Assembly: GCF_900108025.1 (NCBI RefSeq)
Contig: NZ_FNUS01000001.1
Coordinates: forward strand, 1 to 64,000
Direction of reading: 5' to 3'
Length of the DNA stretch: 64,000 nucleotides
Source of the DNA: Halpernia humi
Lineage (GTDB): Bacteria > Bacteroidota > Bacteroidia > Flavobacteriales > Weeksellaceae
In this document: positions 1-64,000 of the stretch, piece after piece
How the letters are laid out: the number at the start of each line of letters is the position of its first letter
How positions within the stretch are numbered: position 1 is the stretch's first letter
Translations under genes and position numbers: made by a program
Notes under the pieces: generated by a model
What the model was told of the DNA's origin: nothing
The model's input: only the letters and a program-made list of their open reading frames with translations
Databases searched by the model: none

Positions 1-199
1 AGCAATCAATAAATTGATTTTTATTAAGTTTTTTAAGCGAAAATGGCTTAATTCCTTAATGGTAAAAATAAATTATAAATTTAAACAGGCTCTTACCTTT
101 AAAATTAAAGGAAGACTTAAGATTATTAAGTTTAAAATAATACTAAACTTGCAGAAATATTCAGTTTTAACATAAAAATTTTTGAATTCGTGGCAAAAA

Positions 200-1198
200 T
201 TAGCGCCGATTTCCGCCCAATTCTATCAAGTCTAAACTGATGCCGATTAAATTTACATTTGAAGAATTATGATAACGAACATGCGAATAATCAAACCTAA
301 AAGAAGAAATTTTAACGCCAAAACCAACGGATAAACCAGAAAAACTTCTTTGGTCTAAAACTGCCAATTCATTGCCTCGTTTCACATTATAACCAAGTCT
401 AATATTAAAAGCCTGCTCTGGGAAGAGTTCTGCGCCGAAAGAGAAATGATCGGCTATTTTTCTTGTTAAGCCCACAGGTTGGCCATTGATATTAAAATCA
501 TTGGAAATATTGAGTTGCTGCAAATCGTGCGCAGTGATTGTTAAAGCAATCGGGAAATCATCTAAAATTTTGGTATAACCCAAATCTACCCGAAAAGGTA
601 ATTTTTCTCGAAGACCATTAAAGGGTTTAAATTGATAGCCAAAATTTCTAAAAAGTAACGAAACGGTTTCATTAGATTTATCGTTATGATAAGTCACGCC
701 GCCACTTCCAGAAATAGCCATTGAAGTATAAGTATCAATTTTTGAAGTGATGAAATTTAGATTCATCCCAATTGTCCAACTATCTTCAAATTGCATGGCA
801 TAACCTGCGCCGATTGTGGCATCTATGGCTTTAAAATCGCCAGAAATTTGAGAACTTTCGTCAGTTCTTGGCGTGGAGCCATAATCCATATATCTCGCAT
901 TTAAAGAAACTAAATTTCCACGGCCTAGATCTTTAACGTAAGCAATTGTTCCAAATTTTGAACCTGCTAAATAATTGGCGAAATTCATAGAAATTCTTTG
1001 GTCTTGGTCTAAATTCATCAAGGCTGGATTAATACCTGAAAAACTTACATCAAAATCCCGAATCGAAATCGCATCACTGCCCAAAGCGGCTTGCCTGGCA
1101 GAAACGGGGATATTCATAAAGGCATAAACATTCTCGCCTGATTGGGCGAAAGAAGCAAGACTTAGTAGTAAAAAAAGTAAAGAAAAATTTTTCTTCAA
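200..1198 (-). CDS. porQ: Type IX secretion system protein PorQ
   Basis: Outer-membrane barrel protein of the PorV/PorQ family, an accessory of the type IX secretion system that exports proteins with C-terminal sorting domains. The 332-residue product has a signal peptide (hydrophobic stretch at about 5-18, cleavage near SFA-Q) followed by alternating beta-strand sequence, and keeps the family N-terminal signature around SARQAALGSDA (about residues 33-43). The start is TTG at 1198, with no in-frame ATG just upstream. It is divergent from pyrH, a neighbourhood seen in related flavobacteria. The 199 bases downstream to the window edge are AT-rich with dense stops, and no gene is visible there. 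Family assignment is from recognition of the sequence, supported by the several T9SS sorting-domain proteins in this window. Confidence 0.85.
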   Translation of the reverse strand: MKKNFSLLFLLLSLASFAQSGENVYAFMNIPVSARQAALGSDAISIRDFDVSFSGINPALMNLDQDQRISMNFANYLAGSKFGTIAYVKDLGRGNLVSLNARYMDYGSTPRTDESSQISGDFKAIDATIGAGYAMQFEDSWTIGMNLNFITSKIDTYTSMAISGSGGVTYHNDKSNETVSLLFRNFGYQFKPFNGLREKLPFRVDLGYTKILDDFPIALTITAHDLQQLNISNDFNINGQPVGLTRKIADHFSFGAELFPEQAFNIRLGYNVKRGNELAVLDQRSFSGLSVGFGVKISSFRFDYSHVRYHNSSNVNLIGISLDLIELGGNRR

Positions 1199-1215
1199 AA
1201 GCGATAAAATTTTTA

Positions 1216-1223
1216 CAAAAATA
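1216..1223 (-). promoter_or_regulatory. Putative -7 element for porQ
   Basis: On the minus strand this reads TATTTTTG, matching the Bacteroidota -7 consensus TAnnTTTG, 18 bases before the TTG start. No clear -33 TTTG is seen at the usual distance, so this is a weak prediction. Confidence 0.35.
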
Positions 1224-1292
1224 ATTGAATTTTATTTAAAGTAAATCTCTTACTAAAAATATATTTCTATAACGATATTATTCTCGATTCAT

Positions 1293-1300
1293 TATATTTG
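1293..1300 (+). promoter_or_regulatory. Putative -7 element for the pyrH transcript
   Basis: TATATTTG matches TAnnTTTG. If used, transcription begins around 1305-1310 and the pyrH message carries a leader of nearly 390 nt holding the whole tandem hairpin array. No good -33 element is visible. Confidence 0.4.
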
Positions 1301-1340
1301 CATCAAATTAAAATATCTAGCAGGTCTTCTAAAAATAGAA

Positions 1341-1694
1341 ATGAAACATCCAATGGAAAAGTTAAGATTCTCAACGAGAGCAATAATTTAGGATGTAACA
1401 TCTGACCAAAAAAAAAATAGAAATATCCAGATGAAACATCCTTTAGAAAATTACTATTCTCAACGAGAGCAATAATTTAGGATGTAACATCTGACCATTA
1501 AAAAAATAGAAATATCCAGATGAAACATCCTTTAAAAAATTACTATTCTCAACGAGAGCAATAATTTAGGATGTAACATCTGACCAAAAAAAAATAGAAA
1601 TATCCAGATGAAACATCCTTAAAAAATTACTATTCTCAACGAGAGCAATAATTTAGGATGTAACATCTGACCAAAAAAAAATAAAAATATCCAG
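1341..1694 (+). repeat. Four tandem 87-90 bp hairpin/mini-ORF units in the pyrH leader
   Basis: Units run 1341-1430, 1431-1519, 1520-1607 and 1608-1694 (90, 89, 88, 87 bp). Each starts ATGAAACATCC and ends with GACC, an A-run, and AAATATCCAG. The next ATG after unit 4 is the pyrH start codon, also ATGAAA. Within units 2-4 the sequence folds on paper into a long stem: CAGATG-AA-ACATCCT pairs with AGGATGT-AA-CATCTG, then AAAT/ATTT, TATT/AATA and CTC/GAG close an AACGA loop. Units 2 and 3 encode MKHPL(E/K)NYYSQREQ and stop. Unit 1 encodes a diverged 16-residue peptide. Unit 4 has lost one T and stops after MKHP. Structure and peptide function are inference; the repeat itself is directly visible. 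Confidence 0.9.
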
Positions 1695-2402
1695 ATGAAA
1701 TACAAAAGAATTTTACTAAAATTAAGCGGTGAAGCACTAATGGGAAACCGTCAATATGGAATAGATAATGACCGCTTGGTAGAATACGCAGTGGAAATAA
1801 AAAAAGCCACAGACGCAGGATGCCAAGTCGCAATCGTTATCGGCGGTGGTAATATTTTTCGGGGATTAGCAGGCGCTGCAAAAGGAATGGATCGTGTGCA
1901 AGGCGATTATATGGGAATGCTCGCAACCGTCATTAATGGGATGGCTTTGCAAGGTGCTTTGGAAGATGCCGGAATTTACACACGATTACAATCGGCAATA
2001 GAAATGGACAAAGTGGCAGAACCATTTATCAAAAGAAAAGCAACGCGCCATTTAGAAAAAGGAAGAGTGGTGATTTTTGGCGCAGGAACAGGCAATCCGT
2101 ATTTTACAACCGATACTGCTGCAACTTTACGCGCTATTGAAATTGGTGCAGATGTAATTTTAAAAGGAACGCGTGTGGATGGTATTTATGACAGCGACCC
2201 CGAAAAAAATGCAGATGCAGTAAAATTTAATTCACTTTCTTTTGATGAGGTTTACAAAAAAAACCTGAAAGTGATGGATATGACGGCGTTTACATTAAGC
2301 CATGAAAATAATTTACCCATCATCGTTTTTGATATGAATAAAGAAGGTAATCTTTTGAAAGTCATTAACGGAGAACCTGTGGGAACGCTTGTTACGATTT
2401 AA
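1695..2402 (+). CDS. pyrH: UMP kinase
   Basis: Uridylate kinase, converting UMP to UDP with ATP in the cytoplasm; an amino-acid-kinase-fold hexamer and the committed step to UTP and CTP. The 235-residue length is normal. Visible motifs are the N-terminal KLSGEALMG (about 9-17), the glycine-rich [11 protein letters not shown] (about 47-57), and [13 protein letters not shown] (about 130-142), typical of bacterial PyrH. ATG at 1695 is the only sensible start and coincides with the fifth repeat-phased ATG-AAA of the upstream array. frr follows, the usual bacterial order. The leader array makes regulation at the level of translation or leader structure plausible but unproven. Confidence 0.97.
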
Positions 2403-2471
2403 TTTAAAATTATTTTTTTAATTTTAACAATTAAACCAAAAATGTGTCAATTATCAAATTTTAAATATACA

Positions 2472-3026
2472 ATGGAAGAATTAGAACTCATCGTGGCTTC
2501 TGTAACCCAAGAAATGGATGCCGCAATAAAACACCAAGACCACGCATTTCAAAAAATTAGAGCGGGGAGAGCCTCCACTGCAATGGTTCAGGATGTGATG
2601 GTAGAATATTATGGCGCACTTACGCCACTAAACCAAGTGGCAAATGTAATGGTTCCAGATGCAATGACGATTTCCATCCAACCTTGGGATAAAGGCGCAA
2701 TTGGCGCTATCGAGAAAGCCATCATCAATTCTAATTTAGGTTTTGCACCAAATAGTAATGGCGAAAGCGTAATATTAAACGTTCCGCCTTTAACTGAGGA
2801 GCGCCGAAAAGAATTAGCCAAACAAGCCAAAGCAGAATGCGAACAAACCAAAGTGACCATCAGAAATGCGCGCCAAGAAGGCAATAAAGAATTAAAAAGA
2901 TTAGAAGGCGTTTCAGAAGATCTCATAAAAAGCGTTGAAGCCGACATCCAAGAACTTACGGACAAATATTCTAAAAAAGCAGAAGAAAATCTGAAACTCA
3001 AAGAAGAAGATATTCTTAAAGTTTAA
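2472..3026 (+). CDS. frr: Ribosome recycling factor
   Basis: RRF splits post-termination ribosomes together with EF-G. The start is placed at ATG 2472 (MEELELIV), giving 184 residues, the standard length; a longer frame opening at 2442 would add ten residues not usual in the family. The conserved core is present: KIRAGRAS (about 29-36), a central hinge region, and the PPLTEERRKELAKQAK segment (about 105-120) leading into the C-terminal helix. It lies 69 bases after pyrH and is probably co-transcribed with it; a hairpin terminator follows. Confidence 0.97.
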   Translation: MEELELIVASVTQEMDAAIKHQDHAFQKIRAGRASTAMVQDVMVEYYGALTPLNQVANVMVPDAMTISIQPWDKGAIGAIEKAIINSNLGFAPNSNGESVILNVPPLTEERRKELAKQAKAECEQTKVTIRNARQEGNKELKRLEGVSEDLIKSVEADIQELTDKYSKKAEENLKLKEEDILKV

Positions 3027-3036
3027 ATAAATTATT

Positions 3037-3070
3037 AAAAAATTCAGTTTTTAGGCTGAATTTTTTTTTG
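3037..3070 (+). terminator. Rho-independent terminator after frr
   Basis: AATTCAG and CTGAATT form a stem around a T-rich loop, followed by a run of T. It ends the pyrH-frr transcript. Confidence 0.75.
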
Positions 3071-3182
3071 ATTATTGCTTTTACCAATTTTAGATTTTAA
3101 TTGAAAGATTTTTTACAAAAAAAATATAAATTAATAAAGTTTATTTCTAATCAATCCCGTAAATTTGAAAAAATTAAAAAAA

Positions 3183-3758
3183 ATGATTAAGAAAATAGTT
3201 CTCGCTACTTTCCTTTTTGGAATAAGCCTAAGTGCCTTTGCACAAAAAATGAAAGAATCTACTGTTTTAATGGGCGGAAACCCTATTCATATTGTTGGAA
3301 CACTACCGAAAATGGATACTAAAGCACCAGATTTTTCATTAACAGATAACAAAATGCAGCAACAATCGCTTGCCGATTTTAAAGGAAAATATGTTTTATT
3401 AAATATTTTTCCAAGTGTAGATACAGGCGTTTGCTCGGCTTCCGTTCGCCATTTTAACGAAGATGCGGCCAAACTTCCAAATACTGTAGTTTTATGCATT
3501 TCTAAAGATTTACCCTTTGCGCTCAAGAGATTTTGTGGCGCAGAAGGCATTAAAAATGTAACCATGTTGTCTGATTTTCGTTCAGATTTTGGCGAGAAAT
3601 ATGGTGTAAAAATCGCCGATAGCGCAATGAAAGGATTGTTGAGCAGAGCAGTAGTAATTATCAATCCAGAAGGGAAAATTATTTACGAAGAGCAAGTGTC
3701 TGATATTGCCCACGAACCCAATTATGAAGCAGCAATTGCGGCGATTAATGGGAAGTAA
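3183..3758 (+). CDS. tpx: Thiol peroxidase (Tpx-type peroxiredoxin), exported
   Basis: Atypical 2-Cys peroxiredoxin reducing peroxides. The core matches Tpx: PDFSLTDN, the peroxidatic cysteine in VDTGVCSASVR and the resolving cysteine in KRFCGAEG. Unlike cytosolic Tpx (about 165 residues), this product begins with a hydrophobic leader (MIKKIVLATFLFGISLSAFAQ), so it is predicted to be periplasmic. ATG 3183 is preferred; a TTG six codons upstream in the same frame is possible. The gene is flanked by its own terminator, so it appears monocistronic. The enzyme assignment is firm; location rests on the leader alone. Confidence 0.92.
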   Translation: MIKKIVLATFLFGISLSAFAQKMKESTVLMGGNPIHIVGTLPKMDTKAPDFSLTDNKMQQQSLADFKGKYVLLNIFPSVDTGVCSASVRHFNEDAAKLPNTVVLCISKDLPFALKRFCGAEGIKNVTMLSDFRSDFGEKYGVKIADSAMKGLLSRAVVIINPEGKIIYEEQVSDIAHEPNYEAAIAAINGK

Positions 3759-3781
3759 TTTTGTTGAAAAATATTTTTTAA

Positions 3782-3812
3782 AAAAGATTCAGTTTTGTGC
3801 TGAATCTTTTTT
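3782..3812. terminator. Bidirectional terminator between tpx and the DUF2059 gene
   Basis: AAAAGATTCAG pairs with CTGAATCTTTT across a short loop, with a T-run on the plus side and the complementary A-run on the other. It lies between two convergent genes, so it can serve both. Confidence 0.75.
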
Positions 3813-3833
3813 AGTTATATAAATTAAAAAAGA

Positions 3834-4652
3834 TTACTTTTTCTGAAAATTTTCAATCATATCATCAACTTCTTTTTCGGTAAAATTTCCTGAAATCTGA
3901 ATTCTTCCGTTAGGAATTACTGATTGAACAATTGGCGCAGAAACCAACATCTTATTTAGAACAATCGCAATCGGTTTTCTTAAATTATTTTCGGTTAAAA
4001 TTTTAAATTTTGAAGCACCTTCTTGCGTCAAAATAAAATCGATAGCAAACCTTCCCAAGTCATCACTTATTTTTTTTACTGCTAATATGTCAGATTTTTT
4101 AATTGCAGGATTTGCAGATAATTTAAAATCCTTAAGTTTCAAATTCGAACTTTCATCTTTATTTACAACAAAATAGAACCCGTCCTCTTTATTTATCGCA
4201 ACTGGGTCTTCTTTATTTTTATCGGCCTCTTCTTGGTTTTTTTGATTTACGTTTTCCATTATTTTTCCAAGTTCATCAAATATATCTTTAAAGTTATTTT
4301 GATAATTTCTCTCTAAATTTTCATAATTATTAACCATTTTTTTTCCTGCGGAAGTATTGTAAAATTTATAAATATCATCAATTTCGGCATCATTAAAAGT
4401 TTCAGAAAATCCTTTCGAAAGACGTTTTAGAATTTCTTCGTCGGTTAAATTCTTCTCAATTTCTATAATTTTTAAACTATCTGCTTTGCTTGTCATATTT
4501 TTTAGCGGATCGATGCGCATTTCAATGAGAAGCGATTTAAAGCCTTCGAGGGTTTTACTGGTTTTTAAAATATATTCAATTTTCTGCTCTTTGTTTTGCG
4601 AAAACAAAATTGCAGCACATAAAATAAAAACTAACTGAAAAATCTTTCGCAT
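3834..4652 (-). CDS. Secreted protein with DUF2059-like and SecD head-like domains
   Basis: 272 residues with a signal peptide (1 to about 18, ending LFSQ). Residues 85-110 carry a DUF2059-type signature (FNDAEIDDIYKFYNTSAGKKM). From about 155 the sequence resembles the periplasmic head of SecD: FILTQEGASKF, then KPIAIVLNKMLVSAPIVQ and GRIQISGNFT (about 226-258), close to the usual IAIVLDG...SAP...ISGNFT pattern. There is no transmembrane translocase part, so this is not SecD itself. Function is unknown; a periplasmic factor using the SecD-head fold is inference. The neighbours give no functional clue. Confidence 0.7.
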   Translation of the reverse strand: MRKIFQLVFILCAAILFSQNKEQKIEYILKTSKTLEGFKSLLIEMRIDPLKNMTSKADSLKIIEIEKNLTDEEILKRLSKGFSETFNDAEIDDIYKFYNTSAGKKMVNNYENLERNYQNNFKDIFDELGKIMENVNQKNQEEADKNKEDPVAINKEDGFYFVVNKDESSNLKLKDFKLSANPAIKKSDILAVKKISDDLGRFAIDFILTQEGASKFKILTENNLRKPIAIVLNKMLVSAPIVQSVIPNGRIQISGNFTEKEVDDMIENFQKK

Positions 4653-4690
4653 AAAATTAATTTAGAAGTCATTCGAATTTCATCAAATAT

Positions 4691-4847
4691 ATTTAAAAAA
4701 TTATCCTTTTAAATATTTATTTTTTCAAAAACAATTATCTTTAGCGAATGAATATGACTAAAACATTAGAAAACCTAGAAATTCCTTCTTTAAACCAAAT
4801 TCAGAAATCTACGCTGCAAACCGCAGAAAAAGAATCTGAAATTATTT
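4691..4847 (+). repeat. 157-bp direct repeat, left copy (duplicated helicase 5' end)
   Basis: Matches 5572-5728 at 154 of 157 positions. It contains the helicase promoter region and its first 33 codons. Together the two copies bracket a 724-bp insert carrying a toxin-antitoxin pair. This copy is the broken one because the rest of the helicase lies after the right copy. Confidence 0.95.
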
Positions 4848-4918
4848 CGATTTGGTTTGAGGCTTTGCAAGAAGTTTGTCTAAATATGCTCGCTCTTGCT
4901 CGTACGTCATATTCATAA
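4748..4918 (+). pseudogene. Truncated 5' copy of the DEAD-box helicase gene
   Basis: The frame starts with the same MNMTKTLENL sequence as the intact helicase at 5629, runs 33 codons to the repeat end, then continues 23 codons into inserted DNA (antisense to the antitoxin tail) before TAA. It stops before Walker A, so it cannot be active. It keeps the upstream TATCTTTA sequence that may act as a promoter, so it could still be transcribed against the antitoxin gene. Confidence 0.8.
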
Positions 4919-5024
4919 TTTCGATACTAATTTTATCTCGAATTTCGCGCATTGTTTTAATTGCGTCAAACCCAACTTTTGACCGAGCAATTTTTTTATC
5001 TGTATTATTAATCATCTTTTCCAT
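4842..5024 (-). CDS. Small protein downstream of the PIN toxin, probable antitoxin
   Basis: About 60 residues from ATG 5024 (MEKMINNTDKK) or 57 from ATG 5015. It overlaps the toxin stop, so the pair is translationally coupled. The central FDAIKTMREIRDKISIEIMNMTYEQERAYLDKLL is helical and resembles the small partners that accompany PIN proteins of this type in Bacteroidota, where the antitoxin follows the toxin. The stop codon (4842-4844) lies inside the duplicated helicase sequence, so the last codon boundary is set by flanking DNA. Antitoxin role is inferred from position and size. Confidence 0.6.
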   Translation of the reverse strand: MEKMINNTDKKIARSKVGFDAIKTMREIRDKISIEIMNMTYEQERAYLDKLLAKPQTKSK

Positions 5025-5475
5025 ATTTTTTAATTTCTCTTGGCGTTCTAATTTCAATCATTTTGTGTCCGTTTTGGTAGTTGATTCCGTTGTAACCCCT
5101 AATTCTATCAAGATTTACAATATGTTTAAAATTCCAACTTACTAAAACGTCAGCATTGCAAAGTGTTGCGATAGCAATGTGTTGACAGTCGGCTCTGCTT
5201 GTTTTTCCTACAACTTTCGCCTCAATATATTTATCAGCGAGTTCAATGGCTTCTGGTGAAATTTTAATTTTTTCAATTTGCATTTCGGGAATTTTTGTTA
5301 AAAGTTCTTTTACAAATTCGGGTGCTCTCAAAAGTTCAGCCTCAAGAATTTCAGAAACAATTATTATAAATTCTCCATTTTCTACACTATCAAAAAACGG
5401 AATAGTATCCGCGGAAAATTCGTCGTCAAAATATGCTCCTACAACCGATGTATCTATATAAATTCTTTGTTTCAT
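5008..5475 (-). CDS. PIN-domain toxin (VapC-like ribonuclease)
   Basis: 155 residues from ATG 5475. PIN fold: the first acidic residue in IYIDTSV (about 4-10), a conserved glutamate in SEILEAELLRAP (about 41-52), and the DCQHIAIATLCNADVLVSWNFKHIV region (about 95-120) with further acidic and WNFKH motifs typical of this PIN subgroup. VapC-type PIN proteins are Mg-dependent RNases that cut tRNA or rRNA. It is encoded first in a two-gene module with the small downstream protein, inside an insertion flanked by 157-bp direct repeats. A TAAATTTG element lies 20-27 bases upstream. Toxicity and target are not shown by the sequence. Confidence 0.75.
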   Translation of the reverse strand: MKQRIYIDTSVVGAYFDDEFSADTIPFFDSVENGEFIIIVSEILEAELLRAPEFVKELLTKIPEMQIEKIKISPEAIELADKYIEAKVVGKTSRADCQHIAIATLCNADVLVSWNFKHIVNLDRIRGYNGINYQNGHKMIEIRTPREIKKYGKDD

Positions 5476-5494
5476 TCTGGTATTCAAAACTATC

Positions 5495-5502
5495 CAAATT
5501 TA
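5495..5502 (-). promoter_or_regulatory. Putative -7 element for the PIN toxin-antitoxin pair
   Basis: Reads TAAATTTG on the minus strand, an exact TAnnTTTG match shortly before the toxin start and inside the inserted segment, so the module carries its own promoter. Confidence 0.45.
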
Positions 5503-5571
5503 CAAAAATATGTTGAATGAATTGTAGTTAGCATTTTATACAATAGTTGAACTCAAAATTTGTGATTTTCA

Positions 5572-5728
5572 ATTTAAAAAATTCTCCTTTTAAATATTTA
5601 TTTTTTCAAAAACAATTATCTTTAGCGAATGAATATGACTAAAACATTAGAAAACCTAGAAATTCCTTCTTTAAACCAAATTCAGAAGTCCACGCTGCAA
5701 ACCGCAGAAAAAGAATCTGAAATTATTT
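5572..5728 (+). repeat. 157-bp direct repeat, right copy (intact helicase 5' end)
   Basis: Partner of 4691-4847 with three substitutions. It supplies the promoter region and codons 1-33 of the intact helicase, so the host gene was restored on insertion of the toxin-antitoxin segment. Confidence 0.95.
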
Positions 5729-6936
5729 TACTCGCGCCAACAGGTTCGGGGAAAACTTTGGGTTTTTTATTCCCAGTTTTAAATCAATTAAATGCCTCTG
5801 TGGAAGGCGTTCAAGCGTTAATTATTGTCCCGGCGAGAGAATTGGCGCTACAAATAGAACATGTTTTTAAAAAAATGGGTACAGATTTTAAAGTTTCAAT
5901 TTGCTATGGCGGTCACGATAAAAAAATTGAAATCAATAATTTCACCGAAGCGCCCGCTCTTTTAATCGGAACACCGGGAAGAATTGCCTATCATTTAAAA
6001 AATAATAATTTTAATCCTTTGTCGATAAAAACTTTAGTTTTAGATGAGTTCGATAAAGCTTTAGAATTGGGTTTTCACGAAGATGTTTCATTTATCATTA
6101 ATGAAATTGAAAATGTACAACAGAAAATTCTTACTTCTGCTACCAATATTTTAGAAATGCCCGATTTTGCAGGGTTGAAGAAACCAACAATTTTAAATTT
6201 TTTAAAAACAAAAGAAATAAAACCAGATTTGAAATTGCGAAAAGTAATGACGATTTCGGAAGAAAAACTGGAAACTTTGTTCAAATTAGTTTGTAAAATT
6301 GGCAACAAACGCACTTTAATTTTTTGCAACCACCGCGATGCAGTTGATCGTATTTCTGCACTATTAAGAGAAAAAGGAATTGCCCGAGAAACCTTTCATG
6401 GCGGTTTAGAGCAAGACGAAAGAGAGCGCGCCTTATTGAAATTTCGCAACGATTCTTCTCGGGTTTTGATTACGACAGATTTAGCAGCGAGAGGTTTAGA
6501 TATTCCGGAAGTAGAATCTATCGTGCATTACCAACTTCCGCCGCAGGAAGATGCTTTTATCCACAGAAACGGAAGAACGGCGCGGATGAATGCAAAAGGT
6601 TTTGTGTATTTAATTATGACTGAAGACGAGCATTTCCCATTCATTAAAAGCAACACAGAAATCGAAAATTTAGACGGAAATTATAAAATTCCGGAGAGAA
6701 CGCCATTTCAAACCATTTACATCAGTGCTGGCAAAAAAGACAAAGTGAATAAAGTAGATATTGTAGGATTTTTACTTAAAAAAGGCGGTTTAGAAAAAGA
6801 CGATGTTGGTTTGATAGAAGTAAAAGACACTACTTCTTACGCGGCAATCAACCGAAAGAAAATGGTTGCTTTGCTAAAGAAATTAGAAGGCGAGCGTTTA
6901 AAAAATAAAAAACTGAAGATTGAAATTGCGTATTAA
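5629..6936 (+). CDS. DEAD-box-type ATP-dependent RNA helicase with DbpA-like C-terminus
   Basis: 435 residues. Helicase motifs in order: APTGSGKT (36-43), PARELA (68-73), TPGR (115-118), motif II as DEFD instead of DEAD (139-142), SAT (170-172), then LIFCNH, DLAARGLDIP and HRNGRTAR in the second RecA domain. The last 80 residues (from about 355) look like the small RNA-binding domain of DbpA-type helicases, which bind 23S rRNA hairpin 92 during large-subunit assembly. The first 33 codons are duplicated upstream by the toxin-antitoxin insertion. RNA remodelling is certain from the family; DbpA-like target specificity is inference. Confidence 0.9.
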   Translation: MNMTKTLENLEIPSLNQIQKSTLQTAEKESEIILLAPTGSGKTLGFLFPVLNQLNASVEGVQALIIVPARELALQIEHVFKKMGTDFKVSICYGGHDKKIEINNFTEAPALLIGTPGRIAYHLKNNNFNPLSIKTLVLDEFDKALELGFHEDVSFIINEIENVQQKILTSATNILEMPDFAGLKKPTILNFLKTKEIKPDLKLRKVMTISEEKLETLFKLVCKIGNKRTLIFCNHRDAVDRISALLREKGIARETFHGGLEQDERERALLKFRNDSSRVLITTDLAARGLDIPEVESIVHYQLPPQEDAFIHRNGRTARMNAKGFVYLIMTEDEHFPFIKSNTEIENLDGNYKIPERTPFQTIYISAGKKDKVNKVDIVGFLLKKGGLEKDDVGLIEVKDTTSYAAINRKKMVALLKKLEGERLKNKKLKIEIAY

Positions 6937-6967
6937 AATTTTAAAATAAATTACGAAAGATGCAATA

Positions 6968-7507
6968 GTGAAATTATTTCGGAAAAATATAGGTTGGATT
7001 ATTGGCTTAATTTTAATTTCATTTAATACTTTCTATCTTCAACCTGAAGTTGAAAAAAGTTATTTAAATTTTGATATCGAGAACTTTACGAAAATGTATT
7101 ATCTTAAAATTATAATTATAGCAACTTTAATTCTTGTAATGTCAATAATTGTTTATAGTTTAATTAAGAAAAAATCCTTTGAAATCATTTCAGGTTATTT
7201 TTTAGGCTTGATTTTATTCTGTTTTATTTTTTTCTTCGTAATGCAATCTTTTTTAACTTCAGTAATTTTGTTTCTAAATAAATTAGAATCGCAGAATCCG
7301 CACAAGGAAGTTTACAAAATACTTTATATAAAAGATAATTACAATTTTACTGCCTATAATATCAAAAGAGATAACGATTTTATCCGTGATGAAAATTATT
7401 TAAATCAAAAACAAAAAGAAAATCTTAAAAACCTAAAAGTTGGAGATACTTTAGTTTTTCAAATGCATGAAGGTTTTTTTGGCGTAGATTACATCGATAA
7501 GAATTAA
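6968..7507 (+). CDS. Hypothetical membrane protein
   Basis: 179 residues from GTG 6968; an in-frame TAA lies just upstream, which bounds the start. Three hydrophobic segments (about 9-25, 46-67, 74-97) precede a soluble tail containing VGDTLVFQMHEGFFGVDYI near the end. No family recognised. It follows the helicase by 31 bases and may be read from the same transcript. Confidence 0.6.
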   Translation: MKLFRKNIGWIIGLILISFNTFYLQPEVEKSYLNFDIENFTKMYYLKIIIIATLILVMSIIVYSLIKKKSFEIISGYFLGLILFCFIFFFVMQSFLTSVILFLNKLESQNPHKEVYKILYIKDNYNFTAYNIKRDNDFIRDENYLNQKQKENLKNLKVGDTLVFQMHEGFFGVDYIDKN

Positions 7508-7556
7508 ATTAAATTTTTACCTAAATTATTATTTTTAATGTTATCAAATTATTCAA

Positions 7557-7564
7557 TAAATTTG
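7557..7564 (+). promoter_or_regulatory. Putative -7 element for the MerR-family gene
   Basis: TAAATTTG, an exact consensus match 20 bases before the ATG. Confidence 0.45.
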
Positions 7565-7584
7565 TTCTCTCGACATCCACAAAT

Positions 7585-7914
7585 ATGAATCTCAATTTAC
7601 CAGATAAACTTTACTATTCCATCGGCGAGGTTGCAAAAGCCTTTGATGTAAATGCCTCATTGATAAGATATTGGGAGAACGAATTTCCGATTATTAAGCC
7701 AAAAAAAAATAAAAAAGGGAACCGCTATTTTACGCCGGCTGATATTGATAACTTAAAAATAATTTACCATTTGGTAAAAGAAAAAGGCTACACTTTAGAT
7801 GGCGCAAGAGTAGCACTCACTACCAATGCGAAAATTTCTGAAACCGTTTCTATGATTGATCGTTTAGAGTTTGTGAAAGCAGAATTGCTGAAATTAAAAG
7901 ACAGTTTGGGTTAA
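7585..7914 (+). CDS. MerR-family transcriptional regulator
   Basis: 109 residues. The winged helix-turn-helix is at the N-terminus: YYSIGEVAKAFDVNASLIRYWENEF (about 10-34) followed by the NRYFTPADIDNLKIIYHLV wing and helix, the classic MerR DNA-binding layout. The C-terminal part (about 75-109) is a helix that could dimerise; there is no long effector-binding domain or cysteine sensor, so a metal-sensing role is unlikely. It is a compact type common in flavobacteria with unknown targets. Its stop overlaps the stop of the convergent lipoprotein gene. Confidence 0.85.
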   Translation: MNLNLPDKLYYSIGEVAKAFDVNASLIRYWENEFPIIKPKKNKKGNRYFTPADIDNLKIIYHLVKEKGYTLDGARVALTTNAKISETVSMIDRLEFVKAELLKLKDSLG

Positions 7915-8351
7915 TTTTTATTTTCATCCGTATTATTCACAAAATTTATTTTTTTCTGTAAATCGTCTAAATCACTTTTTATATCATCAATTTTGCTTTG
8001 AATTTTAGACATCTTTTGGTTGCTTTTAGATAATTTTTCGTTTACTTTTTCTGCGTTGCGCAAAACCTTTTTGGCATCAGCAGCGCTGCTTGCAATAGTT
8101 CCAGGTTTATTATCTGTGGAAAAATCAGAAACATTTCGTTCTGCTTTTTTATTGTATTTTTCGGCTTCAGCCTTTAAATTTTCGTTATTAATTCTTTCTT
8201 TTTCTAAATCAATTTTCAATTCGTTTAACTTTTGATTTTGTTTTAAAACTTCTTGTCTTGCTTCTAATTTTTGTAATTCTGGTGATTTTGAACCGCAAGA
8301 AATTAAAGATAAGGAGATTGAAAATGCTAAAGGTAAAATGAAATTTTTCAT
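7911..8351 (-). CDS. Coiled-coil lipoprotein, unknown function
   Basis: 146 residues with a lipoprotein signal (lipobox LISC, cysteine at 19). The mature part is rich in K, E, N and Q with two predicted coiled-coil stretches (about 25-75 and 95-135) joined by a short linker. It probably sits in the envelope as a fibrous lipoprotein. No catalytic motif. It is convergent with the MerR gene, overlapping by a few bases. Confidence 0.65.
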   Translation of the reverse strand: MKNFILPLAFSISLSLISCGSKSPELQKLEARQEVLKQNQKLNELKIDLEKERINNENLKAEAEKYNKKAERNVSDFSTDNKPGTIASSAADAKKVLRNAEKVNEKLSKSNQKMSKIQSKIDDIKSDLDDLQKKINFVNNTDENKN

Positions 8352-8429
8352 AAAAATGTTATATTAAAATTAATTCGCGATCAAAGTAAAATTCGTGCCA
8401 AGTTTTAGATTTATTGGTCTTTTTAAAAC

Positions 8430-9419
8430 CTAAAAACTAAACTCTTCATAAAATTGCTCTGTTTCCGCAATTACTTCATCCATTTCCGCTAAAGTGAAAA
8501 CTTCTAAAAATTTTACTCTAAATTCTTTAAAATGGGGAATTCCTCGGAAATAATTGCCATAATGTTGGCGCATTTCTATTAAGCCTAATTTTTCGCCTTT
8601 CCATTCTGCGCTCCATTTTGCGTGTTGACGAACGGCTTCTAAACGCTCTGCAATTGTAGGTTTTGCTAAATTTTCTCCAGTTTTAAAGAAATGTTTTACT
8701 TCATTAAAAATCCAGGGATAACCAATGGCGCCGCGACCAATCATTATGCCGTCACAATCGTATTTTTGTTTATATTCAAGCGCTTTTTCCGGTGAGTTGA
8801 CATCGCCGTTTCCAAAAATAGGGATTTCAATATTTGGATTATTTTTTACTTTAGAAATATAACTCCAGTCGGCTTCACCTTTATACATTTGCGCACGAGT
8901 TCTGGCGTGAATTGTAAGTGCTTTTATTCCTGTTTCTTGCAATCTTTCTGCAACTTCCATAATATTAATGGAATTGTTGTCCCAACCAAGACGGGTTTTC
9001 ACAGTTACGGGCAAATGTGTAGAATTTACGACGGCTTTCGTAAGGCGAATCATTAAATCTATATCTTTCAAAACGCCTGCACCTGCGCCTTTGCAAACTA
9101 CTTTTTTTACTGGGCATCCGAAATTAATGTCCACCAAATCTGGTTCTACAGTTTCTACAATTTTGGCGGAAAGTGCCATTGCTTCTTCATCGCCGCCAAA
9201 AATTTGAATTCCAACTGGGCGTTCATAATCGAAAATATCTAGTTTTTGTCGGCTTTTCATGGCATCGCGAATGAGGCCTTCAGAAGAAATAAATTCAGAA
9301 TACATCAAATCTGCGCCGTGCATTTTGCACAAACGGCGAAACGGCGGATCTGAAACATCTTCCATTGGTGCGAGAAGCAAAGGAAAGTCGGGGAGTTCTA
9401 TATTTCCGATTTTTATCAT
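8430..9419 (-). CDS. dusB: tRNA-dihydrouridine synthase
   Basis: Flavin enzyme reducing uridine to dihydrouridine in the tRNA D-loop with NAD(P)H. The 329-residue TIM barrel shows LAPMEDVSDPPFRRL (about 16-30), the catalytic cysteine in INFGCPVKKVVCKGAGAGVL (about 98-117), VKTRLGWD, a phosphate-binding GNGDV and GIMIGRGAIGYPWIF. It matches the DusB subgroup (dihydrouridine 17 in E. coli); the exact target position here is inferred. The gene stands alone between a lipoprotein and a ChaN-like gene, both on the same strand with gaps. Confidence 0.94.
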   Translation of the reverse strand: MIKIGNIELPDFPLLLAPMEDVSDPPFRRLCKMHGADLMYSEFISSEGLIRDAMKSRQKLDIFDYERPVGIQIFGGDEEAMALSAKIVETVEPDLVDINFGCPVKKVVCKGAGAGVLKDIDLMIRLTKAVVNSTHLPVTVKTRLGWDNNSINIMEVAERLQETGIKALTIHARTRAQMYKGEADWSYISKVKNNPNIEIPIFGNGDVNSPEKALEYKQKYDCDGIMIGRGAIGYPWIFNEVKHFFKTGENLAKPTIAERLEAVRQHAKWSAEWKGEKLGLIEMRQHYGNYFRGIPHFKEFRVKFLEVFTLAEMDEVIAETEQFYEEFSF

Positions 9420-9481
9420 GGTGCAAAAATAAGGTTAATGTAACAAATTACCAATCTAACAGTTTAGCAATTTCAAAACCC

Positions 9482-10351
9482 TTAGTACGTTTTCGTCATA
9501 TCTTCCGGAATTACCAAGTTGAAAGTCGTTGGTTTGTAGTCTTTTTGTGGTGTTTTTAAAGATTTGTCATCACTTTCAAAAATAGAAATTACCGCAATTT
9601 TTAAGTTGGGATTTTTTTGTTTTAAATACCAGTAAATCCCGCCAAATTCTTTGCTGTGATAATCGCCATTAAAATGCAGAAAAGTGTAACCAGGTTTTAA
9701 ATTATTAGTGATAGATTCCGCCATTGTCGCATCCTTCGTCGCTTGTGCGGCTACAAAATTCATCGCTTTATCGCCCGCATGTTCTCCCATCATCGTTTTC
9801 ATTTCTTCGTAACCGGGCGTTTCTAAAGTTACAGAAATAGGAAGTTTTGCAAATAAATTTTTGTCATTTTCTGGTAAATAATTTAAAGAATTTAAACCTT
9901 CTTTTGCTACCATCGAAGCGAATTTTCGTGGAATATTAGTGGCAATAAATTCTAGATTTTTATCTTTTGCAAAATCTACAAGCGGCCGGTAATCAGTTTC
10001 ATAATTATTCCAAAGTCGCACAGAATCTTTCAGGTTTTTTGCTAAAATTTTTCCGTTGAGATATTGGTTTAGTTGCGCTTGATTATCGCGCTCAAACATT
10101 TCTGCACCTAAAATAATTTTTCCTTCTTTTTGCGTGTAGAGTTCTTCCGCAATTTTTAGTTCAAGCCAATGTATGATGGAATTGTTGTGATATTCACCAA
10201 ACAAAACCACATCATATTTTGATAGATTTTTTACTAATTTTTCGGTGTTTACTTTCTTGCCATTTTGATTGTAAAACTGAAATGCTTTCAAATCTTGCGC
10301 TTTCAAACTCGCAAAACTGAAGATGATTAATAGAATAAAATATTTTTTCAT
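9482..10351 (-). CDS. ChaN-like secreted protein (Tiki/ChaN superfamily)
   Basis: 289 residues with a signal peptide (1-18, cleavage near LKA-Q). The family signature FGEYHNNSIIH (about 51-61) and a C-terminal HFNGDYHS (about 225-232) place it in the ChaN/Tiki superfamily, whose members bind haem (ChaN) or act as metal-dependent proteases (Tiki). No lipobox cysteine is present at the leader end, unlike ChaN lipoproteins. Haem binding or proteolysis cannot be told apart from sequence alone. Confidence 0.8.
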   Translation of the reverse strand: MKKYFILLIIFSFASLKAQDLKAFQFYNQNGKKVNTEKLVKNLSKYDVVLFGEYHNNSIIHWLELKIAEELYTQKEGKIILGAEMFERDNQAQLNQYLNGKILAKNLKDSVRLWNNYETDYRPLVDFAKDKNLEFIATNIPRKFASMVAKEGLNSLNYLPENDKNLFAKLPISVTLETPGYEEMKTMMGEHAGDKAMNFVAAQATKDATMAESITNNLKPGYTFLHFNGDYHSKEFGGIYWYLKQKNPNLKIAVISIFESDDKSLKTPQKDYKPTTFNLVIPEDMTKTY

Positions 10352-10405
10352 TTGTAGCTAATTATTTATTTTTTTTTAAACCTCACAACTCAACAATTTC
10401 ACGCC

Positions 10406-13400
10406 TTAGAAACTCGCCTTCACTTGCACACTTCCAATATGAATGGTTCTTTCGCCGGAATTTCGACCTTCATAGTTTAAATCTAAATTGATGAAAGAAT
10501 TAATCGGCTGTTGCAAAAATAAGGACCAAACTTGGTTTTTGCCCGGTTTTAAACCATCAAGCATTTGGTTGCCCACTATGCTGAAACTATTGCCTGTAAA
10601 GTTATTATTTATAAGCGAAAAATTAGCGCGCAAAGACGATTTTCGCCATTGCCATTGCAAAGTTCCGGTGAAATCTAAAGTTTTCAGATTTTCTGCGCCA
10701 TCAAGTCGTCTTTTTTCTCGGAATGATGCGTAAAGCTCGGTTTGCAAAGCATCGGTGAATTTGTACGTCGCTTTCGGTTTGGTTTCAAAATTTTGAAGTT
10801 TATAATCGCGAGACGTAAAAATTTCTGAAGAATTTTGAATATTTGCGGTATTATTTTCCCAATCGATGCGGAAATCTTTATTAAATAAATAGCCGATATT
10901 TAGAAAATGTGAACTTTGGTTGCGCTCTTCTGTGCTAAAATTGGCATTAATTAAATTATCATTTTTTATAAATCTGTAGCTTCCATTCCAGCCCGATTTA
11001 TCGGTTGGATTAAATTGCATTGAACCTAGAAAATTTTGATTTTTTAAAATTTGCTCTGCATTTTTTTCGAATGGATTTAAAACTAAAACTTGGTCTTTTT
11101 TATAAAAAGAATTTTCAGAAAGCAAAGAAACATTAAAATTCCAACGTTTAAGAAATTGATTTTCAGACCCTAAAACTGCTGAGGGATTAACGAATAAAGC
11201 TAATTGCAATTTATTTTTGTTTGATGGCAAATAGGTCACCGTGTTCGTATAAACTCTTATATATTGGGCTAAATCTGAATATTCTGCCACTTCAAATTCA
11301 TCAATTTGTTGAATTCCATCGCCGTTATAATCCGTCCATTTATAAACACCTTGTCCGTCGGTCACTTTTAAATATTGAAATTCTCGCTGCGCTTCTTGCC
11401 CATTTCCAAGTTCGTAGAATGCTTGTAAACGCATACCATTATTAAATAATTTCTGATTATAAAGTAAATTTCCAACTACAAAATCTTGGTTTTGAGTATT
11501 TTGATTTAATGCATTATTGTAGAAAAATTTCCGATAATGAACCAAGGTGCTTAAACTTGTATTTTGTGTTTTAATAATTTCACTTTCAAGCATTAAGCCT
11601 AAAATCTGATTGGTGTTTTGCAAGCGATTATCGCGCACAGAATCATTATTTCTGAAATATACTTTGGCCAAAAATTTTGTTCGAGTAGAATCGCCAATTT
11701 TTTTCTGTAAAAAAACTTCTTTCCAACTATAACTCTTTATATCTAACAACGATGTTGCATTATAATTTTTAAGATTATGCTCAAAACTTCCGCCAATTCC
11801 CCAACTTCCTTTCGGCGCTAAATATTCTGAAATAATTTTGCCGCGAGAAAAGTTGGTGTTTTGTTCAATCGCCGTGGTGTTCAAGTATGAAACCGAACCG
11901 CTTGTTAAAATTTTTCCTGTTTTTAGACCAAAATCTACATCGTTTTTAACGCCCTTGTACGCGTTTTTTTCATCTAAATAATTGAGTTTATAATTAAAAA
12001 AAGATTTTTCTCCAAACTGGTTTAAAAAACTAAAAATTAAACGATTTTGTGTCTTTTGGTTAAACTCTTGGGCTAAATTGAAATCCCTCGAAAATTCTAC
12101 ATCATTTATTCTATCTAAAATATGAAATTGAGAATTTATATGCTGAAATTCTAAACTCGGCGTGCCACTCCAGTTGTTTTTTCTAAAGGTTTTATATCCA
12201 AAAATTCGTGTAGCGTAGCCCATATTTTCGGAGTTGTTTTTTGAAGAAAATAAGTTTACATCATAATTGCTTAAAGAGAAATCGGCACCAATTTTTCCTT
12301 CTTTAATTTTATATTCTGCATTGCCAGAAAAAACTTGAGATTTTACGGGTGCAGGTAATTTTCTCACAGCGCGATAACTTCCCAAATTTGGACCTACATA
12401 TTCAAAAACGCGCCCATTATTAATAGTTTGCTTAATACTATAATCTCCCAAATTTTCGCCAAAATAAGTGAAAGAAACTTGGTAAAGCGTCTGTGTTTTA
12501 TCGGTTGAAAATTGGTAATAATTTCCACTGGAACCGGTGATTAATTGATAGAGAATTTTGTTTACATCATAATCTGTAACGACGCCAGAAGGTGCAAACA
12601 TTAAATCTGGATTGCTGCCTGCGTTTACTAAAATTTGTTCATCTTCTTTGCTTAAATTTAAAGAAAGTGGTGCATTTTTATTATCGTTTTCTAAAAACCA
12701 ATTGAAGCCTAATTTTAATTTTTCACGTTCGTGCTGTACACTTCCGGTGACTAGAAATCTGGTATAATTTCGGTTGGTATAATTGTATGAAATTGTGATA
12801 AAATTTTGTTTAAAAATCGGTCGGTAACTTGTAAAAGTAAGTTCGCCAGTGTTATAATTAATCACATAATCTTGGTTTTCGCCGCGTTTCATTAAAATTC
12901 CGTCAATAAAAACTTGTTCGGAACCCGAAAGAATAGTAATGAATTGTTCGCCATTTTTCCCTGTTAATCGGTACGGACCTTGGTTGCCTTCAATCCCTTG
13001 AAAGCGAATTCTATAAAATTCACTTCTAGCGATTCCTGCTGATAAATCGAAAAAAGTTTTATTTTCTTTCCCCAGTTTTGTTTGGAATTGCAAGCCTAAA
13101 CTTTTCCTTTGATAGCGCCCGAAGTAGGTTTTAGCATCAATTAAATCTACATGCCCGGCTCGCAAAATTGAATTTTTTTTAATATTTAATTGAATATAGA
13201 TTTTATCAAACTCCTCTAAAGTCTGTGTATAGCCATCGGCTTGGATGGGTAAATTATGATCTGAAATACTCGCTAAAACTGAAACATCTTTAGATAATTG
13301 TCCGGAAATTTGAAGATTCAAAGAAGATTGCACAGATTGTCCTTGGTTGTTTCCAAAGGTAATACCGCGAATAATGGATCCGTTAGAACTGATGTTTCCA

Positions 13401-13639
13401 AAAGTAGATTTGTTGGGATTTTTCACCAAAACTGCTTCATCAACAATGATTTTATTTCTTGTGCGAACAAAATCTAAAGTGTCTTTTGTGAAATAATCTT
13501 TCTCAATTTTTTGTGAAATAAGGCTGTCTTTTGATATAGAATCATTTTTAATATTGGGGTTTTTCCATGTGAATATTTGGGAAAATCCTAAAGAAAACCC
13601 AAATGAACAAAATAGAATAAATAGAATTTTTTTTGCCAA
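10406..13639 (-). CDS. Large outer-membrane beta-barrel protein, unknown function
   Basis: 1077 residues with a signal peptide (1-20). After a linker of about 70 residues, the chain is continuous alternating strand sequence typical of a large barrel, ending in a hydrophobic strand with terminal F. A recognisable stretch near residues 215-270 (GNQGPYRLTGKNG... to YNTGELTF) occurs in a widespread but uncharacterised family of Bacteroidota outer-membrane proteins. There is no TonB box, plug domain or sorting domain. TTG at 13639 is used as start because a stop lies two codons upstream. Function is not assignable. Confidence 0.75.
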   Translation of the reverse strand: MAKKILFILFCSFGFSLGFSQIFTWKNPNIKNDSISKDSLISQKIEKDYFTKDTLDFVRTRNKIIVDEAVLVKNPNKSTFGNISSNGSIIRGITFGNNQGQSVQSSLNLQISGQLSKDVSVLASISDHNLPIQADGYTQTLEEFDKIYIQLNIKKNSILRAGHVDLIDAKTYFGRYQRKSLGLQFQTKLGKENKTFFDLSAGIARSEFYRIRFQGIEGNQGPYRLTGKNGEQFITILSGSEQVFIDGILMKRGENQDYVINYNTGELTFTSYRPIFKQNFITISYNYTNRNYTRFLVTGSVQHEREKLKLGFNWFLENDNKNAPLSLNLSKEDEQILVNAGSNPDLMFAPSGVVTDYDVNKILYQLITGSSGNYYQFSTDKTQTLYQVSFTYFGENLGDYSIKQTINNGRVFEYVGPNLGSYRAVRKLPAPVKSQVFSGNAEYKIKEGKIGADFSLSNYDVNLFSSKNNSENMGYATRIFGYKTFRKNNWSGTPSLEFQHINSQFHILDRINDVEFSRDFNLAQEFNQKTQNRLIFSFLNQFGEKSFFNYKLNYLDEKNAYKGVKNDVDFGLKTGKILTSGSVSYLNTTAIEQNTNFSRGKIISEYLAPKGSWGIGGSFEHNLKNYNATSLLDIKSYSWKEVFLQKKIGDSTRTKFLAKVYFRNNDSVRDNRLQNTNQILGLMLESEIIKTQNTSLSTLVHYRKFFYNNALNQNTQNQDFVVGNLLYNQKLFNNGMRLQAFYELGNGQEAQREFQYLKVTDGQGVYKWTDYNGDGIQQIDEFEVAEYSDLAQYIRVYTNTVTYLPSNKNKLQLALFVNPSAVLGSENQFLKRWNFNVSLLSENSFYKKDQVLVLNPFEKNAEQILKNQNFLGSMQFNPTDKSGWNGSYRFIKNDNLINANFSTEERNQSSHFLNIGYLFNKDFRIDWENNTANIQNSSEIFTSRDYKLQNFETKPKATYKFTDALQTELYASFREKRRLDGAENLKTLDFTGTLQWQWRKSSLRANFSLINNNFTGNSFSIVGNQMLDGLKPGKNQVWSLFLQQPINSFINLDLNYEGRNSGERTIHIGSVQVKASF

Positions 13640-13716
13640 ATATTAAATTAAAAGTGCTGTGAAAGTAGTAAAATTTCAGTTATTATTATTTAACTTAAAA
13701 TTCACATTAAAATTAT

Positions 13717-13745
13717 TTTGCTTTCTCTAATTTTTGTTAATTTTG
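13717..13745 (+). promoter_or_regulatory. Promoter for the first T9SS-cargo gene
   Basis: TTTG at 13717-13720 and TAATTTTG at 13738-13745 match the Bacteroidota -33/-7 pair with normal spacing, 25 bases before the ATG at 13770. Confidence 0.5.
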
Positions 13746-13769
13746 TTATCAAATATTAACTTTTTAATT

Positions 13770-14507
13770 ATGAAAAAACTTTATTCTTTAGTCGCAATTG
13801 CAATGTTTTCAGCAACAGCAATTGCACAAACAACAGTTGCATTTGACTTTTCTGCGCAAGGCTATACAAATGCGCAAGCCGTTTCTGCTGGTACAATTGA
13901 TTCTAATGTGTCTTTTACTACAGCTCAAAATGGAAGTGGTACTGCACCAACCTACTATAATTCCGGTTCTGCGCTTAGGTTTTATGCGAATAGTGCCGAT
14001 GGAAATGGTAATAGCATTACTTTAGTCCCAACAAGTGGTAAAGAAATTACAGATTTAGTTATTAATTCTGTTTCTGCTACTTACACACCATCTCTTACAT
14101 ACAGCGTAGATGGTGGAGCGCCTGTAACTATTGCTGCTACTGGCAGTTCTTATACAATATCTGGTATAAATGCTAGTTCTTCTTTAGAAGTTAAAAATGC
14201 TGTAAGTGGCGCAACTACGCAATTACGTATACAAACTCTAAGCGTAACTTACACTAATAGCACTTTAGCAGTAGGTGATGTAAATTCTACAAAAGTAAGT
14301 TTGGTAAAAAATACTTCCGTAAAAAACAGTTTATATTTTGCAGCAAAAGCAAATGTGCAAATCGTAAATACAAACGGGCAAGTTGTAAAATCTGCACAAG
14401 TTGATAACGGAACTTTATTGGATGTTTCTGGTCTTGCAAAAGGATTTTATATCGTAACTGGTGTTGTAGATGGCAGAAAAATTTCACAAAAAATTATTAA
14501 AAACTAA
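13770..14507 (+). CDS. Secreted protein with type A T9SS sorting domain
   Basis: 245 residues from ATG 13770 (MKKLYSLVAIAMF); upstream codons of the frame are non-coding. Signal peptide to about 20 (ATAIA-Q). The middle is a beta-rich, T/S/N-rich domain of unknown role. The last 75 residues are a type A sorting domain (VQIVNTNGQVVKSAQ, then GLAKGFYIVTGVVDGRKISQKIIKN in two parts), so it should be moved to the surface by the T9SS. The sorting domain is nearly the same as that of the next gene, while the passenger domain is different. Confidence 0.85.
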   Translation: MKKLYSLVAIAMFSATAIAQTTVAFDFSAQGYTNAQAVSAGTIDSNVSFTTAQNGSGTAPTYYNSGSALRFYANSADGNGNSITLVPTSGKEITDLVINSVSATYTPSLTYSVDGGAPVTIAATGSSYTISGINASSSLEVKNAVSGATTQLRIQTLSVTYTNSTLAVGDVNSTKVSLVKNTSVKNSLYFAAKANVQIVNTNGQVVKSAQVDNGTLLDVSGLAKGFYIVTGVVDGRKISQKIIKN

Positions 14508-14529
14508 AATTAATTAAATGTTAATTTTG

Positions 14530-14560
14530 AACTGTTTCATTTTTATGAAGCAGTTTTTTT
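14530..14560 (+). terminator. Terminator after the first T9SS-cargo gene
   Basis: AACTGTTTCAT pairs with ATGAAGCAGTT around a TTTT loop and is followed by T residues. A very similar hairpin follows the next gene at 15432-15467. Confidence 0.8.
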
Positions 14561-14600
14561 GTAGCTTTACAATCTCAATATTTAATTAAAATTATTTAAA

Positions 14601-15416
14601 ATGAAAAAAATCTTTACAATTTTAGCCGTATCGGTGATTGCAATCGCAAGTGCACAAACCAATGCTTTTAAAGGATCAGACTTTGAAAACTTTACAGATT
14701 TTACTAATAGTATAAATTCTTATGGTTTAAAAGCTTATGCTACGCAAGGTGTGGGGCTAGGAGTTGGCGGCTCTGCTTCTCTAAATATTAACGCAACGCC
14801 AACTGGAAATGATTATGTTTTCACTGCTTTGGCAACAGCACCACTTCCTACAAATAAGAAAGAAATTACCTTAATGGTAAAAGGTGTGTCTGGTGGCAAA
14901 TCTTTGTCTTTCAATGTTTATATGACAGATGGTTCTTATTATGTGTTTAACTTAGGAGATTTATCTACATCTCCAGTAACATTGGCAGTATCGGCATCTA
15001 ACGATTATATCGGTACAATCAATACTGGTGGTGCTTATGTGAAAGTTACTTTGCCTTTAACTGGTTTAGCAAATATTAATGAAGATCCTACGAAAAATTT
15101 CTTTGCCGTGAAAGCAGGAAAAAATGCATTATTCAATATAGACATTGATGATATTAAAATCGTAGATGGAAATTTAGCAGTTGCAGATCTTACAAAAGCA
15201 AAGAAATCCCTAGTGAAAAATACAAATGTTTCTAATACAATTTCATTTGCAGGTAAATCTGATATTCAAATTTTAAATATGAACGGGCAAGTTGTAAAAA
15301 GTGCCTCTGTAAATGAAAATTCTCCTTTAAATATTTCTTCTTTAACCAAAGGTGTTTACATTGTTACAGGAAAAGTAGATGGTGAAACAGTTTCACAAAA
15401 AATCATTAAAAACTAA
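14601..15416 (+). CDS. Secreted protein with type A T9SS sorting domain, paralogue of next gene
   Basis: 271 residues; signal peptide 1-18 (IASA-Q). Mature N-terminus TNAFKGSDFENFTDFT begins a beta-sandwich-like domain ending at about 193 with NIDIDDIKI, resembling carbohydrate-binding or jelly-roll modules (inference). Residues about 195-271 form a type A sorting domain (SDIQILNMNGQVVKSASV, GVYIVTGKVDGE, KIIKN). It has its own terminator. The gene at 15503 repeats this domain without the sorting domain. Confidence 0.85.
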   Translation: MKKIFTILAVSVIAIASAQTNAFKGSDFENFTDFTNSINSYGLKAYATQGVGLGVGGSASLNINATPTGNDYVFTALATAPLPTNKKEITLMVKGVSGGKSLSFNVYMTDGSYYVFNLGDLSTSPVTLAVSASNDYIGTINTGGAYVKVTLPLTGLANINEDPTKNFFAVKAGKNALFNIDIDDIKIVDGNLAVADLTKAKKSLVKNTNVSNTISFAGKSDIQILNMNGQVVKSASVNENSPLNISSLTKGVYIVTGKVDGETVSQKIIKN

Positions 15417-15431
15417 AATAAAAGTTTTGAT

Positions 15432-15467
15432 AAAAAAACTGTTTCTTTTATGAAACAGTTTTTTTTT
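15432..15467 (+). terminator. Terminator after the second T9SS-cargo gene
   Basis: AAAACTGTTTC pairs with GAAACAGTTTT and runs into eight or more T. It is homologous to the hairpin at 14530-14560, consistent with local duplication. Confidence 0.8.
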
Positions 15468-15502
15468 GGCTAAAATTTAGTAATATTGATAAAAAATTTA
15501 AG

Positions 15503-16063
15503 ATGAAAAAGTTATTTTTAATTACCACAATCTGCACGCTCTCTTTTGCATCTGCACAAACAAATGCTTTCAAGGGTTCTGACTTTGAAAACTTTGCAGA
15601 CTTCACCAAAAGTCTAAACAATTATGGCCTGAAATCTTACGCCACACAAGATGCCGGAAATGGCGTGGGAGATTCTGCTGCCCTGAAAATTTCTACCACA
15701 ACAGATAGAAATGATTATGTTTTCACCGCGAACGGAACGGAAACACTTCCTGCAACTATCAAAGACATTACGTTTATGGTAAAAGGAACAGCAGACAAAT
15801 CTTTATCTATCAATCTTTACAAAACAGACGGCTCTTCTTATAAATTTAATATTGGTGATTTAAAAGCAGATGCTACAATTGAAGTTGCAGATAATAACAA
15901 TTATGCTGGCGTGATAAATACTAATGGAAAATATGTAAAAGTAACTTTAAATTGTGCAAGTTTAAAAGACATTAGCAGAGATAGTTCGAGTAATTTTTTT
16001 GCTATAAAAATCGGTAAAGAAGCTCCATATAATTTAGATATTGATGATATAAAAGTAAACTAA
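15503..16063 (+). CDS. Secreted paralogue lacking the T9SS sorting domain
   Basis: 186 residues; signal peptide 1-18 (FASA-Q). The mature part follows the 14601 product closely: TNAFKGSDFENFADFTKSLNNYGLKSYAT, then the same strand order to NLDIDDIKV. It then stops at the exact point where the paralogue enters its sorting domain. The TAA overlaps the stop of the convergent gene at 16060. It should reach the periplasm by Sec but has no visible signal for the T9SS. Whether this is decay or a periplasmic form is unclear. Confidence 0.75.
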   Translation: MKKLFLITTICTLSFASAQTNAFKGSDFENFADFTKSLNNYGLKSYATQDAGNGVGDSAALKISTTTDRNDYVFTANGTETLPATIKDITFMVKGTADKSLSINLYKTDGSSYKFNIGDLKADATIEVADNNNYAGVINTNGKYVKVTLNCASLKDISRDSSSNFFAIKIGKEAPYNLDIDDIKVN

Positions 16064-18888
16064 TACCAGCCACGTCTGAAATAGTTCGAAATTGCATTGA
16101 TACTCAAAACCAAAGTAAAACGTATTCTACTGCCATAATCTTTGAAGCCAGGTTCAAAACCTAAAGAAGATTGAATTGGAAAATAAACCTCTAGAAAATC
16201 TGGAATAATTTTCACTTTTACACCACTATCCCAAATAAAATCTGGGTTTTGAAATTTGTTTTTATAAACGCCTGCGTCAGCATAAACATTAAATAATTTC
16301 CAAACATGAGCGTCTATATTGGCGCTCGTAATCCATTGGTTTACAGACCGTCCTACATAAGATTTAAAACCGCCATCAGCCAAAATAAATTGTTGAGAAA
16401 GTAGGCCTTCTGTCGCACTTTGGCCGATTAATCCGTAAGAAAAAGTATAGTTCGAAACTTTTGAAATGCCATAATCAAAAAAATTATTTTTCGTAGAATT
16501 TTTCAAAAAATAGCCAGCAAAAAGCCTGAAACTAATTTTTTTATTTTGGGCATATTCCCAACGGTAAAACGCTTCGGCAGAAATTTTTTGAAAATCTTTC
16601 ATCGCCTGAATATTTCCACTAATAAATTTTTCGTGTATCAACTTACTATCGCCATAGTTATAGCCTAAACTATAAAGTTCATAATTGGTATAATCATTAT
16701 TGTTCAATCTTTTAGGATCTAAATCACGGTCAAAAAATGAATATGAAAAACCTAAATTTCTGCTGATAGTACTTCTTGGGTTTTTTGTAAAATTAATGTT
16801 AGCAAACGCAGAAATCTTGCGATAAGCCAAATCAAAATTATAATGAAAATAAGCACCCGAAACGCCTAAAGTAAGATTTTGATAAAAACTTTCTGGAGGC
16901 ATGAAATTATAAGAAACCCCGCCAGAACCCGCAATTTCATTCGTTCCTGTGCTGTAATAAGGCGTAATTGAATACACAAATTGCTGATCAAACAAAGATT
17001 TGTTTTTAAAATTTAAACCTAGTAAAACTTTATCGTAAGCGTTAAAAGTCAATTTTGGATTTACAAAAATTTCATTGTATTCTGGGTTAGGAATGTCCTG
17101 AAAAATTTTAAACCTAATCTTCTTCATATTGGCGAACAAGCCCTTGGTGTAAATATAATTGTCTCGATAATTTTTTTCCGGGAAAATATAATCATCGTTC
17201 AAAACTATTTTATTGGCACTTTTTTGCGGAATATTATACTTTATATCTGTTTTTTTTGCAGGAGTATCATAAAAGTAGGTTTGTTTTTGGCCATTTTTAG
17301 TTTCCGTTTGCAAGAGAAACGGCAAGGCTAAATCAGTGTTTTTTTTAATTCTTACCAGAAAATTATCCTCTACTTTTTTTACGCTTTTTATTTTAAAATT
17401 ATTTCTATTTTTATGGGCGATAAATTTTTGTACAAACGAAGAACTGTATTGCGATTTCACAGCCATTTGGTCTAAAAAATCTTTAGTGTCAATTTTTTGA
17501 CCCAAATTTTTATTAAAATATTGCTTAAGAAAATCATCAAATTGATCAATTTCCATTTTTTCGGCTACAAAATTTAAAATGCTTCCCATCTCAAAATTAC
17601 TGATCGCCAAATCATTAAAATTACTCAAACCTGTGTAAGGCGTTGTAATTTTTTGATCTAAATTTTTGCCAGCAATATAATTGTAAGCCAAGCCATAACG
17701 CTCTGAAAGTGATAAATCTGATGCGTAGAATAATTTCAGAGGTTTTAAACCAAATATGGTCACTTGATCTGGAAGTTGGCCCAAAAGTTTAGTGTCTTTA
17801 TAATATTTTTTTAAATATTCAATTTCCAGATAAGTCTTTAAACCATTTTTAAACCAATGGTCTTTTATTTTATCCGTAATAAAACTTTGGTTTAATATAT
17901 TTTTTGAAATAATACTGAAATAATCTAAATCTACCTTTTTTGCATCCGAAAACAATTGGTAATTAAACTTCCAAAATTTAATATCATCATCACCAAAAAA
18001 TTTTTCTTTTTTTCTGAATTTTTCATCAATAAAGATTTTTGTGGGCAAAAAACCTATTTTATCTTTAATTAACTTTAATTGCAGCGGAAGGTAGAACTCC
18101 ATATTTGCCTTTTCAAGCGCAGAAATAGGATAGGCGAAATATAATTTCACCGGTGAATTTTCAATATTAAAATTAAATTCGTTTGAGGTAGGAAATCTGC
18201 TGATTAGAATTTCTGGATCTACCGATAATTTCCCGATAAAATGGTTTTGATCTAATTTTTGCAAATTGCTTTCCGCCGAATAAAATGGTGGATATTCTAG
18301 TTTTATATCCCAAAAAGTATCAGCGTTTTCCGTCTCTTCTATATCTTGATAATTTCTAGAAAATTGGTCGCTATCTTCAAAAGTATCGGGAACAATGAAG
18401 AAATATTTTAGTATAATTTCATTTGCAGAGGCACCATATCCCGTGAAATAATTTAGCGGGAGTTTCAATTGGTAATTTAGAACTATTTTTATAGATTTTC
18501 CTGCCTCTAAAGGTTTTTTTAAATTGATGTAAATATTTTCTTCCTCTAAATTATTGATGTTTTGAAACTCATTTTCGAGCGAAATAGTCAAATTTTCAAG
18601 TCGTCCTAATTGGTCTTTTTTGGCAAAATATAGGTCACTTTTTCTATCTTCTAATTTTCTGTGAGCCAAAGGTGTTTTCTTATTTTTGTAGGCGGCAATC
18701 CAGTTTAATAGTTTAATTTTTGAAATACTTTCATTCAAATTATTATGATAAAAAATAGTCTGATTAACTTTTAAAGTTCGTAAATCTGCGCCCAAAGTAG
18801 CTTTCACCTCTATAGAATCTTTCTGTGAAAAGAGAGAAGTGAAACCAAAAAATAAAAAAGCCAGAAAGAGAGTGTTTCGCATTTGCAT
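16060..18888 (-). CDS. M1-peptidase-like pseudoenzyme fused to an outer-membrane barrel
   Basis: 942 residues with a signal peptide (1-21). Residues about 25-250 resemble the N-terminal beta-domain of M1 aminopeptidases, and 270-480 the gluzincin domain. Where M1 enzymes have HExxHQxF this protein has KNILNQSF (329-336), and where they have W(L)NEGFATY it has WFKNGLKTY (345-353), so both zinc histidines, the catalytic glutamate and the third ligand are gone. From about 640 to the end, alternating strands resemble an outer-membrane barrel. The fused layout suggests an envelope receptor or scaffold; this is inference. No frameshifts are visible, arguing for a selected pseudoenzyme. Confidence 0.7.
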   Translation of the reverse strand: MQMRNTLFLAFLFFGFTSLFSQKDSIEVKATLGADLRTLKVNQTIFYHNNLNESISKIKLLNWIAAYKNKKTPLAHRKLEDRKSDLYFAKKDQLGRLENLTISLENEFQNINNLEEENIYINLKKPLEAGKSIKIVLNYQLKLPLNYFTGYGASANEIILKYFFIVPDTFEDSDQFSRNYQDIEETENADTFWDIKLEYPPFYSAESNLQKLDQNHFIGKLSVDPEILISRFPTSNEFNFNIENSPVKLYFAYPISALEKANMEFYLPLQLKLIKDKIGFLPTKIFIDEKFRKKEKFFGDDDIKFWKFNYQLFSDAKKVDLDYFSIISKNILNQSFITDKIKDHWFKNGLKTYLEIEYLKKYYKDTKLLGQLPDQVTIFGLKPLKLFYASDLSLSERYGLAYNYIAGKNLDQKITTPYTGLSNFNDLAISNFEMGSILNFVAEKMEIDQFDDFLKQYFNKNLGQKIDTKDFLDQMAVKSQYSSSFVQKFIAHKNRNNFKIKSVKKVEDNFLVRIKKNTDLALPFLLQTETKNGQKQTYFYDTPAKKTDIKYNIPQKSANKIVLNDDYIFPEKNYRDNYIYTKGLFANMKKIRFKIFQDIPNPEYNEIFVNPKLTFNAYDKVLLGLNFKNKSLFDQQFVYSITPYYSTGTNEIAGSGGVSYNFMPPESFYQNLTLGVSGAYFHYNFDLAYRKISAFANINFTKNPRSTISRNLGFSYSFFDRDLDPKRLNNNDYTNYELYSLGYNYGDSKLIHEKFISGNIQAMKDFQKISAEAFYRWEYAQNKKISFRLFAGYFLKNSTKNNFFDYGISKVSNYTFSYGLIGQSATEGLLSQQFILADGGFKSYVGRSVNQWITSANIDAHVWKLFNVYADAGVYKNKFQNPDFIWDSGVKVKIIPDFLEVYFPIQSSLGFEPGFKDYGSRIRFTLVLSINAISNYFRRGWY

Positions 18889-18968
18889 TTATAGAATTTC
18901 AAATATAAATCTATTATAGTAAAAAAAAAGAAGTTTCGTGAAATTTTTCTACCTTTAATATTAAATAC

Positions 18969-19829
18969 GTGTTTACCTTGAAAAGCAGATTTTTAAAATT
19001 TTATTTTATTTTTTTAATCGTTTCCCATTTGAATGCCCAAGTTCAGGAAACAACGCGTTTGTTGAAAATTGATACCACAAAACAAACCATTAGAACCAGA
19101 TTTCAGCCACCGAAAGGCTTCTCTTGGGTTGCAGAATCGCCGCAATCATTTGGCGATTTTTTAATTAATTTCCCCCTATATCCGCAAAATTTTCCAGTTC
19201 GGGATTTTCGCAAAATACCTATTGAAAAACAGTTCAACCATGTTGCTGTTTTAAAAATTGATGTGGGCGACAGAAATCTGCAACAGTGCGCCGATGCGTG
19301 GATTCGGCTCTACGCGGAATATCTTTTTGTTAATAAAAAATTTGATCAAATTGGTTTCCATTTCACGAGCGGCCAATTTCTGTCTTGGAAGGATTATGAA
19401 AAAGGCATCCGAACCATTGAAATAAAAGACCGCGTGAAATTTGTGAAAAGTGAAAAATTTGATAGCTCTTACAGCAATTTTAGAAATTATTTAAACTTGG
19501 TTTTCAATTATGCAGGAACCATTTCTTTAGATAAAGAAAGTAACTTAATTACTAAAAACGAAGATATAAAAACTGGTGATTTCCTGATAAAACCTGGAAG
19601 TCCGGGGCATTCTGTGATCATTGTGGGCGTTGCAAAAAATAATTTGGGTAAAAAATTATACCTTTTAGCAGAAAGTTATATGCCTGCGCAAGACATTCAT
19701 ATTTTAATCAATCCTACAAATAAAAAGATTTCGCCGTGGTATGAATTGGATGTGAATTCGCCAAAAACCATTACAGCAAAATATATTTTTATACCGACTT
19801 CTATTAAAAGGTTTCGGAGTAAATTGTGA
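18969..19829 (+). CDS. DUF4846-family secreted protein
   Basis: About 286 residues from GTG 18969; TTG three codons on is an alternative. Leader FYFIFLIVSHLNAQ indicates export. The C-terminal half has the family features: a conserved QCADAWIRLYAEYL (about 102-115), a GDFLIKPGSPGHSVIIV stretch (about 202-218), LLAESYMPAQDIHIL (about 236-250) and a tryptophan-containing SPWYELD. The PGH(S/A)VII motif recalls NlpC/P60-like folds, but enzymatic activity is unproven. A TACCTTTA element lies at 18950-18957. Confidence 0.8.
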   Translation: MFTLKSRFLKFYFIFLIVSHLNAQVQETTRLLKIDTTKQTIRTRFQPPKGFSWVAESPQSFGDFLINFPLYPQNFPVRDFRKIPIEKQFNHVAVLKIDVGDRNLQQCADAWIRLYAEYLFVNKKFDQIGFHFTSGQFLSWKDYEKGIRTIEIKDRVKFVKSEKFDSSYSNFRNYLNLVFNYAGTISLDKESNLITKNEDIKTGDFLIKPGSPGHSVIIVGVAKNNLGKKLYLLAESYMPAQDIHILINPTNKKISPWYELDVNSPKTITAKYIFIPTSIKRFRSKL

Positions 19830-19847
19830 GTGCTAAATTATTTTAAG

Positions 19848-21206
19848 TTATATCAGATTCATGTAGGCATTCCAACCTGCAATTTTGTATTCTAGAGTTG
19901 CTTTTTCCACATCGTTTGCTTTGTAAATGCCGCGCCCAACAATGATAAAATCGGTTTGTAAATTTTTAAAAACATGTTCCGGCGTGTTATATTGTTGCCC
20001 CTTATTATCGTCTTTTGTTTCTAAATTAACGCCCGGAGTGAAAAGCAAAAGGTCATCAGGAATTTTATTTTGAGAAACGCCACCAATTACATTTGGATGG
20101 TTTTGTGCAATTTTTAAAGCCTCTTCACGATAATCTGAACTGGTTAAAGTGCCTTTAGAAGACATTCCTATAATTGCAATAACGCCTACATTCAGAAAGC
20201 AATCTAAGGAAGTTTCGCCACCAATCACTTGTGAAGTTACCAAATCTGCCCAAGAAGAAATTTTATAAATTCCATTAGAAAATTGCAATTCTTGCGTATT
20301 TCCGATGTCTGCAAATTTCCGGTCTTCCATTAAAAGAAAGTTATATTTTGTCGCTAAATCTTTTAAAGGCAAGACGGTTTCGTCAAAATCAAAATCCGTC
20401 AAAATATCGATGTGCGTTTTCAGTGCGACAATATTTGGTCCTACTTTTTCAGCGAAATCTAAAAGTTCTTTAGTCGTTAAAACATCAGCGGAAGCAATTA
20501 AATTTGATTTTTTTTCAATGGCAATTTCAAGGATTTTTTTAGAAAAATGATGGTTGGCATTTTCTAATTTTTGCTCATAAGTCAAACGTTTTTCTTCTGC
20601 AAATTTCACCTGATTTCCCTTTAGAAAATCATTAATTCTGGAAATTTCTTCTTCAGAAATTAAATTATTTTTTCTTAGAATTTCGCAAACTTCAGTAATG
20701 TTAAAAAGGGAATGAACTTTAAAACCTTTTGCTTCTAAAAGTTCTTTTCCGCCTTGCTCTCTATCTAAAACCACGACAATGTCAGAAACAGAAATTCCTT
20801 CATTTTCAATCTCGGGAATTGTTTCTAATAAAGATTTTCCGCTGGTAATTACATCTTCCACCAAAAGACAATTTTGCCCTTTACTGAAAATTCCTTCAAT
20901 TAATTTTTTTGTACCGTAAGTTTTGGCTTCTTTTCTTTTGATAATTAATGGCAAATCACTTTCCAAAGACATCGCAGTTGCCATCGGAAGTGCTGCGTAA
21001 GGAACGCCGCAGATTAAATCAAAATTTTCTTTTGAAACTAATTCTAGCAAAAAAGAGGAAAGTTTTTTTAGAATTTTCGGGTCTGAAGCGAGTGGTCTTA
21101 AATCTACATAAAATGGACTTTCTATGCCGCTTTTCAAGGTAAATTTCCCAAATTTAATTATTCCTAACTGATAACATTCTAATAAAAAACTTTCATTATT
21201 GCTCAT
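19848..21206 (-). CDS. pyrEF: Bifunctional orotate phosphoribosyltransferase / OMP decarboxylase
   Basis: 452 residues catalysing the last two steps to UMP. Residues 1-200 are PyrE, with the PRPP loop LLVEDVITSGKS (114-125). Residues about 212-452 are the decarboxylase: ALKTHIDI (261-268), catalytic DRKFADIGNT (295-304, D-x-K-x-x-D), TPGVN and VGRGIY near the end. The order PyrE then PyrF and the EDRKFADIGNT block follow eukaryotic UMP synthase and yeast Ura3 rather than typical bacterial PyrF (usually LKFHDIPNT). The frame is continuous with no internal restart. A TAACTTTG element on the minus strand (21222-21229) is the likely promoter. UMP produced here is the substrate of PyrH, encoded at 1695. 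Confidence 0.95.
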   Translation of the reverse strand: MSNNESFLLECYQLGIIKFGKFTLKSGIESPFYVDLRPLASDPKILKKLSSFLLELVSKENFDLICGVPYAALPMATAMSLESDLPLIIKRKEAKTYGTKKLIEGIFSKGQNCLLVEDVITSGKSLLETIPEIENEGISVSDIVVVLDREQGGKELLEAKGFKVHSLFNITEVCEILRKNNLISEEEISRINDFLKGNQVKFAEEKRLTYEQKLENANHHFSKKILEIAIEKKSNLIASADVLTTKELLDFAEKVGPNIVALKTHIDILTDFDFDETVLPLKDLATKYNFLLMEDRKFADIGNTQELQFSNGIYKISSWADLVTSQVIGGETSLDCFLNVGVIAIIGMSSKGTLTSSDYREEALKIAQNHPNVIGGVSQNKIPDDLLLFTPGVNLETKDDNKGQQYNTPEHVFKNLQTDFIIVGRGIYKANDVEKATLEYKIAGWNAYMNLI

Positions 21207-21221
21207 TCTTTTTGTTTAATG

Positions 21222-21229
21222 CAAAGTTA
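21222..21229 (-). promoter_or_regulatory. Putative -7 element for pyrEF
   Basis: TAACTTTG on the minus strand, 16 bases before the ATG. It is close to, and divergent from, the methylase promoter at 21258-21289. Confidence 0.4.
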
Positions 21230-21257
21230 AGATTTTTTAGATTTAGGAAAAGAATGC

Positions 21258-21289
21258 TTTGTTAAATCAATTAAAATATTATAAATTTG
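21258..21289 (+). promoter_or_regulatory. Promoter for the cytosine methyltransferase
   Basis: TTTG (21258-21261) and TAAATTTG (21282-21289) with 20-base spacing, an almost ideal Bacteroidota promoter. The methylase has its own HTH, so self-control here is possible. Confidence 0.55.
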
Positions 21290-21320
21290 TAACCATTGTG
21301 TAAGGTTAAACAATTTGGTT

Positions 21321-22562
21321 ATGAATGAATATATGACACTTTCAGAAACATCTGAATATATTGGTAAAAGTAAAGAAACTTTGCGAAGATGGGATAATGA
21401 AGGAAAATTAATTGCAGTCAGAGAACCAGTAAGTAACTATAGAGTTTATAGAAAATCTGATGTGGATACACTATTTGCGGATTTTTTGGAAAATAATATT
21501 GAAGAAAATTTTTCAAATTATGTAGCACCAGATAATGATTACACCGTCCTAGAACTTTTTGCAGGCGCAGGTGGTTTAGCAATTGGGCTAGAGAAGGCTG
21601 GATTAAAATGTGTGGTTTTAAATGAAATTGATAAATGGGCTTGCAATACTTTAAGAAAAAATAGACCAAATTGGAATGTTTTAGAAGGAGATATTAAAAA
21701 TTTTACTTTTAAAAAATATCAAAATAAAATTGATATTGTAACCGGAGGTTTTCCTTGTCAAGCATTTAGTTATGCAGGAAAAAAATTAGGATTGGCTGAC
21801 GCAAGAGGAACTTTGTTTTATGAATTTGCAAGAGTTGTAAAAGAAGTAAATCCGCCAATTTGTATCGGTGAAAATGTTCGTGGTTTATTAAGTCACGAAA
21901 AAGGGAAAACGCTTCAAGGAATGATTTCTATTTTAGATGAAATAGGTTATAATGTTGTTCCTGTACAAGTTCTGAAAGCAATTAATTTTAATGTTCCTCA
22001 GAAAAGAGAGCGTTTAATTTTAGTTGGAATTAGAAAAGATATTGAGTTAGAATATGAATATCCGAAACCGTATAAAAAAATTTATAATTTAAGAGACGCT
22101 TTAAAAAAGGGCGAATTATACGATTGTGATGTTCCAAAATCTGAAGGTTCAAAATACCCAAAAAGCAAAATAGATGTTTTAGATTTAGTGCCGCCAAAAG
22201 GTTATTGGAGAGATTTACCTATAAATATTCAAAAAGAATTTATGGGTGGAAGTTTTCATCTTGGTGGCGGAAAAACTGGAATTGCAAGGAGAATTGGTTG
22301 GGACGAACCTTGTCTTACTTTAACTTGCAGTCCTGCACAAAAACAAACAGAAAGATGTCATCCAGAAGAAACTCGACCGTTTACGGTTAGAGAATATGCT
22401 AGAATTCAGACTTTTCCAGACGATTGGAAATTTGAAGGTTCAGTTGCACAACAATATAAACAAATTGGTAACGCAGTTCCAGTTAATTTAGGTAAGGAAG
22501 TCGGCTTTTCAATTATAAAATTCTTGAATGCTTATTATGGCTCTTTAAAATTAAAAAGTTGA
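21321..22562 (+). CDS. DNA (cytosine-5-)-methyltransferase with N-terminal MerR-like HTH
   Basis: About 413 residues from ATG 21321. Residues 1-55 (TLSETSEYIGKSKETLRRWDNEGKL, NYRVYRKSDVD) are a MerR/excisionase-type DNA-binding domain. The methylase follows: ELFAGAGGLAIGLEKAGL (SAM binding, about 76-93), catalytic GGFPCQAFSYAG (about 148-159), GENVRGLL (motif VI), a QKRERL motif, the variable target-recognition region and YKQIGNAVPV near the end. It is convergent with, and overlaps by 28 bp, a restriction endonuclease gene, forming a type II R-M pair. The HTH may repress its own transcription as in some other C5 methylases. Confidence 0.93.
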   Translation: MNEYMTLSETSEYIGKSKETLRRWDNEGKLIAVREPVSNYRVYRKSDVDTLFADFLENNIEENFSNYVAPDNDYTVLELFAGAGGLAIGLEKAGLKCVVLNEIDKWACNTLRKNRPNWNVLEGDIKNFTFKKYQNKIDIVTGGFPCQAFSYAGKKLGLADARGTLFYEFARVVKEVNPPICIGENVRGLLSHEKGKTLQGMISILDEIGYNVVPVQVLKAINFNVPQKRERLILVGIRKDIELEYEYPKPYKKIYNLRDALKKGELYDCDVPKSEGSKYPKSKIDVLDLVPPKGYWRDLPINIQKEFMGGSFHLGGGKTGIARRIGWDEPCLTLTCSPAQKQTERCHPEETRPFTVREYARIQTFPDDWKFEGSVAQQYKQIGNAVPVNLGKEVGFSIIKFLNAYYGSLKLKS

Positions 22563-23266
22563 GAATTTTCTATTTCTTTGGCTAATTTTTCAACACCTTT
22601 ATTAATTAAATTTTGGGTATCAATATTCTCGATTAATATTTGAAGATTCTCTACCAATCCATCATAAAAATTTGGAAAACCGGTAATTCTATGCCAAAAT
22701 TCTTTTCCAATAATTACTGGATGACTTTTGTCGATTACTTTATAATGCATACTCAATTCATCTAGTTCGCCGTAAAGAACACCAACAATAAAATCGGTAT
22801 TATTTATATTTTTAAATGCTTTATTTGTTCTTGCCAGATTTATTGTATTTGTAAATTTTTTTATCAAAGGTTTTACATCTTCAGAATTAATGGTGTTTGG
22901 TCCAGATTTTAATTGACACCATTTTCTACGATTGTCAATTTTATCTAAAAATTCTATATCCATTCCATTTATTAACGAACCTTCGGCAATTTTTAAATCA
23001 ACAAACATATTTTGAATTCTTGTTCCAAACGAAGTATTTATTGAAGTTCCTAAAACTCTTGGATAATATAAGGCTTTTGCAACTCCAATTGGTGTATAAG
23101 CATTTTCTAAAATTTTGGATAAATATTTTACAACAATAGGATTTATATTGTAGTTTTTAAGTTTACAATTTCTGTTTAATGATGCTGAAATATGATTTTC
23201 AAAAATATAAGTCTTGAAATATTCAACAATTTCTTTAGTGGTTTCTTCTTGAGTTTTAACTTTCAT
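22535..23266 (-). CDS. Type II restriction endonuclease, Eco47II-like
   Basis: 243 residues, convergent with the methylase. TSFGTRIQNMFVDLKIAEG (about 92-110) followed by GMDIEFLDKIDNRRKWCQLKSGPNTIN (about 115-142) gives a PD-(D/E)xK-type core with aspartate in GMDIEF and QLK as the last part of the motif. The layout matches my recollection of the Eco47II family (type enzyme cuts GGNCC), but specificity cannot be read from sequence. It should cleave DNA unmethylated by the neighbouring enzyme. The tail-to-tail arrangement means the two genes need separate promoters. Confidence 0.7.
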   Translation of the reverse strand: MKVKTQEETTKEIVEYFKTYIFENHISASLNRNCKLKNYNINPIVVKYLSKILENAYTPIGVAKALYYPRVLGTSINTSFGTRIQNMFVDLKIAEGSLINGMDIEFLDKIDNRRKWCQLKSGPNTINSEDVKPLIKKFTNTINLARTNKAFKNINNTDFIVGVLYGELDELSMHYKVIDKSHPVIIGKEFWHRITGFPNFYDGLVENLQILIENIDTQNLINKGVEKLAKEIENSQLFNFKEP

Positions 23267-23364
23267 TCTTTATATTATTTTGTAAATATAGTAAAAAACA
23301 GTACTAATAATTTTCTAATAATGAATTTCTAAAATCTTCTAATTTAATTTCTCTCTAAAAATCT

Positions 23365-23372
23365 TACCTTTG
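23365..23372 (+). promoter_or_regulatory. Putative -7 element for the serine hydrolase gene
   Basis: TACCTTTG, consensus match, 24 bases before the ATG. Confidence 0.45.
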
Positions 23373-23395
23373 AGACGTTTTTAAAATAAATTACA

Positions 23396-24937
23396 ATGAA
23401 ACGCTTTTATCCATTATTTTTTTTACTGATTTCAGTTTTTGCTTTTTCTCAAGTTGATGAAAAGAAATTAGATGATTTAATCCAAAATACTTTAAAAACC
23501 TTCGACGTTCCGGGAATGTCAGTTGGGATTATAAAAGATGGAAAACTCATTTATGCCAAAGGTTTTGGCGTGGCTTCTTTAACCACAAAAAAACCAATGG
23601 ATGAAAATACTTTGGTCGGAATTGCGTCCAATTCTAAAGGTTTCACAGTAACTGCTTTGGCGATGCTTGCCGACGAAGGAAAACTAAATTGGGACGATAA
23701 AGTGTCGAAATATATCCCAGAATTTAAAATGTATGACGCTTATCCAAGCCAAGAAGTAACGATTAAAGATTTGGTGACGCATCGCGCTGGTTTAGGTTTA
23801 GGAGCAGGAGATTTAATGTTTTTCCCAGAAGGCGGTCCATTTACCGTTGAAGACATCATTAATAAAGTAAAATATTTAAAACCAACTTATTCTTTCCGCG
23901 ATGGAATGGAGTATAACAACATCATGTTTATTGTTGCAGGAGAAGTGATTCACAGAGTTTCTGGGATGGAATGGGCAGATTTTATTGAACAAAAAATTAT
24001 GAAACCTGTCGGAATGACATCAAGTTTTGGAAGTTATAACCGCGCAAAAAATGTAACAAATAAAATCGATGCACACGCGCCAATTAACGGAAAAGCCGTT
24101 CAAGTGCCTCACGATTGGAACGAAACCGCAAACGCAGCAGGCGGAATTATGAGCAACATAAAAGATATGACGACTTGGGCAGATTTCTTAATGAATGGTT
24201 TTACAACTAAAGATGGGAAAAAATTAGTTTCAGATAAACAAATTCAGCAAATCTGGGAAATTCAGCGACCGATTTCTGTGGCTTTAAAAAACCCTTACGA
24301 CACGCATTTTTATGGTTACGGAATGGGTTGGTTTTTAAGCGATGTAAAAGGTCATTTTCAAGTGCAACACACAGGCGGATTAATTGGAACGGTAACGCAA
24401 TTTACTTTAATTCCAGATATGAAATTAGGAATTGTAGTTTTGACAAACCAACAAAGTGGCGCGGCATTTAACACGATTACAAACACCATAAAAGATTCTT
24501 ATTTAGGTTTGAAAGACAGAAATTGGCTGAAAACTTATAGCGATAGAATGCAAAATTATAATGCTAAAATAGAGAAGGGAAAACAAGAAGTTTTTGCAAA
24601 ATCTGCTGCTTTTGCTAAAACCGATTTAGAGCCAAAAGATTCTCAATTCGTCGGAACTTATAAAGACAAATGGTTTGGTGATGTTGAAATTAAAAAAGAG
24701 GGAAATATTTACCGTTTTCTTCCAAAAAATTCGCCGCATTTAGTGGGAACGCTTTTACCTTATTCTGAAAATACATTTATTGTAAAATTAGATAATCAAA
24801 GTTACGATGCCGATGAATTTATCATTTTTAATTTTGATGAAAACGGAAATGCTACTTCTGCTAAAATAAAACCACTTTCAGACGTTACAGATTTTAGTTT
24901 TGATTTTCAAGATTTGGATTTGCAGAAAGTGAAATAA
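23396..24937 (+). CDS. Serine hydrolase of the class C beta-lactamase/PBP family
   Basis: 513 residues, exported (leader 1-18, FAFS-Q). The penicillin-binding fold shows the nucleophile motif SNSK (about 77-80), the tyrosine motif YNN (about 179-181) and HTGG (about 325-328), which replaces the KTG triad. The C-terminal part (about 415-513) is a lipocalin-like DUF3471 domain (FVGTYKDKWFGDVEIKKEGN...). Such proteins are peptidases or esterases and not usually lactamases; substrate unknown. No neighbouring regulator of the AmpR type is present. Confidence 0.88.
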   Translation: MKRFYPLFFLLISVFAFSQVDEKKLDDLIQNTLKTFDVPGMSVGIIKDGKLIYAKGFGVASLTTKKPMDENTLVGIASNSKGFTVTALAMLADEGKLNWDDKVSKYIPEFKMYDAYPSQEVTIKDLVTHRAGLGLGAGDLMFFPEGGPFTVEDIINKVKYLKPTYSFRDGMEYNNIMFIVAGEVIHRVSGMEWADFIEQKIMKPVGMTSSFGSYNRAKNVTNKIDAHAPINGKAVQVPHDWNETANAAGGIMSNIKDMTTWADFLMNGFTTKDGKKLVSDKQIQQIWEIQRPISVALKNPYDTHFYGYGMGWFLSDVKGHFQVQHTGGLIGTVTQFTLIPDMKLGIVVLTNQQSGAAFNTITNTIKDSYLGLKDRNWLKTYSDRMQNYNAKIEKGKQEVFAKSAAFAKTDLEPKDSQFVGTYKDKWFGDVEIKKEGNIYRFLPKNSPHLVGTLLPYSENTFIVKLDNQSYDADEFIIFNFDENGNATSAKIKPLSDVTDFSFDFQDLDLQKVK

Positions 24938-25026
24938 AGTTTAAACCACAAAAGGCACAAAAGATTTATGCTTTTTAAGGTTAAATTAAGCCTTTTTAAA
25001 GTTTGAAAAAGTTAAAATATTGACTC

Positions 25027-25389
25027 ATGAAATCGAAATTAATTATTTATTTTTTAGCATTTCTGGACATTTTAACTTGTTTTAAAATGTCTATTTTGCT
25101 CGAAATGTTTATTTTCGATTTTTTACATATTTTATTTTTAATTCTTTTATTTTCATTTGTTTTATCTGCAATATTTTTAATTTGGAAAACTAAAAAAGGC
25201 TTAATTCTAAATTTTATTCAATTCCCATTTAGAATTTATTTTGCAATTTATTCTTTTTGGTTTATTTCAATTTTTTTTAAAGAATCTAAAGATTTTGTAA
25301 AACCATTTTTTATAATTGCAACTATTTTAGAATGTTTTAGAATTATTTTTGAAATTTATCTTTACAGAAAATTTAAAAATATATATTAA
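25027..25389 (+). CDS. Small hypothetical membrane protein
   Basis: 120 residues, almost entirely hydrophobic with four likely transmembrane segments (about 4-20, 29-52, 65-82, 94-112) and rich in F, I and L. No family recognised. The upstream 90 bases hold an AAACCACAAAAGGCACAAAAG-type sequence common between flavobacterial genes. Composition is very AT-rich, so part of the frame could be chance, but the length, ATG and topology favour a real gene. Confidence 0.5.
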   Translation: MKSKLIIYFLAFLDILTCFKMSILLEMFIFDFLHILFLILLFSFVLSAIFLIWKTKKGLILNFIQFPFRIYFAIYSFWFISIFFKESKDFVKPFFIIATILECFRIIFEIYLYRKFKNIY

Positions 25390-25415
25390 TAAACTTTGTT
25401 TAAAATCAATATTGA

Positions 25416-25509
25416 CCTTTGCGCTCATTGCGTGAAATCTTTAAATAAAATTAAATCGAAAAAACCTTTGCGCTCATTGCGTGAAATCTTTACATAAAAT
25501 TAAATCGAA
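25416..25509. repeat. Two tandem copies of a 49-bp sequence at the sixA 3' end
   Basis: CCTTTGCGCTCATTGCGTG plus an AAATCTTTA-ATAAAATTAAATCGA tail occurs at 25416 and 25465. The second copy covers the last two sense codons and the stop codon of the minus-strand sixA-like gene, so the duplication includes its 3' end. Confidence 0.85.
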
Positions 25510-25976
25510 TTCGGTTTATAAAATGCTACTATTTTTTTGCTAGCATTTTCAAATTCAGACCATTGTTCGCAATCGATATTATAAATCGCAACGCCGCAAG
25601 TGGGGAAGTGAATAATTTCATCTGTTAAAGAATTTGCAAAATTTGAAATACCGTTATTGTGCGAAAACAGGGCAACAGAATCATTTTCATCATCTAAAGA
25701 AAAAATAACAGAAAGAACATTTTTTTCCGAAGGATGGTATAATTTTTCTGCAGTTTCAAAAGATTTTTCATAGTGTTTAGAAAAAATTTCGCAGGTTTCT
25801 ACTGTTCTAGTTGCCGGACTTGCCAGAAAATAATCAATTTTAATTTCTTTATCCAGAAAATATTTCGCCATTTTTTCTGCCTCATTAATTCCAGATTGCG
25901 CCAAAGGTCTATCTAAATCTTCAGTATTTTCTGGCCAATCACTTTTAGCGTGGCGAATTAATATTAGGGTTTTCAT
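25500..25976 (-). CDS. SixA-like histidine phosphatase
   Basis: 158 residues of the histidine phosphatase superfamily. The catalytic RHAKSDW is at 8-14, the second-helix motif LDRPLAQSGINEAEKMA at 21-37, SPATRTVET with its arginine at about 54-62 and the second histidine in LFSHNNGIS (about 103-111). SixA proteins remove phosphate from phosphohistidine in phosphorelay or PTS proteins; the partner here is unknown. Its stop codon lies in a tandem repeat. Confidence 0.85.
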   Translation of the reverse strand: MKTLILIRHAKSDWPENTEDLDRPLAQSGINEAEKMAKYFLDKEIKIDYFLASPATRTVETCEIFSKHYEKSFETAEKLYHPSEKNVLSVIFSLDDENDSVALFSHNNGISNFANSLTDEIIHFPTCGVAIYNIDCEQWSEFENASKKIVAFYKPNSI

Positions 25977-26069
25977 CTATTGGATTATTTATTTTGTTTT
26001 TGAATATTTTTGATAATTTAGTTTAATTTGAAATTATATACAAATGTGGCAAAAAAAAATATAAAAAAG

Positions 26070-26089
26070 TGTATGAAATTTATCATACA
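26070..26089. promoter_or_regulatory. Perfect 7-bp inverted repeat, possible operator
   Basis: TGTATGA and TCATACA separated by six bases, in the 219-bp gap between the divergent sixA-like and ruvX genes. It lies about 75 bases before the ruvX promoter. It has no T-run, so it is not a terminator. The binding protein is unknown. Confidence 0.35.
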
Positions 26090-26163
26090 GGTCTATTTAT
26101 TAGCAATCTAAATTTAAATAATTATTTGAATTTTATATTCAAAGTAAAACATTAAAATTCATG

Positions 26164-26188
26164 GTTTTGCTAAAATTTAGTAAATTTG
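26164..26188 (+). promoter_or_regulatory. Promoter for ruvX-def
   Basis: TTTTG near 26164 and TAAATTTG at 26181-26188 match the Bacteroidota -33/-7 pair, eight bases before the ATG, so the leader would be very short or absent. Confidence 0.5.
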
Positions 26189-26195
26189 CAATCTG

Positions 26196-26606
26196 ATGGG
26201 AAAAACGCTTGCAATTGATTATGGAAAGGTAAGATGTGGTCTTGCGGAAACCGATGATTTAAAAATAATTGCGAGTGGTTTGCCAACAATTCCGACGATT
26301 GAACTTTTAAATTTTTTAAAAAATTATATTAAAAATAATAAAGTTGATGAATTGGTGATTGGGCAACCTTTAGATTTAAAAGGCAATTTGAACGAAGTGG
26401 AAACTGATATTTTAAAATTTATAGAAAAATTTAAAGTAGAATTTCCAGAAATAAAAGTTTTTCGTTTAGATGAAAGATTTACCTCAAAAATGGCAAGTTT
26501 TTTCATTAGCCAAAGTGGGAAAACCAAAAAGAAAAGGGAAGAAAAAGGTTTAATAGACAAAGTAAGTGCAACCATAATTTTGCAAAACTTTTTAGAACAG
26601 AAATAA
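26196..26606 (+). CDS. ruvX: Putative pre-16S rRNA nuclease / Holliday junction resolvase YqgF
   Basis: 136 residues with the RNase H-like fold: LAIDYGKVRCGLAETD (4-19) with the first catalytic aspartate, VIGQPLDLKG (about 55-64), FRLDERFTSKMA (about 88-99) and DKVSATIILQNFL near the end with the last acidic residue. YqgF trims the 16S rRNA 5' end and/or resolves junctions. It is followed three bases later by def, so the two are probably co-transcribed. Confidence 0.93.
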   Translation: MGKTLAIDYGKVRCGLAETDDLKIIASGLPTIPTIELLNFLKNYIKNNKVDELVIGQPLDLKGNLNEVETDILKFIEKFKVEFPEIKVFRLDERFTSKMASFFISQSGKTKKKREEKGLIDKVSATIILQNFLEQK

Positions 26607-26608
26607 AC

Positions 26609-27181
26609 ATGATATTACCAATTCGGGCATTTGGAGACCCGGTTTTAAGAAAAAAGGGAAAAGATATTTCGCAAGATTATCCAGGCTTGAAAGACTTGGT
26701 TTCAAATATGTTTGAAACTATGGATGAAGCGAATGGCATTGGCTTAGCTGCGCCACAAGTCGGTTTAGATTTACGACTTTTTGTGGTCGATTTATCGCCT
26801 TTGGCTGAAGATGAAGATTATGCGGATATTGCCACAGAATTGAAAAATTTTAAAAAGGTTTTCATCAATGCGACTATTCTGGAAGAAACAGGCGAAGTTT
26901 GGAAATTTAATGAAGGTTGCCTTTCCATACCAGAAGTTCGCGAAGATGTAGCAAGGCACGAAACCATTACGATTGAGTATTACGATGAAAATTTCAATAA
27001 ACACACCGATACTTTTTCGGATATGCGCGCTCGCGTTATTCAGCATGAATATGACCATATTGAAGGCATACTTTTTACCGATCATTTGAGTTCTTTAAAG
27101 AAAAAAATGGTAAAAGGCAAACTAACGAAGATTTCTCACGGTGAAGTGAATGTAAATTATAAAATGAGGTTTCCGAAGTAG
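26609..27181 (+). CDS. def: Peptide deformylase
   Basis: 190 residues; removes the formyl group from nascent peptides using a metal. The three motifs are intact: GIGLAAPQVG (about 43-52), EGCLSIPE (about 110-117, metal cysteine) and QHEYDHIEG (about 151-159, HExxH with both histidine ligands). Length and layout fit the bacterial type I enzyme, with an acidic insert (LAEDEDYADIATELKNF) between motifs 1 and 2 as usual in Bacteroidota. Encoded between ruvX and a DUF5606 gene. Confidence 0.97.
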   Translation: MILPIRAFGDPVLRKKGKDISQDYPGLKDLVSNMFETMDEANGIGLAAPQVGLDLRLFVVDLSPLAEDEDYADIATELKNFKKVFINATILEETGEVWKFNEGCLSIPEVREDVARHETITIEYYDENFNKHTDTFSDMRARVIQHEYDHIEGILFTDHLSSLKKKMVKGKLTKISHGEVNVNYKMRFPK

Positions 27182-27235
27182 GAAATTTTAATTATTTTAA
27201 AAAAATATAGACCAAAATTTAATCAAAAAAATATT

Positions 27236-27790
27236 ATGCAATTAGAAAAAATAATCTCAATTTCTGGCAAACCAGGACTTTTTAAATTGGTATCCCAATT
27301 AAAAAATGGATTTATAATAGAAGATATTACAACCAAGAAAAAAGCGAGTATTTCCAATTCTTCCCAAGTAAGTCTTTTAGATAATATTGCAATGTTTACT
27401 TTCGATAAAGAAGTGCCTTTATTTGAAGTTTTAGAAAATGTGGCCAAAAAAGAGAATTATAAAGCAACCATTTCTCATAAATCTACCGATGCAGAACTTC
27501 GCACTTTTATGGCAGAAGTTTTACCAGATTATGACAAAGACCGCGTTTATGTTTCTGATATTAAAAAACTAGCACAATGGTATAATTTACTAGAAAAAGC
27601 AGGATACATCACGCCAGAAAGTTTTGTGAAAGAAGAAAGCAACGAAGAAACCGAAGTTGAAAAACCATCAATAGAAAAAAAAGAAGCCAAGAAAACTGCA
27701 CCAAAGAAAGAAAAAACGGTGACACCAAAAGTAAAATCTACTTCTTCCGCAAAATCTACAGCGAAAAGTACGCATAGAAAAATGGGGTAA
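27236..27790 (+). CDS. DUF5606 family protein
   Basis: 184 residues. The first 135 match a conserved Bacteroidota family (LEKIISISGKPGLFKLVSQ at the start, then DKDRVYVSDIKKLAQWYNLL at about 100-119). The last 45 residues are a K/E/T/S-rich basic tail ending in RKMG, typically disordered. No catalytic residues are apparent. It follows def by 54 bases; the shared neighbourhood with ruvX and def suggests a housekeeping role that is not known. Confidence 0.8.
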   Translation: MQLEKIISISGKPGLFKLVSQLKNGFIIEDITTKKKASISNSSQVSLLDNIAMFTFDKEVPLFEVLENVAKKENYKATISHKSTDAELRTFMAEVLPDYDKDRVYVSDIKKLAQWYNLLEKAGYITPESFVKEESNEETEVEKPSIEKKEAKKTAPKKEKTVTPKVKSTSSAKSTAKSTHRKMG

Positions 27791-27851
27791 TTTTTAGGAT
27801 GAAAAATTGCTCTGTATTTTGAATAAAAATTGTTTTTTATGAATATATTAT

Positions 27852-27936
27852 GAAATCGCCATGATTTGCAAGCGCAAACACCTATTAACATTGAGCGATT
27901 GCATATGACCTAAAAAAAAACAATAAATATCTACAG
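27852..27936 (+). promoter_or_regulatory. Leader element related to the pyrH repeat units
   Basis: A mini-ORF from ATG 27861 encodes MICKRKHLLTLSDCI and stops at 27906-27908. Its sequence can pair: TGCAA/TTGCA and CAA/TTG around an internal loop. It is followed by GACC, a run of nine A and AAATATCTACAG directly before the ATG at 27937. The block from CAT-TGACC to CAGATGAAA closely follows the 3' end of each pyrH unit. Homology over about 40 bases is visible; a shared regulatory role is inference. Confidence 0.55.
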
Positions 27937-28347
27937 ATGAAAAAAATAATTTTTTATTTATCATTTTTATTTCTTGGCTGTTTTGTAATTTCTTGCGACA
28001 GAACCGAACCAGCCATCGGAAAATGGGAAGATAATATTAAACTTTCTGATAAAACAGCAACTTTAAGTTCTGGTTCAAATTCTATTATAATTTCAACTCA
28101 ATCAACAAATTGGTGGTTAGACAGCATTTCTTTAAATGGAAAAATAATAGATTTGCAGAACATTGATCGATTTTCTAAAAACTTCTTGTTTTCGCACTCC
28201 GATTTTACAGTTGAACGTAAAGAAGATGGAAAAAAAATCATTATTTCTATGAATCAAAATACTGCAAATGTTGAGAGAATTTTGGTTGTAAGAGTGGAAC
28301 AAGGAGATTATTTTGATTCTGTAAAAGTAACGCAAGCAAAACAATAA
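27937..28347 (+). CDS. Small lipoprotein with BACON-like domain
   Basis: 136 residues; lipobox with cysteine at about 20 (FVISCDRTEP). The mature chain has the strand order of a BACON-type domain: SIIISTQSTNWWLDSI (about 48-63), then NVERILVVRVEQGDYFDSVKVTQAK at the end (about 111-135), where the closing VKVTQA matches the domain's usual end. BACON domains occur in Bacteroidota surface proteins, often linked to glycan or mucin binding. The leader contains the pyrH-like element; a terminator follows. The ligand is unknown. Confidence 0.65.
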   Translation: MKKIIFYLSFLFLGCFVISCDRTEPAIGKWEDNIKLSDKTATLSSGSNSIIISTQSTNWWLDSISLNGKIIDLQNIDRFSKNFLFSHSDFTVERKEDGKKIIISMNQNTANVERILVVRVEQGDYFDSVKVTQAKQ

Positions 28348-28370
28348 ATTTTTTTTAAATATTTTTAATT

Positions 28371-28401
28371 CGGCAAAGTTTATAATCTTTGCCGTTTTTT
28401 T
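28371..28401 (+). terminator. Terminator after the BACON-like lipoprotein
   Basis: CGGCAAAG and CTTTGCCG form an eight-pair stem with an eight-base loop, followed by a T-run. Confidence 0.8.
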
Positions 28402-28424
28402 ATTAAAACTAAAACCTAAAAGTA

Positions 28425-29192
28425 ATGACTTCCAGAAAAGAACAACTCGAGTATTTTAATCAACTTTTAGATATTATGGAAGATTTGCGCGCAAAATGTC
28501 CGTGGGATAAAGTGCAAACTTTAGAAACTTTGCGGCCATTAACTTTGGAGGAAACTTATGAATTATCTGATGCCATTATTGCAAATGATTTACAGGAAAT
28601 AAAAAAGGAAATTGGCGATGTTTTACTGCATTTGGTTTTTTATTCAAAAATTGGAAGTGAAGAAAATGCGTTTGATATCGGTGAAGTGGTAAAATCTTTA
28701 AATGAAAAATTAATTTTTCGTCATCCACATATTTATGGTGATGTTGAGGTGAAAAATGAAGAAGAAGTAAAGCAAAACTGGGAAAAATTAAAATTAAAAG
28801 AAGGCAATAAATCGGTTTTGGGCGGCGTTCCAAAAAGTTTACCTTCTTTGATAAAAGCCTTTAGAATGCAAGATAAAGTAAAAGGAATTGGCTTTGAATT
28901 TCATAATCCGGAAGATGCTTGGAAAAAAGTGGAAGAGGAGTTAGAAGAATTTCACGCAGAAACTGAATTAGAAAAAAAAGAACAAGAATTAGGCGACGTC
29001 TTTTTTTCATTAATAAATTACGCCCGAATGAACGGCTTAAATCCTGATTCTGCATTAGAAAAAACCAATAATAAATTTCTGAAACGATTTCAATTAATGG
29101 AGAATTTGGCTTTAGAAAAAAACTTAAAACTTCAAAATTTAAGTTTAGACGAAATGGATGAATTATGGGAAGAAGCTAAGAAAGGAGAATAA
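28425..29192 (+). CDS. mazG: Nucleoside triphosphate pyrophosphohydrolase
   Basis: 255 residues with the tandem-MazG layout. Domain 1 has CPWDKVQTLETLRPLTLEETYEL and EIGDVLLHLVFYSKI (metal-binding EExxE...ExxD, about 26-75). Domain 2 has the matching EEELEEF and ELGDVFFSLINYARM (about 170-205). MazG hydrolyses NTPs and dNTPs, including non-canonical ones, to NMP and pyrophosphate, and in E. coli affects ppGpp. It has no MazEF neighbour here. Confidence 0.93.
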   Translation: MTSRKEQLEYFNQLLDIMEDLRAKCPWDKVQTLETLRPLTLEETYELSDAIIANDLQEIKKEIGDVLLHLVFYSKIGSEENAFDIGEVVKSLNEKLIFRHPHIYGDVEVKNEEEVKQNWEKLKLKEGNKSVLGGVPKSLPSLIKAFRMQDKVKGIGFEFHNPEDAWKKVEEELEEFHAETELEKKEQELGDVFFSLINYARMNGLNPDSALEKTNNKFLKRFQLMENLALEKNLKLQNLSLDEMDELWEEAKKGE

Positions 29193-29327
29193 AATTTTTT
29201 CATAAATTTCAAAGATTTACAAAGATTTTTTTTCATTTCTATGTTTTTTAGTTTTTAGAAATAAACTTTAAAGCGCACTTTTTTGTCTTTGTGGTTATTT
29301 AATAACACACCTCAAGGCCTGTTCTCA

Positions 29328-30452
29328 CTAACTCGTTTTTTTATAGCGCAACATTGCCCAAGAAATTCCCACAATTCCCAAACCTGTGATGTAGGCAAAA
29401 TGGGGCAATAAATCCATAAAACCGCTGTTTTTTAGCATAATTAATCGAATTCCTTCTACACCGTAAGTGACGGGATTTGCTTTTGCAATATACCGCGCCC
29501 ACTCAGCCATACTTTCTATCGGCGTGAAAAGCCCGCTCATCAAAATGAAAATCATCATAAAGAAAAAAACCATAAACATCGCTTGCTGCTGCGTTTCGCT
29601 ATAAACTGAGGCCAAAAGTCCCAATCCTAAAATCGCAATTAAATAAACAGAAAGAAAGGCATACAAAAGTAGAAAACTACCTTGCATTTGTATTTTGTAA
29701 ACAAAAATTGTAACCAAAAGACCGATGCTAAAAGCGACCATAGACAAAATCCAAAACGGAATGAGTTTCCCCATAATAAAATCACGCTTTTTAATCGGTG
29801 ATACATTTATTTGTTCAATGGTGCCGATTTCTTTTTCCTGAACGATGTTTAAAGCCGTTAAATATGTGCTAATCAAGGTTACCAAAAAAACCAATATACC
29901 GGGAACAAGGGAAAGTCTGTAGTTATAATTTTCATTAAACCAAAAATTGGGCACGATTTCTACGCCAGAATTTTTCTTCGCCGTTTCTATTTCAGGATTC
30001 ATTTTCACCTGAATTTGCTGATTGTAATTTTGTAAAATTTGGGCGAGATAACTTGCAGAAAGTCCGGCTTTTGTTCCATTGATGGCATTGATGGCGAGTA
30101 AAACTTTTTCTTTGTTTTCCCGAACTAAATCTTTCTCGAAATTATTGGGAATTTCAATGATTAAATCTACTTTGTCTTTTTCTATTTGCTCGTAAGATTT
30201 TGGATAACTTTCTCCATAACCCACGATTTTGAAATATCCTGAAGCGGTGATTGTTCGGATGAGTTCTCGGGATTCTGTGGATTTATCGTGATCTACGATG
30301 GCAATTTTTATGTCTTTTATTTCATAATTTGCCGCCAAAGGAAGAATTACCAATTGCATTACAGGCATCACGAAAATGATGGCTAAAATGGATTTGTTCC
30401 TGAATATTTGCAGGAATTCTTTTTTTATTAATATGAATAATGTTCTAAACAT
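29328..30452 (-). CDS. ABC-2 type exporter permease
   Basis: 374 residues: one N-terminal transmembrane helix (about 20-40), a long extracytoplasmic domain (about 45-170), then five hydrophobic segments from about 180 to 365, the ABC-2 layout of YbhR/YhhJ proteins. VQEKEIGTIEQINVSPIKKRDFIMGK (about 204-229) is the conserved cytoplasmic gate helix. Last gene of the tetR-tolC-hlyD-ATPase-permease operon on the minus strand. It likely pairs with the permease at 30668. Confidence 0.88.
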   Translation of the reverse strand: MFRTLFILIKKEFLQIFRNKSILAIIFVMPVMQLVILPLAANYEIKDIKIAIVDHDKSTESRELIRTITASGYFKIVGYGESYPKSYEQIEKDKVDLIIEIPNNFEKDLVRENKEKVLLAINAINGTKAGLSASYLAQILQNYNQQIQVKMNPEIETAKKNSGVEIVPNFWFNENYNYRLSLVPGILVFLVTLISTYLTALNIVQEKEIGTIEQINVSPIKKRDFIMGKLIPFWILSMVAFSIGLLVTIFVYKIQMQGSFLLLYAFLSVYLIAILGLGLLASVYSETQQQAMFMVFFFMMIFILMSGLFTPIESMAEWARYIAKANPVTYGVEGIRLIMLKNSGFMDLLPHFAYITGLGIVGISWAMLRYKKTS

Positions 30453-30596
30453 TTTGTTTTTTAAGTAGATATTATGTAAGAAGGATTATATAAGAAGTAT
30501 TATGTAAGAAGTATTATGTATAAAGTTTAAATTATTAAGTATAAAATATGAATTATTTTAAAATTATTAACTAAATATTGATTACCACCAACAGTC

Positions 30597-30663
30597 AACT
30601 TTCAACCGTCAACCGTCAACTGTCAACTGTCAACCGTCAACCGTCAACCATCAACCGTTAACT
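30597..30663. repeat. Heptamer tandem repeat GTCAACY
   Basis: About eight or nine consecutive seven-base units (GTCAACC, GTCAACT, ATCAACC and similar) in the 215-bp gap between the two ABC-2 permease genes. The rest of the gap (30466-30540) holds a looser ATTATGTAAGAAGT repeat. Similar YAACTATC or TTATCAA heptamers recur between other genes of this operon. Confidence 0.85.
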
Positions 30664-30667
30664 ATTT

Positions 30668-31768
30668 TCATTCTAAACGTATTTTAAATTTTTTCACGGC
30701 GATGATGAATAAAACCGTCATCATTCCCAAAAGGACGAGAAGGTGTTTCCAGACGACTTCTAGACCGGTTCCTTTGATCATTATATTTTTTACAATTTCG
30801 TAGTACCATTTTGCAGGAATGATGTTGCCGACGACTTGCAGCGGAATTGGCATATTTTCTACGGGGAACATAAAACCGCTTAACATCAAGGTTGGAAGCA
30901 TCGTTCCGATAAGGGAAATGAGCATCGCGGTTTGTTGAGAATCGGTTACAATGGAAATTACAATTCCAATCAAAAGATTGGTGATAATAAAAATAATACT
31001 GATGCCGAAGAGCAAAAATAAACTTCCTTGGATGGGTAAATCGAGCACGCTTACGCTCAAAATGAGGATGGAAATGAGAATTAAAATCGACAAAATAAAG
31101 TAAGGAATTGCTTTCGCCAAAATAATAATGTACGGTTTCATAGGCGAAACGAGAAGAATTTCCATGGTTCCGGTTTCTTTTTCGCGAACGATTGCAATGG
31201 CTGTCATCAAAACACAAATGATAAGTAAAATAAAGGCCATCACGCCGGGAACGAAATTTGGCGCGCCTTTTAATTGCGGATTATAAAGCATTCGGATTTC
31301 TGGCTGAACGCCAGAATTTGCATGCAGGGTTTGTTGTCCGTAAAAATCTAGAATAATATTCGATATAAAATTATAGATTTGATTGGCGAGATTAATGTCG
31401 GTTCCATCGCAGATGAGTTGCAATTGCGTTTTTTTTCCGCTGTTCATATCTTGCGAAAATTGGGCAGGAATTACCAAAATCATTTTTATTTTTCCACCTT
31501 TGAAAGCGTCTTCTGCTTCGTTTATGGATTTTAAATTTTTGTCGATATCAAAATATTGATTGGCGTCAATTTTTGAAATTAATTCCATCGAAGTTTGGGT
31601 TTTATCTTGGTCTAAAATCGCCAATTTTGTATCTTTTACTTCGGTGCTCAAAGCAAAGCCAAAAAGCAGAATTTGCACAATCGGCATTCCGAAAAGTACC
31701 ATCAAAGTCCTTTTATCGCGCAAAACGTGTAAAAATTCTTTTTTTACAAAAGTTAGAAGTTGCTTCAT
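30668..31768 (-). CDS. ABC-2 type exporter permease
   Basis: 366 residues with the same ABC-2 layout: first helix at about 20-40, an extracytoplasmic domain to about 170, then five helices (about 175-360), and the REKETGTMEILLVSPMKPYIIILAK gate helix (about 194-218). It begins LRDKRTLMVLFGMPIVQILLFGFAL, typical of YbhS/YbhR-type drug or envelope exporters. It forms a probable heterodimer with the 29328 product, driven by the two ATPases at 32225 and 32979. Confidence 0.88.
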   Translation of the reverse strand: MKQLLTFVKKEFLHVLRDKRTLMVLFGMPIVQILLFGFALSTEVKDTKLAILDQDKTQTSMELISKIDANQYFDIDKNLKSINEAEDAFKGGKIKMILVIPAQFSQDMNSGKKTQLQLICDGTDINLANQIYNFISNIILDFYGQQTLHANSGVQPEIRMLYNPQLKGAPNFVPGVMAFILLIICVLMTAIAIVREKETGTMEILLVSPMKPYIIILAKAIPYFILSILILISILILSVSVLDLPIQGSLFLLFGISIIFIITNLLIGIVISIVTDSQQTAMLISLIGTMLPTLMLSGFMFPVENMPIPLQVVGNIIPAKWYYEIVKNIMIKGTGLEVVWKHLLVLLGMMTVLFIIAVKKFKIRLE

Positions 31769-31804
31769 TTTTTTAGTGGATAAGTGACAATTGATAATTG
31801 ACAG

Positions 31805-32167
31805 TTATTTTCTTCCGAGATTTTCTTTGGTTGTTTTTACAATTTTTATGAGCATTTTTAAAATTTCTGTGCAATCTGATGTAATAGATTGATATTCTTT
31901 TTCAGTAAGATATTCGCCTTTGTGGAGAAGCAGTAACCAATAATCGGTTTCGTTTGCTTCTTTTAAAGCGATGTTCATTTTATTGAGAAAATCTGCTTTA
32001 GATTGTGCATGTTCCGCTTCTCTAATTAAAGCTCCAATCGCTGTTCCGCTTCGTAATAATTGTTTTGAAAGAATAAATTCTTTCCTTTCAGTCGTCAATA
32101 TTTTATAAATTTTTATCAACCTTATCGAAAACACAATCGATTTTTCTGCAACAGTATTATTTTCCAT
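31805..32167 (-). CDS. Four-helix-bundle protein (S23/23S rRNA intervening-sequence type)
   Basis: About 120 residues from ATG 32167 (MENNTVAEKS); the longer frame upstream reads through repeat DNA. SIRLIKIYKILTTERKEFILSKQLLRSGTAIGALIREAEHAQSKADFLNKMNIALKEANETDYWL (two to three helices in sequence) is the conserved core of the four-helix-bundle family first seen in 23S rRNA intervening sequences. Function unknown. It interrupts the exporter operon between an ATPase and a permease, a position typical of this mobile-looking family. Confidence 0.85.
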   Translation of the reverse strand: MENNTVAEKSIVFSIRLIKIYKILTTERKEFILSKQLLRSGTAIGALIREAEHAQSKADFLNKMNIALKEANETDYWLLLLHKGEYLTEKEYQSITSDCTEILKMLIKIVKTTKENLGRK

Positions 32168-32224
32168 AATTTTAAATTTTATCCTGTTTGTTTTCGCTAT
32201 CAACTTTCCACTCTCAACTGTCAA

Positions 32225-32977
32225 CTATTCCAATCTCTTCGCGCCTCTCGCCAACTCATAAAAAACATCGTCCATATTTTTTGCATCAAATTGTTTTTTC
32301 AAATTTGCTGGTGAATCCAAAGCTGCAATTTTTCCATCGACCATGATGGAAATTCGGTCGCAATATTCGGCTTCGTCCATGTAATGCGTTGTTACAAAAA
32401 TCGTAATTCCACGATCTGACGCTTCGTAAATCATATCCCAAAATTGTCGGCGCGTTACAGGATCAACACCGCCGGTTGGTTCATCTAAAAAAACAATTTG
32501 TGGTTCGTGAAAAATGGCGACAGAAAAGGCGAGTTTTTGTTTCCAACCCAAAGGCAGTTCCGAAACCAATTTATTTTTCTCTTTTTCTAATCCTAATTTT
32601 TGGATAAGTTCTTCACCTTTTGTTTTAAGAGTTTTTCGGGGAATTCCGTAGATTCCACCGAAGAAATCTAGGTTTTCTTTTACACTTAGATTGCCGTATA
32701 AAGAAAACTTTTGAGACATATATCCGATATTTTTTTTAATTTTTTCCGTTTCGGTGTAAACATCAAATCCGCCGACAGTTGCAGTTCCTGAAGATGGAAT
32801 AGAAAGTCCACTAAACATTCGCATCGCCGTGGTTTTTCCGGCTCCATTTGCACCAAGGAAACCGAAAATTTCTCCTTTTTTCACTTCAAAACTGATGTGA
32901 TCTACCGCAGTGAAATCTCCAAAAACTTTGGTAATATTTTCTGCTTTGATGGCGATATTTTGATTTTCGATTTTCAT
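32225..32977 (-). CDS. ABC transporter ATP-binding protein
   Basis: 250 residues. Walker A GANGAGKTTAM (about 43-53), signature LPLGWKQKL in place of LSGGQ (about 141-149), Walker B IVFLDEPTGGVD (about 161-172) and the H-loop in FVTTHYMDEAEY. It ends one base before the next upstream gene's reading frame and shares the pathway with the 32979 ATPase; together they correspond to the two halves of YbhF-type double ATPases. Powers the two ABC-2 permeases downstream. Confidence 0.9.
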   Translation of the reverse strand: MKIENQNIAIKAENITKVFGDFTAVDHISFEVKKGEIFGFLGANGAGKTTAMRMFSGLSIPSSGTATVGGFDVYTETEKIKKNIGYMSQKFSLYGNLSVKENLDFFGGIYGIPRKTLKTKGEELIQKLGLEKEKNKLVSELPLGWKQKLAFSVAIFHEPQIVFLDEPTGGVDPVTRRQFWDMIYEASDRGITIFVTTHYMDEAEYCDRISIMVDGKIAALDSPANLKKQFDAKNMDDVFYELARGAKRLE

Positions 32978-32978
32978 T

Positions 32979-33902
32979 TTAATTTGATAATAAACGGATA
33001 AAACTATCTTCGATGCTCGCTTTTATAGGATTGACTTCGATATTTTCGAAACCTTTATTTTTTAAATATTCTTTGATTTTTTCAGGATTGATTTCGTTAT
33101 TTTTTTCAATTGTTAAATGCACAAATTCGCCATAAGCATACACATTTTTCTTTTCTGGGAAATGTTCTAATGCTTGCAAAACGGTTGAAGTTCTTCCTGC
33201 TTTCACTTCAAAAAGTAAATCTGGATAAGATTGACTTATATTTTCTGGCGTATCAATAGAAAGAATTTTTCCGTTTTGCATTAATGCAATTCGGTCGCAC
33301 AAAGCGGCTTCGTCCATATAAGGCGTTGCGACAACCATTGTAATGCCTTGTTTTTGCAATCTTTTCAGCATTTCCCAAAATTCTTTTCGCGAAACAGGAT
33401 CTACGCCTGTTGTAGGTTCATCCAGAAAAAGTACTTTTGGTTTGTGAATTAATGCGCAACATAACGCGAGTTTTTGTTTCATTCCGCCCGATAATTTCCC
33501 TGCTCTTCGATCTTTAAAAGGTTCTATTTGAATGTAAATATCTTTGATTAAATCGTAATTTTCTGCAATTGTCGTATTAAAAACGCTGGCAAAAAATTCT
33601 AAATTTTCTTCGATTGTTAGATCTTGATACAAAGAAAATCTTCCAGGCATATAACCTAAAATCTTACGAATTTCTTTGTAATCTTTCACCATATCCAAAT
33701 TTTCTATGGAAGCAGAACCAGAATCTGGCAACAAAACCGTGGTCAACATTCTAAATATGGATGTTTTTCCGGCTCCATCTGGACCAATTAATCCAAAAAT
33801 TTCACCGTGGTTCACTTCAAAACTCACGTTATCTACCGCAAGAACTTTATCGCTTTTCTTGCCGTAGGTTTTTGTTAAGTTATTGATGATGATTGATCTC
33901 AT
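32979..33902 (-). CDS. ABC transporter ATP-binding protein
   Basis: 307 residues. Walker A GPDGAGKTSIF (about 42-52), canonical signature LSGGMKQKL (about 138-146), Walker B VLFLDEPTTGVD (about 158-169), and VVATPYMDEAALC with proline-tyrosine where the H-loop histidine is usual. That substitution, together with the degenerate signature of the partner, suggests the two ATPases form an asymmetric pair. The C-terminal about 80 residues are an accessory domain. One base separates it from the next gene. Confidence 0.9.
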   Translation of the reverse strand: MRSIIINNLTKTYGKKSDKVLAVDNVSFEVNHGEIFGLIGPDGAGKTSIFRMLTTVLLPDSGSASIENLDMVKDYKEIRKILGYMPGRFSLYQDLTIEENLEFFASVFNTTIAENYDLIKDIYIQIEPFKDRRAGKLSGGMKQKLALCCALIHKPKVLFLDEPTTGVDPVSRKEFWEMLKRLQKQGITMVVATPYMDEAALCDRIALMQNGKILSIDTPENISQSYPDLLFEVKAGRTSTVLQALEHFPEKKNVYAYGEFVHLTIEKNNEINPEKIKEYLKNKGFENIEVNPIKASIEDSFIRLLSN

Positions 33903-33964
33903 TTTTTTAGGGGATAATTGAAAGTTGAAAGTTGATGGTTGAACGTTTTTTTTTAAGATTTTTA

Positions 33965-34936
33965 CTAAAATTTCACATCGCCGTACATTCCGATTTTCAA
34001 GTAGCCATCGTTTTTTACGTGAACTTTCACGGCATAAACCAAATTGGCTCTTTCATTTTTAGTTTGAATGGTTTTCGGCGTAAACTCGGCTTTGGAACTG
34101 ATCCAGTAAATATTTCCGTCGAGTTCTTTGGTTTTTCCTGCTCCGTTATCAATTAAAACTTTTACTTTTTGACCGGTTTTTATGGTCGGTAATTGATCTC
34201 CCGTAACAAATATTTTTAAAGTCATCTCGTCCAAATTTGCCATTTTGAAAATCGGTTTTCCAATGAGTGCAAATTCTCCTTGATACAAATATTTGCTTAA
34301 AACCATTCCCGAAATTGGACTTTCAATGGTGTTGTTTGTTAGTTGTTCATCAATCTGTTCTACTTTTTTCTGGTTTGTTTTTTTTTCACTTAAAATGGCT
34401 CTGTTTTGAATCGAAACGTTTTCGGTGGTGGTAGAAATCTGTTGTTTTAAAATGTTTAGCTGACTTTTCGCTGCGGAAATTTGCTTTTGAATCACTTTTA
34501 TTTGTCCGTTTGCATCGTCGAGTTGTTTTTTTGTAGCGGCATCTTTTGCAACTAAATTTGCGGTTCTGTTTCGTTCTCGAATTGCATTTTGCAGTTGCTC
34601 TTCTAAAATAGAAATATTTGCAGATTGTGCAGAAATCTGGCTTTTTAAAACCTGAATTTGTGGAAGCGCAGAATTCGTTTTTTGTTCGATTGCATCTAAA
34701 CTTGCAATGGCTTGTTCTTTTTGCAATTCCACATTTTTAGGATCTATTTCTCCTACTTTTTCATGGGCAGAAAGTTGTTGTCCTTCTTCCAAATTTAATT
34801 TTAAAATGGTTCCGTTTGCTTTTGCGGTCACCAATATTTCATCGGCTTCGAAAGTCCCAGAAGCATCGTAATTTTCATCTGAATTATTGCAGGAAAATAA
34901 GGCGAAAATGCTTATCAGAAAGATATATTTTTTCAT
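33965..34936 (-). CDS. HlyD-family membrane fusion lipoprotein
   Basis: About 323 residues from ATG 34936 (MKKYIFLISIFALFSCNN); cysteine in LFSC marks a lipoprotein. After it come the barrel-sandwich half (about 35-75), a long coiled-coil hairpin (about 80-200, rich in Q, N, K and E), the second half-motif SPISGMVLSKYLYQGEF (about 207-223) and a beta-barrel. It bridges the inner-membrane ABC permeases and TolC. The frame before 34936 is not likely coding. Confidence 0.88.
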   Translation of the reverse strand: MKKYIFLISIFALFSCNNSDENYDASGTFEADEILVTAKANGTILKLNLEEGQQLSAHEKVGEIDPKNVELQKEQAIASLDAIEQKTNSALPQIQVLKSQISAQSANISILEEQLQNAIRERNRTANLVAKDAATKKQLDDANGQIKVIQKQISAAKSQLNILKQQISTTTENVSIQNRAILSEKKTNQKKVEQIDEQLTNNTIESPISGMVLSKYLYQGEFALIGKPIFKMANLDEMTLKIFVTGDQLPTIKTGQKVKVLIDNGAGKTKELDGNIYWISSKAEFTPKTIQTKNERANLVYAVKVHVKNDGYLKIGMYGDVKF

Positions 34937-34961
34937 GGGAATTTTTTTATTTTTTAAATTA

Positions 34962-35010
34962 TCAATTATCAATTATCAATTATCAATTATCAACTATCAA
35001 CCATCAACTA
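34962..35010. repeat. Heptamer tandem repeat TCAATTA/TCAACTA
   Basis: Seven units of seven bases between the hlyD and tolC genes. The tolC stop codon (35008-35010) lies in the last unit, so the array has grown right up to the gene end. Confidence 0.85.
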
Positions 35011-36255
35011 TTGATTAAGTTCCGTTTTCAGGTTATATTGTGTTAAAAGATATTGTATTTCGTGGGTTATTTTTTGGTTTTTTGCACGGTCTAATTCATT
35101 CACTTCTCGGAGATAATCATTGGTTGTGATTACGCCATTTTCGAGTTGTGCGAAGGAGGCATTTTTAATACTTTCTCGCAATGCTACAAGTTCATCATCT
35201 TTGCTAATGAGTTGCTGAATTTTATCGAGTTCATCATTGTTTTGAATGGTTTGAAACTGTTGATTAAAGAGAAAATTTTCTTTTTGTACGTCTATTTCTT
35301 CTTGTTGAGTTTTGAGTAAAGCCAAATCATTTTTCTTGGTATAAAAGCCCGAAATCGGAATATTTAAACGTAAACCGCCGATATAAAAAATATTGAATTC
35401 ATTTTTCAACATATTGAAGCCAGGTTTTCCGTAACCACCTTGAAAAAATGCACCTAATTTTGGTAAATTTTTCGAATTGATAGTTGCTTTTTGCAGATCT
35501 AATGATTGTTTTTGTAAATCAAAAAGCTGAAGTTCTGCTCTTTTATTTTCATCTTTAATGAGGATTTTTTCTGGTTTTTGAAGAATTGTATTTTCATCTA
35601 AATCTTTTTTAATAAAGAGAGAAAGCATTTGCAGAAAACTTTTTTTCATGGATTTTAGTTCCACTTGTTTCTGTTCTATATTTACGATTTGCGCTTTCAA
35701 AACATCTACATTGCTTTTAAAGATTACGCCGTTTTGCAATTGCGCTTCTGCTTTTTTCAAACCGTTTAAAAGGTCTGTTTTGGTGAGTTCAGTTTGTAAA
35801 AGTTGCTCATCGGTTTGTAGAATTCCGAAATAAATTTGGTTGATTCTTAATTTTAATTGATCGGTTTCAACTTCGGTTTTTTGCAATTCTATTTCAGAAT
35901 TGATGTTTGCTATTTTCTTTTTGTTGGCAATCATTCCGCCGTCGTAAATATTTTGCTGAATATCAGCATAAACCTTGTATTGGTCTTTGCTTACAGGATC
36001 TAAATTTACATTCGGGATTTTTATAGGCAATTGCGTCACATCGTTTTGATAAGTCGCTTGCCCCACAATTTGTATTTGTGGCAACCAACCTTTTGCGGCA
36101 TTTTGCAAATTATATTCTTTGGTTTTAGCAATTAAATCCTGTCTTTTTATGAGTGGATAATTTTGTTTTGCTAAATTGTAACATTCTTCCAAAGTTAAAG
36201 TTTGTGCATTAATCGTGGCAAAAAGGAAGAGAAGTAGGTATTTTAAATGTTTCAT
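35008..36255 (-). CDS. TolC-family outer-membrane efflux protein
   Basis: 415 residues; signal peptide 1-17 (TINA-Q), then LTLEECYNLAKQNYP, the usual start of the mature family. Two long coiled-coil repeats (about 60-200 and 260-400) with strand segments at about 75-100 and 290-310 fit the TolC barrel and tunnel. It is the outer-membrane exit of the tripartite exporter encoded here. The tetR gene is immediately upstream. Confidence 0.9.
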   Translation of the reverse strand: MKHLKYLLLFLFATINAQTLTLEECYNLAKQNYPLIKRQDLIAKTKEYNLQNAAKGWLPQIQIVGQATYQNDVTQLPIKIPNVNLDPVSKDQYKVYADIQQNIYDGGMIANKKKIANINSEIELQKTEVETDQLKLRINQIYFGILQTDEQLLQTELTKTDLLNGLKKAEAQLQNGVIFKSNVDVLKAQIVNIEQKQVELKSMKKSFLQMLSLFIKKDLDENTILQKPEKILIKDENKRAELQLFDLQKQSLDLQKATINSKNLPKLGAFFQGGYGKPGFNMLKNEFNIFYIGGLRLNIPISGFYTKKNDLALLKTQQEEIDVQKENFLFNQQFQTIQNNDELDKIQQLISKDDELVALRESIKNASFAQLENGVITTNDYLREVNELDRAKNQKITHEIQYLLTQYNLKTELNQ

Positions 36256-36302
36256 GAGCGAGATATTAGACGGAGAGACATCAGGTTTTTGATTTCAAAT
36301 GA

Positions 36303-36899
36303 TTAATTATTCAATATCAACTTCATCCAAATGGGAACGAAGGTCTTTCTTTCTGCTACAAATTTTTGAAATTCACTGTCATTCATTAAATCAAAATTCT
36401 GCAATATTGGTTTTGCTAAAAATGGGAATGCTGTCATACTAAAAAAATTAATTAAAATGTGAAGTGGATTAATCTCGGGTTTTCTTTCTTGAATTTGCTT
36501 TAGCATAAAAGCCGTTTTCAGAACTTTATTAAAGGGAATAATGGATTTTAAGTCGGAGTTTTTTTTCTGAATTTCACTTAAAACAAAAAGAGGTAAGTTT
36601 GGGTTTTTAGATAAAATTTCGAAATATTTTTCGCTTGCCAGATCTATTTTTTCTTCTAAAGTCGTTTTTTCATTTGTAATTATTGGGATTATTTGCCCGA
36701 AAAGGAGCAATACTTTTACTTTCATCACTTGCTCGAACAATTTTTCTTTGGTGCGGAAATAGTAGTTGAGTAGCGCCAAGTTGATTCCCGCTTCTTCTGC
36801 AATATCTCGGGTTCTGGTTCCTGAGAATCCTTTTTCGGTGAAAACTTTAGATGCGGCTAATAAAATTTTATCTTCCGTAGAAAGTTCGTTTGTTGTCAT
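36303..36899 (-). CDS. TetR-family transcriptional regulator
   Basis: 198 residues. N-terminal HTH: ILLAASKVFTEKGFSGTRTRDIAEEAGINLALLNYYFRTKEKLF (about 12-55 overall), the standard TetR domain, followed by an all-helical ligand-binding part of unknown specificity. First gene of the exporter operon and presumably its repressor; a promoter and inverted repeats lie just upstream. Confidence 0.9.
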   Translation of the reverse strand: MTTNELSTEDKILLAASKVFTEKGFSGTRTRDIAEEAGINLALLNYYFRTKEKLFEQVMKVKVLLLFGQIIPIITNEKTTLEEKIDLASEKYFEILSKNPNLPLFVLSEIQKKNSDLKSIIPFNKVLKTAFMLKQIQERKPEINPLHILINFFSMTAFPFLAKPILQNFDLMNDSEFQKFVAERKTFVPIWMKLILNN

Positions 36900-36917
36900 T
36901 TAATGTAAATTCTACTG

Positions 36918-36968
36918 CAAAGATAGAATTATATTTTTGATTTAAACAAAATAATTAATCAAATGATT
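36918..36968 (-). promoter_or_regulatory. tetR operon promoter with overlapping inverted repeats
   Basis: On the minus strand, TATCTTTG (36918-36925) and TTTG (36947-36950) form a -7/-33 pair. TTTGATT (36936-36942) and AATCAAA (36957-36963) are inverted repeats that bracket the -33 box, and AATCA-AA-TGATT (36957-36968) is a second palindrome. This is a reasonable operator for the TetR-family protein, unproven. Confidence 0.45.
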
Positions 36969-37021
36969 AAAAAAGTGAAAAATTTATTTTGGTTTAGAAG
37001 TTTTTAGAGTTAATTACTTTT

Positions 37022-37249
37022 AACCTGAGTTTGATTATTATTCAATTTTCAAAGTATTGATTATTAATAACGTAAAAACATCAATTGCGTCGGGCTTTAG
37101 CCCGATGAAAGATGTAACACTTCATTTGGCTTTAGCCAAAACGTATATTAGGTTTTGGCTAAAGCCAATTCTTATTTAAAACCTTACAAAACGGGCTAAA
37201 GCCCGTTCCTATTGATGTTTTTCAAAAAATTATTATTCGAACTCAGGTT
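37022..37249. mobile_element. MITE-like element with nested GGGCTTTAGCCC palindromes
   Basis: Terminal inverted repeats AACCTGAGTT... at 37022-37042 and 37229-37249 match at 17 of 21 positions (first ten identical). Inside, an inner pair (CATCAAT near 37078 and ATTGATG near 37211) encloses four palindromes: CGGGCTTTAGCCCG, TTTGGCTTTAGCCAAA, TTGGCTAAAGCCAA and ACGGGCTAAAGCCCGT. There is no coding sequence. It fills the gap between tetR and the truncated MFS gene, ending eight bases from the latter's stop. Confidence 0.7.
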
Positions 37250-37257
37250 TTTAAGAA

Positions 37258-37869
37258 TTATCTCTTTTTAAGAAAAAGAAAATAGGAAATTGCGGCAGAA
37301 ATCAACGTAAAAATTCCGCCTAAAAAAATGGTTTTGTTGGTTTCGCCAGCAAAATAGTTTTTGGTGAGGTAAGCCAAGAGAAATGCGGCCACAACTTGCG
37401 GAATGACTGTTGAAAAATTAAAAATAGCGTAGTATTTTTCGGCATCTTCTTGGTCTTCAGAAATTTTTTCTACCATCAAATACGGAACTGTAGAAATGCT
37501 GCTCCAAGCAACGCCAATTAATGCAAACGAAAGCAACAATCCGTACGCAGAATTGATGAAATAAATGGAAATTAAACCAAAACTTCCGAGCAACAGAAAT
37601 AAACTATGAACCAAATAAGCATTAAATTTTTTGATCCATTTTTGAATTAAAAAAGCCAAAGTTGTCCCTAAAATACTGTAAAGCGCAAAATAAATCCCAA
37701 CCCAAAAAGTGGCGTTTTCAAAATTTGATTCGCTGTTTCCTAATTTAAAAATATATTTTGAAACAACGGGAACGGAATAAATCCACATAGAAAAAAGACC
37801 GAGCCACGTGAAAAACTGAACGATGAAAAGCGGCAATAATTTTTTGAATTTTTGGGAAGTGCTTGTCAT
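37258..37869 (-). pseudogene. C-terminal half of an MFS sugar-type transporter
   Basis: 203 residues with six hydrophobic segments. LLPLFIVQFFTWLGLFSMWIY, GVAWSSISTVPYLMVEKIS and YYAIFNFSTVIPQVVAAFLLAYL match the second half of SLC45/GPH-like major facilitator transporters, which normally have 12 helices and about 450 residues. The N-terminal half is absent; the bases before 37870 show no trace of it. An ATG happens to begin the remnant. It is probably non-functional, although a half-size product cannot be ruled out. Confidence 0.65.
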
Positions 37870-37920
37870 TTTTGATGCGTTTGAAATCTTTCGGTATTAG
37901 GTGACGGATTGCATCGGAGT

Positions 37921-38259
37921 TTATTTAATTTTTTCAAAATTTGGCAATTTTGTAAAATTGCAGTTTTCAAAATCAAAGATTGTTTTATATAAAATTGAAT
38001 TTTCAAATAACTCAACTGGATCAAAAATAATACTAATTTTAGAACTTGTTTTATTTTTCAACCAAAAAAAATCTAAACTATCTTTTTTGCAATCTACTTT
38101 ACAATTTGATAAAAGTTCGTAGATATTTTTGTTAGAAATCGCAGTATTTATTTTTTCAATTTCTAATGTATTGCAAGAACCTAAGTAAAATATTTCTGTA
38201 TAATTATTCAGTTCATTTTTAGGTAAGTTATTGTACAAAAAGTTATACCAACCGCTCAT
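37921..38259 (-). CDS. Hypothetical protein
   Basis: 112 residues, acidic and rich in N, K and F, with four cysteines including CKVDCKKD (about 53-60). No signal peptide and no recognised domain. It lies in the repeat-rich island between the MFS remnant and a REPIN-like repeat. It could be an orphan or immunity-like gene, but nothing in the sequence proves it. Confidence 0.45.
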   Translation of the reverse strand: MSGWYNFLYNNLPKNELNNYTEIFYLGSCNTLEIEKINTAISNKNIYELLSNCKVDCKKDSLDFFWLKNKTSSKISIIFDPVELFENSILYKTIFDFENCNFTKLPNFEKIK

Positions 38260-38313
38260 TTTATTTTTTATTTAATGGCATGAGCTAGTAAAATACCCGA
38301 TATTGCGGTTTTG

Positions 38314-38469
38314 CGCCGCTGCCGCACGAATCCTTTCGTGTGGTTATTACTTTAGAAATTTGTAGTTTCTGCTCATAAAATGCAATTCTTTGTTAAAGAT
38401 AAAATTAATTTGCAAATTAAATAGTTTTTTTATTTTTATGACCACACGATTCAATCGTGCGGCAGTGGG
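38314..38469. repeat. REPIN-like 156-bp repeat, copy A
   Basis: Begins CGCCGCTGCCGCACGA and ends TCGTGCGGCAGTGGG, with a hairpin at each end (CACGAA/TTCGTG and CACGAT/ATCGTG). Copy B at 38984-39139 is in the same orientation and identical at 151 of 156 positions. The paired end hairpins are typical of REP doublets mobilised by RAYT transposases. No transposase is in this window. Confidence 0.8.
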
Positions 38470-38473
38470 GGAA

Positions 38474-38917
38474 TTATTTAGTCTTTTTTAAAATAATATC
38501 ATTATTTTCTGTTGCTAATTCCATCTTGCTATTATTTAGATCTATAATGTGCAATATAGTTGAGTCGGATGATAAGTTGTCTTTTGTATATTCTACAATC
38601 CGTAGCCAACTTGGTGGATAGTTTGGTAACAATTCATTACAGTTTTTTGATTCATTTATAATTTTTATTTTAAACACATCTTTTGTTTCATCCTTACCAT
38701 ACAAATAAGTTATAGAATCAGTAGATATTTTAATTTTGAGATTGACATCGTCTATTTTTTCCCAATTTCCAATTATCATATTTTTCGTCTCTTGCTTACA
38801 CTTTATGCTATCTTCATGGAAATATTTTTTGGGTTTTTCAAATTCAGGCGCAACTTTAGTCGACTGGTTATTACAATATAATATGATTGATAATAAAAAG
38901 AATATAAATAATTTCAT
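38474..38917 (-). CDS. Small lipoprotein, unknown function
   Basis: 147 residues; cysteine at about 15 in SIILYCNN marks a lipoprotein, although the lipobox is slightly unusual (tyrosine at -1). The mature part has IIGNWEKIDDVNLKIKISTDSITYLYG, a pattern seen in small beta-barrel lipocalin-like lipoproteins of Bacteroidota. It is bracketed by two direct REPIN-like repeats, so the whole gene could be lost by recombination. Confidence 0.55.
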   Translation of the reverse strand: MKLFIFFLLSIILYCNNQSTKVAPEFEKPKKYFHEDSIKCKQETKNMIIGNWEKIDDVNLKIKISTDSITYLYGKDETKDVFKIKIINESKNCNELLPNYPPSWLRIVEYTKDNLSSDSTILHIIDLNNSKMELATENNDIILKKTK

Positions 38918-38983
38918 TGCTATCTGATTTGATTAAGAACTTTTAAATACAAATTGTCCCTTCTTGAAAGAGAATTGGTATTT

Positions 38984-39139
38984 CGCCGCTGACGCACGAA
39001 TCCTTTCGTGTGGTTATTACTTTAGAAATTTGTAGTTTCTGCTCATAAAATGCAATTCTTTGTTAAAGATAAAATTAATTTACAAATTAAAAAGTTTTTT
39101 TATTTTTATGACCACACGATGCAATCGTGCGGCAGCGGG
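38984..39139. repeat. REPIN-like 156-bp repeat, copy B
   Basis: Direct copy of 38314-38469 with five substitutions. Its right end TCGTGCGGCAGCGG is the exact reverse complement of copy A's left end CCGCTGCCGCACGA. Confidence 0.8.
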
Positions 39140-39172
39140 AGAAATCGGATTTAGATCTAAATTTAATGCAAA

Positions 39173-39208
39173 TAAAAAAAGCATAACTTTTATTGTCATG
39201 CTTTTTTT
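39173..39208 (-). terminator. Terminator at the end of the nuo operon
   Basis: On the minus strand AAAGCAT and ATGCTTT flank a 14-base loop and run into T residues, 20 bases after the nuoN stop. Confidence 0.7.
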
Positions 39209-39227
39209 ATTTGTTTAATGAAAAGTT

Positions 39228-40607
39228 TTACAACCCAAACTGATAAGCAAATAAATCTGGATATACACCCAAAGTAATGATTGCTGCGATGATGAAAACC
39301 GCTACAATATTGTAAGTTAAACTTACTTTTTCTGTGGTGTTGAAACTGCTTTCTTCATAGAAAAACATAGCGATAATCAATCTTAAATAATATGCAATTG
39401 AAATGGCTGAACCAATCACGGCGATTACAACTAATATCGGAAGCGCGTCCATCGCTTGTGCAAATAAACTAAATTTCCCCACGAAACCTGCAGTAAGTGG
39501 AATTCCTGCCATTGAAAGTAATGAAATAGAAGCAGTTACGGCTAAAATGGGTTCTGTTTTCGCCAATCCGTTAAAGGCTTTAAATGAACATTCTCTTTTA
39601 ATTTTTTCCACATAAATTAAACACATCATCACGCCAACTGACGCTAAAGAATAAGCGAAAAGATAAAATGCTAAATTGTAAGTAGAAAGATTATTAATTC
39701 CAAAAAATATTAATGCAATATAACCCGCGTGAGAAACGGAAGAGTAAGCGAGCATTCGTTTTGCATTACTTTGCGCCAATCCCATAAAGTTTGCCAATAA
39801 TAATGTGATGATCACTAGAACGCCTAAAATATTAATCCATTCGGAGAAAACACCGTAGAATGCGATGGTCATTAAACGGAAAAGTGCAACAAAACCAGAA
39901 ATTTTCACAACTGTCATCATAAAAGTTGTGATGAGTGAGGGCGAACCTTGGTAAACATCTGGACTCCACATGTGGAATGGTGCAAGTGAAACTTTAAAAG
40001 CCAACGCGGTCAACATTAAAACGCAACCCATTACAAACATTAAGTTTGTTGAATTTGCAACGCCAAATGCTTGAATGGTATAAAGATCAAAACTTGCTGC
40101 GCTGCCATAAATTAGCGCTACACCAAATAACAGAAAGCCCGTTGCAAATGCGCCCATTAAAAAATATTTCATGGAGGCTTCTGTGGCGCGTAAATCTGTT
40201 TTTCTTGCGCCTGCCATCACATAAAGAGGAATGGATAAAATTTCGATACCTAAAAATAATGTTACCAAATTTTGATAAGAAAATAAAATGATACCGCCGA
40301 TTAAGGAAAAAAGCATTAAAGTATAAAGTTCTGATTGATGGCTTCGGTGATTGCTAAACGCGAAACCGCCCAAGAAAAACAATAATAGAGTAACTACAAT
40401 TGAAATTTTTGTGAAAAGTGCAGCAGTTTGGCTGAAATCAAACATGGATTTGTATTGGGCGAAAAACTGATGTTCTGGTAAAAAACTGACGTAAAATGCT
40501 ACCAATAAACCAGCAATCCCAATATATCTTGCCCACTTTCCTTGCTCGAAAACGCCTGAAAAAAGTGCTACCACTGCGGTAAGGAAAATTATAATTATAA
40601 CGCTCAT
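39228..40607 (-). CDS. nuoN: NADH-quinone oxidoreductase subunit N
   Basis: 459 residues, about 14 membrane helices. One of the three antiporter-like proton-pumping subunits of complex I, homologous to NuoL and NuoM: the conserved lysine and proline region is in TFMMTVVKISGFVALF (about 229-244), with SVSHAGYIALIFFG (about 291-304) and MAGIPLTAGFVGKFSLF. It is last in the operon and separated from nuoM by 182 bases, more than other pairs, where nothing else is seen. Confidence 0.95.
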   Translation of the reverse strand: MSVIIIIFLTAVVALFSGVFEQGKWARYIGIAGLLVAFYVSFLPEHQFFAQYKSMFDFSQTAALFTKISIVVTLLLFFLGGFAFSNHRSHQSELYTLMLFSLIGGIILFSYQNLVTLFLGIEILSIPLYVMAGARKTDLRATEASMKYFLMGAFATGFLLFGVALIYGSAASFDLYTIQAFGVANSTNLMFVMGCVLMLTALAFKVSLAPFHMWSPDVYQGSPSLITTFMMTVVKISGFVALFRLMTIAFYGVFSEWINILGVLVIITLLLANFMGLAQSNAKRMLAYSSVSHAGYIALIFFGINNLSTYNLAFYLFAYSLASVGVMMCLIYVEKIKRECSFKAFNGLAKTEPILAVTASISLLSMAGIPLTAGFVGKFSLFAQAMDALPILVVIAVIGSAISIAYYLRLIIAMFFYEESSFNTTEKVSLTYNIVAVFIIAAIITLGVYPDLFAYQFGL

Positions 40608-40789
40608 ATTCTATTTTTGAAAATTTTTATTTAATGATTTTCTGTAATTTCTAGTTTATATTTTTAACGCAAAGGCGTTTCATTTAGTAAATTTTAAGAA
40701 TTTTCTTAATATAAATTTCAGAAAAACATATTTTTTTTCAGACTTAATATTAATAGTTTGATCTGAATTTTTTTAATTTTTATTTATTA

Positions 40790-42283
40790 CTAAACCAAGG
40801 AACTGTAAATCAATTTCAACGAGTTATTTACGACTTCTAATAAACTTTGTGGAAATATCCCCATTACAATTACAAAAACTGCTAAACTTGCCAAAACCGA
40901 AAATTCTATCCCAGAAATATCTTTTACTGAAGACAAAACGCTTTCATCGCCTTTCCCAAACATGGCTTTTCCATAAAATCGCAATAAATATCCAGCGGCC
41001 AAAATCATTGTTAAACCAGAAATAACGCCTAAAATTATACTGTAATCGTAAATTGATTTAATTAAAATAAATTCTCCGATGAAACCATTCGTAAGCGGAA
41101 CACCTAATGAACCAAATAAAATAATCATAAAAAGTACCGCAAATTTCGGTGCTACACTTGCCAAACCGCCCATTTTGCGGATATCCCTAGTTTTGAATTT
41201 TTTAAATAAAATATCAGCGCAATAAAATAATCCCACAACATTTATCCCATGCGCAAATGCTTGAATAATTGCACCTTGTCCGCCTTCTATACTGAAACTT
41301 CCATTTAAAGTTAATAATGCAGAAGCGAAAATACCTGCCGCTATTAAACCAATATGTGAAAGGGAAGAGTAGGCAATAATTCTTTTAGAATCGTTCTGAA
41401 TTAAAGCAACTAATCCGCCAAAAACGACAGTGAAAACGCACAACATTAAAACAATCCCGCCAGAAGTGCCGGCAATTGCGTGTGGTGTGATTGGTAATAA
41501 ATATCTTAATAATCCGAAAACAGCCATTTTTGCCATAATACCAGATAGAAGCATTGAGCCTTGTGTTGGTGCAAAAGTGTAAGTATCTGCTTGCCAATTG
41601 TGGAATGGGAAAATTGGAAATTTAACGGCGAAAGCAACGAAGATAAACCAAAATACAAAGACTTCTTCAGTTGAATTGAGATTGGCGTGGTATAAATCCA
41701 TCAATGCAAACGATGCGGAATGATTGTAAACGAAGATTAAACCAGCCAACATGAATAATGATCCCACGAAAGTGAAGACAAAAAACTTGGTTGTGAATTT
41801 TAATTTTTGATCGTCTTGCCCCCAAAGTCCGCAAATGAACCAAATTGGGATTAAAGTAATTTCCCAAAAACCATAGAAAACCAAACCGTCTAATGAAGTA
41901 AAAACGCCGATTAGGCCAAACTGCATTAATAAAATTAAGCCATAAAATTTATTGCTGTAGCAACGTTTTTCATTAAAGGAAGATAATATGATTAATGGAA
42001 CTAAAATGTTAGTTAAAATGAGCATTACCATACTCAAACCATCGATGCCAAAATGAAGGCTACTTCTTAAAAAATGAGAAAAAGGAATGTTTATTTCATA
42101 TTGCAAAGGGCCATCTACGGTTGGTCCGAAATTGAAATAAGCTAAGGCATAAAAGCCCAAAAACATTTGTGCTAGGGAAAAACCAAGTGCAACATCGTTG
42201 CTAAACTTGTTGTTCTTCCATAAAAAAGTAAAAATTGATCCTATTAAAGGTAATAGCAATAATGCTAATAAAACTCCAGACAT
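40790..42283 (-). CDS. nuoM: NADH-quinone oxidoreductase subunit M
   Basis: 497 residues, about 14 helices. Antiporter-like pump subunit: GFWEITLIPIWFICGLWG (about 139-156) includes the conserved membrane glutamate, FAVKFPIFPFHNW the lysine (about 219-231), followed by GSMLLSGIMAKMAVFGLLRYLLP, and YSSLSHIG. Its start touches the nuoL stop, so the two are translationally coupled. Confidence 0.96.
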   Translation of the reverse strand: MSGVLLALLLLPLIGSIFTFLWKNNKFSNDVALGFSLAQMFLGFYALAYFNFGPTVDGPLQYEINIPFSHFLRSSLHFGIDGLSMVMLILTNILVPLIILSSFNEKRCYSNKFYGLILLMQFGLIGVFTSLDGLVFYGFWEITLIPIWFICGLWGQDDQKLKFTTKFFVFTFVGSLFMLAGLIFVYNHSASFALMDLYHANLNSTEEVFVFWFIFVAFAVKFPIFPFHNWQADTYTFAPTQGSMLLSGIMAKMAVFGLLRYLLPITPHAIAGTSGGIVLMLCVFTVVFGGLVALIQNDSKRIIAYSSLSHIGLIAAGIFASALLTLNGSFSIEGGQGAIIQAFAHGINVVGLFYCADILFKKFKTRDIRKMGGLASVAPKFAVLFMIILFGSLGVPLTNGFIGEFILIKSIYDYSIILGVISGLTMILAAGYLLRFYGKAMFGKGDESVLSSVKDISGIEFSVLASLAVFVIVMGIFPQSLLEVVNNSLKLIYSSLV

Positions 42284-44179
42284 TTATTGTAATATAAAGT
42301 TAACAATTAAAATTATTCCTATCGCTAAAGACATAATTAGCACATAGTTTTCCACATTTCCATTTTGAAAACGTTTCATTGATTTTCCTGTATCTTCTGC
42401 ACCAATACCAACGAAATCCGTAAAAGGTGTTAAAATTTCTTTGTCGAACATTTTTCCCGCGCGGCCCAAACCTTCAATTGGTTTTACGACTGTTGCATGA
42501 TAAATTTCATCAATAAATAATTTTTTGGTGGAAAGTCTTTCCCAGCCTGTGTACTCGTTTTCCGGAAGGGCTGCTTTGCCGTTTTTAACGTACATTTTGT
42601 AAAGTACAAATAAAATAACAAGTACAACCAAAACGGTAACCGCCATTAGAGAAAGTTCTTTCCATAAAGGTATTTCTGCTTGCTGAACATCAAATAAATA
42701 AATGTGATGCAACCAATGGTCGAGTTTTAATGAATATTCGTGACCCACAAAATGTGGTAGATTTATAAAACCACCGAAAAGTGCCAAAACTGCTAAAACA
42801 ATAAGTGGAATCGTCATTGTAGCAGGGCTTTCGTGTATGTGTTTTTTTTGTTCTTCAGTTCCTCTAAATTCTCCGAAAAAGGTTAAGAATAATAAACGGA
42901 ACATATAAACGCCCGTTAAAGCGGCACTGAATAAAGTTAAAAACCAAATTACTGGACTTTTTACCCAAGTGGCTGCTAAAATTTCATCTTTAGAAATCAT
43001 TCCAGAAAAGAAAGGAATCCCAGAAATAGCCAAAGTTCCTATTAAAAATGTAATATAAGTTAATGGAATTTTCTTTCTTAAACCACCCATTTTGCGCATA
43101 TCTTGTTCGTCACTCATGGCGTGAATTACCGAACCTGCTCCTAAGAATAATAGTGCTTTAAAGAAAGCATGCGTCATTAAATGAAACATTGCTGTTGTAT
43201 AAGCGCCCGCTCCGAGAGCAATAAACATGAAACCAAGTTGGGAAACTGTGGAATAGGCTAAAACTTTTTTAATATCATTTTGCCTCAAACCTATGAATGC
43301 TGCAACTAAAGATGTGGCGAGACCAATAAATAAAATAATATCTAAAGTGGATGGCGCAAGTGAGAAAAGAAAGTTGCTTCTTACAACTAGATAAACGCCT
43401 GCTGTAACCATTGTTGCCGCGTGAATCAAGGCGGAAACTGGAGTTGGACCAGCCATCGCATCTGGTAACCAAGTAAATAGTGGGATTTGTGCCGATTTTC
43501 CGATTGCGCCGATAAATAAACTTAATGTGATGAAAACGATTACTGGAGAATTTAATTCAAATTTTCCTGCGTTTTGAGAAACTGTCATGTAATCTATCGC
43601 ATTCATTTGTTGTGCAATTACAAAAATACCGACTACCAAAGCCAAATCACCAATTCTGTTCATAATGAATGCTTTGCGAGCAGCTTTTCCAAAATCTTCA
43701 TTTTTATACCAAAATCCGATTAATAGATAAGAACAAACACCAACGCCTTCCCAACCGATAAATAATATTAAATAATTACTTCCCATTACCAAAAGTAGCA
43801 TGGAAAAAATAAATAAATTTAAATAAGCAAAAAATCTTGAAAAGCCTTTGTCGTGGCTCATATAACCGATGGAGTAGAGGTGAATTAAAGAACCAATTCC
43901 CGTGATAATCATAATCATCATCAAAGAAAGTTGGTCTATTTGGAAGGCGAAGTTAATCTGCATTCCATTCACTTGAAACCATTCAAATGCTTTAATTACA
44001 ACTGGCGAGGAATTTTCATCAAAGCCAAGAAATATTTTAACGGCGATACAAAAAGATGCGAAAACCACTAAAGTTGCTAAAGTACCAACGACTAATTTTG
44101 GTAGTTTTTTACCGATAAAACCATTAAATAAGAAACCTGCGAGAGGTAAAAGTATGATTGCGTAAACTAAATTTTCCAT
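42284..44179 (-). CDS. nuoL: NADH-quinone oxidoreductase subunit L
   Basis: 631 residues. The largest pump subunit, with 14-16 helices; conserved FIGWEGVGVCSYLLIGFWY (about 136-154), KSAQIPLFTWLPDAMAGPTPVSALIHAATMVTAGVYLV (about 222-259 in two parts) and a C-terminal long amphipathic helix and final helix (about 515-631) typical of the lateral arm. It is directly adjacent to nuoK and nuoM. Confidence 0.97.
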   Translation of the reverse strand: MENLVYAIILLPLAGFLFNGFIGKKLPKLVVGTLATLVVFASFCIAVKIFLGFDENSSPVVIKAFEWFQVNGMQINFAFQIDQLSLMMIMIITGIGSLIHLYSIGYMSHDKGFSRFFAYLNLFIFSMLLLVMGSNYLILFIGWEGVGVCSYLLIGFWYKNEDFGKAARKAFIMNRIGDLALVVGIFVIAQQMNAIDYMTVSQNAGKFELNSPVIVFITLSLFIGAIGKSAQIPLFTWLPDAMAGPTPVSALIHAATMVTAGVYLVVRSNFLFSLAPSTLDIILFIGLATSLVAAFIGLRQNDIKKVLAYSTVSQLGFMFIALGAGAYTTAMFHLMTHAFFKALLFLGAGSVIHAMSDEQDMRKMGGLRKKIPLTYITFLIGTLAISGIPFFSGMISKDEILAATWVKSPVIWFLTLFSAALTGVYMFRLLFLTFFGEFRGTEEQKKHIHESPATMTIPLIVLAVLALFGGFINLPHFVGHEYSLKLDHWLHHIYLFDVQQAEIPLWKELSLMAVTVLVVLVILFVLYKMYVKNGKAALPENEYTGWERLSTKKLFIDEIYHATVVKPIEGLGRAGKMFDKEILTPFTDFVGIGAEDTGKSMKRFQNGNVENYVLIMSLAIGIILIVNFILQ

Positions 44180-44185
44180 TCTTTT

Positions 44186-44515
44186 TTAACCTCTTAATTT
44201 ATTAAAAATACTAATGTCCACTGATTTTGAATTTCTGTACATCATTGCGATAATTGCTAAACCAACAGCAACTTCTGCGGCGGCAACTACCATTATGAAA
44301 AATACTAAAATCTGGCCGTTTCCGTCGCCTTTGTAACTTGAAAATGCCGCCAATAAAAGGTTTACAGAATTTAACATCAATTCTACACAACCTAAAATCA
44401 CGATTGCATTTCTACGAACTAAAACGCCTAAAACGCCTAAACAAAACAAAAACGTACTGAGAATAATAAAATATTCTAAAGGTACACTTTGTATAAAAGT
44501 ATTGGTTTCTCCCAT
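44186..44515 (-). CDS. nuoK: NADH-quinone oxidoreductase subunit K
   Basis: 109 residues, three helices. Conserved membrane glutamates are in VELMLNSVNLLLAAF (about 41-55) and AAEVAVGLAIIAMMYR (about 79-94), which are needed for proton movement in complex I. Two bases separate it from nuoJ. Confidence 0.96.
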   Translation of the reverse strand: MGETNTFIQSVPLEYFIILSTFLFCLGVLGVLVRRNAIVILGCVELMLNSVNLLLAAFSSYKGDGNGQILVFFIMVVAAAEVAVGLAIIAMMYRNSKSVDISIFNKLRG

Positions 44516-44517
44516 AA

Positions 44518-45015
44518 TTATATATCTTTTTTACCAATTAAAACCGCTCCCACAATTCCTGCTAAAATAAGTATTGAAGCCAGTTCGAAGGGTAAAACAT
44601 ATTCATTAAACAATAATCTTCCTAAATCTTTTGTTAAACCTGCAGATTGATTTATGCTGCTAGATGCAACCGAGTTCATCGCCATTCCTTTGTAAGCACC
44701 AAGCATCCCGATAAATAAAATGCAGGCCGAAAAAACCGCGATATATTTGCCATAACTTGGCTTTTTGCTTTCATCGGCTTGGTTTAAATTCAACATCATC
44801 AAAATATATAGGAATAAAACCATAATCGCTCCGGCGTAAACTATGATTTGTACAATGCCTAAAAACTGTGCATTAAGCAAAATATAAAGTCCTGCGATAG
44901 AGAAAAAAGTAACAATTAATGATAAAATACTGTAAAGCGGATTTTTCGCAAAAACGAAATAAATTGCACTAATACATGCAACAAAAGCCACTATAAAAAA
45001 AAGAATTTGCTCCAT
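44518..45015 (-). CDS. nuoJ: NADH-quinone oxidoreductase subunit J
   Basis: 165 residues, five helices. Helix 3 (QIIVYAGAIMVLFLYILMMLN, about 56-76) is the conserved one whose rotation and pi-bulge act in coupling. Normal length for Bacteroidota; closely followed by nuoK. Confidence 0.95.
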   Translation of the reverse strand: MEQILFFIVAFVACISAIYFVFAKNPLYSILSLIVTFFSIAGLYILLNAQFLGIVQIIVYAGAIMVLFLYILMMLNLNQADESKKPSYGKYIAVFSACILFIGMLGAYKGMAMNSVASSSINQSAGLTKDLGRLLFNEYVLPFELASILILAGIVGAVLIGKKDI

Positions 45016-45019
45016 TTTC

Positions 45020-45571
45020 TTAAACTAATTTTTTTTGTTCTTCAGATTGTCTTCCAGAAACATCAATTCTGTTTTCTAGTGTTTCAACTAATTTATCTTT
45101 ACCATAAACAAAAGATCCACGGTTGGTTTCTACATCAACTAATCTATCTGTTAAATAAATCGCTGATTTCGGGCAAGCTTCTTCACACATGCCACAGAAA
45201 ATACAACGCAACATATCTATTTCATAGATTTCCGCATATTTTTCTTCTCTGTACAGATTTTGGTCTTCTTTTTTTCTTTCTGCAGCCGTCATGGTGATGG
45301 CTTCTGCAGGGCAAGCAACTGCGCATAAACCGCAAGCGGTGCAACGTTCTCTGCCTTCATCATCTATTTTTAAAACATGCATACCACGCCAAACTTTTGC
45401 GCGTGGTTTCACTTCTTCAGGATATTTGATGGTTTGTGAGCCATTTACAACTGTATTTACAGCATGCTTCATGGTGATGCCCATTCCCTTCAAAATAGCA
45501 GGAAGATATAATTTTTCACCAACGGTCATCTTTTTATTGGAGACGACTTTTGATCTGTTTGTTAATTTCAT
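45020..45571 (-). CDS. nuoI: NADH-quinone oxidoreductase subunit I
   Basis: 183 residues with two 4Fe-4S motifs, CTACGLCAVACP (about 78-89) and CIFCGMCEEACP (about 122-133), for clusters N6a and N6b of the Q-module. An N-terminal amphipathic region anchors it at the membrane. The gap to nuoH contains an unrelated lipoprotein gene. Confidence 0.96.
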   Translation of the reverse strand: MKLTNRSKVVSNKKMTVGEKLYLPAILKGMGITMKHAVNTVVNGSQTIKYPEEVKPRAKVWRGMHVLKIDDEGRERCTACGLCAVACPAEAITMTAAERKKEDQNLYREEKYAEIYEIDMLRCIFCGMCEEACPKSAIYLTDRLVDVETNRGSFVYGKDKLVETLENRIDVSGRQSEEQKKLV

Positions 45572-45628
45572 TTTATTTAATCTAACAATTTAATAGTGTA
45601 AAAATTTACCAATATTAAAATTAATTTT

Positions 45629-46072
45629 TTATTCAATTTTTATAAAACCTCTTGACTGGATAAATGTTTTCCCAAAATTCCATTCAATGTTTTTGGACTG
45701 ATTTTCATTTGCAATTAAAGTATCATCAATTCTTGCATATTCTTTCTTTTCAGAATCTAACAGTTTGACAGTTATTTTCTTATTTATTGGCTTTTTAAAA
45801 ATTAAATAAATTTTAACTTTATTACCATTTACATCATCATTCTCATAATCTAATTTTCCGACTTCTATATTTTCTTTTTTAAGTTGGTCTGAAAGTATTA
45901 ATTCATTTTTAAAGGTTTCATCAACTCCTTTTTTTAATCCATCGGCAAATTCTGCCCCACTTTTACTTACTATCTCTCCGCTTTTATTTATAGTACTTTT
46001 TGCTGTTTCTTTAATTTTATTACAAGAAAAAAGTGCTAAAAATATTGAAAAATAGAAGTATTTAATTTTCAT
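45629..46072 (-). CDS. Passenger lipoprotein inside the nuo operon
   Basis: 147 residues; lipobox cysteine in LALFSCNK (about 17). After a short region with repeated KSG motifs (STINKSGEIVSKSGAEFADGLKKGVDETF) there is a beta-rich C-terminal part. No complex I relationship is apparent. It sits between nuoI and nuoH on the same strand, so it should be transcribed with them. Function unknown. Confidence 0.6.
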   Translation of the reverse strand: MKIKYFYFSIFLALFSCNKIKETAKSTINKSGEIVSKSGAEFADGLKKGVDETFKNELILSDQLKKENIEVGKLDYENDDVNGNKVKIYLIFKKPINKKITVKLLDSEKKEYARIDDTLIANENQSKNIEWNFGKTFIQSRGFIKIE

Positions 46073-46081
46073 CTTTTAGAT

Positions 46082-47155
46082 TTATTTAAAAAAATGTTCA
46101 AATACTAAAATTATTCCGCCAGTTAAAACTAAATTTATTAATGCAATAGGGATAAATTTTTTCCAGCCAAGGTGCATTAATTGGTCGTATCTAAAACGTG
46201 GCAAAGTCCATCTTACCCACATAAATATCAAAATTCCGATGAAGGTTTTAGTTAAAAATGCTAAAATTGATAATATCCCAACTGTGTTTTCGCTCCAATG
46301 TTCTGTAGCCCAATGTATGCCTGGGAAATTGTATCCGCCCAAAAATAAAACCACCATCAATGCATTAGAAATAAACATATTCACATATTCGCCGAACATG
46401 TAAAGCCCCAGTTTCATTGAAGAATATTCTGTGTGATAGCCATTTACTAATTCAGATTCACATTCCGCTAAATCAAATGGGTGTCTGTTGCATTCTGCTA
46501 ATGCTGCAATAAAAAATATGATGAAAGCGACGGGTTGGTAAAAAACATTCCAATTCATACCAGAAACCCAAGGAATAACACCCCAAAGTTTTCCAGAAGA
46601 TTGGTTTTCTGTGATGACTTTTAAATCTAAACTTCCCGTCATCATTATAATAGCGAGTAAGCATAATCCCATCGCAAGTTCATAAGAAATCATTTGGGAA
46701 GAAGCGCGAATCGCACCAATTAGGGAATATTTATTATTTGAAGCCCAGCCGCCAATCATGATGCCATAAACACCGATGGAAACCATACCAATTAAATATA
46801 AAACACCAACATCGATATTTGCTACTTGTAGCGCATAACTTTGTCCGCCAAAACTTAAAGATTTTCCCCAAGGAATTACAGCGCCTGTGATTAATGAAAT
46901 AAACATCACTAAAGATGGCCCGATTATAAAAAGAAATTTTTCAGCATTTGCAGGTGTAAAATCTTCTTTAAAGAAAAATTTCCCACCATCTGCAATTGGC
47001 TGCAGTAAACCAAATGGGCCTGCGCGACTTGGTCCCATTCTGTCTTGCATAACGGCGGCCACTTTTCTTTCTGCCCATGTGGAGTAGGCGGCTACAGTGA
47101 GCGCCAATAAAAAAAGGCAAAAAACCAATATTAATTTAAAAGTTAGTATTCCCAT
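46082..47155 (-). CDS. nuoH: NADH-quinone oxidoreductase subunit H
   Basis: 357 residues, eight or nine helices. The quinone-entry subunit: WAERKVAAVMQDRMGPSRAG (about 28-47) and the conserved loop FDLAECESELVNGYHTEYSS (about 225-244) with its glutamates and arginine-rich partner loop (RWTLPRFRYDQLM, about 314-326). Three bases separate it from nuoG. Confidence 0.96.
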   Translation of the reverse strand: MGILTFKLILVFCLFLLALTVAAYSTWAERKVAAVMQDRMGPSRAGPFGLLQPIADGGKFFFKEDFTPANAEKFLFIIGPSLVMFISLITGAVIPWGKSLSFGGQSYALQVANIDVGVLYLIGMVSIGVYGIMIGGWASNNKYSLIGAIRASSQMISYELAMGLCLLAIIMMTGSLDLKVITENQSSGKLWGVIPWVSGMNWNVFYQPVAFIIFFIAALAECNRHPFDLAECESELVNGYHTEYSSMKLGLYMFGEYVNMFISNALMVVLFLGGYNFPGIHWATEHWSENTVGILSILAFLTKTFIGILIFMWVRWTLPRFRYDQLMHLGWKKFIPIALINLVLTGGIILVFEHFFK

Positions 47156-47158
47156 AAC

Positions 47159-48163
47159 TTAGATTTCATCTTTTTTACTAATTTCTTTCGCATCCGGATT
47201 ATCAAGCAATCGAAGTGTATCGATTGGTTTTTGATAATGATTTAAGGAAATCACCGAATGTCTGTCAATATGTCTTGGTCCTTCAATCACCCAATCTTTT
47301 GCATTTTTTCTCTCAAATCTACAAGTATTGCAAATATAATCTTCTTTTGCAACTTCATCATATTGGTCTTTTCTGGCTGTTACTCGTATCACTTCGTCGC
47401 CTTTTAGCCAAACTACGGCTTTGCCAGAACATTTATCACAATTGCAATGTGCATCCATTGGTTTTGTAAACCAAACGCGACTCATAAATCGTGAAGTTCT
47501 ATCCGTTAATGCGCCAACAGGGCAAACGTCAATTACATTTCCGATAAAATCATTATCTAAAGCTTTGTTTAAATAAGTAGAAATTTCTGCATGATCGCCG
47601 CGGAAAAGAATTCCATGTTCTCTTTCTTCTGTTAATTGATTGGCTGCCAAAACGCATCTTGCACATAAAATGCAACGGTTCATATTTAATTTGATATAAG
47701 GACCAATGTCTTCTGGCTCGAAAGTTCTACGCTCAAATTCTGTTCTTGTTTGTTCTTCACCATTTTCATAAGCCAAATCCTGCAAATGACATTCTCCTGC
47801 TTGGTCGCAGATTGGGCAATCTAAAGGATGATTAATTAACAAAAATTCGGTAACGGCGTGTCTTGCTTCTTGTGTTTTCGGTGAAGTCAAATTTTTAACT
47901 TCCATTCCGTCCATCACTGTGGTTCTGCAGCTTGCAACTAATTTTGGCATTGGTCGGGTATCTGCATCAGAACCTTTGCTTACTTCTACCAAACAAGTTC
48001 TGCATCTTCCGCCGCTGGTTTCCAAAGATGAATAATAACACATTGCTGGTGGAACAGAGCGACCACCGATTTGGCGTGCCGCATTTAAAATAGTAGTTCC
48101 TGGCGCAACTTCTGTAGTTTGCCCATCAATAGTTACTTTAAATTTTTTAATTTCTTCGCTCAT
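47159..48163 (-). CDS. nuoG: NADH-quinone oxidoreductase subunit G (short form)
   Basis: 334 residues from ATG 48163 (MSEEIKKFKV). N-terminal 2Fe-2S ferredoxin domain (cysteines in MCYYSSLETSGGRCRTCLVEV, about 40-62), the His-ligated cluster HPLDCPICDQAGEC (about 106-119), a CILCARCV ... CPVGAL cluster (about 154-205), and a short CNCDKCSGKAVVW segment. The large molybdopterin-like domain of E. coli NuoG is missing, as is usual in Bacteroidota. The longer frame start (48187) lies in non-conserved DNA. Confidence 0.93.
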   Translation of the reverse strand: MSEEIKKFKVTIDGQTTEVAPGTTILNAARQIGGRSVPPAMCYYSSLETSGGRCRTCLVEVSKGSDADTRPMPKLVASCRTTVMDGMEVKNLTSPKTQEARHAVTEFLLINHPLDCPICDQAGECHLQDLAYENGEEQTRTEFERRTFEPEDIGPYIKLNMNRCILCARCVLAANQLTEEREHGILFRGDHAEISTYLNKALDNDFIGNVIDVCPVGALTDRTSRFMSRVWFTKPMDAHCNCDKCSGKAVVWLKGDEVIRVTARKDQYDEVAKEDYICNTCRFERKNAKDWVIEGPRHIDRHSVISLNHYQKPIDTLRLLDNPDAKEISKKDEI

Positions 48164-48193
48164 ATTTTTTGTTTTGCCAATTGGCAATATGAT

Positions 48194-49075
48194 TTATAAT
48201 TTTTTCTTAGTCTGAAATGTATATCCAATTCCACCAAGCAATTGTCCGAAAACAAAATGTTGTTTGGCGAAATCTGGTTTATTATTTAATGTAGTTTTAA
48301 TATCCCACATATTGATATATCCTGCTTTTGCTTCTAATCTCAACATCCAATGTTTATGATAAATAAAATTGAGACTGCTTCTTAAATCTGCGCCCATTCC
48401 CGCAACGTGAAAACGATCACTTCTTTCATTGCCAAATAGTTTTACATTACTTTTTGGAAACATCACGCCTAATCCGCCGCCATAAGACCAAACTAAATCT
48501 ATTTTTTCTTTATTTATTAAACTTTTATATTTTTCTAAGCCTAAATTTTCATAATTTAAACCGTCTGTGTGTTCAAAAGTAAGAAAATTGGCATCAGATA
48601 AATCGACTTGTCCATTTTGCACATAAGCCGCATATTTGGGATCAGAAATATTTCCTTTAAAATCAACGGTTTGGTTTTGATCCATTACATATTTCATGTG
48701 GTCTATTCCCAAAACTAAAGCAAGATTGTCTTTTAAAAAATAACCTACTCTAAAATTATATTGCGTCACAGTGAACCATCTTGGGTCAAAATAAACGATT
48801 CCAAATGAGGTTTGTCTGTCATGCGCTACTACATTATTTAATTGAAAATCATAGCCATTTCCTTTAAAATGAATATCAGATTTTGTAAAAGCAGCTCTAT
48901 TCCAACCATAAAAAACGAACATGCTTCCTTTTCTAAAAGGACTTGGATTTGTATTAACATCTAGATTATTGGATGTTCCGGAAACAACTTCAGAATTAGA
49001 ATCTGATTGCTGCGCGGACGAAAAATTAAATCCAAATAACAAAAAGATTGCAGAAATTAATATCTTATTTTTCAC
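48194..49075 (-). CDS. Passenger outer-membrane-like protein inside the nuo operon
   Basis: 293 residues; signal peptide to about 21 (SSAQ). Alternating strands (FVFYGWNRAAFTKSDI, FRVGYFLKDNLALVLGIDHMKY, LRLEAKAGYINMWDIKT, GQLLGGIGYTFQ) suggest a small outer-membrane beta-barrel. It lies between nuoF and nuoG with gaps of two and about 30 bases. No link to complex I is known to me; co-transcription is likely. Confidence 0.6.
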   Translation of the reverse strand: MKNKILISAIFLLFGFNFSSAQQSDSNSEVVSGTSNNLDVNTNPSPFRKGSMFVFYGWNRAAFTKSDIHFKGNGYDFQLNNVVAHDRQTSFGIVYFDPRWFTVTQYNFRVGYFLKDNLALVLGIDHMKYVMDQNQTVDFKGNISDPKYAAYVQNGQVDLSDANFLTFEHTDGLNYENLGLEKYKSLINKEKIDLVWSYGGGLGVMFPKSNVKLFGNERSDRFHVAGMGADLRSSLNFIYHKHWMLRLEAKAGYINMWDIKTTLNNKPDFAKQHFVFGQLLGGIGYTFQTKKKL

Positions 49076-49077
49076 TT

Positions 49078-50439
49078 TTATTTAATATTTTGAAGTTCAG
49101 GCGTTGGGATTGGATTTGCATAATTTGCCAAACCGTAATTTCTTGTTTGAGATTCAGGATTATCAATATACCATTCAAACTCATCTCTAAAATGTCTAAT
49201 TGCCGCAGCAACTGGCCATGCAGCAGCATCTCCAAGCGGACAAATGGTGTTTCCCTCAATTTTTCTCTGGATATCCCAAAGCAAATCAATGTCTTTCATT
49301 TCGCCGTTTCCTGAGTGAATTTTTTTCAAAATTCTATACATCCAGCCTGTTCCTTCTCTACAAGGTGTACATTGGCCACAACTTTCGTGGTTGTAAAATC
49401 TTGCTAAAGTCATGGTGTGTTCTACAACTGATTGGTCTTCATCTAAAACAATAAATCCACCAGAACCCATCATCGTTCCTGTTGCGAAACCGCCATCAGC
49501 AAGCGATTCATAATTCATTATTCTATCTTCTCCGTTAATGGTTTTTAATAATAAATTTGCAGGAACAATTGGAACTGAACTTCCTCCTGGAATACAGGCT
49601 TTTAGTTTTTTACCATTCGGGATTCCACCACAATATTCATCAGAGTAGATGAAATCGTGAACAGAAATGGTCATGTCGATTTCATAAACACCTGGTTTAT
49701 TGATGTTTCCACACGCTGAAATTAATTTTGTTCCCGTGGAACGGCCAACTCCAATTTTAGCATATTCTGCTCCAGTAATATTAATAATTGGAACAACTGC
49801 TGCGATTGTTTCTACATTATTCACGACAGTTGGTCTTTCCCAAGCGCCTTTCACTGCTGGGAATGGTGGTTTTAATCTTGGGTTTCCGCGTTTGCCTTCA
49901 AGAGATTCTAATAAAGCAGTTTCTTCTCCGCAGATGTAAGCACCTGCGCCACGATGAACATAAATTTCTAGATCGAAGCCAGAATTTAAAATATTTTTAC
50001 CTAAAAATCCTGCTTTTTTAGCCTCTTCTATGGCTTTTTCTAAAATGTCTGGAATCCAAGAATATTCTCCGCGGATATAGATATATGATGCATTTGCACC
50101 TAATGCAAAGGAAGAAATTATCATTCCTTCTATTAAAAGATGCGGTAAAAACTCCATTAAATAACGGTCTTTGAAAGTTCCGGGTTCGGATTCATCCGCA
50201 TTTACTACCAAATGTCTTGGTACGCCTTCTGGTTTTGCAAGAAAACTCCATTTTAAACCTGTCGGAAATCCTGCGCCACCACGACCTCTAAGACCAGAGG
50301 TTTTTACTTCTTCGGTAATTTCTTCGGGCGTCATTTTAAAAGCTTTTTCAACTGCTTCATAACCGCCGTGTTTTCGGTAGGTTTCAAAGTAGCGAATGCC
50401 TTCTATATGTGCGTCTTTAAGTAAAAGTTTTTTACTCAT
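49078..50439 (-). CDS. nuoF: NADH-quinone oxidoreductase subunit F
   Basis: 453 residues. NADH- and FMN-binding subunit: SGLRGRGGAGFPTGLKWSF (about 48-66), NADESEPGTFKDR (about 80-92), RGAGAYICGEETALLESLEGKRG (about 160-182) and the 4Fe-4S N3 motif ESCGQCTPCREG with a later cysteine in NTICPLGD (about 353-402). Its presence with nuoE shows that this complex accepts electrons from NADH. Confidence 0.97.
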   Translation of the reverse strand: MSKKLLLKDAHIEGIRYFETYRKHGGYEAVEKAFKMTPEEITEEVKTSGLRGRGGAGFPTGLKWSFLAKPEGVPRHLVVNADESEPGTFKDRYLMEFLPHLLIEGMIISSFALGANASYIYIRGEYSWIPDILEKAIEEAKKAGFLGKNILNSGFDLEIYVHRGAGAYICGEETALLESLEGKRGNPRLKPPFPAVKGAWERPTVVNNVETIAAVVPIINITGAEYAKIGVGRSTGTKLISACGNINKPGVYEIDMTISVHDFIYSDEYCGGIPNGKKLKACIPGGSSVPIVPANLLLKTINGEDRIMNYESLADGGFATGTMMGSGGFIVLDEDQSVVEHTMTLARFYNHESCGQCTPCREGTGWMYRILKKIHSGNGEMKDIDLLWDIQRKIEGNTICPLGDAAAWPVAAAIRHFRDEFEWYIDNPESQTRNYGLANYANPIPTPELQNIK

Positions 50440-50450
50440 TTTTTATTTTA

Positions 50451-50957
50451 TTAATCTAAAGCTAATTGTCCTTCTCTACAAAGCTGGAGAATTTCATCAA
50501 CTTTTTCTATTGTTAAATGTTCATGATAAAATTTGCCTAATTGCATCATAGGTGCATAACCACAAGCACCTAAACATTCGGCTGGTTTTAATGTAAATAA
50601 ACCATCTTCGGTCGTTTCTCCGTCTTTGATGTTTAATGTAGTTCTGATGTGATCCAAGATTTTCTCACTTCCATTTAACATACAAGGTCCTGTTCTGCAA
50701 ACTTCTAAAACAAATTTACCGACCGGTTTCATATTAAACATGCTGTAAAATGTAGCCACTTCATAAACTTCAATTGGCAAAAGGTTTAAAACTTCCGCCA
50801 CATAATCCATCACTGGTACGCTTAACCATCCTCCAAATTCTTTCTGCGCTAAATGCAAAACAGGAATTAAAGCAGATTTGCTTTTTCCTTCTGGATATCT
50901 TTTTATAATAGTCTGAACTTTTTCTAAAGTTTCAGGTTTAAAAGTTATTTCACTCAC
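50451..50957 (-). CDS. nuoE: NADH-quinone oxidoreductase subunit E
   Basis: 168 residues; thioredoxin-like ferredoxin. The 2Fe-2S N1a cysteines are in CRTGPC (about 87-92) and CLGACGY (about 128-134). The N-terminal helical part (KVQTIIKRYPEGKSKSALIPVLHLAQ) is normal. It is 11 bases from nuoF; on the other side lies the 63-residue orphan gene. Confidence 0.96.
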   Translation of the reverse strand: MSEITFKPETLEKVQTIIKRYPEGKSKSALIPVLHLAQKEFGGWLSVPVMDYVAEVLNLLPIEVYEVATFYSMFNMKPVGKFVLEVCRTGPCMLNGSEKILDHIRTTLNIKDGETTEDGLFTLKPAECLGACGYAPMMQLGKFYHEHLTIEKVDEILQLCREGQLALD

Positions 50958-51019
50958 TTATTTATAATTTTAAATTTTAAATTTTAGATTTTAAATTTCC
51001 AAAACTTAATTTATAATAT

Positions 51020-51211
51020 TTAATTTATTTCTTGTTTTTTAATTCTTTTATACAAAACAATATACATTGAAGTAAAAATAAATAATGCTGAAAACCCTGC
51101 GATTGTTTTCCAATTATTTCCAGAGTTTAAACTTCTGTAAACAGAAAAAATTGAAAATGAAATCATCAATATTATTCCTTTAAGAGAACTTAATTTTTTA
51201 TTTTTCATCAT
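51020..51211 (-). CDS. Small two-helix membrane protein inside the nuo operon
   Basis: 63 residues with two hydrophobic segments (about 9-26 and 34-55) flanked by lysines, ending KRIKKQEIN. No family recognised. It sits between nuoD and nuoE, in the same direction, with AT-rich gaps containing AAATTTTAAAATT-type repeats. The topology resembles the 57-residue protein at 54106 just before the operon. Confidence 0.5.
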   Translation of the reverse strand: MMKNKKLSSLKGIILMISFSIFSVYRSLNSGNNWKTIAGFSALFIFTSMYIVLYKRIKKQEIN

Positions 51212-51242
51212 CTAAAATTTAAAATTCATCATTTATAATTTC

Positions 51243-52466
51243 TTACGCGTCTAATTCTCCGGCAATTACATTCATTGAACTTAATGTTACTACCGCATCA
51301 GAAATCATCGCACCTTGTATCATTTCTGGATAAGCCTGATAATAAATAAAACAAGGTCTTCTGAAATGCAATCTATAAGGACTTCTTCCGCCATCGCTTA
51401 CTAAGTAAAAACCTAATTCACCATTTCCACCTTCTACACAATTATACACTTCACCTTTTGGGATTTCGGTTTCGCCCATCACTATTTTAAAGTGATAGAT
51501 TAACGCTTCCATTTTGGTGTAAACATCTGCTTTTTCAGGTAAATAAAAATCTGGAACTTCTGCGTGGAAATCTCCTTCTGGTAAATTTTCGTAGGCGTTT
51601 TTAATTAATTTAAAACTTTCCCACACTTCTTGTTGGCGAACCATAAAGCGATCATAAGTATCTCCTGCGGTTCCGATTGGGATTATAAAATCAAAATCAC
51701 CATAAGAAGAATAGGGTTGTGCAACTCTCACATCATAATCAACTCCTGTGGCACGGAGATTTGGTCCAGTAAAACCATAGTTCAAGGCGCGCTCAGCAGA
51801 AATTGCACCTGCACCAATTGTGCGATCCATAAAAATTCTGTTTCTTTCTAAAAGTGTACAAAATTCTTGAAATCTTTTTGGAAAATTCTTTATAAAATCT
51901 TTAATTAACTCGTGAAATTTTGGTGTGAAATCTCTTTCAAAACCACCAACTCTGCCCATATTTGTGGTCATTCTTGCGCCACAAATTTGTTCATACATTT
52001 CGTAAATTCTTTCTCTATCTTGAAAAACGTAAGTAAATCCAGTTAAAGCACCTGTATCAACACCAATAACACCGTTACAAACCAAGTGATCTGCAATTCT
52101 TGCCAATTCCATCATGATGATTCTCATGTAATCTACACGTTTTGGCACTTCGCAACCGATTAATTTTTCAACCGTCATGTGCCATCCAATATTATTTATC
52201 GGGGAAGAACAGTAGTTCATTCTATCAGTAAGTGTAGTAATTTGTGCAAAATTTCTACGTTCAGAAATTTTCTCAAAAGCACGATGAATGTAACCCACGG
52301 TTTGCTCTGAATGCAAAATTCTTTCGCCATCCATTGTGAGGATATTTTGAAAAATTCCGTGCGTTGCAGGGTGCGTCGGACCTAAATTGAGCGTGTATAA
52401 CTGTCCGTCAATCTGCTCTTTAGATTCGTATTGGCTGAGTATATTAGATAATTCGTTGTCTTTCAT
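51243..52466 (-). CDS. nuoD: NADH-quinone oxidoreductase subunit D
   Basis: About 407 residues from ATG 52466 (MKDNELSNIL). The longer frame to 52517 is rejected because its extra residues are read from heptamer-repeat DNA (INYHLSIINYQ). Core: LYTLNLGPTHPATHGI (about 24-39), the quinone-site histidine in PTHPATH, GYIHRAFEK and the C-terminal RRPCFIYYQAYPEMIQGAMISDAVVTLSSMNVIAGELD region (in two parts). NuoD forms the quinone chamber with NuoB. Confidence 0.96.
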   Translation of the reverse strand: MKDNELSNILSQYESKEQIDGQLYTLNLGPTHPATHGIFQNILTMDGERILHSEQTVGYIHRAFEKISERRNFAQITTLTDRMNYCSSPINNIGWHMTVEKLIGCEVPKRVDYMRIIMMELARIADHLVCNGVIGVDTGALTGFTYVFQDRERIYEMYEQICGARMTTNMGRVGGFERDFTPKFHELIKDFIKNFPKRFQEFCTLLERNRIFMDRTIGAGAISAERALNYGFTGPNLRATGVDYDVRVAQPYSSYGDFDFIIPIGTAGDTYDRFMVRQQEVWESFKLIKNAYENLPEGDFHAEVPDFYLPEKADVYTKMEALIYHFKIVMGETEIPKGEVYNCVEGGNGELGFYLVSDGGRSPYRLHFRRPCFIYYQAYPEMIQGAMISDAVVTLSSMNVIAGELDA

Positions 52467-52544
52467 ATTTTTTTGATAATTGATTATTGATAAATGGTAA
52501 TTGATTTTAAACATCAATTATCTTTTATCTTTTATCATTTATAT

Positions 52545-53045
52545 TTATCTTCCGAACATTTTATCGTCTTTATCGGTTCTAGTTCCATCTTCCAATTTAT
52601 ATTCTTTTAACATTGGATGATAGCCCATCTCTGGATCGTTTAAAATGATTCTAAGATCTGGATGATCTTTAAATTTAATGCCATAAAAATCATACGCTTC
52701 ACGTTCCATCCAATTGGCAGCGGCATAAAGTGGCGTTAGAGTATCAACTTCATTTTTTTCACGGGACATAAAAACTTTAAGTCTGATTCTGAAATTAGTC
52801 TGCATATTATGCAAATGGTAAATAACGCCGAGTTCTTTTTCTGGAAATTCGGGGTAATGAATACCACAAATATCTGTCAAAAAATTGATAGCTAATGATG
52901 AATCTTTTAGATAGTGAACAATTTTTTTTAAGTCTTGTTTTTTTACTTCAAGCGTTAAAAACCCATAAGGTACGGAGTGTAATAATACTGATTCTGGAAA
53001 TTCTCGCGTGATGGCCTCCAACACAAATTCATTTGTCATATCCAT
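52545..53045 (-). CDS. nuoC: NADH-quinone oxidoreductase subunit C
   Basis: 166 residues. Conserved LTDICGIHYPE (about 57-67), MEREAYDFYGIKFKDHPDLRIIL (about 113-135) and HPMLKEYKLED. Separate from NuoD here (in E. coli they are fused). The start overlaps the nuoB stop. Confidence 0.95.
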   Translation of the reverse strand: MDMTNEFVLEAITREFPESVLLHSVPYGFLTLEVKKQDLKKIVHYLKDSSLAINFLTDICGIHYPEFPEKELGVIYHLHNMQTNFRIRLKVFMSREKNEVDTLTPLYAAANWMEREAYDFYGIKFKDHPDLRIILNDPEMGYHPMLKEYKLEDGTRTDKDDKMFGR

Positions 53046-53599
53046 TAATTTATATCGTAAGATTCTAATAAATGTTTATATTCTTCAGAATCTCTTCTTC
53101 GGGAACTTTCACTTTCTGCTAATGCTTGAACTTGCATAAATCCTTCAAGAATTTGCTCTGGTCTTGGCGGGCAACCTGGCACGTAAACATCTACTGGAAT
53201 AACTTTATCAATACCTTGAAGCACAGAATAAGTATCGAAAATACCACCTGAACTTGCACAAGCGCCCACGGCAATTACCCATTTTGGTTCTGCCATTTGG
53301 GTATAAACTTCTTTTAAAATTGGTCCTAATTTTTTAGAAATTGTACCACATACTAAAAGAACGTCTGATTGTCTTGGTGAAAACGACATTCTTTCTCCAC
53401 CAAAACGCGCTAAATCATAAGTAGGCATCATCATCGCCATAAATTCTATTCCACAGCAAGAAGTGGCGAAAGGCAGTGGCCAAAGTGAATTGGCCCGAGC
53501 CATACCAACTAGGCTGCTTAAATTTGTTGCAAAGAAGCCTTCGCCGGAAAATCCGGGTGGCGCTGCTGCATCTGTTTTTATAATCGGTTTATCTGACAT
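53045..53599 (-). CDS. nuoB: NADH-quinone oxidoreductase subunit B
   Basis: 184 residues; carries the N2 cluster. Tandem cysteines in [11 protein letters not shown] (about 45-55), a third in [11 protein letters not shown] (about 111-121) and the fourth in VPGCPPRPE (about 140-148). The tandem cysteines and the GCPPRPE motif are diagnostic. It overlaps nuoC by one base. Confidence 0.97.
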
Positions 53600-53615
53600 T
53601 TTTCTTTTTTTTAAA

Positions 53616-53981
53616 TTATTTATCCCAATCTAAAGCACCTCTCTTTAATACATAAAAAAATCCTAAAAAGAAAACACCTACAAAAGCAAGAACGGCTACA
53701 AAACCATCGAGGCCGAATTCTCTAAAGTTGACTGCGTAAGGATAAAAAAACACAATCTCAATATCGAAAAGCACAAAAAGAATAGCAGTAAGAAAATATT
53801 TTACAGAAAATGGGGTTCTTGCATTACCTTCATTCTCTATTCCGCACTCAAAATTTTTATTTTTTTCTGTGCCTTGCAGTTTTGGTCCCAAAAAATGCGC
53901 GCCTAGTAATGAAATTAGAACGAAGCCAATTGCAACGGCTGCTTGAAATAAAATGGGGATATAACTTTCGGGTGTACTCAT
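53616..53981 (-). CDS. nuoA: NADH-quinone oxidoreductase subunit A
   Basis: 121 residues, three helices; conserved [40 protein letters not shown] (in two parts, about 44-83) includes the conserved cysteine and acidic residues at the quinone-site loop. First structural gene of the operon. Confidence 0.96.
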
Positions 53982-54003
53982 CTTGAAGTAGTATGTTAAT
54001 TTG

Positions 54004-54011
54004 CAAATTTA
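54004..54011 (-). promoter_or_regulatory. Putative -7 element for the nuo operon
   Basis: TAAATTTG on the minus strand, 22 bases before nuoA. No convincing -33 box. Nothing else is visible in the 124-bp gap to the small gene upstream. Confidence 0.5.
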
Positions 54012-54105
54012 ACGAATAATGTAGAGAAGATGAAATAATACAGAGATAATTTTCGAGATTAAATTTATTTTAAAAATAATTTAGAATGGTTAAAAATAAT
54101 AACTT

Positions 54106-54279
54106 TTATTTCATTTTTTTTAAAAGGGTAGAAGCGATGTAAGCGATGTATCCGAAAATTAAACTTCCGAAAAGTATATTAATAGCTGTATTTATTTTTT
54201 CATCTGCTATTTTAAAAAAGAAATTGTATAAAACATAGATTACTATTAAAATGCCATAGATGATAAGTTGTTTTTTCAT
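54106..54279 (-). CDS. Small two-helix membrane protein
   Basis: 57 residues from ATG 54279, with hydrophobic segments at about 5-23 and 32-52 and a basic end (LLKKMK). The start directly abuts the stop of the GNAT-like gene at 54280, so the two are probably co-transcribed. No family recognised. The layout resembles the 63-residue protein at 51020. Confidence 0.55.
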   Translation of the reverse strand: MKKQLIIYGILIVIYVLYNFFFKIADEKINTAINILFGSLIFGYIAYIASTLLKKMK

Positions 54280-55404
54280 TTAAATTTCTTTAGAATAAGT
54301 TCTTCTTCGTTTATGATTCACGGGATTATAGTCTTGCCATAACACCTGAACGCTTTTATTTTCTTCCAATTCTGGGTTAGTTTCCGCGTAAACAATTCCC
54401 ATTTTAGTAAATCTTTCATAAATTTCTTTAAAAATAATGGCAGTTACGCCACGTCTTTGGTATTCTGGCTGTATGCCGATTAGGTAAAAATTAGCACTAT
54501 CGTTTTTTCTTGTGGCTTGCCAAAAATAATACCAGCCAAAAGGCCACATTTTGCCATTTGCTTTTTGCAATGCTTTGCTATAAGAAGGCATTGTCACGGC
54601 AAAAGCGACCAATTCATGATTTTCATCTTCCACGCAAATAATATAATTTTTATCTATAAAAGGGAAATATTTTTCTTTATAAGTTTGAATTTGTTCTTTT
54701 GTAATCGGTGTGTAAGTAGAGAGTGAATTGTAGGTTTGGTCTAAAAGTTTAAACATCGGGTCGATGTATGGTTTTATGTCCTCTTTGCTTTTAAATTGAA
54801 TAACGTTTAATTTGTATTTTTCTTTAATCAAGCGGCTAAATTTCTCTACTTTATCTGGTAAATTTTCCGGGAAACGCATTTCGAATTCTACCCATTCTTT
54901 TTCTTTTTTTAAACCTAATTTCTCTAAATGCTCTGCGTAATATGGAAAATTATACAAACCTATCATCGTTGCTAATTTATCAAAACCCATCGTTAACATG
55001 CCAGATTTATCAAGATTAGTAAAACCCATCGGTCCTTCAATTTTGTTGATGTTTTTTTCTTTGGCAAATTCTATTGCTTTATCAATCAATGCTTTTGAAA
55101 CAGTTATATCATCAATAAAATCGAGCCAACCAAAGCGAATTTTAGAAATCCCCAATTCTTCTGCTTCTTTTTTATTAAAAATAACGGCAATTCTTCCCAC
55201 CACTTTGTTCCCCATAATTGCAAGAAATTGCTTTGCTTCACAATACAAAAATGCACCGTTATCTGAAGGATCCCAAACTTTCATTTCATCATTAATTAAT
55301 GGTGGAACATAGCAAGAATTATTCTTGTATAAATCCATTGGGAATTTCACAAATTTTAATAAATCTTGTGACGTATTAACTTCTTTTAAAGTAAGTGCAG
55401 ACAT
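54280..55404 (-). CDS. GNAT-like acetyltransferase family protein
   Basis: 374 residues. C-terminal GNAT features: AFAVTMPSYSKALQKANGK (about 268-286), then FYLIGIQPEYQRRGVTAIIFKEIYERF (about 310-336 in two parts), matching the acetyl-CoA binding Q/RxxGxG/A motif. N-terminal half includes KIRFGWLDFIDD and EGPMGFTNLDKSGML, typical of a large uncharacterised Bacteroidota family. The substrate is unknown. Confidence 0.8.
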   Translation of the reverse strand: MSALTLKEVNTSQDLLKFVKFPMDLYKNNSCYVPPLINDEMKVWDPSDNGAFLYCEAKQFLAIMGNKVVGRIAVIFNKKEAEELGISKIRFGWLDFIDDITVSKALIDKAIEFAKEKNINKIEGPMGFTNLDKSGMLTMGFDKLATMIGLYNFPYYAEHLEKLGLKKEKEWVEFEMRFPENLPDKVEKFSRLIKEKYKLNVIQFKSKEDIKPYIDPMFKLLDQTYNSLSTYTPITKEQIQTYKEKYFPFIDKNYIICVEDENHELVAFAVTMPSYSKALQKANGKMWPFGWYYFWQATRKNDSANFYLIGIQPEYQRRGVTAIIFKEIYERFTKMGIVYAETNPELEENKSVQVLWQDYNPVNHKRRRTYSKEI

Positions 55405-55512
55405 TTGTTTTTATTTAAAAAAAACAAAGATAATGGTAAAAATTTTATATTAAAACTTTGGCATAATTTTTCCTTTGCTTGCAGTAAAATTTTTAAATCG
55501 AAAGAACACAAA

Positions 55513-56202
55513 ATGGGAGGGTATTATTTAATTTTTGGCGTCATTTTCGTAGTTAGTTTGATCGTTCAAAATAAATTAAAAGCAAAGTTTGCTTTTTATT
55601 CTCAACTTCATTTGCAAAATGGAATGTCGGGCAAAGAAATTGCTGAAAAAATGCTGTATGATAACGGTATCAGAAATGTGCAAGTTATTTCGGTTCCAGG
55701 CCAACTAACCGATCATTACAACCCGGTGGATAAAACCGTTAACCTTTCAGAAGAGGTTTATATGCAAAGAAATGCCGCCGCTGCAGCAGTTGCCGCGCAT
55801 GAATGCGGACACGCGGTGCAACATCAAGTTGGCTATGCTGCTCTAAAATTACGCTCAAGTTTAGTTCCTTTGGTGAATGTAAGTTCCAAATTATTAAATA
55901 TAATTTTAATTGCAGGTTTTTTAGTAATGGCATCAAGCGGAAACAAAACACTTTTGGCAGTTGCTGTTGTCCTTTTTGGTATCACCACACTTTTTACATT
56001 TATAACTTTACCCGTTGAATATGATGCAAGTAACCGCGCTTTGGCATGGTTAGAAAAGTCTGGAACTGTTACAAAACAAGAACAAGAAGGCGCAAAAGAT
56101 GCCTTAAAATGGGCCGCAAGAACTTACGTTGTTGCAGCGCTTGGCTCACTTGCACAATTTTTATATTTCGCATCAATGCTAAATGGTGGTCGCAGAAATT
56201 GA
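55513..56202 (+). CDS. Membrane zinc metallopeptidase (YugP-like)
   Basis: About 229 residues from ATG 55513 (MGGYYLIFG); earlier codons of the frame are AT-rich non-conserved sequence. An N-terminal helix (about 2-20), then VPGQLTDHYNPVDKTVNLSEEVY (about 63-85), the catalytic zinc motif AAHECGHAVQH (HExxH, about 99-109), two helices (about 125-170) and PVEYDASNRALAWL with the likely third ligand region. Matches the Zn_peptidase_2 family; substrates are unknown. Divergent from the GNAT gene. Confidence 0.88.
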   Translation: MGGYYLIFGVIFVVSLIVQNKLKAKFAFYSQLHLQNGMSGKEIAEKMLYDNGIRNVQVISVPGQLTDHYNPVDKTVNLSEEVYMQRNAAAAAVAAHECGHAVQHQVGYAALKLRSSLVPLVNVSSKLLNIILIAGFLVMASSGNKTLLAVAVVLFGITTLFTFITLPVEYDASNRALAWLEKSGTVTKQEQEGAKDALKWAARTYVVAALGSLAQFLYFASMLNGGRRN

Positions 56203-56238
56203 TTTTAAATTGCTCAAAAAAGCAACTCATTTTTGCAT

Positions 56239-56853
56239 TTAGTTTTGCGAAATAATGCGAAAACCGACTTCGTGTATTTCTTCTAATTTTGCCAAAAAAG
56301 TTTCAGAATCAGCAGATTTTATTTCGGCTTTTATCTTGCAATTTTGTTCAGATACGAAATCTAAAATTTTTCCGTCGTATTTATTTATTAATGAAAATAT
56401 GACGTTTTGAAGTGAAAATTTGAAATTAATTTCAATTAAAATCATCAAATCTTTGGTAATAATTTCGGCTAAATCTAAGGTTTCTTGCGCACAATTTTTA
56501 TAGGCTTTCACTAGGCCAGAAACGCCAAGTTTTGTGCCGCCGTAATAGCGAACAACTATCACACAAGTATTGGTTAAATCTTTTGCTAAAATTTGGTTTA
56601 AAATTGGTAAACCAGCACTGCCATTGGGTTCGCCGTCATCATTTGCTCTATAATTTTCTCCATCAATTCCGATTCTGAACGCATAACAATGGTGCGTTGC
56701 TTTAGGATGGTTTTTTTTAATGTCTTCTAAAAAATCTTTAAAATCTTTCTCGTTTGAAACCGAATTAGCAAAACCTATAAACTTACTTCCTTTTTCCTTT
56801 AAAAGGATATCGCCAATTGGTTTTTTAATGGTTTTAAAAGAAAATTGATTCAA
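56239..56853 (-). CDS. yigZ: YigZ/IMPACT family protein
   Basis: 204 residues. Family core: KGSKFIGFANSVSNEKDF (about 20-37), HPKATHHCYAFRIG (about 48-61), NDDGEPNGSAGLPILNQI (about 69-86) and VIVVRYYGGTKLGVSGLVKAY (in two parts, about 96-116), plus the C-terminal ferredoxin-like domain. Related to eukaryotic IMPACT; in bacteria its role is not settled. Encoded six bases after ribD. Confidence 0.92.
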   Translation of the reverse strand: MNQFSFKTIKKPIGDILLKEKGSKFIGFANSVSNEKDFKDFLEDIKKNHPKATHHCYAFRIGIDGENYRANDDGEPNGSAGLPILNQILAKDLTNTCVIVVRYYGGTKLGVSGLVKAYKNCAQETLDLAEIITKDLMILIEINFKFSLQNVIFSLINKYDGKILDFVSEQNCKIKAEIKSADSETFLAKLEEIHEVGFRIISQN

Positions 56854-56859
56854 TTGAAT

Positions 56860-57891
56860 TTATTTAAAATCAGAATTATTGAAATAAAAAACGTCGTTAT
56901 CTCGTAATTTCTCAGTTTTAGAAGGTGTTTTAGAGAGTTTGGGCGCAAGAGTTCCGTTGCTTAATTTTAAATTTTCATTTTTAATGATGATGCATTCATC
57001 CCAAATATTTGCATCGATAAATTGTTGCAAAGTAAAACTTCCACCTTCTATAATGACCGATTGTATCTGCAAATCAAACAATTTTTTCATTAAATTTTCT
57101 AGAAAATTCTCTCTTTCAATTTTTATGTAATTAATATTTTTTTTCGTTTCTTCTTTAATTAAATTAGAAACAAAAGTTTCTGCTTCATTATTAAAAATTT
57201 TAAAATCAGTTGGTACTTTTAAATCAAAATCTATCAAAATACGGATAGGATTTCTACCTTTTATTTCCCGCGTCGTCAAACTTGGATTATCTGTTAAAGC
57301 CGTATTTGTCCCGACCAAAATGGCGTGTTCTTCGGAACGTAATTGATGCACAAATTGTTTACTTAAAGGATTACCAATTTGCGTCGGCTGAAAATTTTTA
57401 TCTAAAAATCCGTCGTTTGATTGCGCCCATTTTAGAATAATAAATGGTCTTTTTTTTCTATGAAAGGTGAAAAATCTTTTGTTTAATTCTTCACATTCTT
57501 GTTCTAAAATTCCGGAAACGACTTCAATTTTGGCGTCTTCTAAAATTTTTTTGCCTTTTCCGTTGACTTTGTCGTGAGAGTCCATTGCGCCAATTACGAC
57601 TTTTTTAAAATCAATTTCTCTTAATTTTAGCGCGCAAGGTGGCGTTTTACCGAAATGCGCGCAAGGTTCTAATGATACATAAATGGTAGAATCGGGGAGA
57701 AGTTCTTTGTTTTTTACAGAATTTATCGCATTTATTTCAGCGTGATTTTCGCCGGCTTTTTGGTGAAAACCTTCACCTATAATTTTACCATTGTGGACTA
57801 TTACTGCACCAACCAAAGGATTTGGATATGTTTTTCCAAGTGCTTTTTTTGCTAATTCGATGCAGCGCTGGATATAGAATTCATCGGTCAT
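56860..57891 (-). CDS. ribD: Bifunctional riboflavin deaminase-reductase
   Basis: 343 residues from ATG 57891 (MTDEFYIQRC); an ATG six codons earlier (57909) is the alternative. Two steps of riboflavin synthesis. Deaminase: AEIN with zinc histidine in NHAEINAI (about 50-57) and EPCAHFGKTPPCAL (about 75-88). Reductase: RPFIILKWAQSNDG, HQLRSEEHAILVGTNTALTDNP and IIEGGSFTLQQF. Closely linked to yigZ on the same strand; no other rib genes are in the window. Confidence 0.94.
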   Translation of the reverse strand: MTDEFYIQRCIELAKKALGKTYPNPLVGAVIVHNGKIIGEGFHQKAGENHAEINAINSVKNKELLPDSTIYVSLEPCAHFGKTPPCALKLREIDFKKVVIGAMDSHDKVNGKGKKILEDAKIEVVSGILEQECEELNKRFFTFHRKKRPFIILKWAQSNDGFLDKNFQPTQIGNPLSKQFVHQLRSEEHAILVGTNTALTDNPSLTTREIKGRNPIRILIDFDLKVPTDFKIFNNEAETFVSNLIKEETKKNINYIKIERENFLENLMKKLFDLQIQSVIIEGGSFTLQQFIDANIWDECIIIKNENLKLSNGTLAPKLSKTPSKTEKLRDNDVFYFNNSDFK

Positions 57892-58065
57892 ATTTAGTTT
57901 TTTTACCATAAAATTTTTATGGATTTTAAAAGGTTGAATAATTGCTTTTTAAAGTCTTAAAAAGGAGAATGTTTTTCAGCACCACTCACAAAAATATTCT
58001 TAAAAAATAAAACCCTGAAGTTAGAATTTTGAATATTTAAGAAAAAATATCAAAATTATGTGCGA

Positions 58066-58662
58066 TTAATTTTTTGTTTCATCTGTTGTTGCCAAAGAAA
58101 TTACAGGTATTTGAAAATCTATAAGTAAACCCATTAATTTGTTGCGCTCTTTACTTAAAGACTTTGCGGCGTATTTCACATCGCCATAACTTCTTTTGAT
58201 GTACGAGAAAATAATAAAGGATTTTTTGGCGCCATTGGTCATTTTTTTAAATCTATAAATTCCGTATTCTGCGTAAGGATTTCCGTTTTTAGGGGTTTCT
58301 GTTAAAATTCCATCTACAATAAATTGCGTTCCATCTGGGCTTTCTGTAACTTGAACGTTAGAATATTTATCACTTTTTTCTCTGTTTTGAAAACTTTCTA
58401 CTTTTTGCCGCACGGCATCGTCTAAATCTATTTCTTTGTCAAAATAGGAAATATTTATAAGCTGTGTAAAGGTTTTAATTGTTTCATCTCGCGGTAAATA
58501 TTGCTGTAAATAAAGAGTTGCAGATTTCTGTTTGCTCCAATCTAATAAAAATTCGGTACCATCAATTTCTAAAGGACCAGGAATATTGAGATAATCTTTG
58601 GCATTTTGAGCATTAAAACCAAAACCTATAAAGCCTATAATTAGCAGTAAATATTTTTTCAT
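58066..58662 (-). CDS. Secreted protein, unknown function
   Basis: 198 residues; signal peptide to about 18 (GFNA-Q). The body has KDYLNIPGPLEIDGTEFLLDW near the start, an NISYFDKEIDLDDAVRQKVE region and a strand-rich IYRFKKMTNGAKKSFIIFSYIKRSYG section. No domain recognised. The 155-bp gap to ribD holds nothing apparent. Confidence 0.6.
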   Translation of the reverse strand: MKKYLLLIIGFIGFGFNAQNAKDYLNIPGPLEIDGTEFLLDWSKQKSATLYLQQYLPRDETIKTFTQLINISYFDKEIDLDDAVRQKVESFQNREKSDKYSNVQVTESPDGTQFIVDGILTETPKNGNPYAEYGIYRFKKMTNGAKKSFIIFSYIKRSYGDVKYAAKSLSKERNKLMGLLIDFQIPVISLATTDETKN

Positions 58663-58759
58663 AAAAATTCATTTATTGTTTTCAAAAGTTACTTGCAATC
58701 GCCAAATTTTTGAGGTTTTGTTTGTAAACTTGCCCATTGCATTTTATAGTAAACTGAAA

Positions 58760-60739
58760 TTATTCTCCGCTAATGATTTGGTGCAAAGTCACGCGCAAAC
58801 TTTCTAATTGCGCTTTTTTCTCGTCAATTTTGGCGTAAGTGTCCTTTAAAAGTGGATTACTTCTAGAAGAATCTGCAAAGAAACCCAAGTTGTTTTCCAT
58901 TTTAACCACTTCAGATTCCATATCAGAAATTTGGTTTTTAATTTTTCTGGCTTTATCTGAAAGTTGCGATTCTGAAAGGCCTTCTTCTTTTAAATCAAAC
59001 TCATTAATTTTGTTTAATTTCAATTTTTCGCGCAAGGTTTTATTAAATTCTGTGTTTATACCTAGATTTTCACGGGGTACTTTTCCAACTTTGTTCCAGT
59101 TATTTTTTAATTCTTCAATTTTCTCAATGCTTCCTTCTTCGTTTGAAATGGTTTTTAATTGTGATAAAATTTCATTTTTTTGTTTTAAATTTTCTTTCCA
59201 ATTATCAGAAGCCACATCATTTTTCTTACGAAAGTTTTCGAAGAATGTGTTGCAGGCCGCCCGAAAATCCGTCCATACTTTATCTGCTTGGCTTCGTGGA
59301 ACGTGCCCAATTTTTTTCCATTCATTTTGCAAATTTTTAAATAATGGAACTGCTGTTTCCCAATCTTCGTTGTTCATATTATCGGTCGCAGTTTGGATGA
59401 GGCTCAATTTTTTATCTAAATTATCTTGTTGGGAATGTTTTAGACTTTTATAGAATTCGTTCTTTTTGTTATTAAATTGTTTTAAAACTTCTTTAAATTC
59501 TGCCCAATTTTGGTTGGATAGTTTTTTCGGAACACTTCCTAATTTTAAAAATTCGCTTCGCAGATCTTCTATCTTTTTGATGGATTGCTGCCAATAATTG
59601 TGATTTACCTCTTTTTCTGGCGTTACAATTATTTTCATTTTTGCGATAATCTCGTTTTTCTTCACAAGATTTTCTGCTTGTTCTCCTTCGATTTGTGAAA
59701 ATAGTTCGGCTTTTCTATCGTGTATTTTATTAGAAATTTCTTTAAATTCTAGCCAAGTTGGTTCTCGAAATTCTTCTGCAACAGGAACGGCTTCTTCTTT
59801 CCAAAGTTTGTGTAGAAATTGCAATTCATTTAAGGCTTTTTGTACAGATTTTTCTTCTAAAAGTTCTTTGGCACGGGCGATTATATGTTGTCTCTTTTCC
59901 AAATTATGCTCATATTCTTGGCTAAGAAATTCCTTATTCATATCGAGCATTTCGTAGAATTGCGTGAGATGAAAATAGTAATTATTGTTTAATAATTTGA
60001 ATTCGTTTTTCGCAACTTGCCCCGCGTTTCCCCATTCTTGCTTTATTTCTCGAATTTCTTTAAAAAGATTGGTGCCTGCTTCAGAATTGGTATATAGATT
60101 TTTCAGGCGATCAATTATCGCTTGGCGTGTTTTTAGATTTTCATCCTGCGCCATTTCCATTTTTTTATGATAATCATTTTGTTTTTCTCGGTACGTTTGC
60201 AGCAATTCGTTGAATTTTGCCGTAAGTGGATGTTTGTAAAATTCTTGCTCTTCTTCCGCAAGTTTACTTTTAGCAAAATCACTTTCTTTGCTAATAACAG
60301 TTTGAAGTTGTTCTTTTATTTCGTTGAATTCTTTGTATTGAGAACCGCCATCTTTGGCAAGCGCAATTTGTTCAAGTTTATTTAAAAGTTCTGATGCAGA
60401 ATTGTTTTTTTCTTGTTTAGAATGCTTTTCTTCTTCGATTATTTCTTCTAATACAGCGTCAGTTTTAATGTTTTCGTCTTTTGGGAAATCTTTTTCCGCA
60501 GAGATTTCTTCTATATTTAAAGACTCAACGGTAGTTTGTTGGATCGGATTATCAACCTTGCTAGATGGATTTTCATCAAGATGATTATCATTGTCCGAAT
60601 TTTTTGAATTTTCTTCCTTTTTTGAAGGTATTTCAGTTTTTTCTTCGGAATTTTCAACTTCTATTTCAGTGGAAGTAGTTTCTTTTAAAGGTTCAAAATC
60701 CTTTTCGTTGTGGTCAGAAATTTCATTTTCTGTAGTCAT
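58760..60739 (-). CDS. DUF349 domain-containing protein
   Basis: 659 residues. The first about 120 are acidic and low complexity (E, S, D, K). From about 125 to 600, several repeats of the DUF349 type follow, each with a W...F/W pattern (for example IKQEWGNAGQVAKNEF, LHKLWKEEAVP, LQNEWKKIGHVPRSQADKVW, LKNNWNKVGKVPRENL), predicted as long helical hairpins. The end (615-655) is a coiled coil. Proteins of this kind are widespread in Bacteroidota; the role is unknown, perhaps scaffolding. Confidence 0.85.
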   Translation of the reverse strand: MTTENEISDHNEKDFEPLKETTSTEIEVENSEEKTEIPSKKEENSKNSDNDNHLDENPSSKVDNPIQQTTVESLNIEEISAEKDFPKDENIKTDAVLEEIIEEEKHSKQEKNNSASELLNKLEQIALAKDGGSQYKEFNEIKEQLQTVISKESDFAKSKLAEEEQEFYKHPLTAKFNELLQTYREKQNDYHKKMEMAQDENLKTRQAIIDRLKNLYTNSEAGTNLFKEIREIKQEWGNAGQVAKNEFKLLNNNYYFHLTQFYEMLDMNKEFLSQEYEHNLEKRQHIIARAKELLEEKSVQKALNELQFLHKLWKEEAVPVAEEFREPTWLEFKEISNKIHDRKAELFSQIEGEQAENLVKKNEIIAKMKIIVTPEKEVNHNYWQQSIKKIEDLRSEFLKLGSVPKKLSNQNWAEFKEVLKQFNNKKNEFYKSLKHSQQDNLDKKLSLIQTATDNMNNEDWETAVPLFKNLQNEWKKIGHVPRSQADKVWTDFRAACNTFFENFRKKNDVASDNWKENLKQKNEILSQLKTISNEEGSIEKIEELKNNWNKVGKVPRENLGINTEFNKTLREKLKLNKINEFDLKEEGLSESQLSDKARKIKNQISDMESEVVKMENNLGFFADSSRSNPLLKDTYAKIDEKKAQLESLRVTLHQIISGE

Positions 60740-60823
60740 AGCAAATCTTTTTGGTTAAAATAACGCCTTTTAAAAATAATAAAAAATAAATTTATTAAAA
60801 TAATTTCATTTAAGAGGAAGTTT

Positions 60824-61555
60824 TTAAGATGATTTCCAAATTTCCCAAGCTTTTTCTGCTTGTTGCTCTAGCATAAAATAGCCGTTGATGGTTTTTGCAT
60901 GATAAGAGGCAGCATTTTTTATAAATTGGGTGTAAGTTGGATTGTAAATTAAATCTATAATTAAATGTCGATTGCTCAAACCCTTAAATGGGAAATTTAG
61001 GCAATCTTGCTCGTTTGGAAAAGTGCCAACTGGCGTGGTTTGGATGATCAATTGGTGATTTTGAACGTCAGTTTCTGTGAGATTTTCAAAGTTGAAATCG
61101 GTATTTCTTGCTACAACTTTAAAGGGAATATTCAATTTATTTAAAACAAATTTCACGGCTTTTGCTGCGCCGCCGTTTCCTAGAATAAGTGCACTTTTGT
61201 GAAAATCTTTTAGATGAAGTTGAAGTGTTTTTTCGAAACCAAAAGCATCTGTATTATAGCCGATTTTCTTTCCATTTTTTAATTTAATGCAATTTATAGC
61301 ACCGATTTTTTGGGCTTCTTCACTTAATTCATCGAGAAAGGGAATTATTTGTTCTTTATAAGGAATGGTTACGTTTAAGCCTTTAATTTCAGGGTTGGAA
61401 AATAGATTTTCAACCTGATTAATTTCGGGCAAGTCGAAAATTTCGTATTGATTATCGGATAAATGTAGTTTATTAAATTTATCTGTAAAATATTTTTTAG
61501 AAAAGGAATAAGAAATATTTTTTCCTATTAATCCAAAAATTTGCTTTCGATTCAT
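60824..61555 (-). CDS. aroE: Shikimate dehydrogenase
   Basis: 243 residues; reduces 3-dehydroshikimate with NADPH in the aromatic amino acid pathway. NISYSFSKKYF (13-23) replaces the usual SxSxSP shikimate-binding start, NVTIPYKE (about 61-68) holds the catalytic lysine, NTDAFGFEKTL has the second substrate contact (about 100-110), and the Rossmann motif is GNGGAAKAVKFVL (about 121-133). Shorter than E. coli AroE (272), as is usual here. A strong terminator of the neighbour lies between the genes. Confidence 0.92.
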   Translation of the reverse strand: MNRKQIFGLIGKNISYSFSKKYFTDKFNKLHLSDNQYEIFDLPEINQVENLFSNPEIKGLNVTIPYKEQIIPFLDELSEEAQKIGAINCIKLKNGKKIGYNTDAFGFEKTLQLHLKDFHKSALILGNGGAAKAVKFVLNKLNIPFKVVARNTDFNFENLTETDVQNHQLIIQTTPVGTFPNEQDCLNFPFKGLSNRHLIIDLIYNPTYTQFIKNAASYHAKTINGYFMLEQQAEKAWEIWKSS

Positions 61556-61568
61556 ACATCAAAAATAA

Positions 61569-61596
61569 AAAAAAGACCGTTATAAAACGGTCTTTT
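61569..61596 (-). terminator. Terminator after the endonuclease gene
   Basis: AAAGACCGTT and AACGGTCTTT enclose a short loop, with a T-run on the minus strand following the stop at 61619. It insulates aroE from the endonuclease gene. Confidence 0.8.
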
Positions 61597-61618
61597 AGTC
61601 ATTAATTTGTAATAATAA

Positions 61619-63679
61619 TTAATCTACAATAAATTTAGCAGAAAGATCACCTGCTTTTAGAAGGTAAACGCCTTTGTTTAAATTATGTAATTTTATAACT
61701 GTAGAATTCTTAAAAGGTTTTTCAATACTTTGAACCATTTTACCTGTAAAATCAAAAATTTGTGCTTGTGAAATTTCAGATAAGTTTTTTCCGCTTACAT
61801 TTAATTCTCTGTTTTTAACTGGATTAGGATAGATAATTAGAGAATTTTTCTTGGTATTCGTTTCTTTGGTTGCTGCAGTTGTGTAGCAAGTCCATTTCAT
61901 ATCATCGATAGAAACTCTGTTTTTTGTAATTTCTTTGTTTACAAGCATTATTTCTACATCTCCGGTAACATTCAAATCTGTAACTGTAGTTGTAGTTGGT
62001 GTTGCGCTGTAAGGAATTGATTTCCCAGTATCAACACCATTAATGTAGATTTCTAAAACATTATTAGAAACATCAGCCGCAGCAGAATATTGCAATTGCG
62101 TTGTAACGGTTAAACTTCCTATACCGTTCGGCGCTGATAGTGCAGTTAAAGAACCGTGTCTAATGGTAATTGCTCGGCCGTTAATGGTTAAATCTGTTCT
62201 AGAATCTTCAGAAGTCCAAGAAATACCGTTACTCGTCCAGTTATAGGTGGAATAATTTGACGAAGCAGGTGGAATGGTTTCAAAATTTTCATTGCCGCAG
62301 TCTGTCCCAATTGCTAAAGTGGTTCCCATAACGACGTTGCTTTTTGGCGAAGCATTTCCAGCCGCGTCTTTTGCAACTACGTAAATGTTATAGGTAGTGT
62401 TTGGGTCTAAATTGGCGATATTAGAATCTGTAGAATCGGACGATCCAAATAACGCATCGTTTACATAAATTTCGTAAGATGTTACTTCTACATTGTCAGT
62501 TGCTGCTGTCCATTGTATGGCGATATTATTACTACCGATTGAAGTGATAGTTAAATTTGTAGCAGCAGTTGGTGGTGTAATATCTACTAAGGTTGTTCCC
62601 GTAGCGGTGTTGCTTTGCCCCGAAACATTTCCTGCAGCATCTACAGCGACTACATTAAAGTTAAAAGTTGTTCCTTGCGCTAAACCAGAAACCGTTGCAG
62701 TAGTGCTAGAAGAGTTGGTTTTAAAGACACCATCTACAAAAATTTTGTAGTAAGCCACGCCAACATTATCAGTAGAAGCCGTCCAAGTTAAATTTGCTGT
62801 AGCGCTTGTAGTAGATGTAACAGCTAGATTTGTAGGGGTAGAAGGAACTTCATTATCCACAACTTGTGTGCCCCAGATCTGTTGTACCCATTCTGGATGG
62901 TCAATAAATGGGTTTCTGTTACCTTGAAAGACATAGGCGGCATTATTTCTTTCAATTTCACTTGGTGAAACTGGATCTTGTGCAGCCCAAGCTAGTAAAA
63001 CATCTCTTTCCCAAACTGTTAAACCAGGATAAGTTGTATTTCCTAACATATCGCCACTTGAAAAAGTGGAAAGTTTAGATTCGTATCTTGTTACAAAATA
63101 AAAAATCATTCTAGCGATATCACCTTTAAACTCATTTATGGGTTCACATGCTGAACCAGAATAACCTTTGGAGGAACTAGGGCCTACTTTTGTGCCATTT
63201 TTTGAGGTAAATGAAGGGCTTGAAACTAATGCATAAGGATAATTACTTCTCATACCATTCACCTTTCCATCAGTGGGACGGATGAAATTTATATCTGACA
63301 CCATCGGAGAGTTGGAGCCAAATAAACTTTGTGGCACCACGTGTTCTCTATTGTAGCAATCACCTTCTTTGCTATAATTTCCACATTTTTTTGTGCCATG
63401 TGTATAATTATATGGATCAGGGCCAGTTGGATTTTCGGAATACATATCTAAAACAGAACCATCATTTTCATAAAAATGATCAGAATCAGTAGTAGGATAA
63501 CCATTATATAAACCATTATAACCGTTGTCTCTGGATCCGTTTGTGATGATTTGGCTTAATTTTGTTTTTAATGCAGCACCAGTTAATCCTGCCGTTCCAT
63601 CATAATATCCTGCTGGAGCTTGGGCATTGGCAAAACTTAAAAGTAAAGTAATTGTAAATAGAGTAAAAAGTTTTTTCAT
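61619..63679 (-). CDS. Secreted endonuclease I with two FnIII domains and T9SS sorting domain
   Basis: 686 residues. Signal peptide 1-19 (ANA-Q). Nuclease domain about 20-270: CYNREHVVPQSLFGSNSPMVSD (in two parts, about 107-128) has the catalytic histidine of the EndA/NucM family, followed by NFIRPTDGKVNGMRSNYPY and NPFIDHPEWVQQIW at its end. Two fibronectin type III domains (about 278-366 and 369-456) follow, each with LTW/IQWTASTDNV and a closing TGTTL. Then a DUF of about 140 residues resembling adhesion or jelly-roll modules, and a type A sorting domain (about 612-686). Extracellular DNA or RNA degradation for nutrients is inferred. Confidence 0.93.
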   Translation of the reverse strand: MKKLFTLFTITLLLSFANAQAPAGYYDGTAGLTGAALKTKLSQIITNGSRDNGYNGLYNGYPTTDSDHFYENDGSVLDMYSENPTGPDPYNYTHGTKKCGNYSKEGDCYNREHVVPQSLFGSNSPMVSDINFIRPTDGKVNGMRSNYPYALVSSPSFTSKNGTKVGPSSSKGYSGSACEPINEFKGDIARMIFYFVTRYESKLSTFSSGDMLGNTTYPGLTVWERDVLLAWAAQDPVSPSEIERNNAAYVFQGNRNPFIDHPEWVQQIWGTQVVDNEVPSTPTNLAVTSTTSATANLTWTASTDNVGVAYYKIFVDGVFKTNSSSTTATVSGLAQGTTFNFNVVAVDAAGNVSGQSNTATGTTLVDITPPTAATNLTITSIGSNNIAIQWTAATDNVEVTSYEIYVNDALFGSSDSTDSNIANLDPNTTYNIYVVAKDAAGNASPKSNVVMGTTLAIGTDCGNENFETIPPASSNYSTYNWTSNGISWTSEDSRTDLTINGRAITIRHGSLTALSAPNGIGSLTVTTQLQYSAAADVSNNVLEIYINGVDTGKSIPYSATPTTTTVTDLNVTGDVEIMLVNKEITKNRVSIDDMKWTCYTTAATKETNTKKNSLIIYPNPVKNRELNVSGKNLSEISQAQIFDFTGKMVQSIEKPFKNSTVIKLHNLNKGVYLLKAGDLSAKFIVD

Positions 63680-63785
63680 AAAAAAGAATTATTTTTTTCG
63701 GGCGATAAAGGTAAAAATTAATTTCCGATCAAAATCAATTATTTAAAAATTAACACTATTGTAATACTAAAAACGTCTGTATATT

Positions 63786-64000
63786 TTAGTTATTGATGAT
63801 ATTTCGTTTATTGATTTTAGAAAAAATGAGGGAAACTAATATTCCGAAAAAACCTGCGGTTAAACTAACAATAAGATAATTTTGCCATATAATTTTCACG
63901 GGAAAAGGTAGCGTTGCGCCTGCTTTGAAGAAACCAGTTTCAATTTGTAAAAAAGAAACCAAAGTTCCAAGAATTAAACCAGCAATAATTCCGAATAACA
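63786..64000 (-). CDS. FtsX-like ABC transporter permease, C-terminal end (partial)
   Basis: The last 70 residues of a protein continuing beyond the window edge. Two hydrophobic segments (LFGIIAGLILGTLVSFL and IVSLTAGFFGILVSLIF) flank FFKAGATLPFPVKIIWQNY, the pattern of the C-terminal membrane domain of LolC/LolE/MacB-type permeases. Lipoprotein release is the most likely role, but the diagnostic parts lie outside the window. Confidence 0.6.
   Translation of the reverse strand, partial: LFGIIAGLILGTLVSFLQIETGFFKAGATLPFPVKIIWQNYLIVSLTAGFFGILVSLIFSKINKRNIINN

Follow-up and report, generated by a model that had tools for sequence, protein, structure and literature searches.

A short repeat of Bacteroidota found between ATG and AAA at gene starts, with an internal hexamer complementary to its right end

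The window analyzed here is a stretch of 64,000 nucleotides of Halpernia humi (contig NZ_FNUS01000001.1, positions 1 to 64,000). It contains a lipoprotein-like gene directly preceded by one copy of a dispersed repeat, with related copies at two other places.

27850..27852, + strand: ATG left of the repeat, the target half-site and presumably the original start codon, as judged from empty sites at four other loci
27853..27939, + strand: one repeat copy (AAATCGCC...CAGATG), inserted after the ATG at 27850-27852, with boundaries set from empty sites and variable left triplets
27855..27859, + strand: 5' arm of the outer stem, ATCGC
27861..27908, + strand: mini-ORF of 15 codons, not conserved in sister copies according to the copy alignments
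27865..27878, + strand: inner hairpin, TTTGC-AAGC-GCAAA
27895..27899, + strand: 3' arm of the outer stem, GCGAT
27902..27910, + strand: guide CATATG, followed by ACC
27911..27933, + strand: A-rich tract (TAAAAAAAAACAATAAATATCTA), read from the sequence
27934..27939, + strand: right site CAGATG, which includes the start codon of the gene and has one mismatch to the guide CATATG
27937..28347, + strand: lipoprotein-like gene of 136 aa, whose start codon is part of the right end of the repeat
1341..1694, + strand: four tandem units of a sister family before pyrH (guide CATCTG, site CAGATG, stem ACATCCT/AGGATGT)
58663..58740, - strand: degenerate copy of the main family, directly before an ORF starting at 58662

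From 27850 to 27939 the window copy runs in the order ATG AA ATCGC ... GCGAT TG CATATG ACC T A9 CAATAAATATCTA CAGATG. The first-pass annotation had described this leader sequence accurately apart from two details, a T that stands between GACC and the nine A, and CAAT, which precedes AAATATCTACAGATGAAA. It had also treated the mini-ORF (MICKRKHLLTLSDCI, 15 codons from 27861 with a TGA at 27906-27908) as a component of the leader, which the alignments contradict, many sister copies having a stop after MKSP or after 8-16 codons. Since the mini-ORF is not conserved, a leader-peptide mechanism is unsupported, and a leader-peptide attenuator was rejected on the differing length and sequence of the upstream ORF among copies. 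The predicted RNA fold of the window copy alone was only weakly better than shuffles (z -1.6). Exact patterns modeled on the annotated motif gave no useful match when searched within the window. The pyrH units (CATCTGACC...CAGATG) have the same 3' part as the window copy and a different stem; the two leaders do form a single class, as had been proposed, in which the stems differ and the 3' architecture is common.

A query of 161 bp from the window matched its own genome at 30 places, the highest identity to another copy being 92% (E = 2e-34), a result that bears out the earlier view that this is a true family and not a chance duplication. A consensus query raised the count for this genome to at least 44 copies, while the genus's other genome had only 3. 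The unit is roughly 90 bp long (85-95 bp). In the alignment of copies the left end, ATGAAATCGCCAT, and the right part, GCGATnnCATATGACC-A-rich-ATCTACAT, are fixed and the middle is variable; ATGAAA follows. The anatomy common to the copies is N'ATG, AA, stem, loop, stem', NN, guide CATNTG, ACC, A-rich tract and site CAN'ATG. An outer stem of at least 5 bp, beginning two bases after the left NNG, was present at 110 of 185 right ends, compared with 2-6 for controls that were shifted or reversed and 47 with arms exchanged between elements; the outer stem is real. A longer variant of about 140 bp, with AACAATTGAAAATTCATCGAT in its middle, was seen at G000:C4:208473-208696 and C2:907224-907369, once in tandem with a standard copy, and in Gelidibacter (L141:1180-1500) copies of the repeat are interrupted by another flavobacterial repeat, CTGTGCTGAGCGTAGTCGAAGTAT.

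The main sequence family was present in 178 of 320 genomes of the host's family. Named genomes that carry it belong to Chryseobacterium, Kaistella, Epilithonimonas, Halpernia and Cloacibacterium, and also to Confluentibacter, Gelidibacter, Lutibacter, Flavobacterium and Myroides. The bare architecture, searched as the pattern TTTCATNTGN{12,30}GGTCANATG, was found in 34 of 296 genomes sampled across Bacteroidota, with 8 to 30 copies in some other families (G511, G420, G515, G503, G457), while a reversed control pattern gave about ten matches in total. Examples fetched from this phylum-wide search have other stems (ATGCCC, ACATCCAT and GA/GA-step stems) in an unchanged layout. Plasmid and phage collections held no match to the repeat, and the Rfam covariance models gave no match at the gathering score and none that was meaningful at a relaxed threshold.

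For 26 of the 27 best copies in the genome of the window, the right boundary coincides exactly with the ATG of an ORF. A search of named Flavobacteriales genomes with an exact pattern gave 70 loci, and at 64 of these an ORF that begins with ATGAAA follows directly; contig edges, tandem units or short frames account for the rest. The first-pass annotation had named lack of enrichment before start codons, or lack of homologues, as grounds for refutation; the motif is strongly enriched there and its homologues are abundant. The genes behind the copies are unrelated, including acs-like, coaD-like, etfB-like, DnaJ-like, glycosyltransferase and lipoprotein genes (names read from the sequence). At acs, coaD, the DnaJ-like gene and etfB, empty sites were found in G001 and in other genera, in which the 5' flank runs directly into ATGAAA. 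Since these orthologues without the repeat have the 5' flank joined to ATGAAA, the copies are clean insertions and not leaders that evolved in place. The repeat splits a native ATGAAA after its ATG, with native sequence as its left flank and a new CAN'ATG brought in at its right end. The suggested family of leaders was thus correct as to the family and incomplete as to its nature, the copies being clean insertions at ATG^AAA before genes without a common function. At the DnaJ-like locus, L104 (G242) and L105 (G220) have worn repeats of other types at the start codon that holds a standard copy in G000, and the locus is empty in other genera, as would result from repeated insertion at one site or from an old copy with losses.

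The triplet to the left of the insertion varies (ATG, TTG, ACG, AAG, GTG) and the right end is constantly CAN'ATG, although the search patterns required ATGAAA on the right, and the constancy of that end is hence not independent. In most copies ATGAAA stands on both sides, which makes a duplication of AAA hard to discount; the left triplet is native and variable. The simplest reading would be a cut between G and AAA, with a native left triplet and an ATG on the right borne by the element.

Copies carry CATNTGAC after the stem and CAN'ATG at the right end, and the variable bases N and N' are complementary at 129 of 137 loci, whereas the maximum in 20,000 permutations was 85. A set of 110 distinct pattern matches, collected without requiring the guide and site to match, gave the same result: 95 were complementary, with shuffles averaging 33 and reaching at most 52. 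All four base versions occur among these 95 (A/T 16, C/G 42, G/C 18 and T/A 19). The family with the ATCGC stem alone has 82 A/T, six T/A and one C/G pairs versus four mismatches, and double changes of guide and site occur within it; because guide and site are co-inherited, independent switches number fewer than loci. These statistics show guide and right site to be reverse complements, the guide reading CATNTG. The window copy, with CATATG and CAGATG, is an exception.

Target choice can be read from the composition of the left flank, which is native DNA. Where the guide has A, the base before the left ATG was T at 71 of 87 loci, as against 33% at the starts of ATGAAA ORFs, and where it has C that base was A or G at 30 of 39 loci. 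The base before the left ATG therefore depends statistically on the guide. For guide A this supports a guide-dependent choice of target; for guide C, in which A is commoner at this position than the complementary G, pairing may explain the pattern only partly.

Amplification of a sister repeat is seen in the related genome G247. We recovered 26 distinct copies with a median identity of 90% over the last 48 nt, of which 11 do not precede an ORF of at least 40 codons. The left triplet is TTG in one copy, at the end of an etfA-like gene, and ACG or AAG in others, and the right end is CAGATG. With so many copies away from gene starts, the start-codon bias of the older copies looks like a survival filter, by which harmful or useless insertions would have been lost. 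Empty sites, tandem arrays and the amplification in G247 argue that the copies are mobile repeats first and leaders only secondarily, because the surviving copies sit at start codons. Two G247 loci, L304 and L307, hold a nested 50-bp tandem repeat (GGCAAATCCGAAGGATTCGCCGACACCATTAAAAAAATAAAAATGCAGGA) with a like layout, the site GGC^AA and GCC after the stem, and loops of the ATG-type repeat hold related sequence too. The few GGC^AA copies suggest that the layout may not be tied to ATG.

Movement, insertion site and complementarity are shown by the comparisons above; for the strand, the chemistry and the enzyme we infer the following. The repeat is probably a short non-autonomous mobile DNA element that inserts by guide-directed, single-strand transposition of the IS200/IS605 kind. 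It would move as a folded single strand, with a trans-acting enzyme recognizing its one hairpin. The guide would pair in turn with the left or target site (N'ATG) and with the right site (CAN'ATG), placing the cuts after ATG, and the target would be chosen by guide pairing much as in IS608, with insertion 3' of the target. Insertions at start codons would be tolerated, since the element restores an ATGAAA start at its right end and brings an A-rich upstream region with it; most others would be lost, and some of the inserted copies may then have been retained as working leaders.

An inserted repeat places a hairpin containing the old ATG before the host gene, whose new, A-rich start region comes from the element. 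Across ten species of Chryseobacterium, an operonic copy has 10 variable positions among the 88 of the element, compared with 73 of 153 surrounding third codon positions (p = 4e-9). This copy is under strong purifying selection and is maintained, and such selection indicates that copies can become functional leaders. It also supplies the last codons and the stop of the upstream gene. At L138, L151, L154 and seven more loci in Chryseobacterium, the repeat lengthens the C-terminus of an upstream transporter-like ORF (...GFK-MKSPSFGKRKRL) and provides its stop codon.

The selection on this one operonic locus, together with a guide-site pairing that spans the start codon and the near restriction of old copies to start codons, would also be expected of a cis-regulatory RNA leader, in which CATNTG pairs either with the upstream ATG, within a hairpin, or with the start codon of the gene itself, gates translation and has spread by its usefulness. 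We consider this unlikely as the primary explanation, since the target genes have no common theme, the peptide of the upstream ORF is not conserved, many G247 copies are not before genes and yet have an unchanged sequence, and the native base at the left of the insertion varies with the guide. A role as an RNA leader can still be a secondary one.

No enzyme gene was found in or beside any copy, and there is no ORF of that kind within the repeat. A search for long, enzyme-carrying copies in about 1 Mb of loci produced only composites of about 125-200 bp, some with nested repeats. The Y1 transposase genes of G000, G001 and G247 were checked for the repeat at their ends, and none had it; those of G000 and G247 are flanked by other palindromes. 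There are several such genes in G000 and in G247 and only one, which is divergent, in the copy-poor G001. This distribution, and a repeat that is small, hairpin-forming, non-coding and multicopy, would fit ordinary REP sequences mobilized by REP-associated tyrosine transposases, but that account appears quite improbable given a unit of 85-95 bp as opposed to 20-40 bp, no GTAG-type tag beside a compact palindrome, and no examined Y1 gene flanked by the repeat. A classical miniature inverted-repeat transposon (MITE) with a GAAA or ATGAAA target duplication would account for ATGAAA on both sides and for clean empty sites and is very improbable, there being no terminal inverted repeats (the ends are AAATCGCC... 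and ...CANATG) and the left triplet varying while the right one stays CAN'ATG, which indicates that the right triplet comes from the element and not from a target duplication, an argument weakened by search patterns that demanded ATGAAA on the right.

A possible enzyme for the guide-directed insertion favored here is TnpA_Y1 subclass 1.2, described as an orphan group of Cyanobacteria and Bacteroidetes with the signature Y---Q--HH and without typical IS200 ends (PMC6006769). All seven aligned Y1 proteins of G000 and G247 have this signature. Relatives were found in 219 of 312 genomes of the family, in which their association with the presence of the repeat is confounded by genus, and G001, with its few copies, has no subclass 1.2 gene. 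Because other palindromes flank the genes and some copy-bearing genomes have no close relative, the subclass is a candidate mobilizer and a lead only. Five subclass 1.2-like Y1 genes (L126, L128, L332, L333, L335) are flanked by palindromic repeats of their own (e.g. CCGTAGGCGAGCGAAGCGTTGCCTACGG), in contrast to the subclass as reported without typical terminal structures. In L336 (G247:C133:20592-20912) the match to the Y1 transposase domain falls within an open frame of 1245 aa that is also DNA methyltransferase-like.

More tentatively, the repeats may represent a class of DNA-guided repeats spread throughout the Bacteroidota, with a guide complementary to N'ATG, moved in trans (TnpA_Y1 subclass 1.2 being the candidate) and serving as portable 5' leaders. 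The repeat explains near-identical leaders before unrelated Bacteroidota genes, and as a natural minimal system for guide-directed insertion it has four guide versions, each with a matching site, that make target choice testable by a one-base change. A mobile element that owes its survival to restoring the start codon it splits would be a route to new translation leaders. Should subclass 1.2 TnpA prove to move the repeat, an orphan protein group would gain a function. Searches of a literature collection with few subscription papers, on flavobacterial repeats, MITEs, structured leaders and REP sequences, gave no description of it, and within that collection and Rfam it appears to be undescribed.

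The repeat resembles MITEs in being small, non-coding, dispersed and non-autonomous. To our knowledge, no RU/ERIC or BOX/RUP repeat has been described as inserting inside a start context with a covarying guide. Enterobacterial RU/ERIC-type repeats (PMC2759123) and pneumococcal BOX/RUP (PMC3049150) are likewise interspersed mobile repeats of roughly 100 bp near genes. REP sequences with TnpA_REP/RAYT (PMC2817692, PMC6006769, PMC8266576) are also short, dispersed, hairpin-forming and thought to be mobilized in trans, in genomes that hold Y1 proteins, but the repeat has no GTAG tag, is longer, is not associated with a RAYT gene and inserts at start codons. The TnpA_Y1 subclass 1.2 genes have no physical link to the repeat. 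In IS608, recognition by pairing of a guide with the cleavage site and single-strand transposition are established (PMC5934647). With this IS200/IS605 member the repeat shares a hairpin, tandem-compatible ends and the lack of terminal inverted repeats, and it appears also to share directional insertion 3' of a short target that is kept at the left flank and an internal guide complementary to the cleavage sites. It differs from IS200/IS605 elements in containing no tnpA or Y1 HUH gene, the Y1 genes of G000 and G247 also being without its ends; in having a single outer hairpin rather than one subterminal hairpin per end; in a guide that lies 3' of the hairpin and would pair directly as an extension of the stem; and in its overall length of about 90 bp and its target, ATG. 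Judged by these features, the repeat fails the defining characters of REP sequences, MITEs and full IS200/IS605 elements, and of the three it appears to work most like IS200/IS605.
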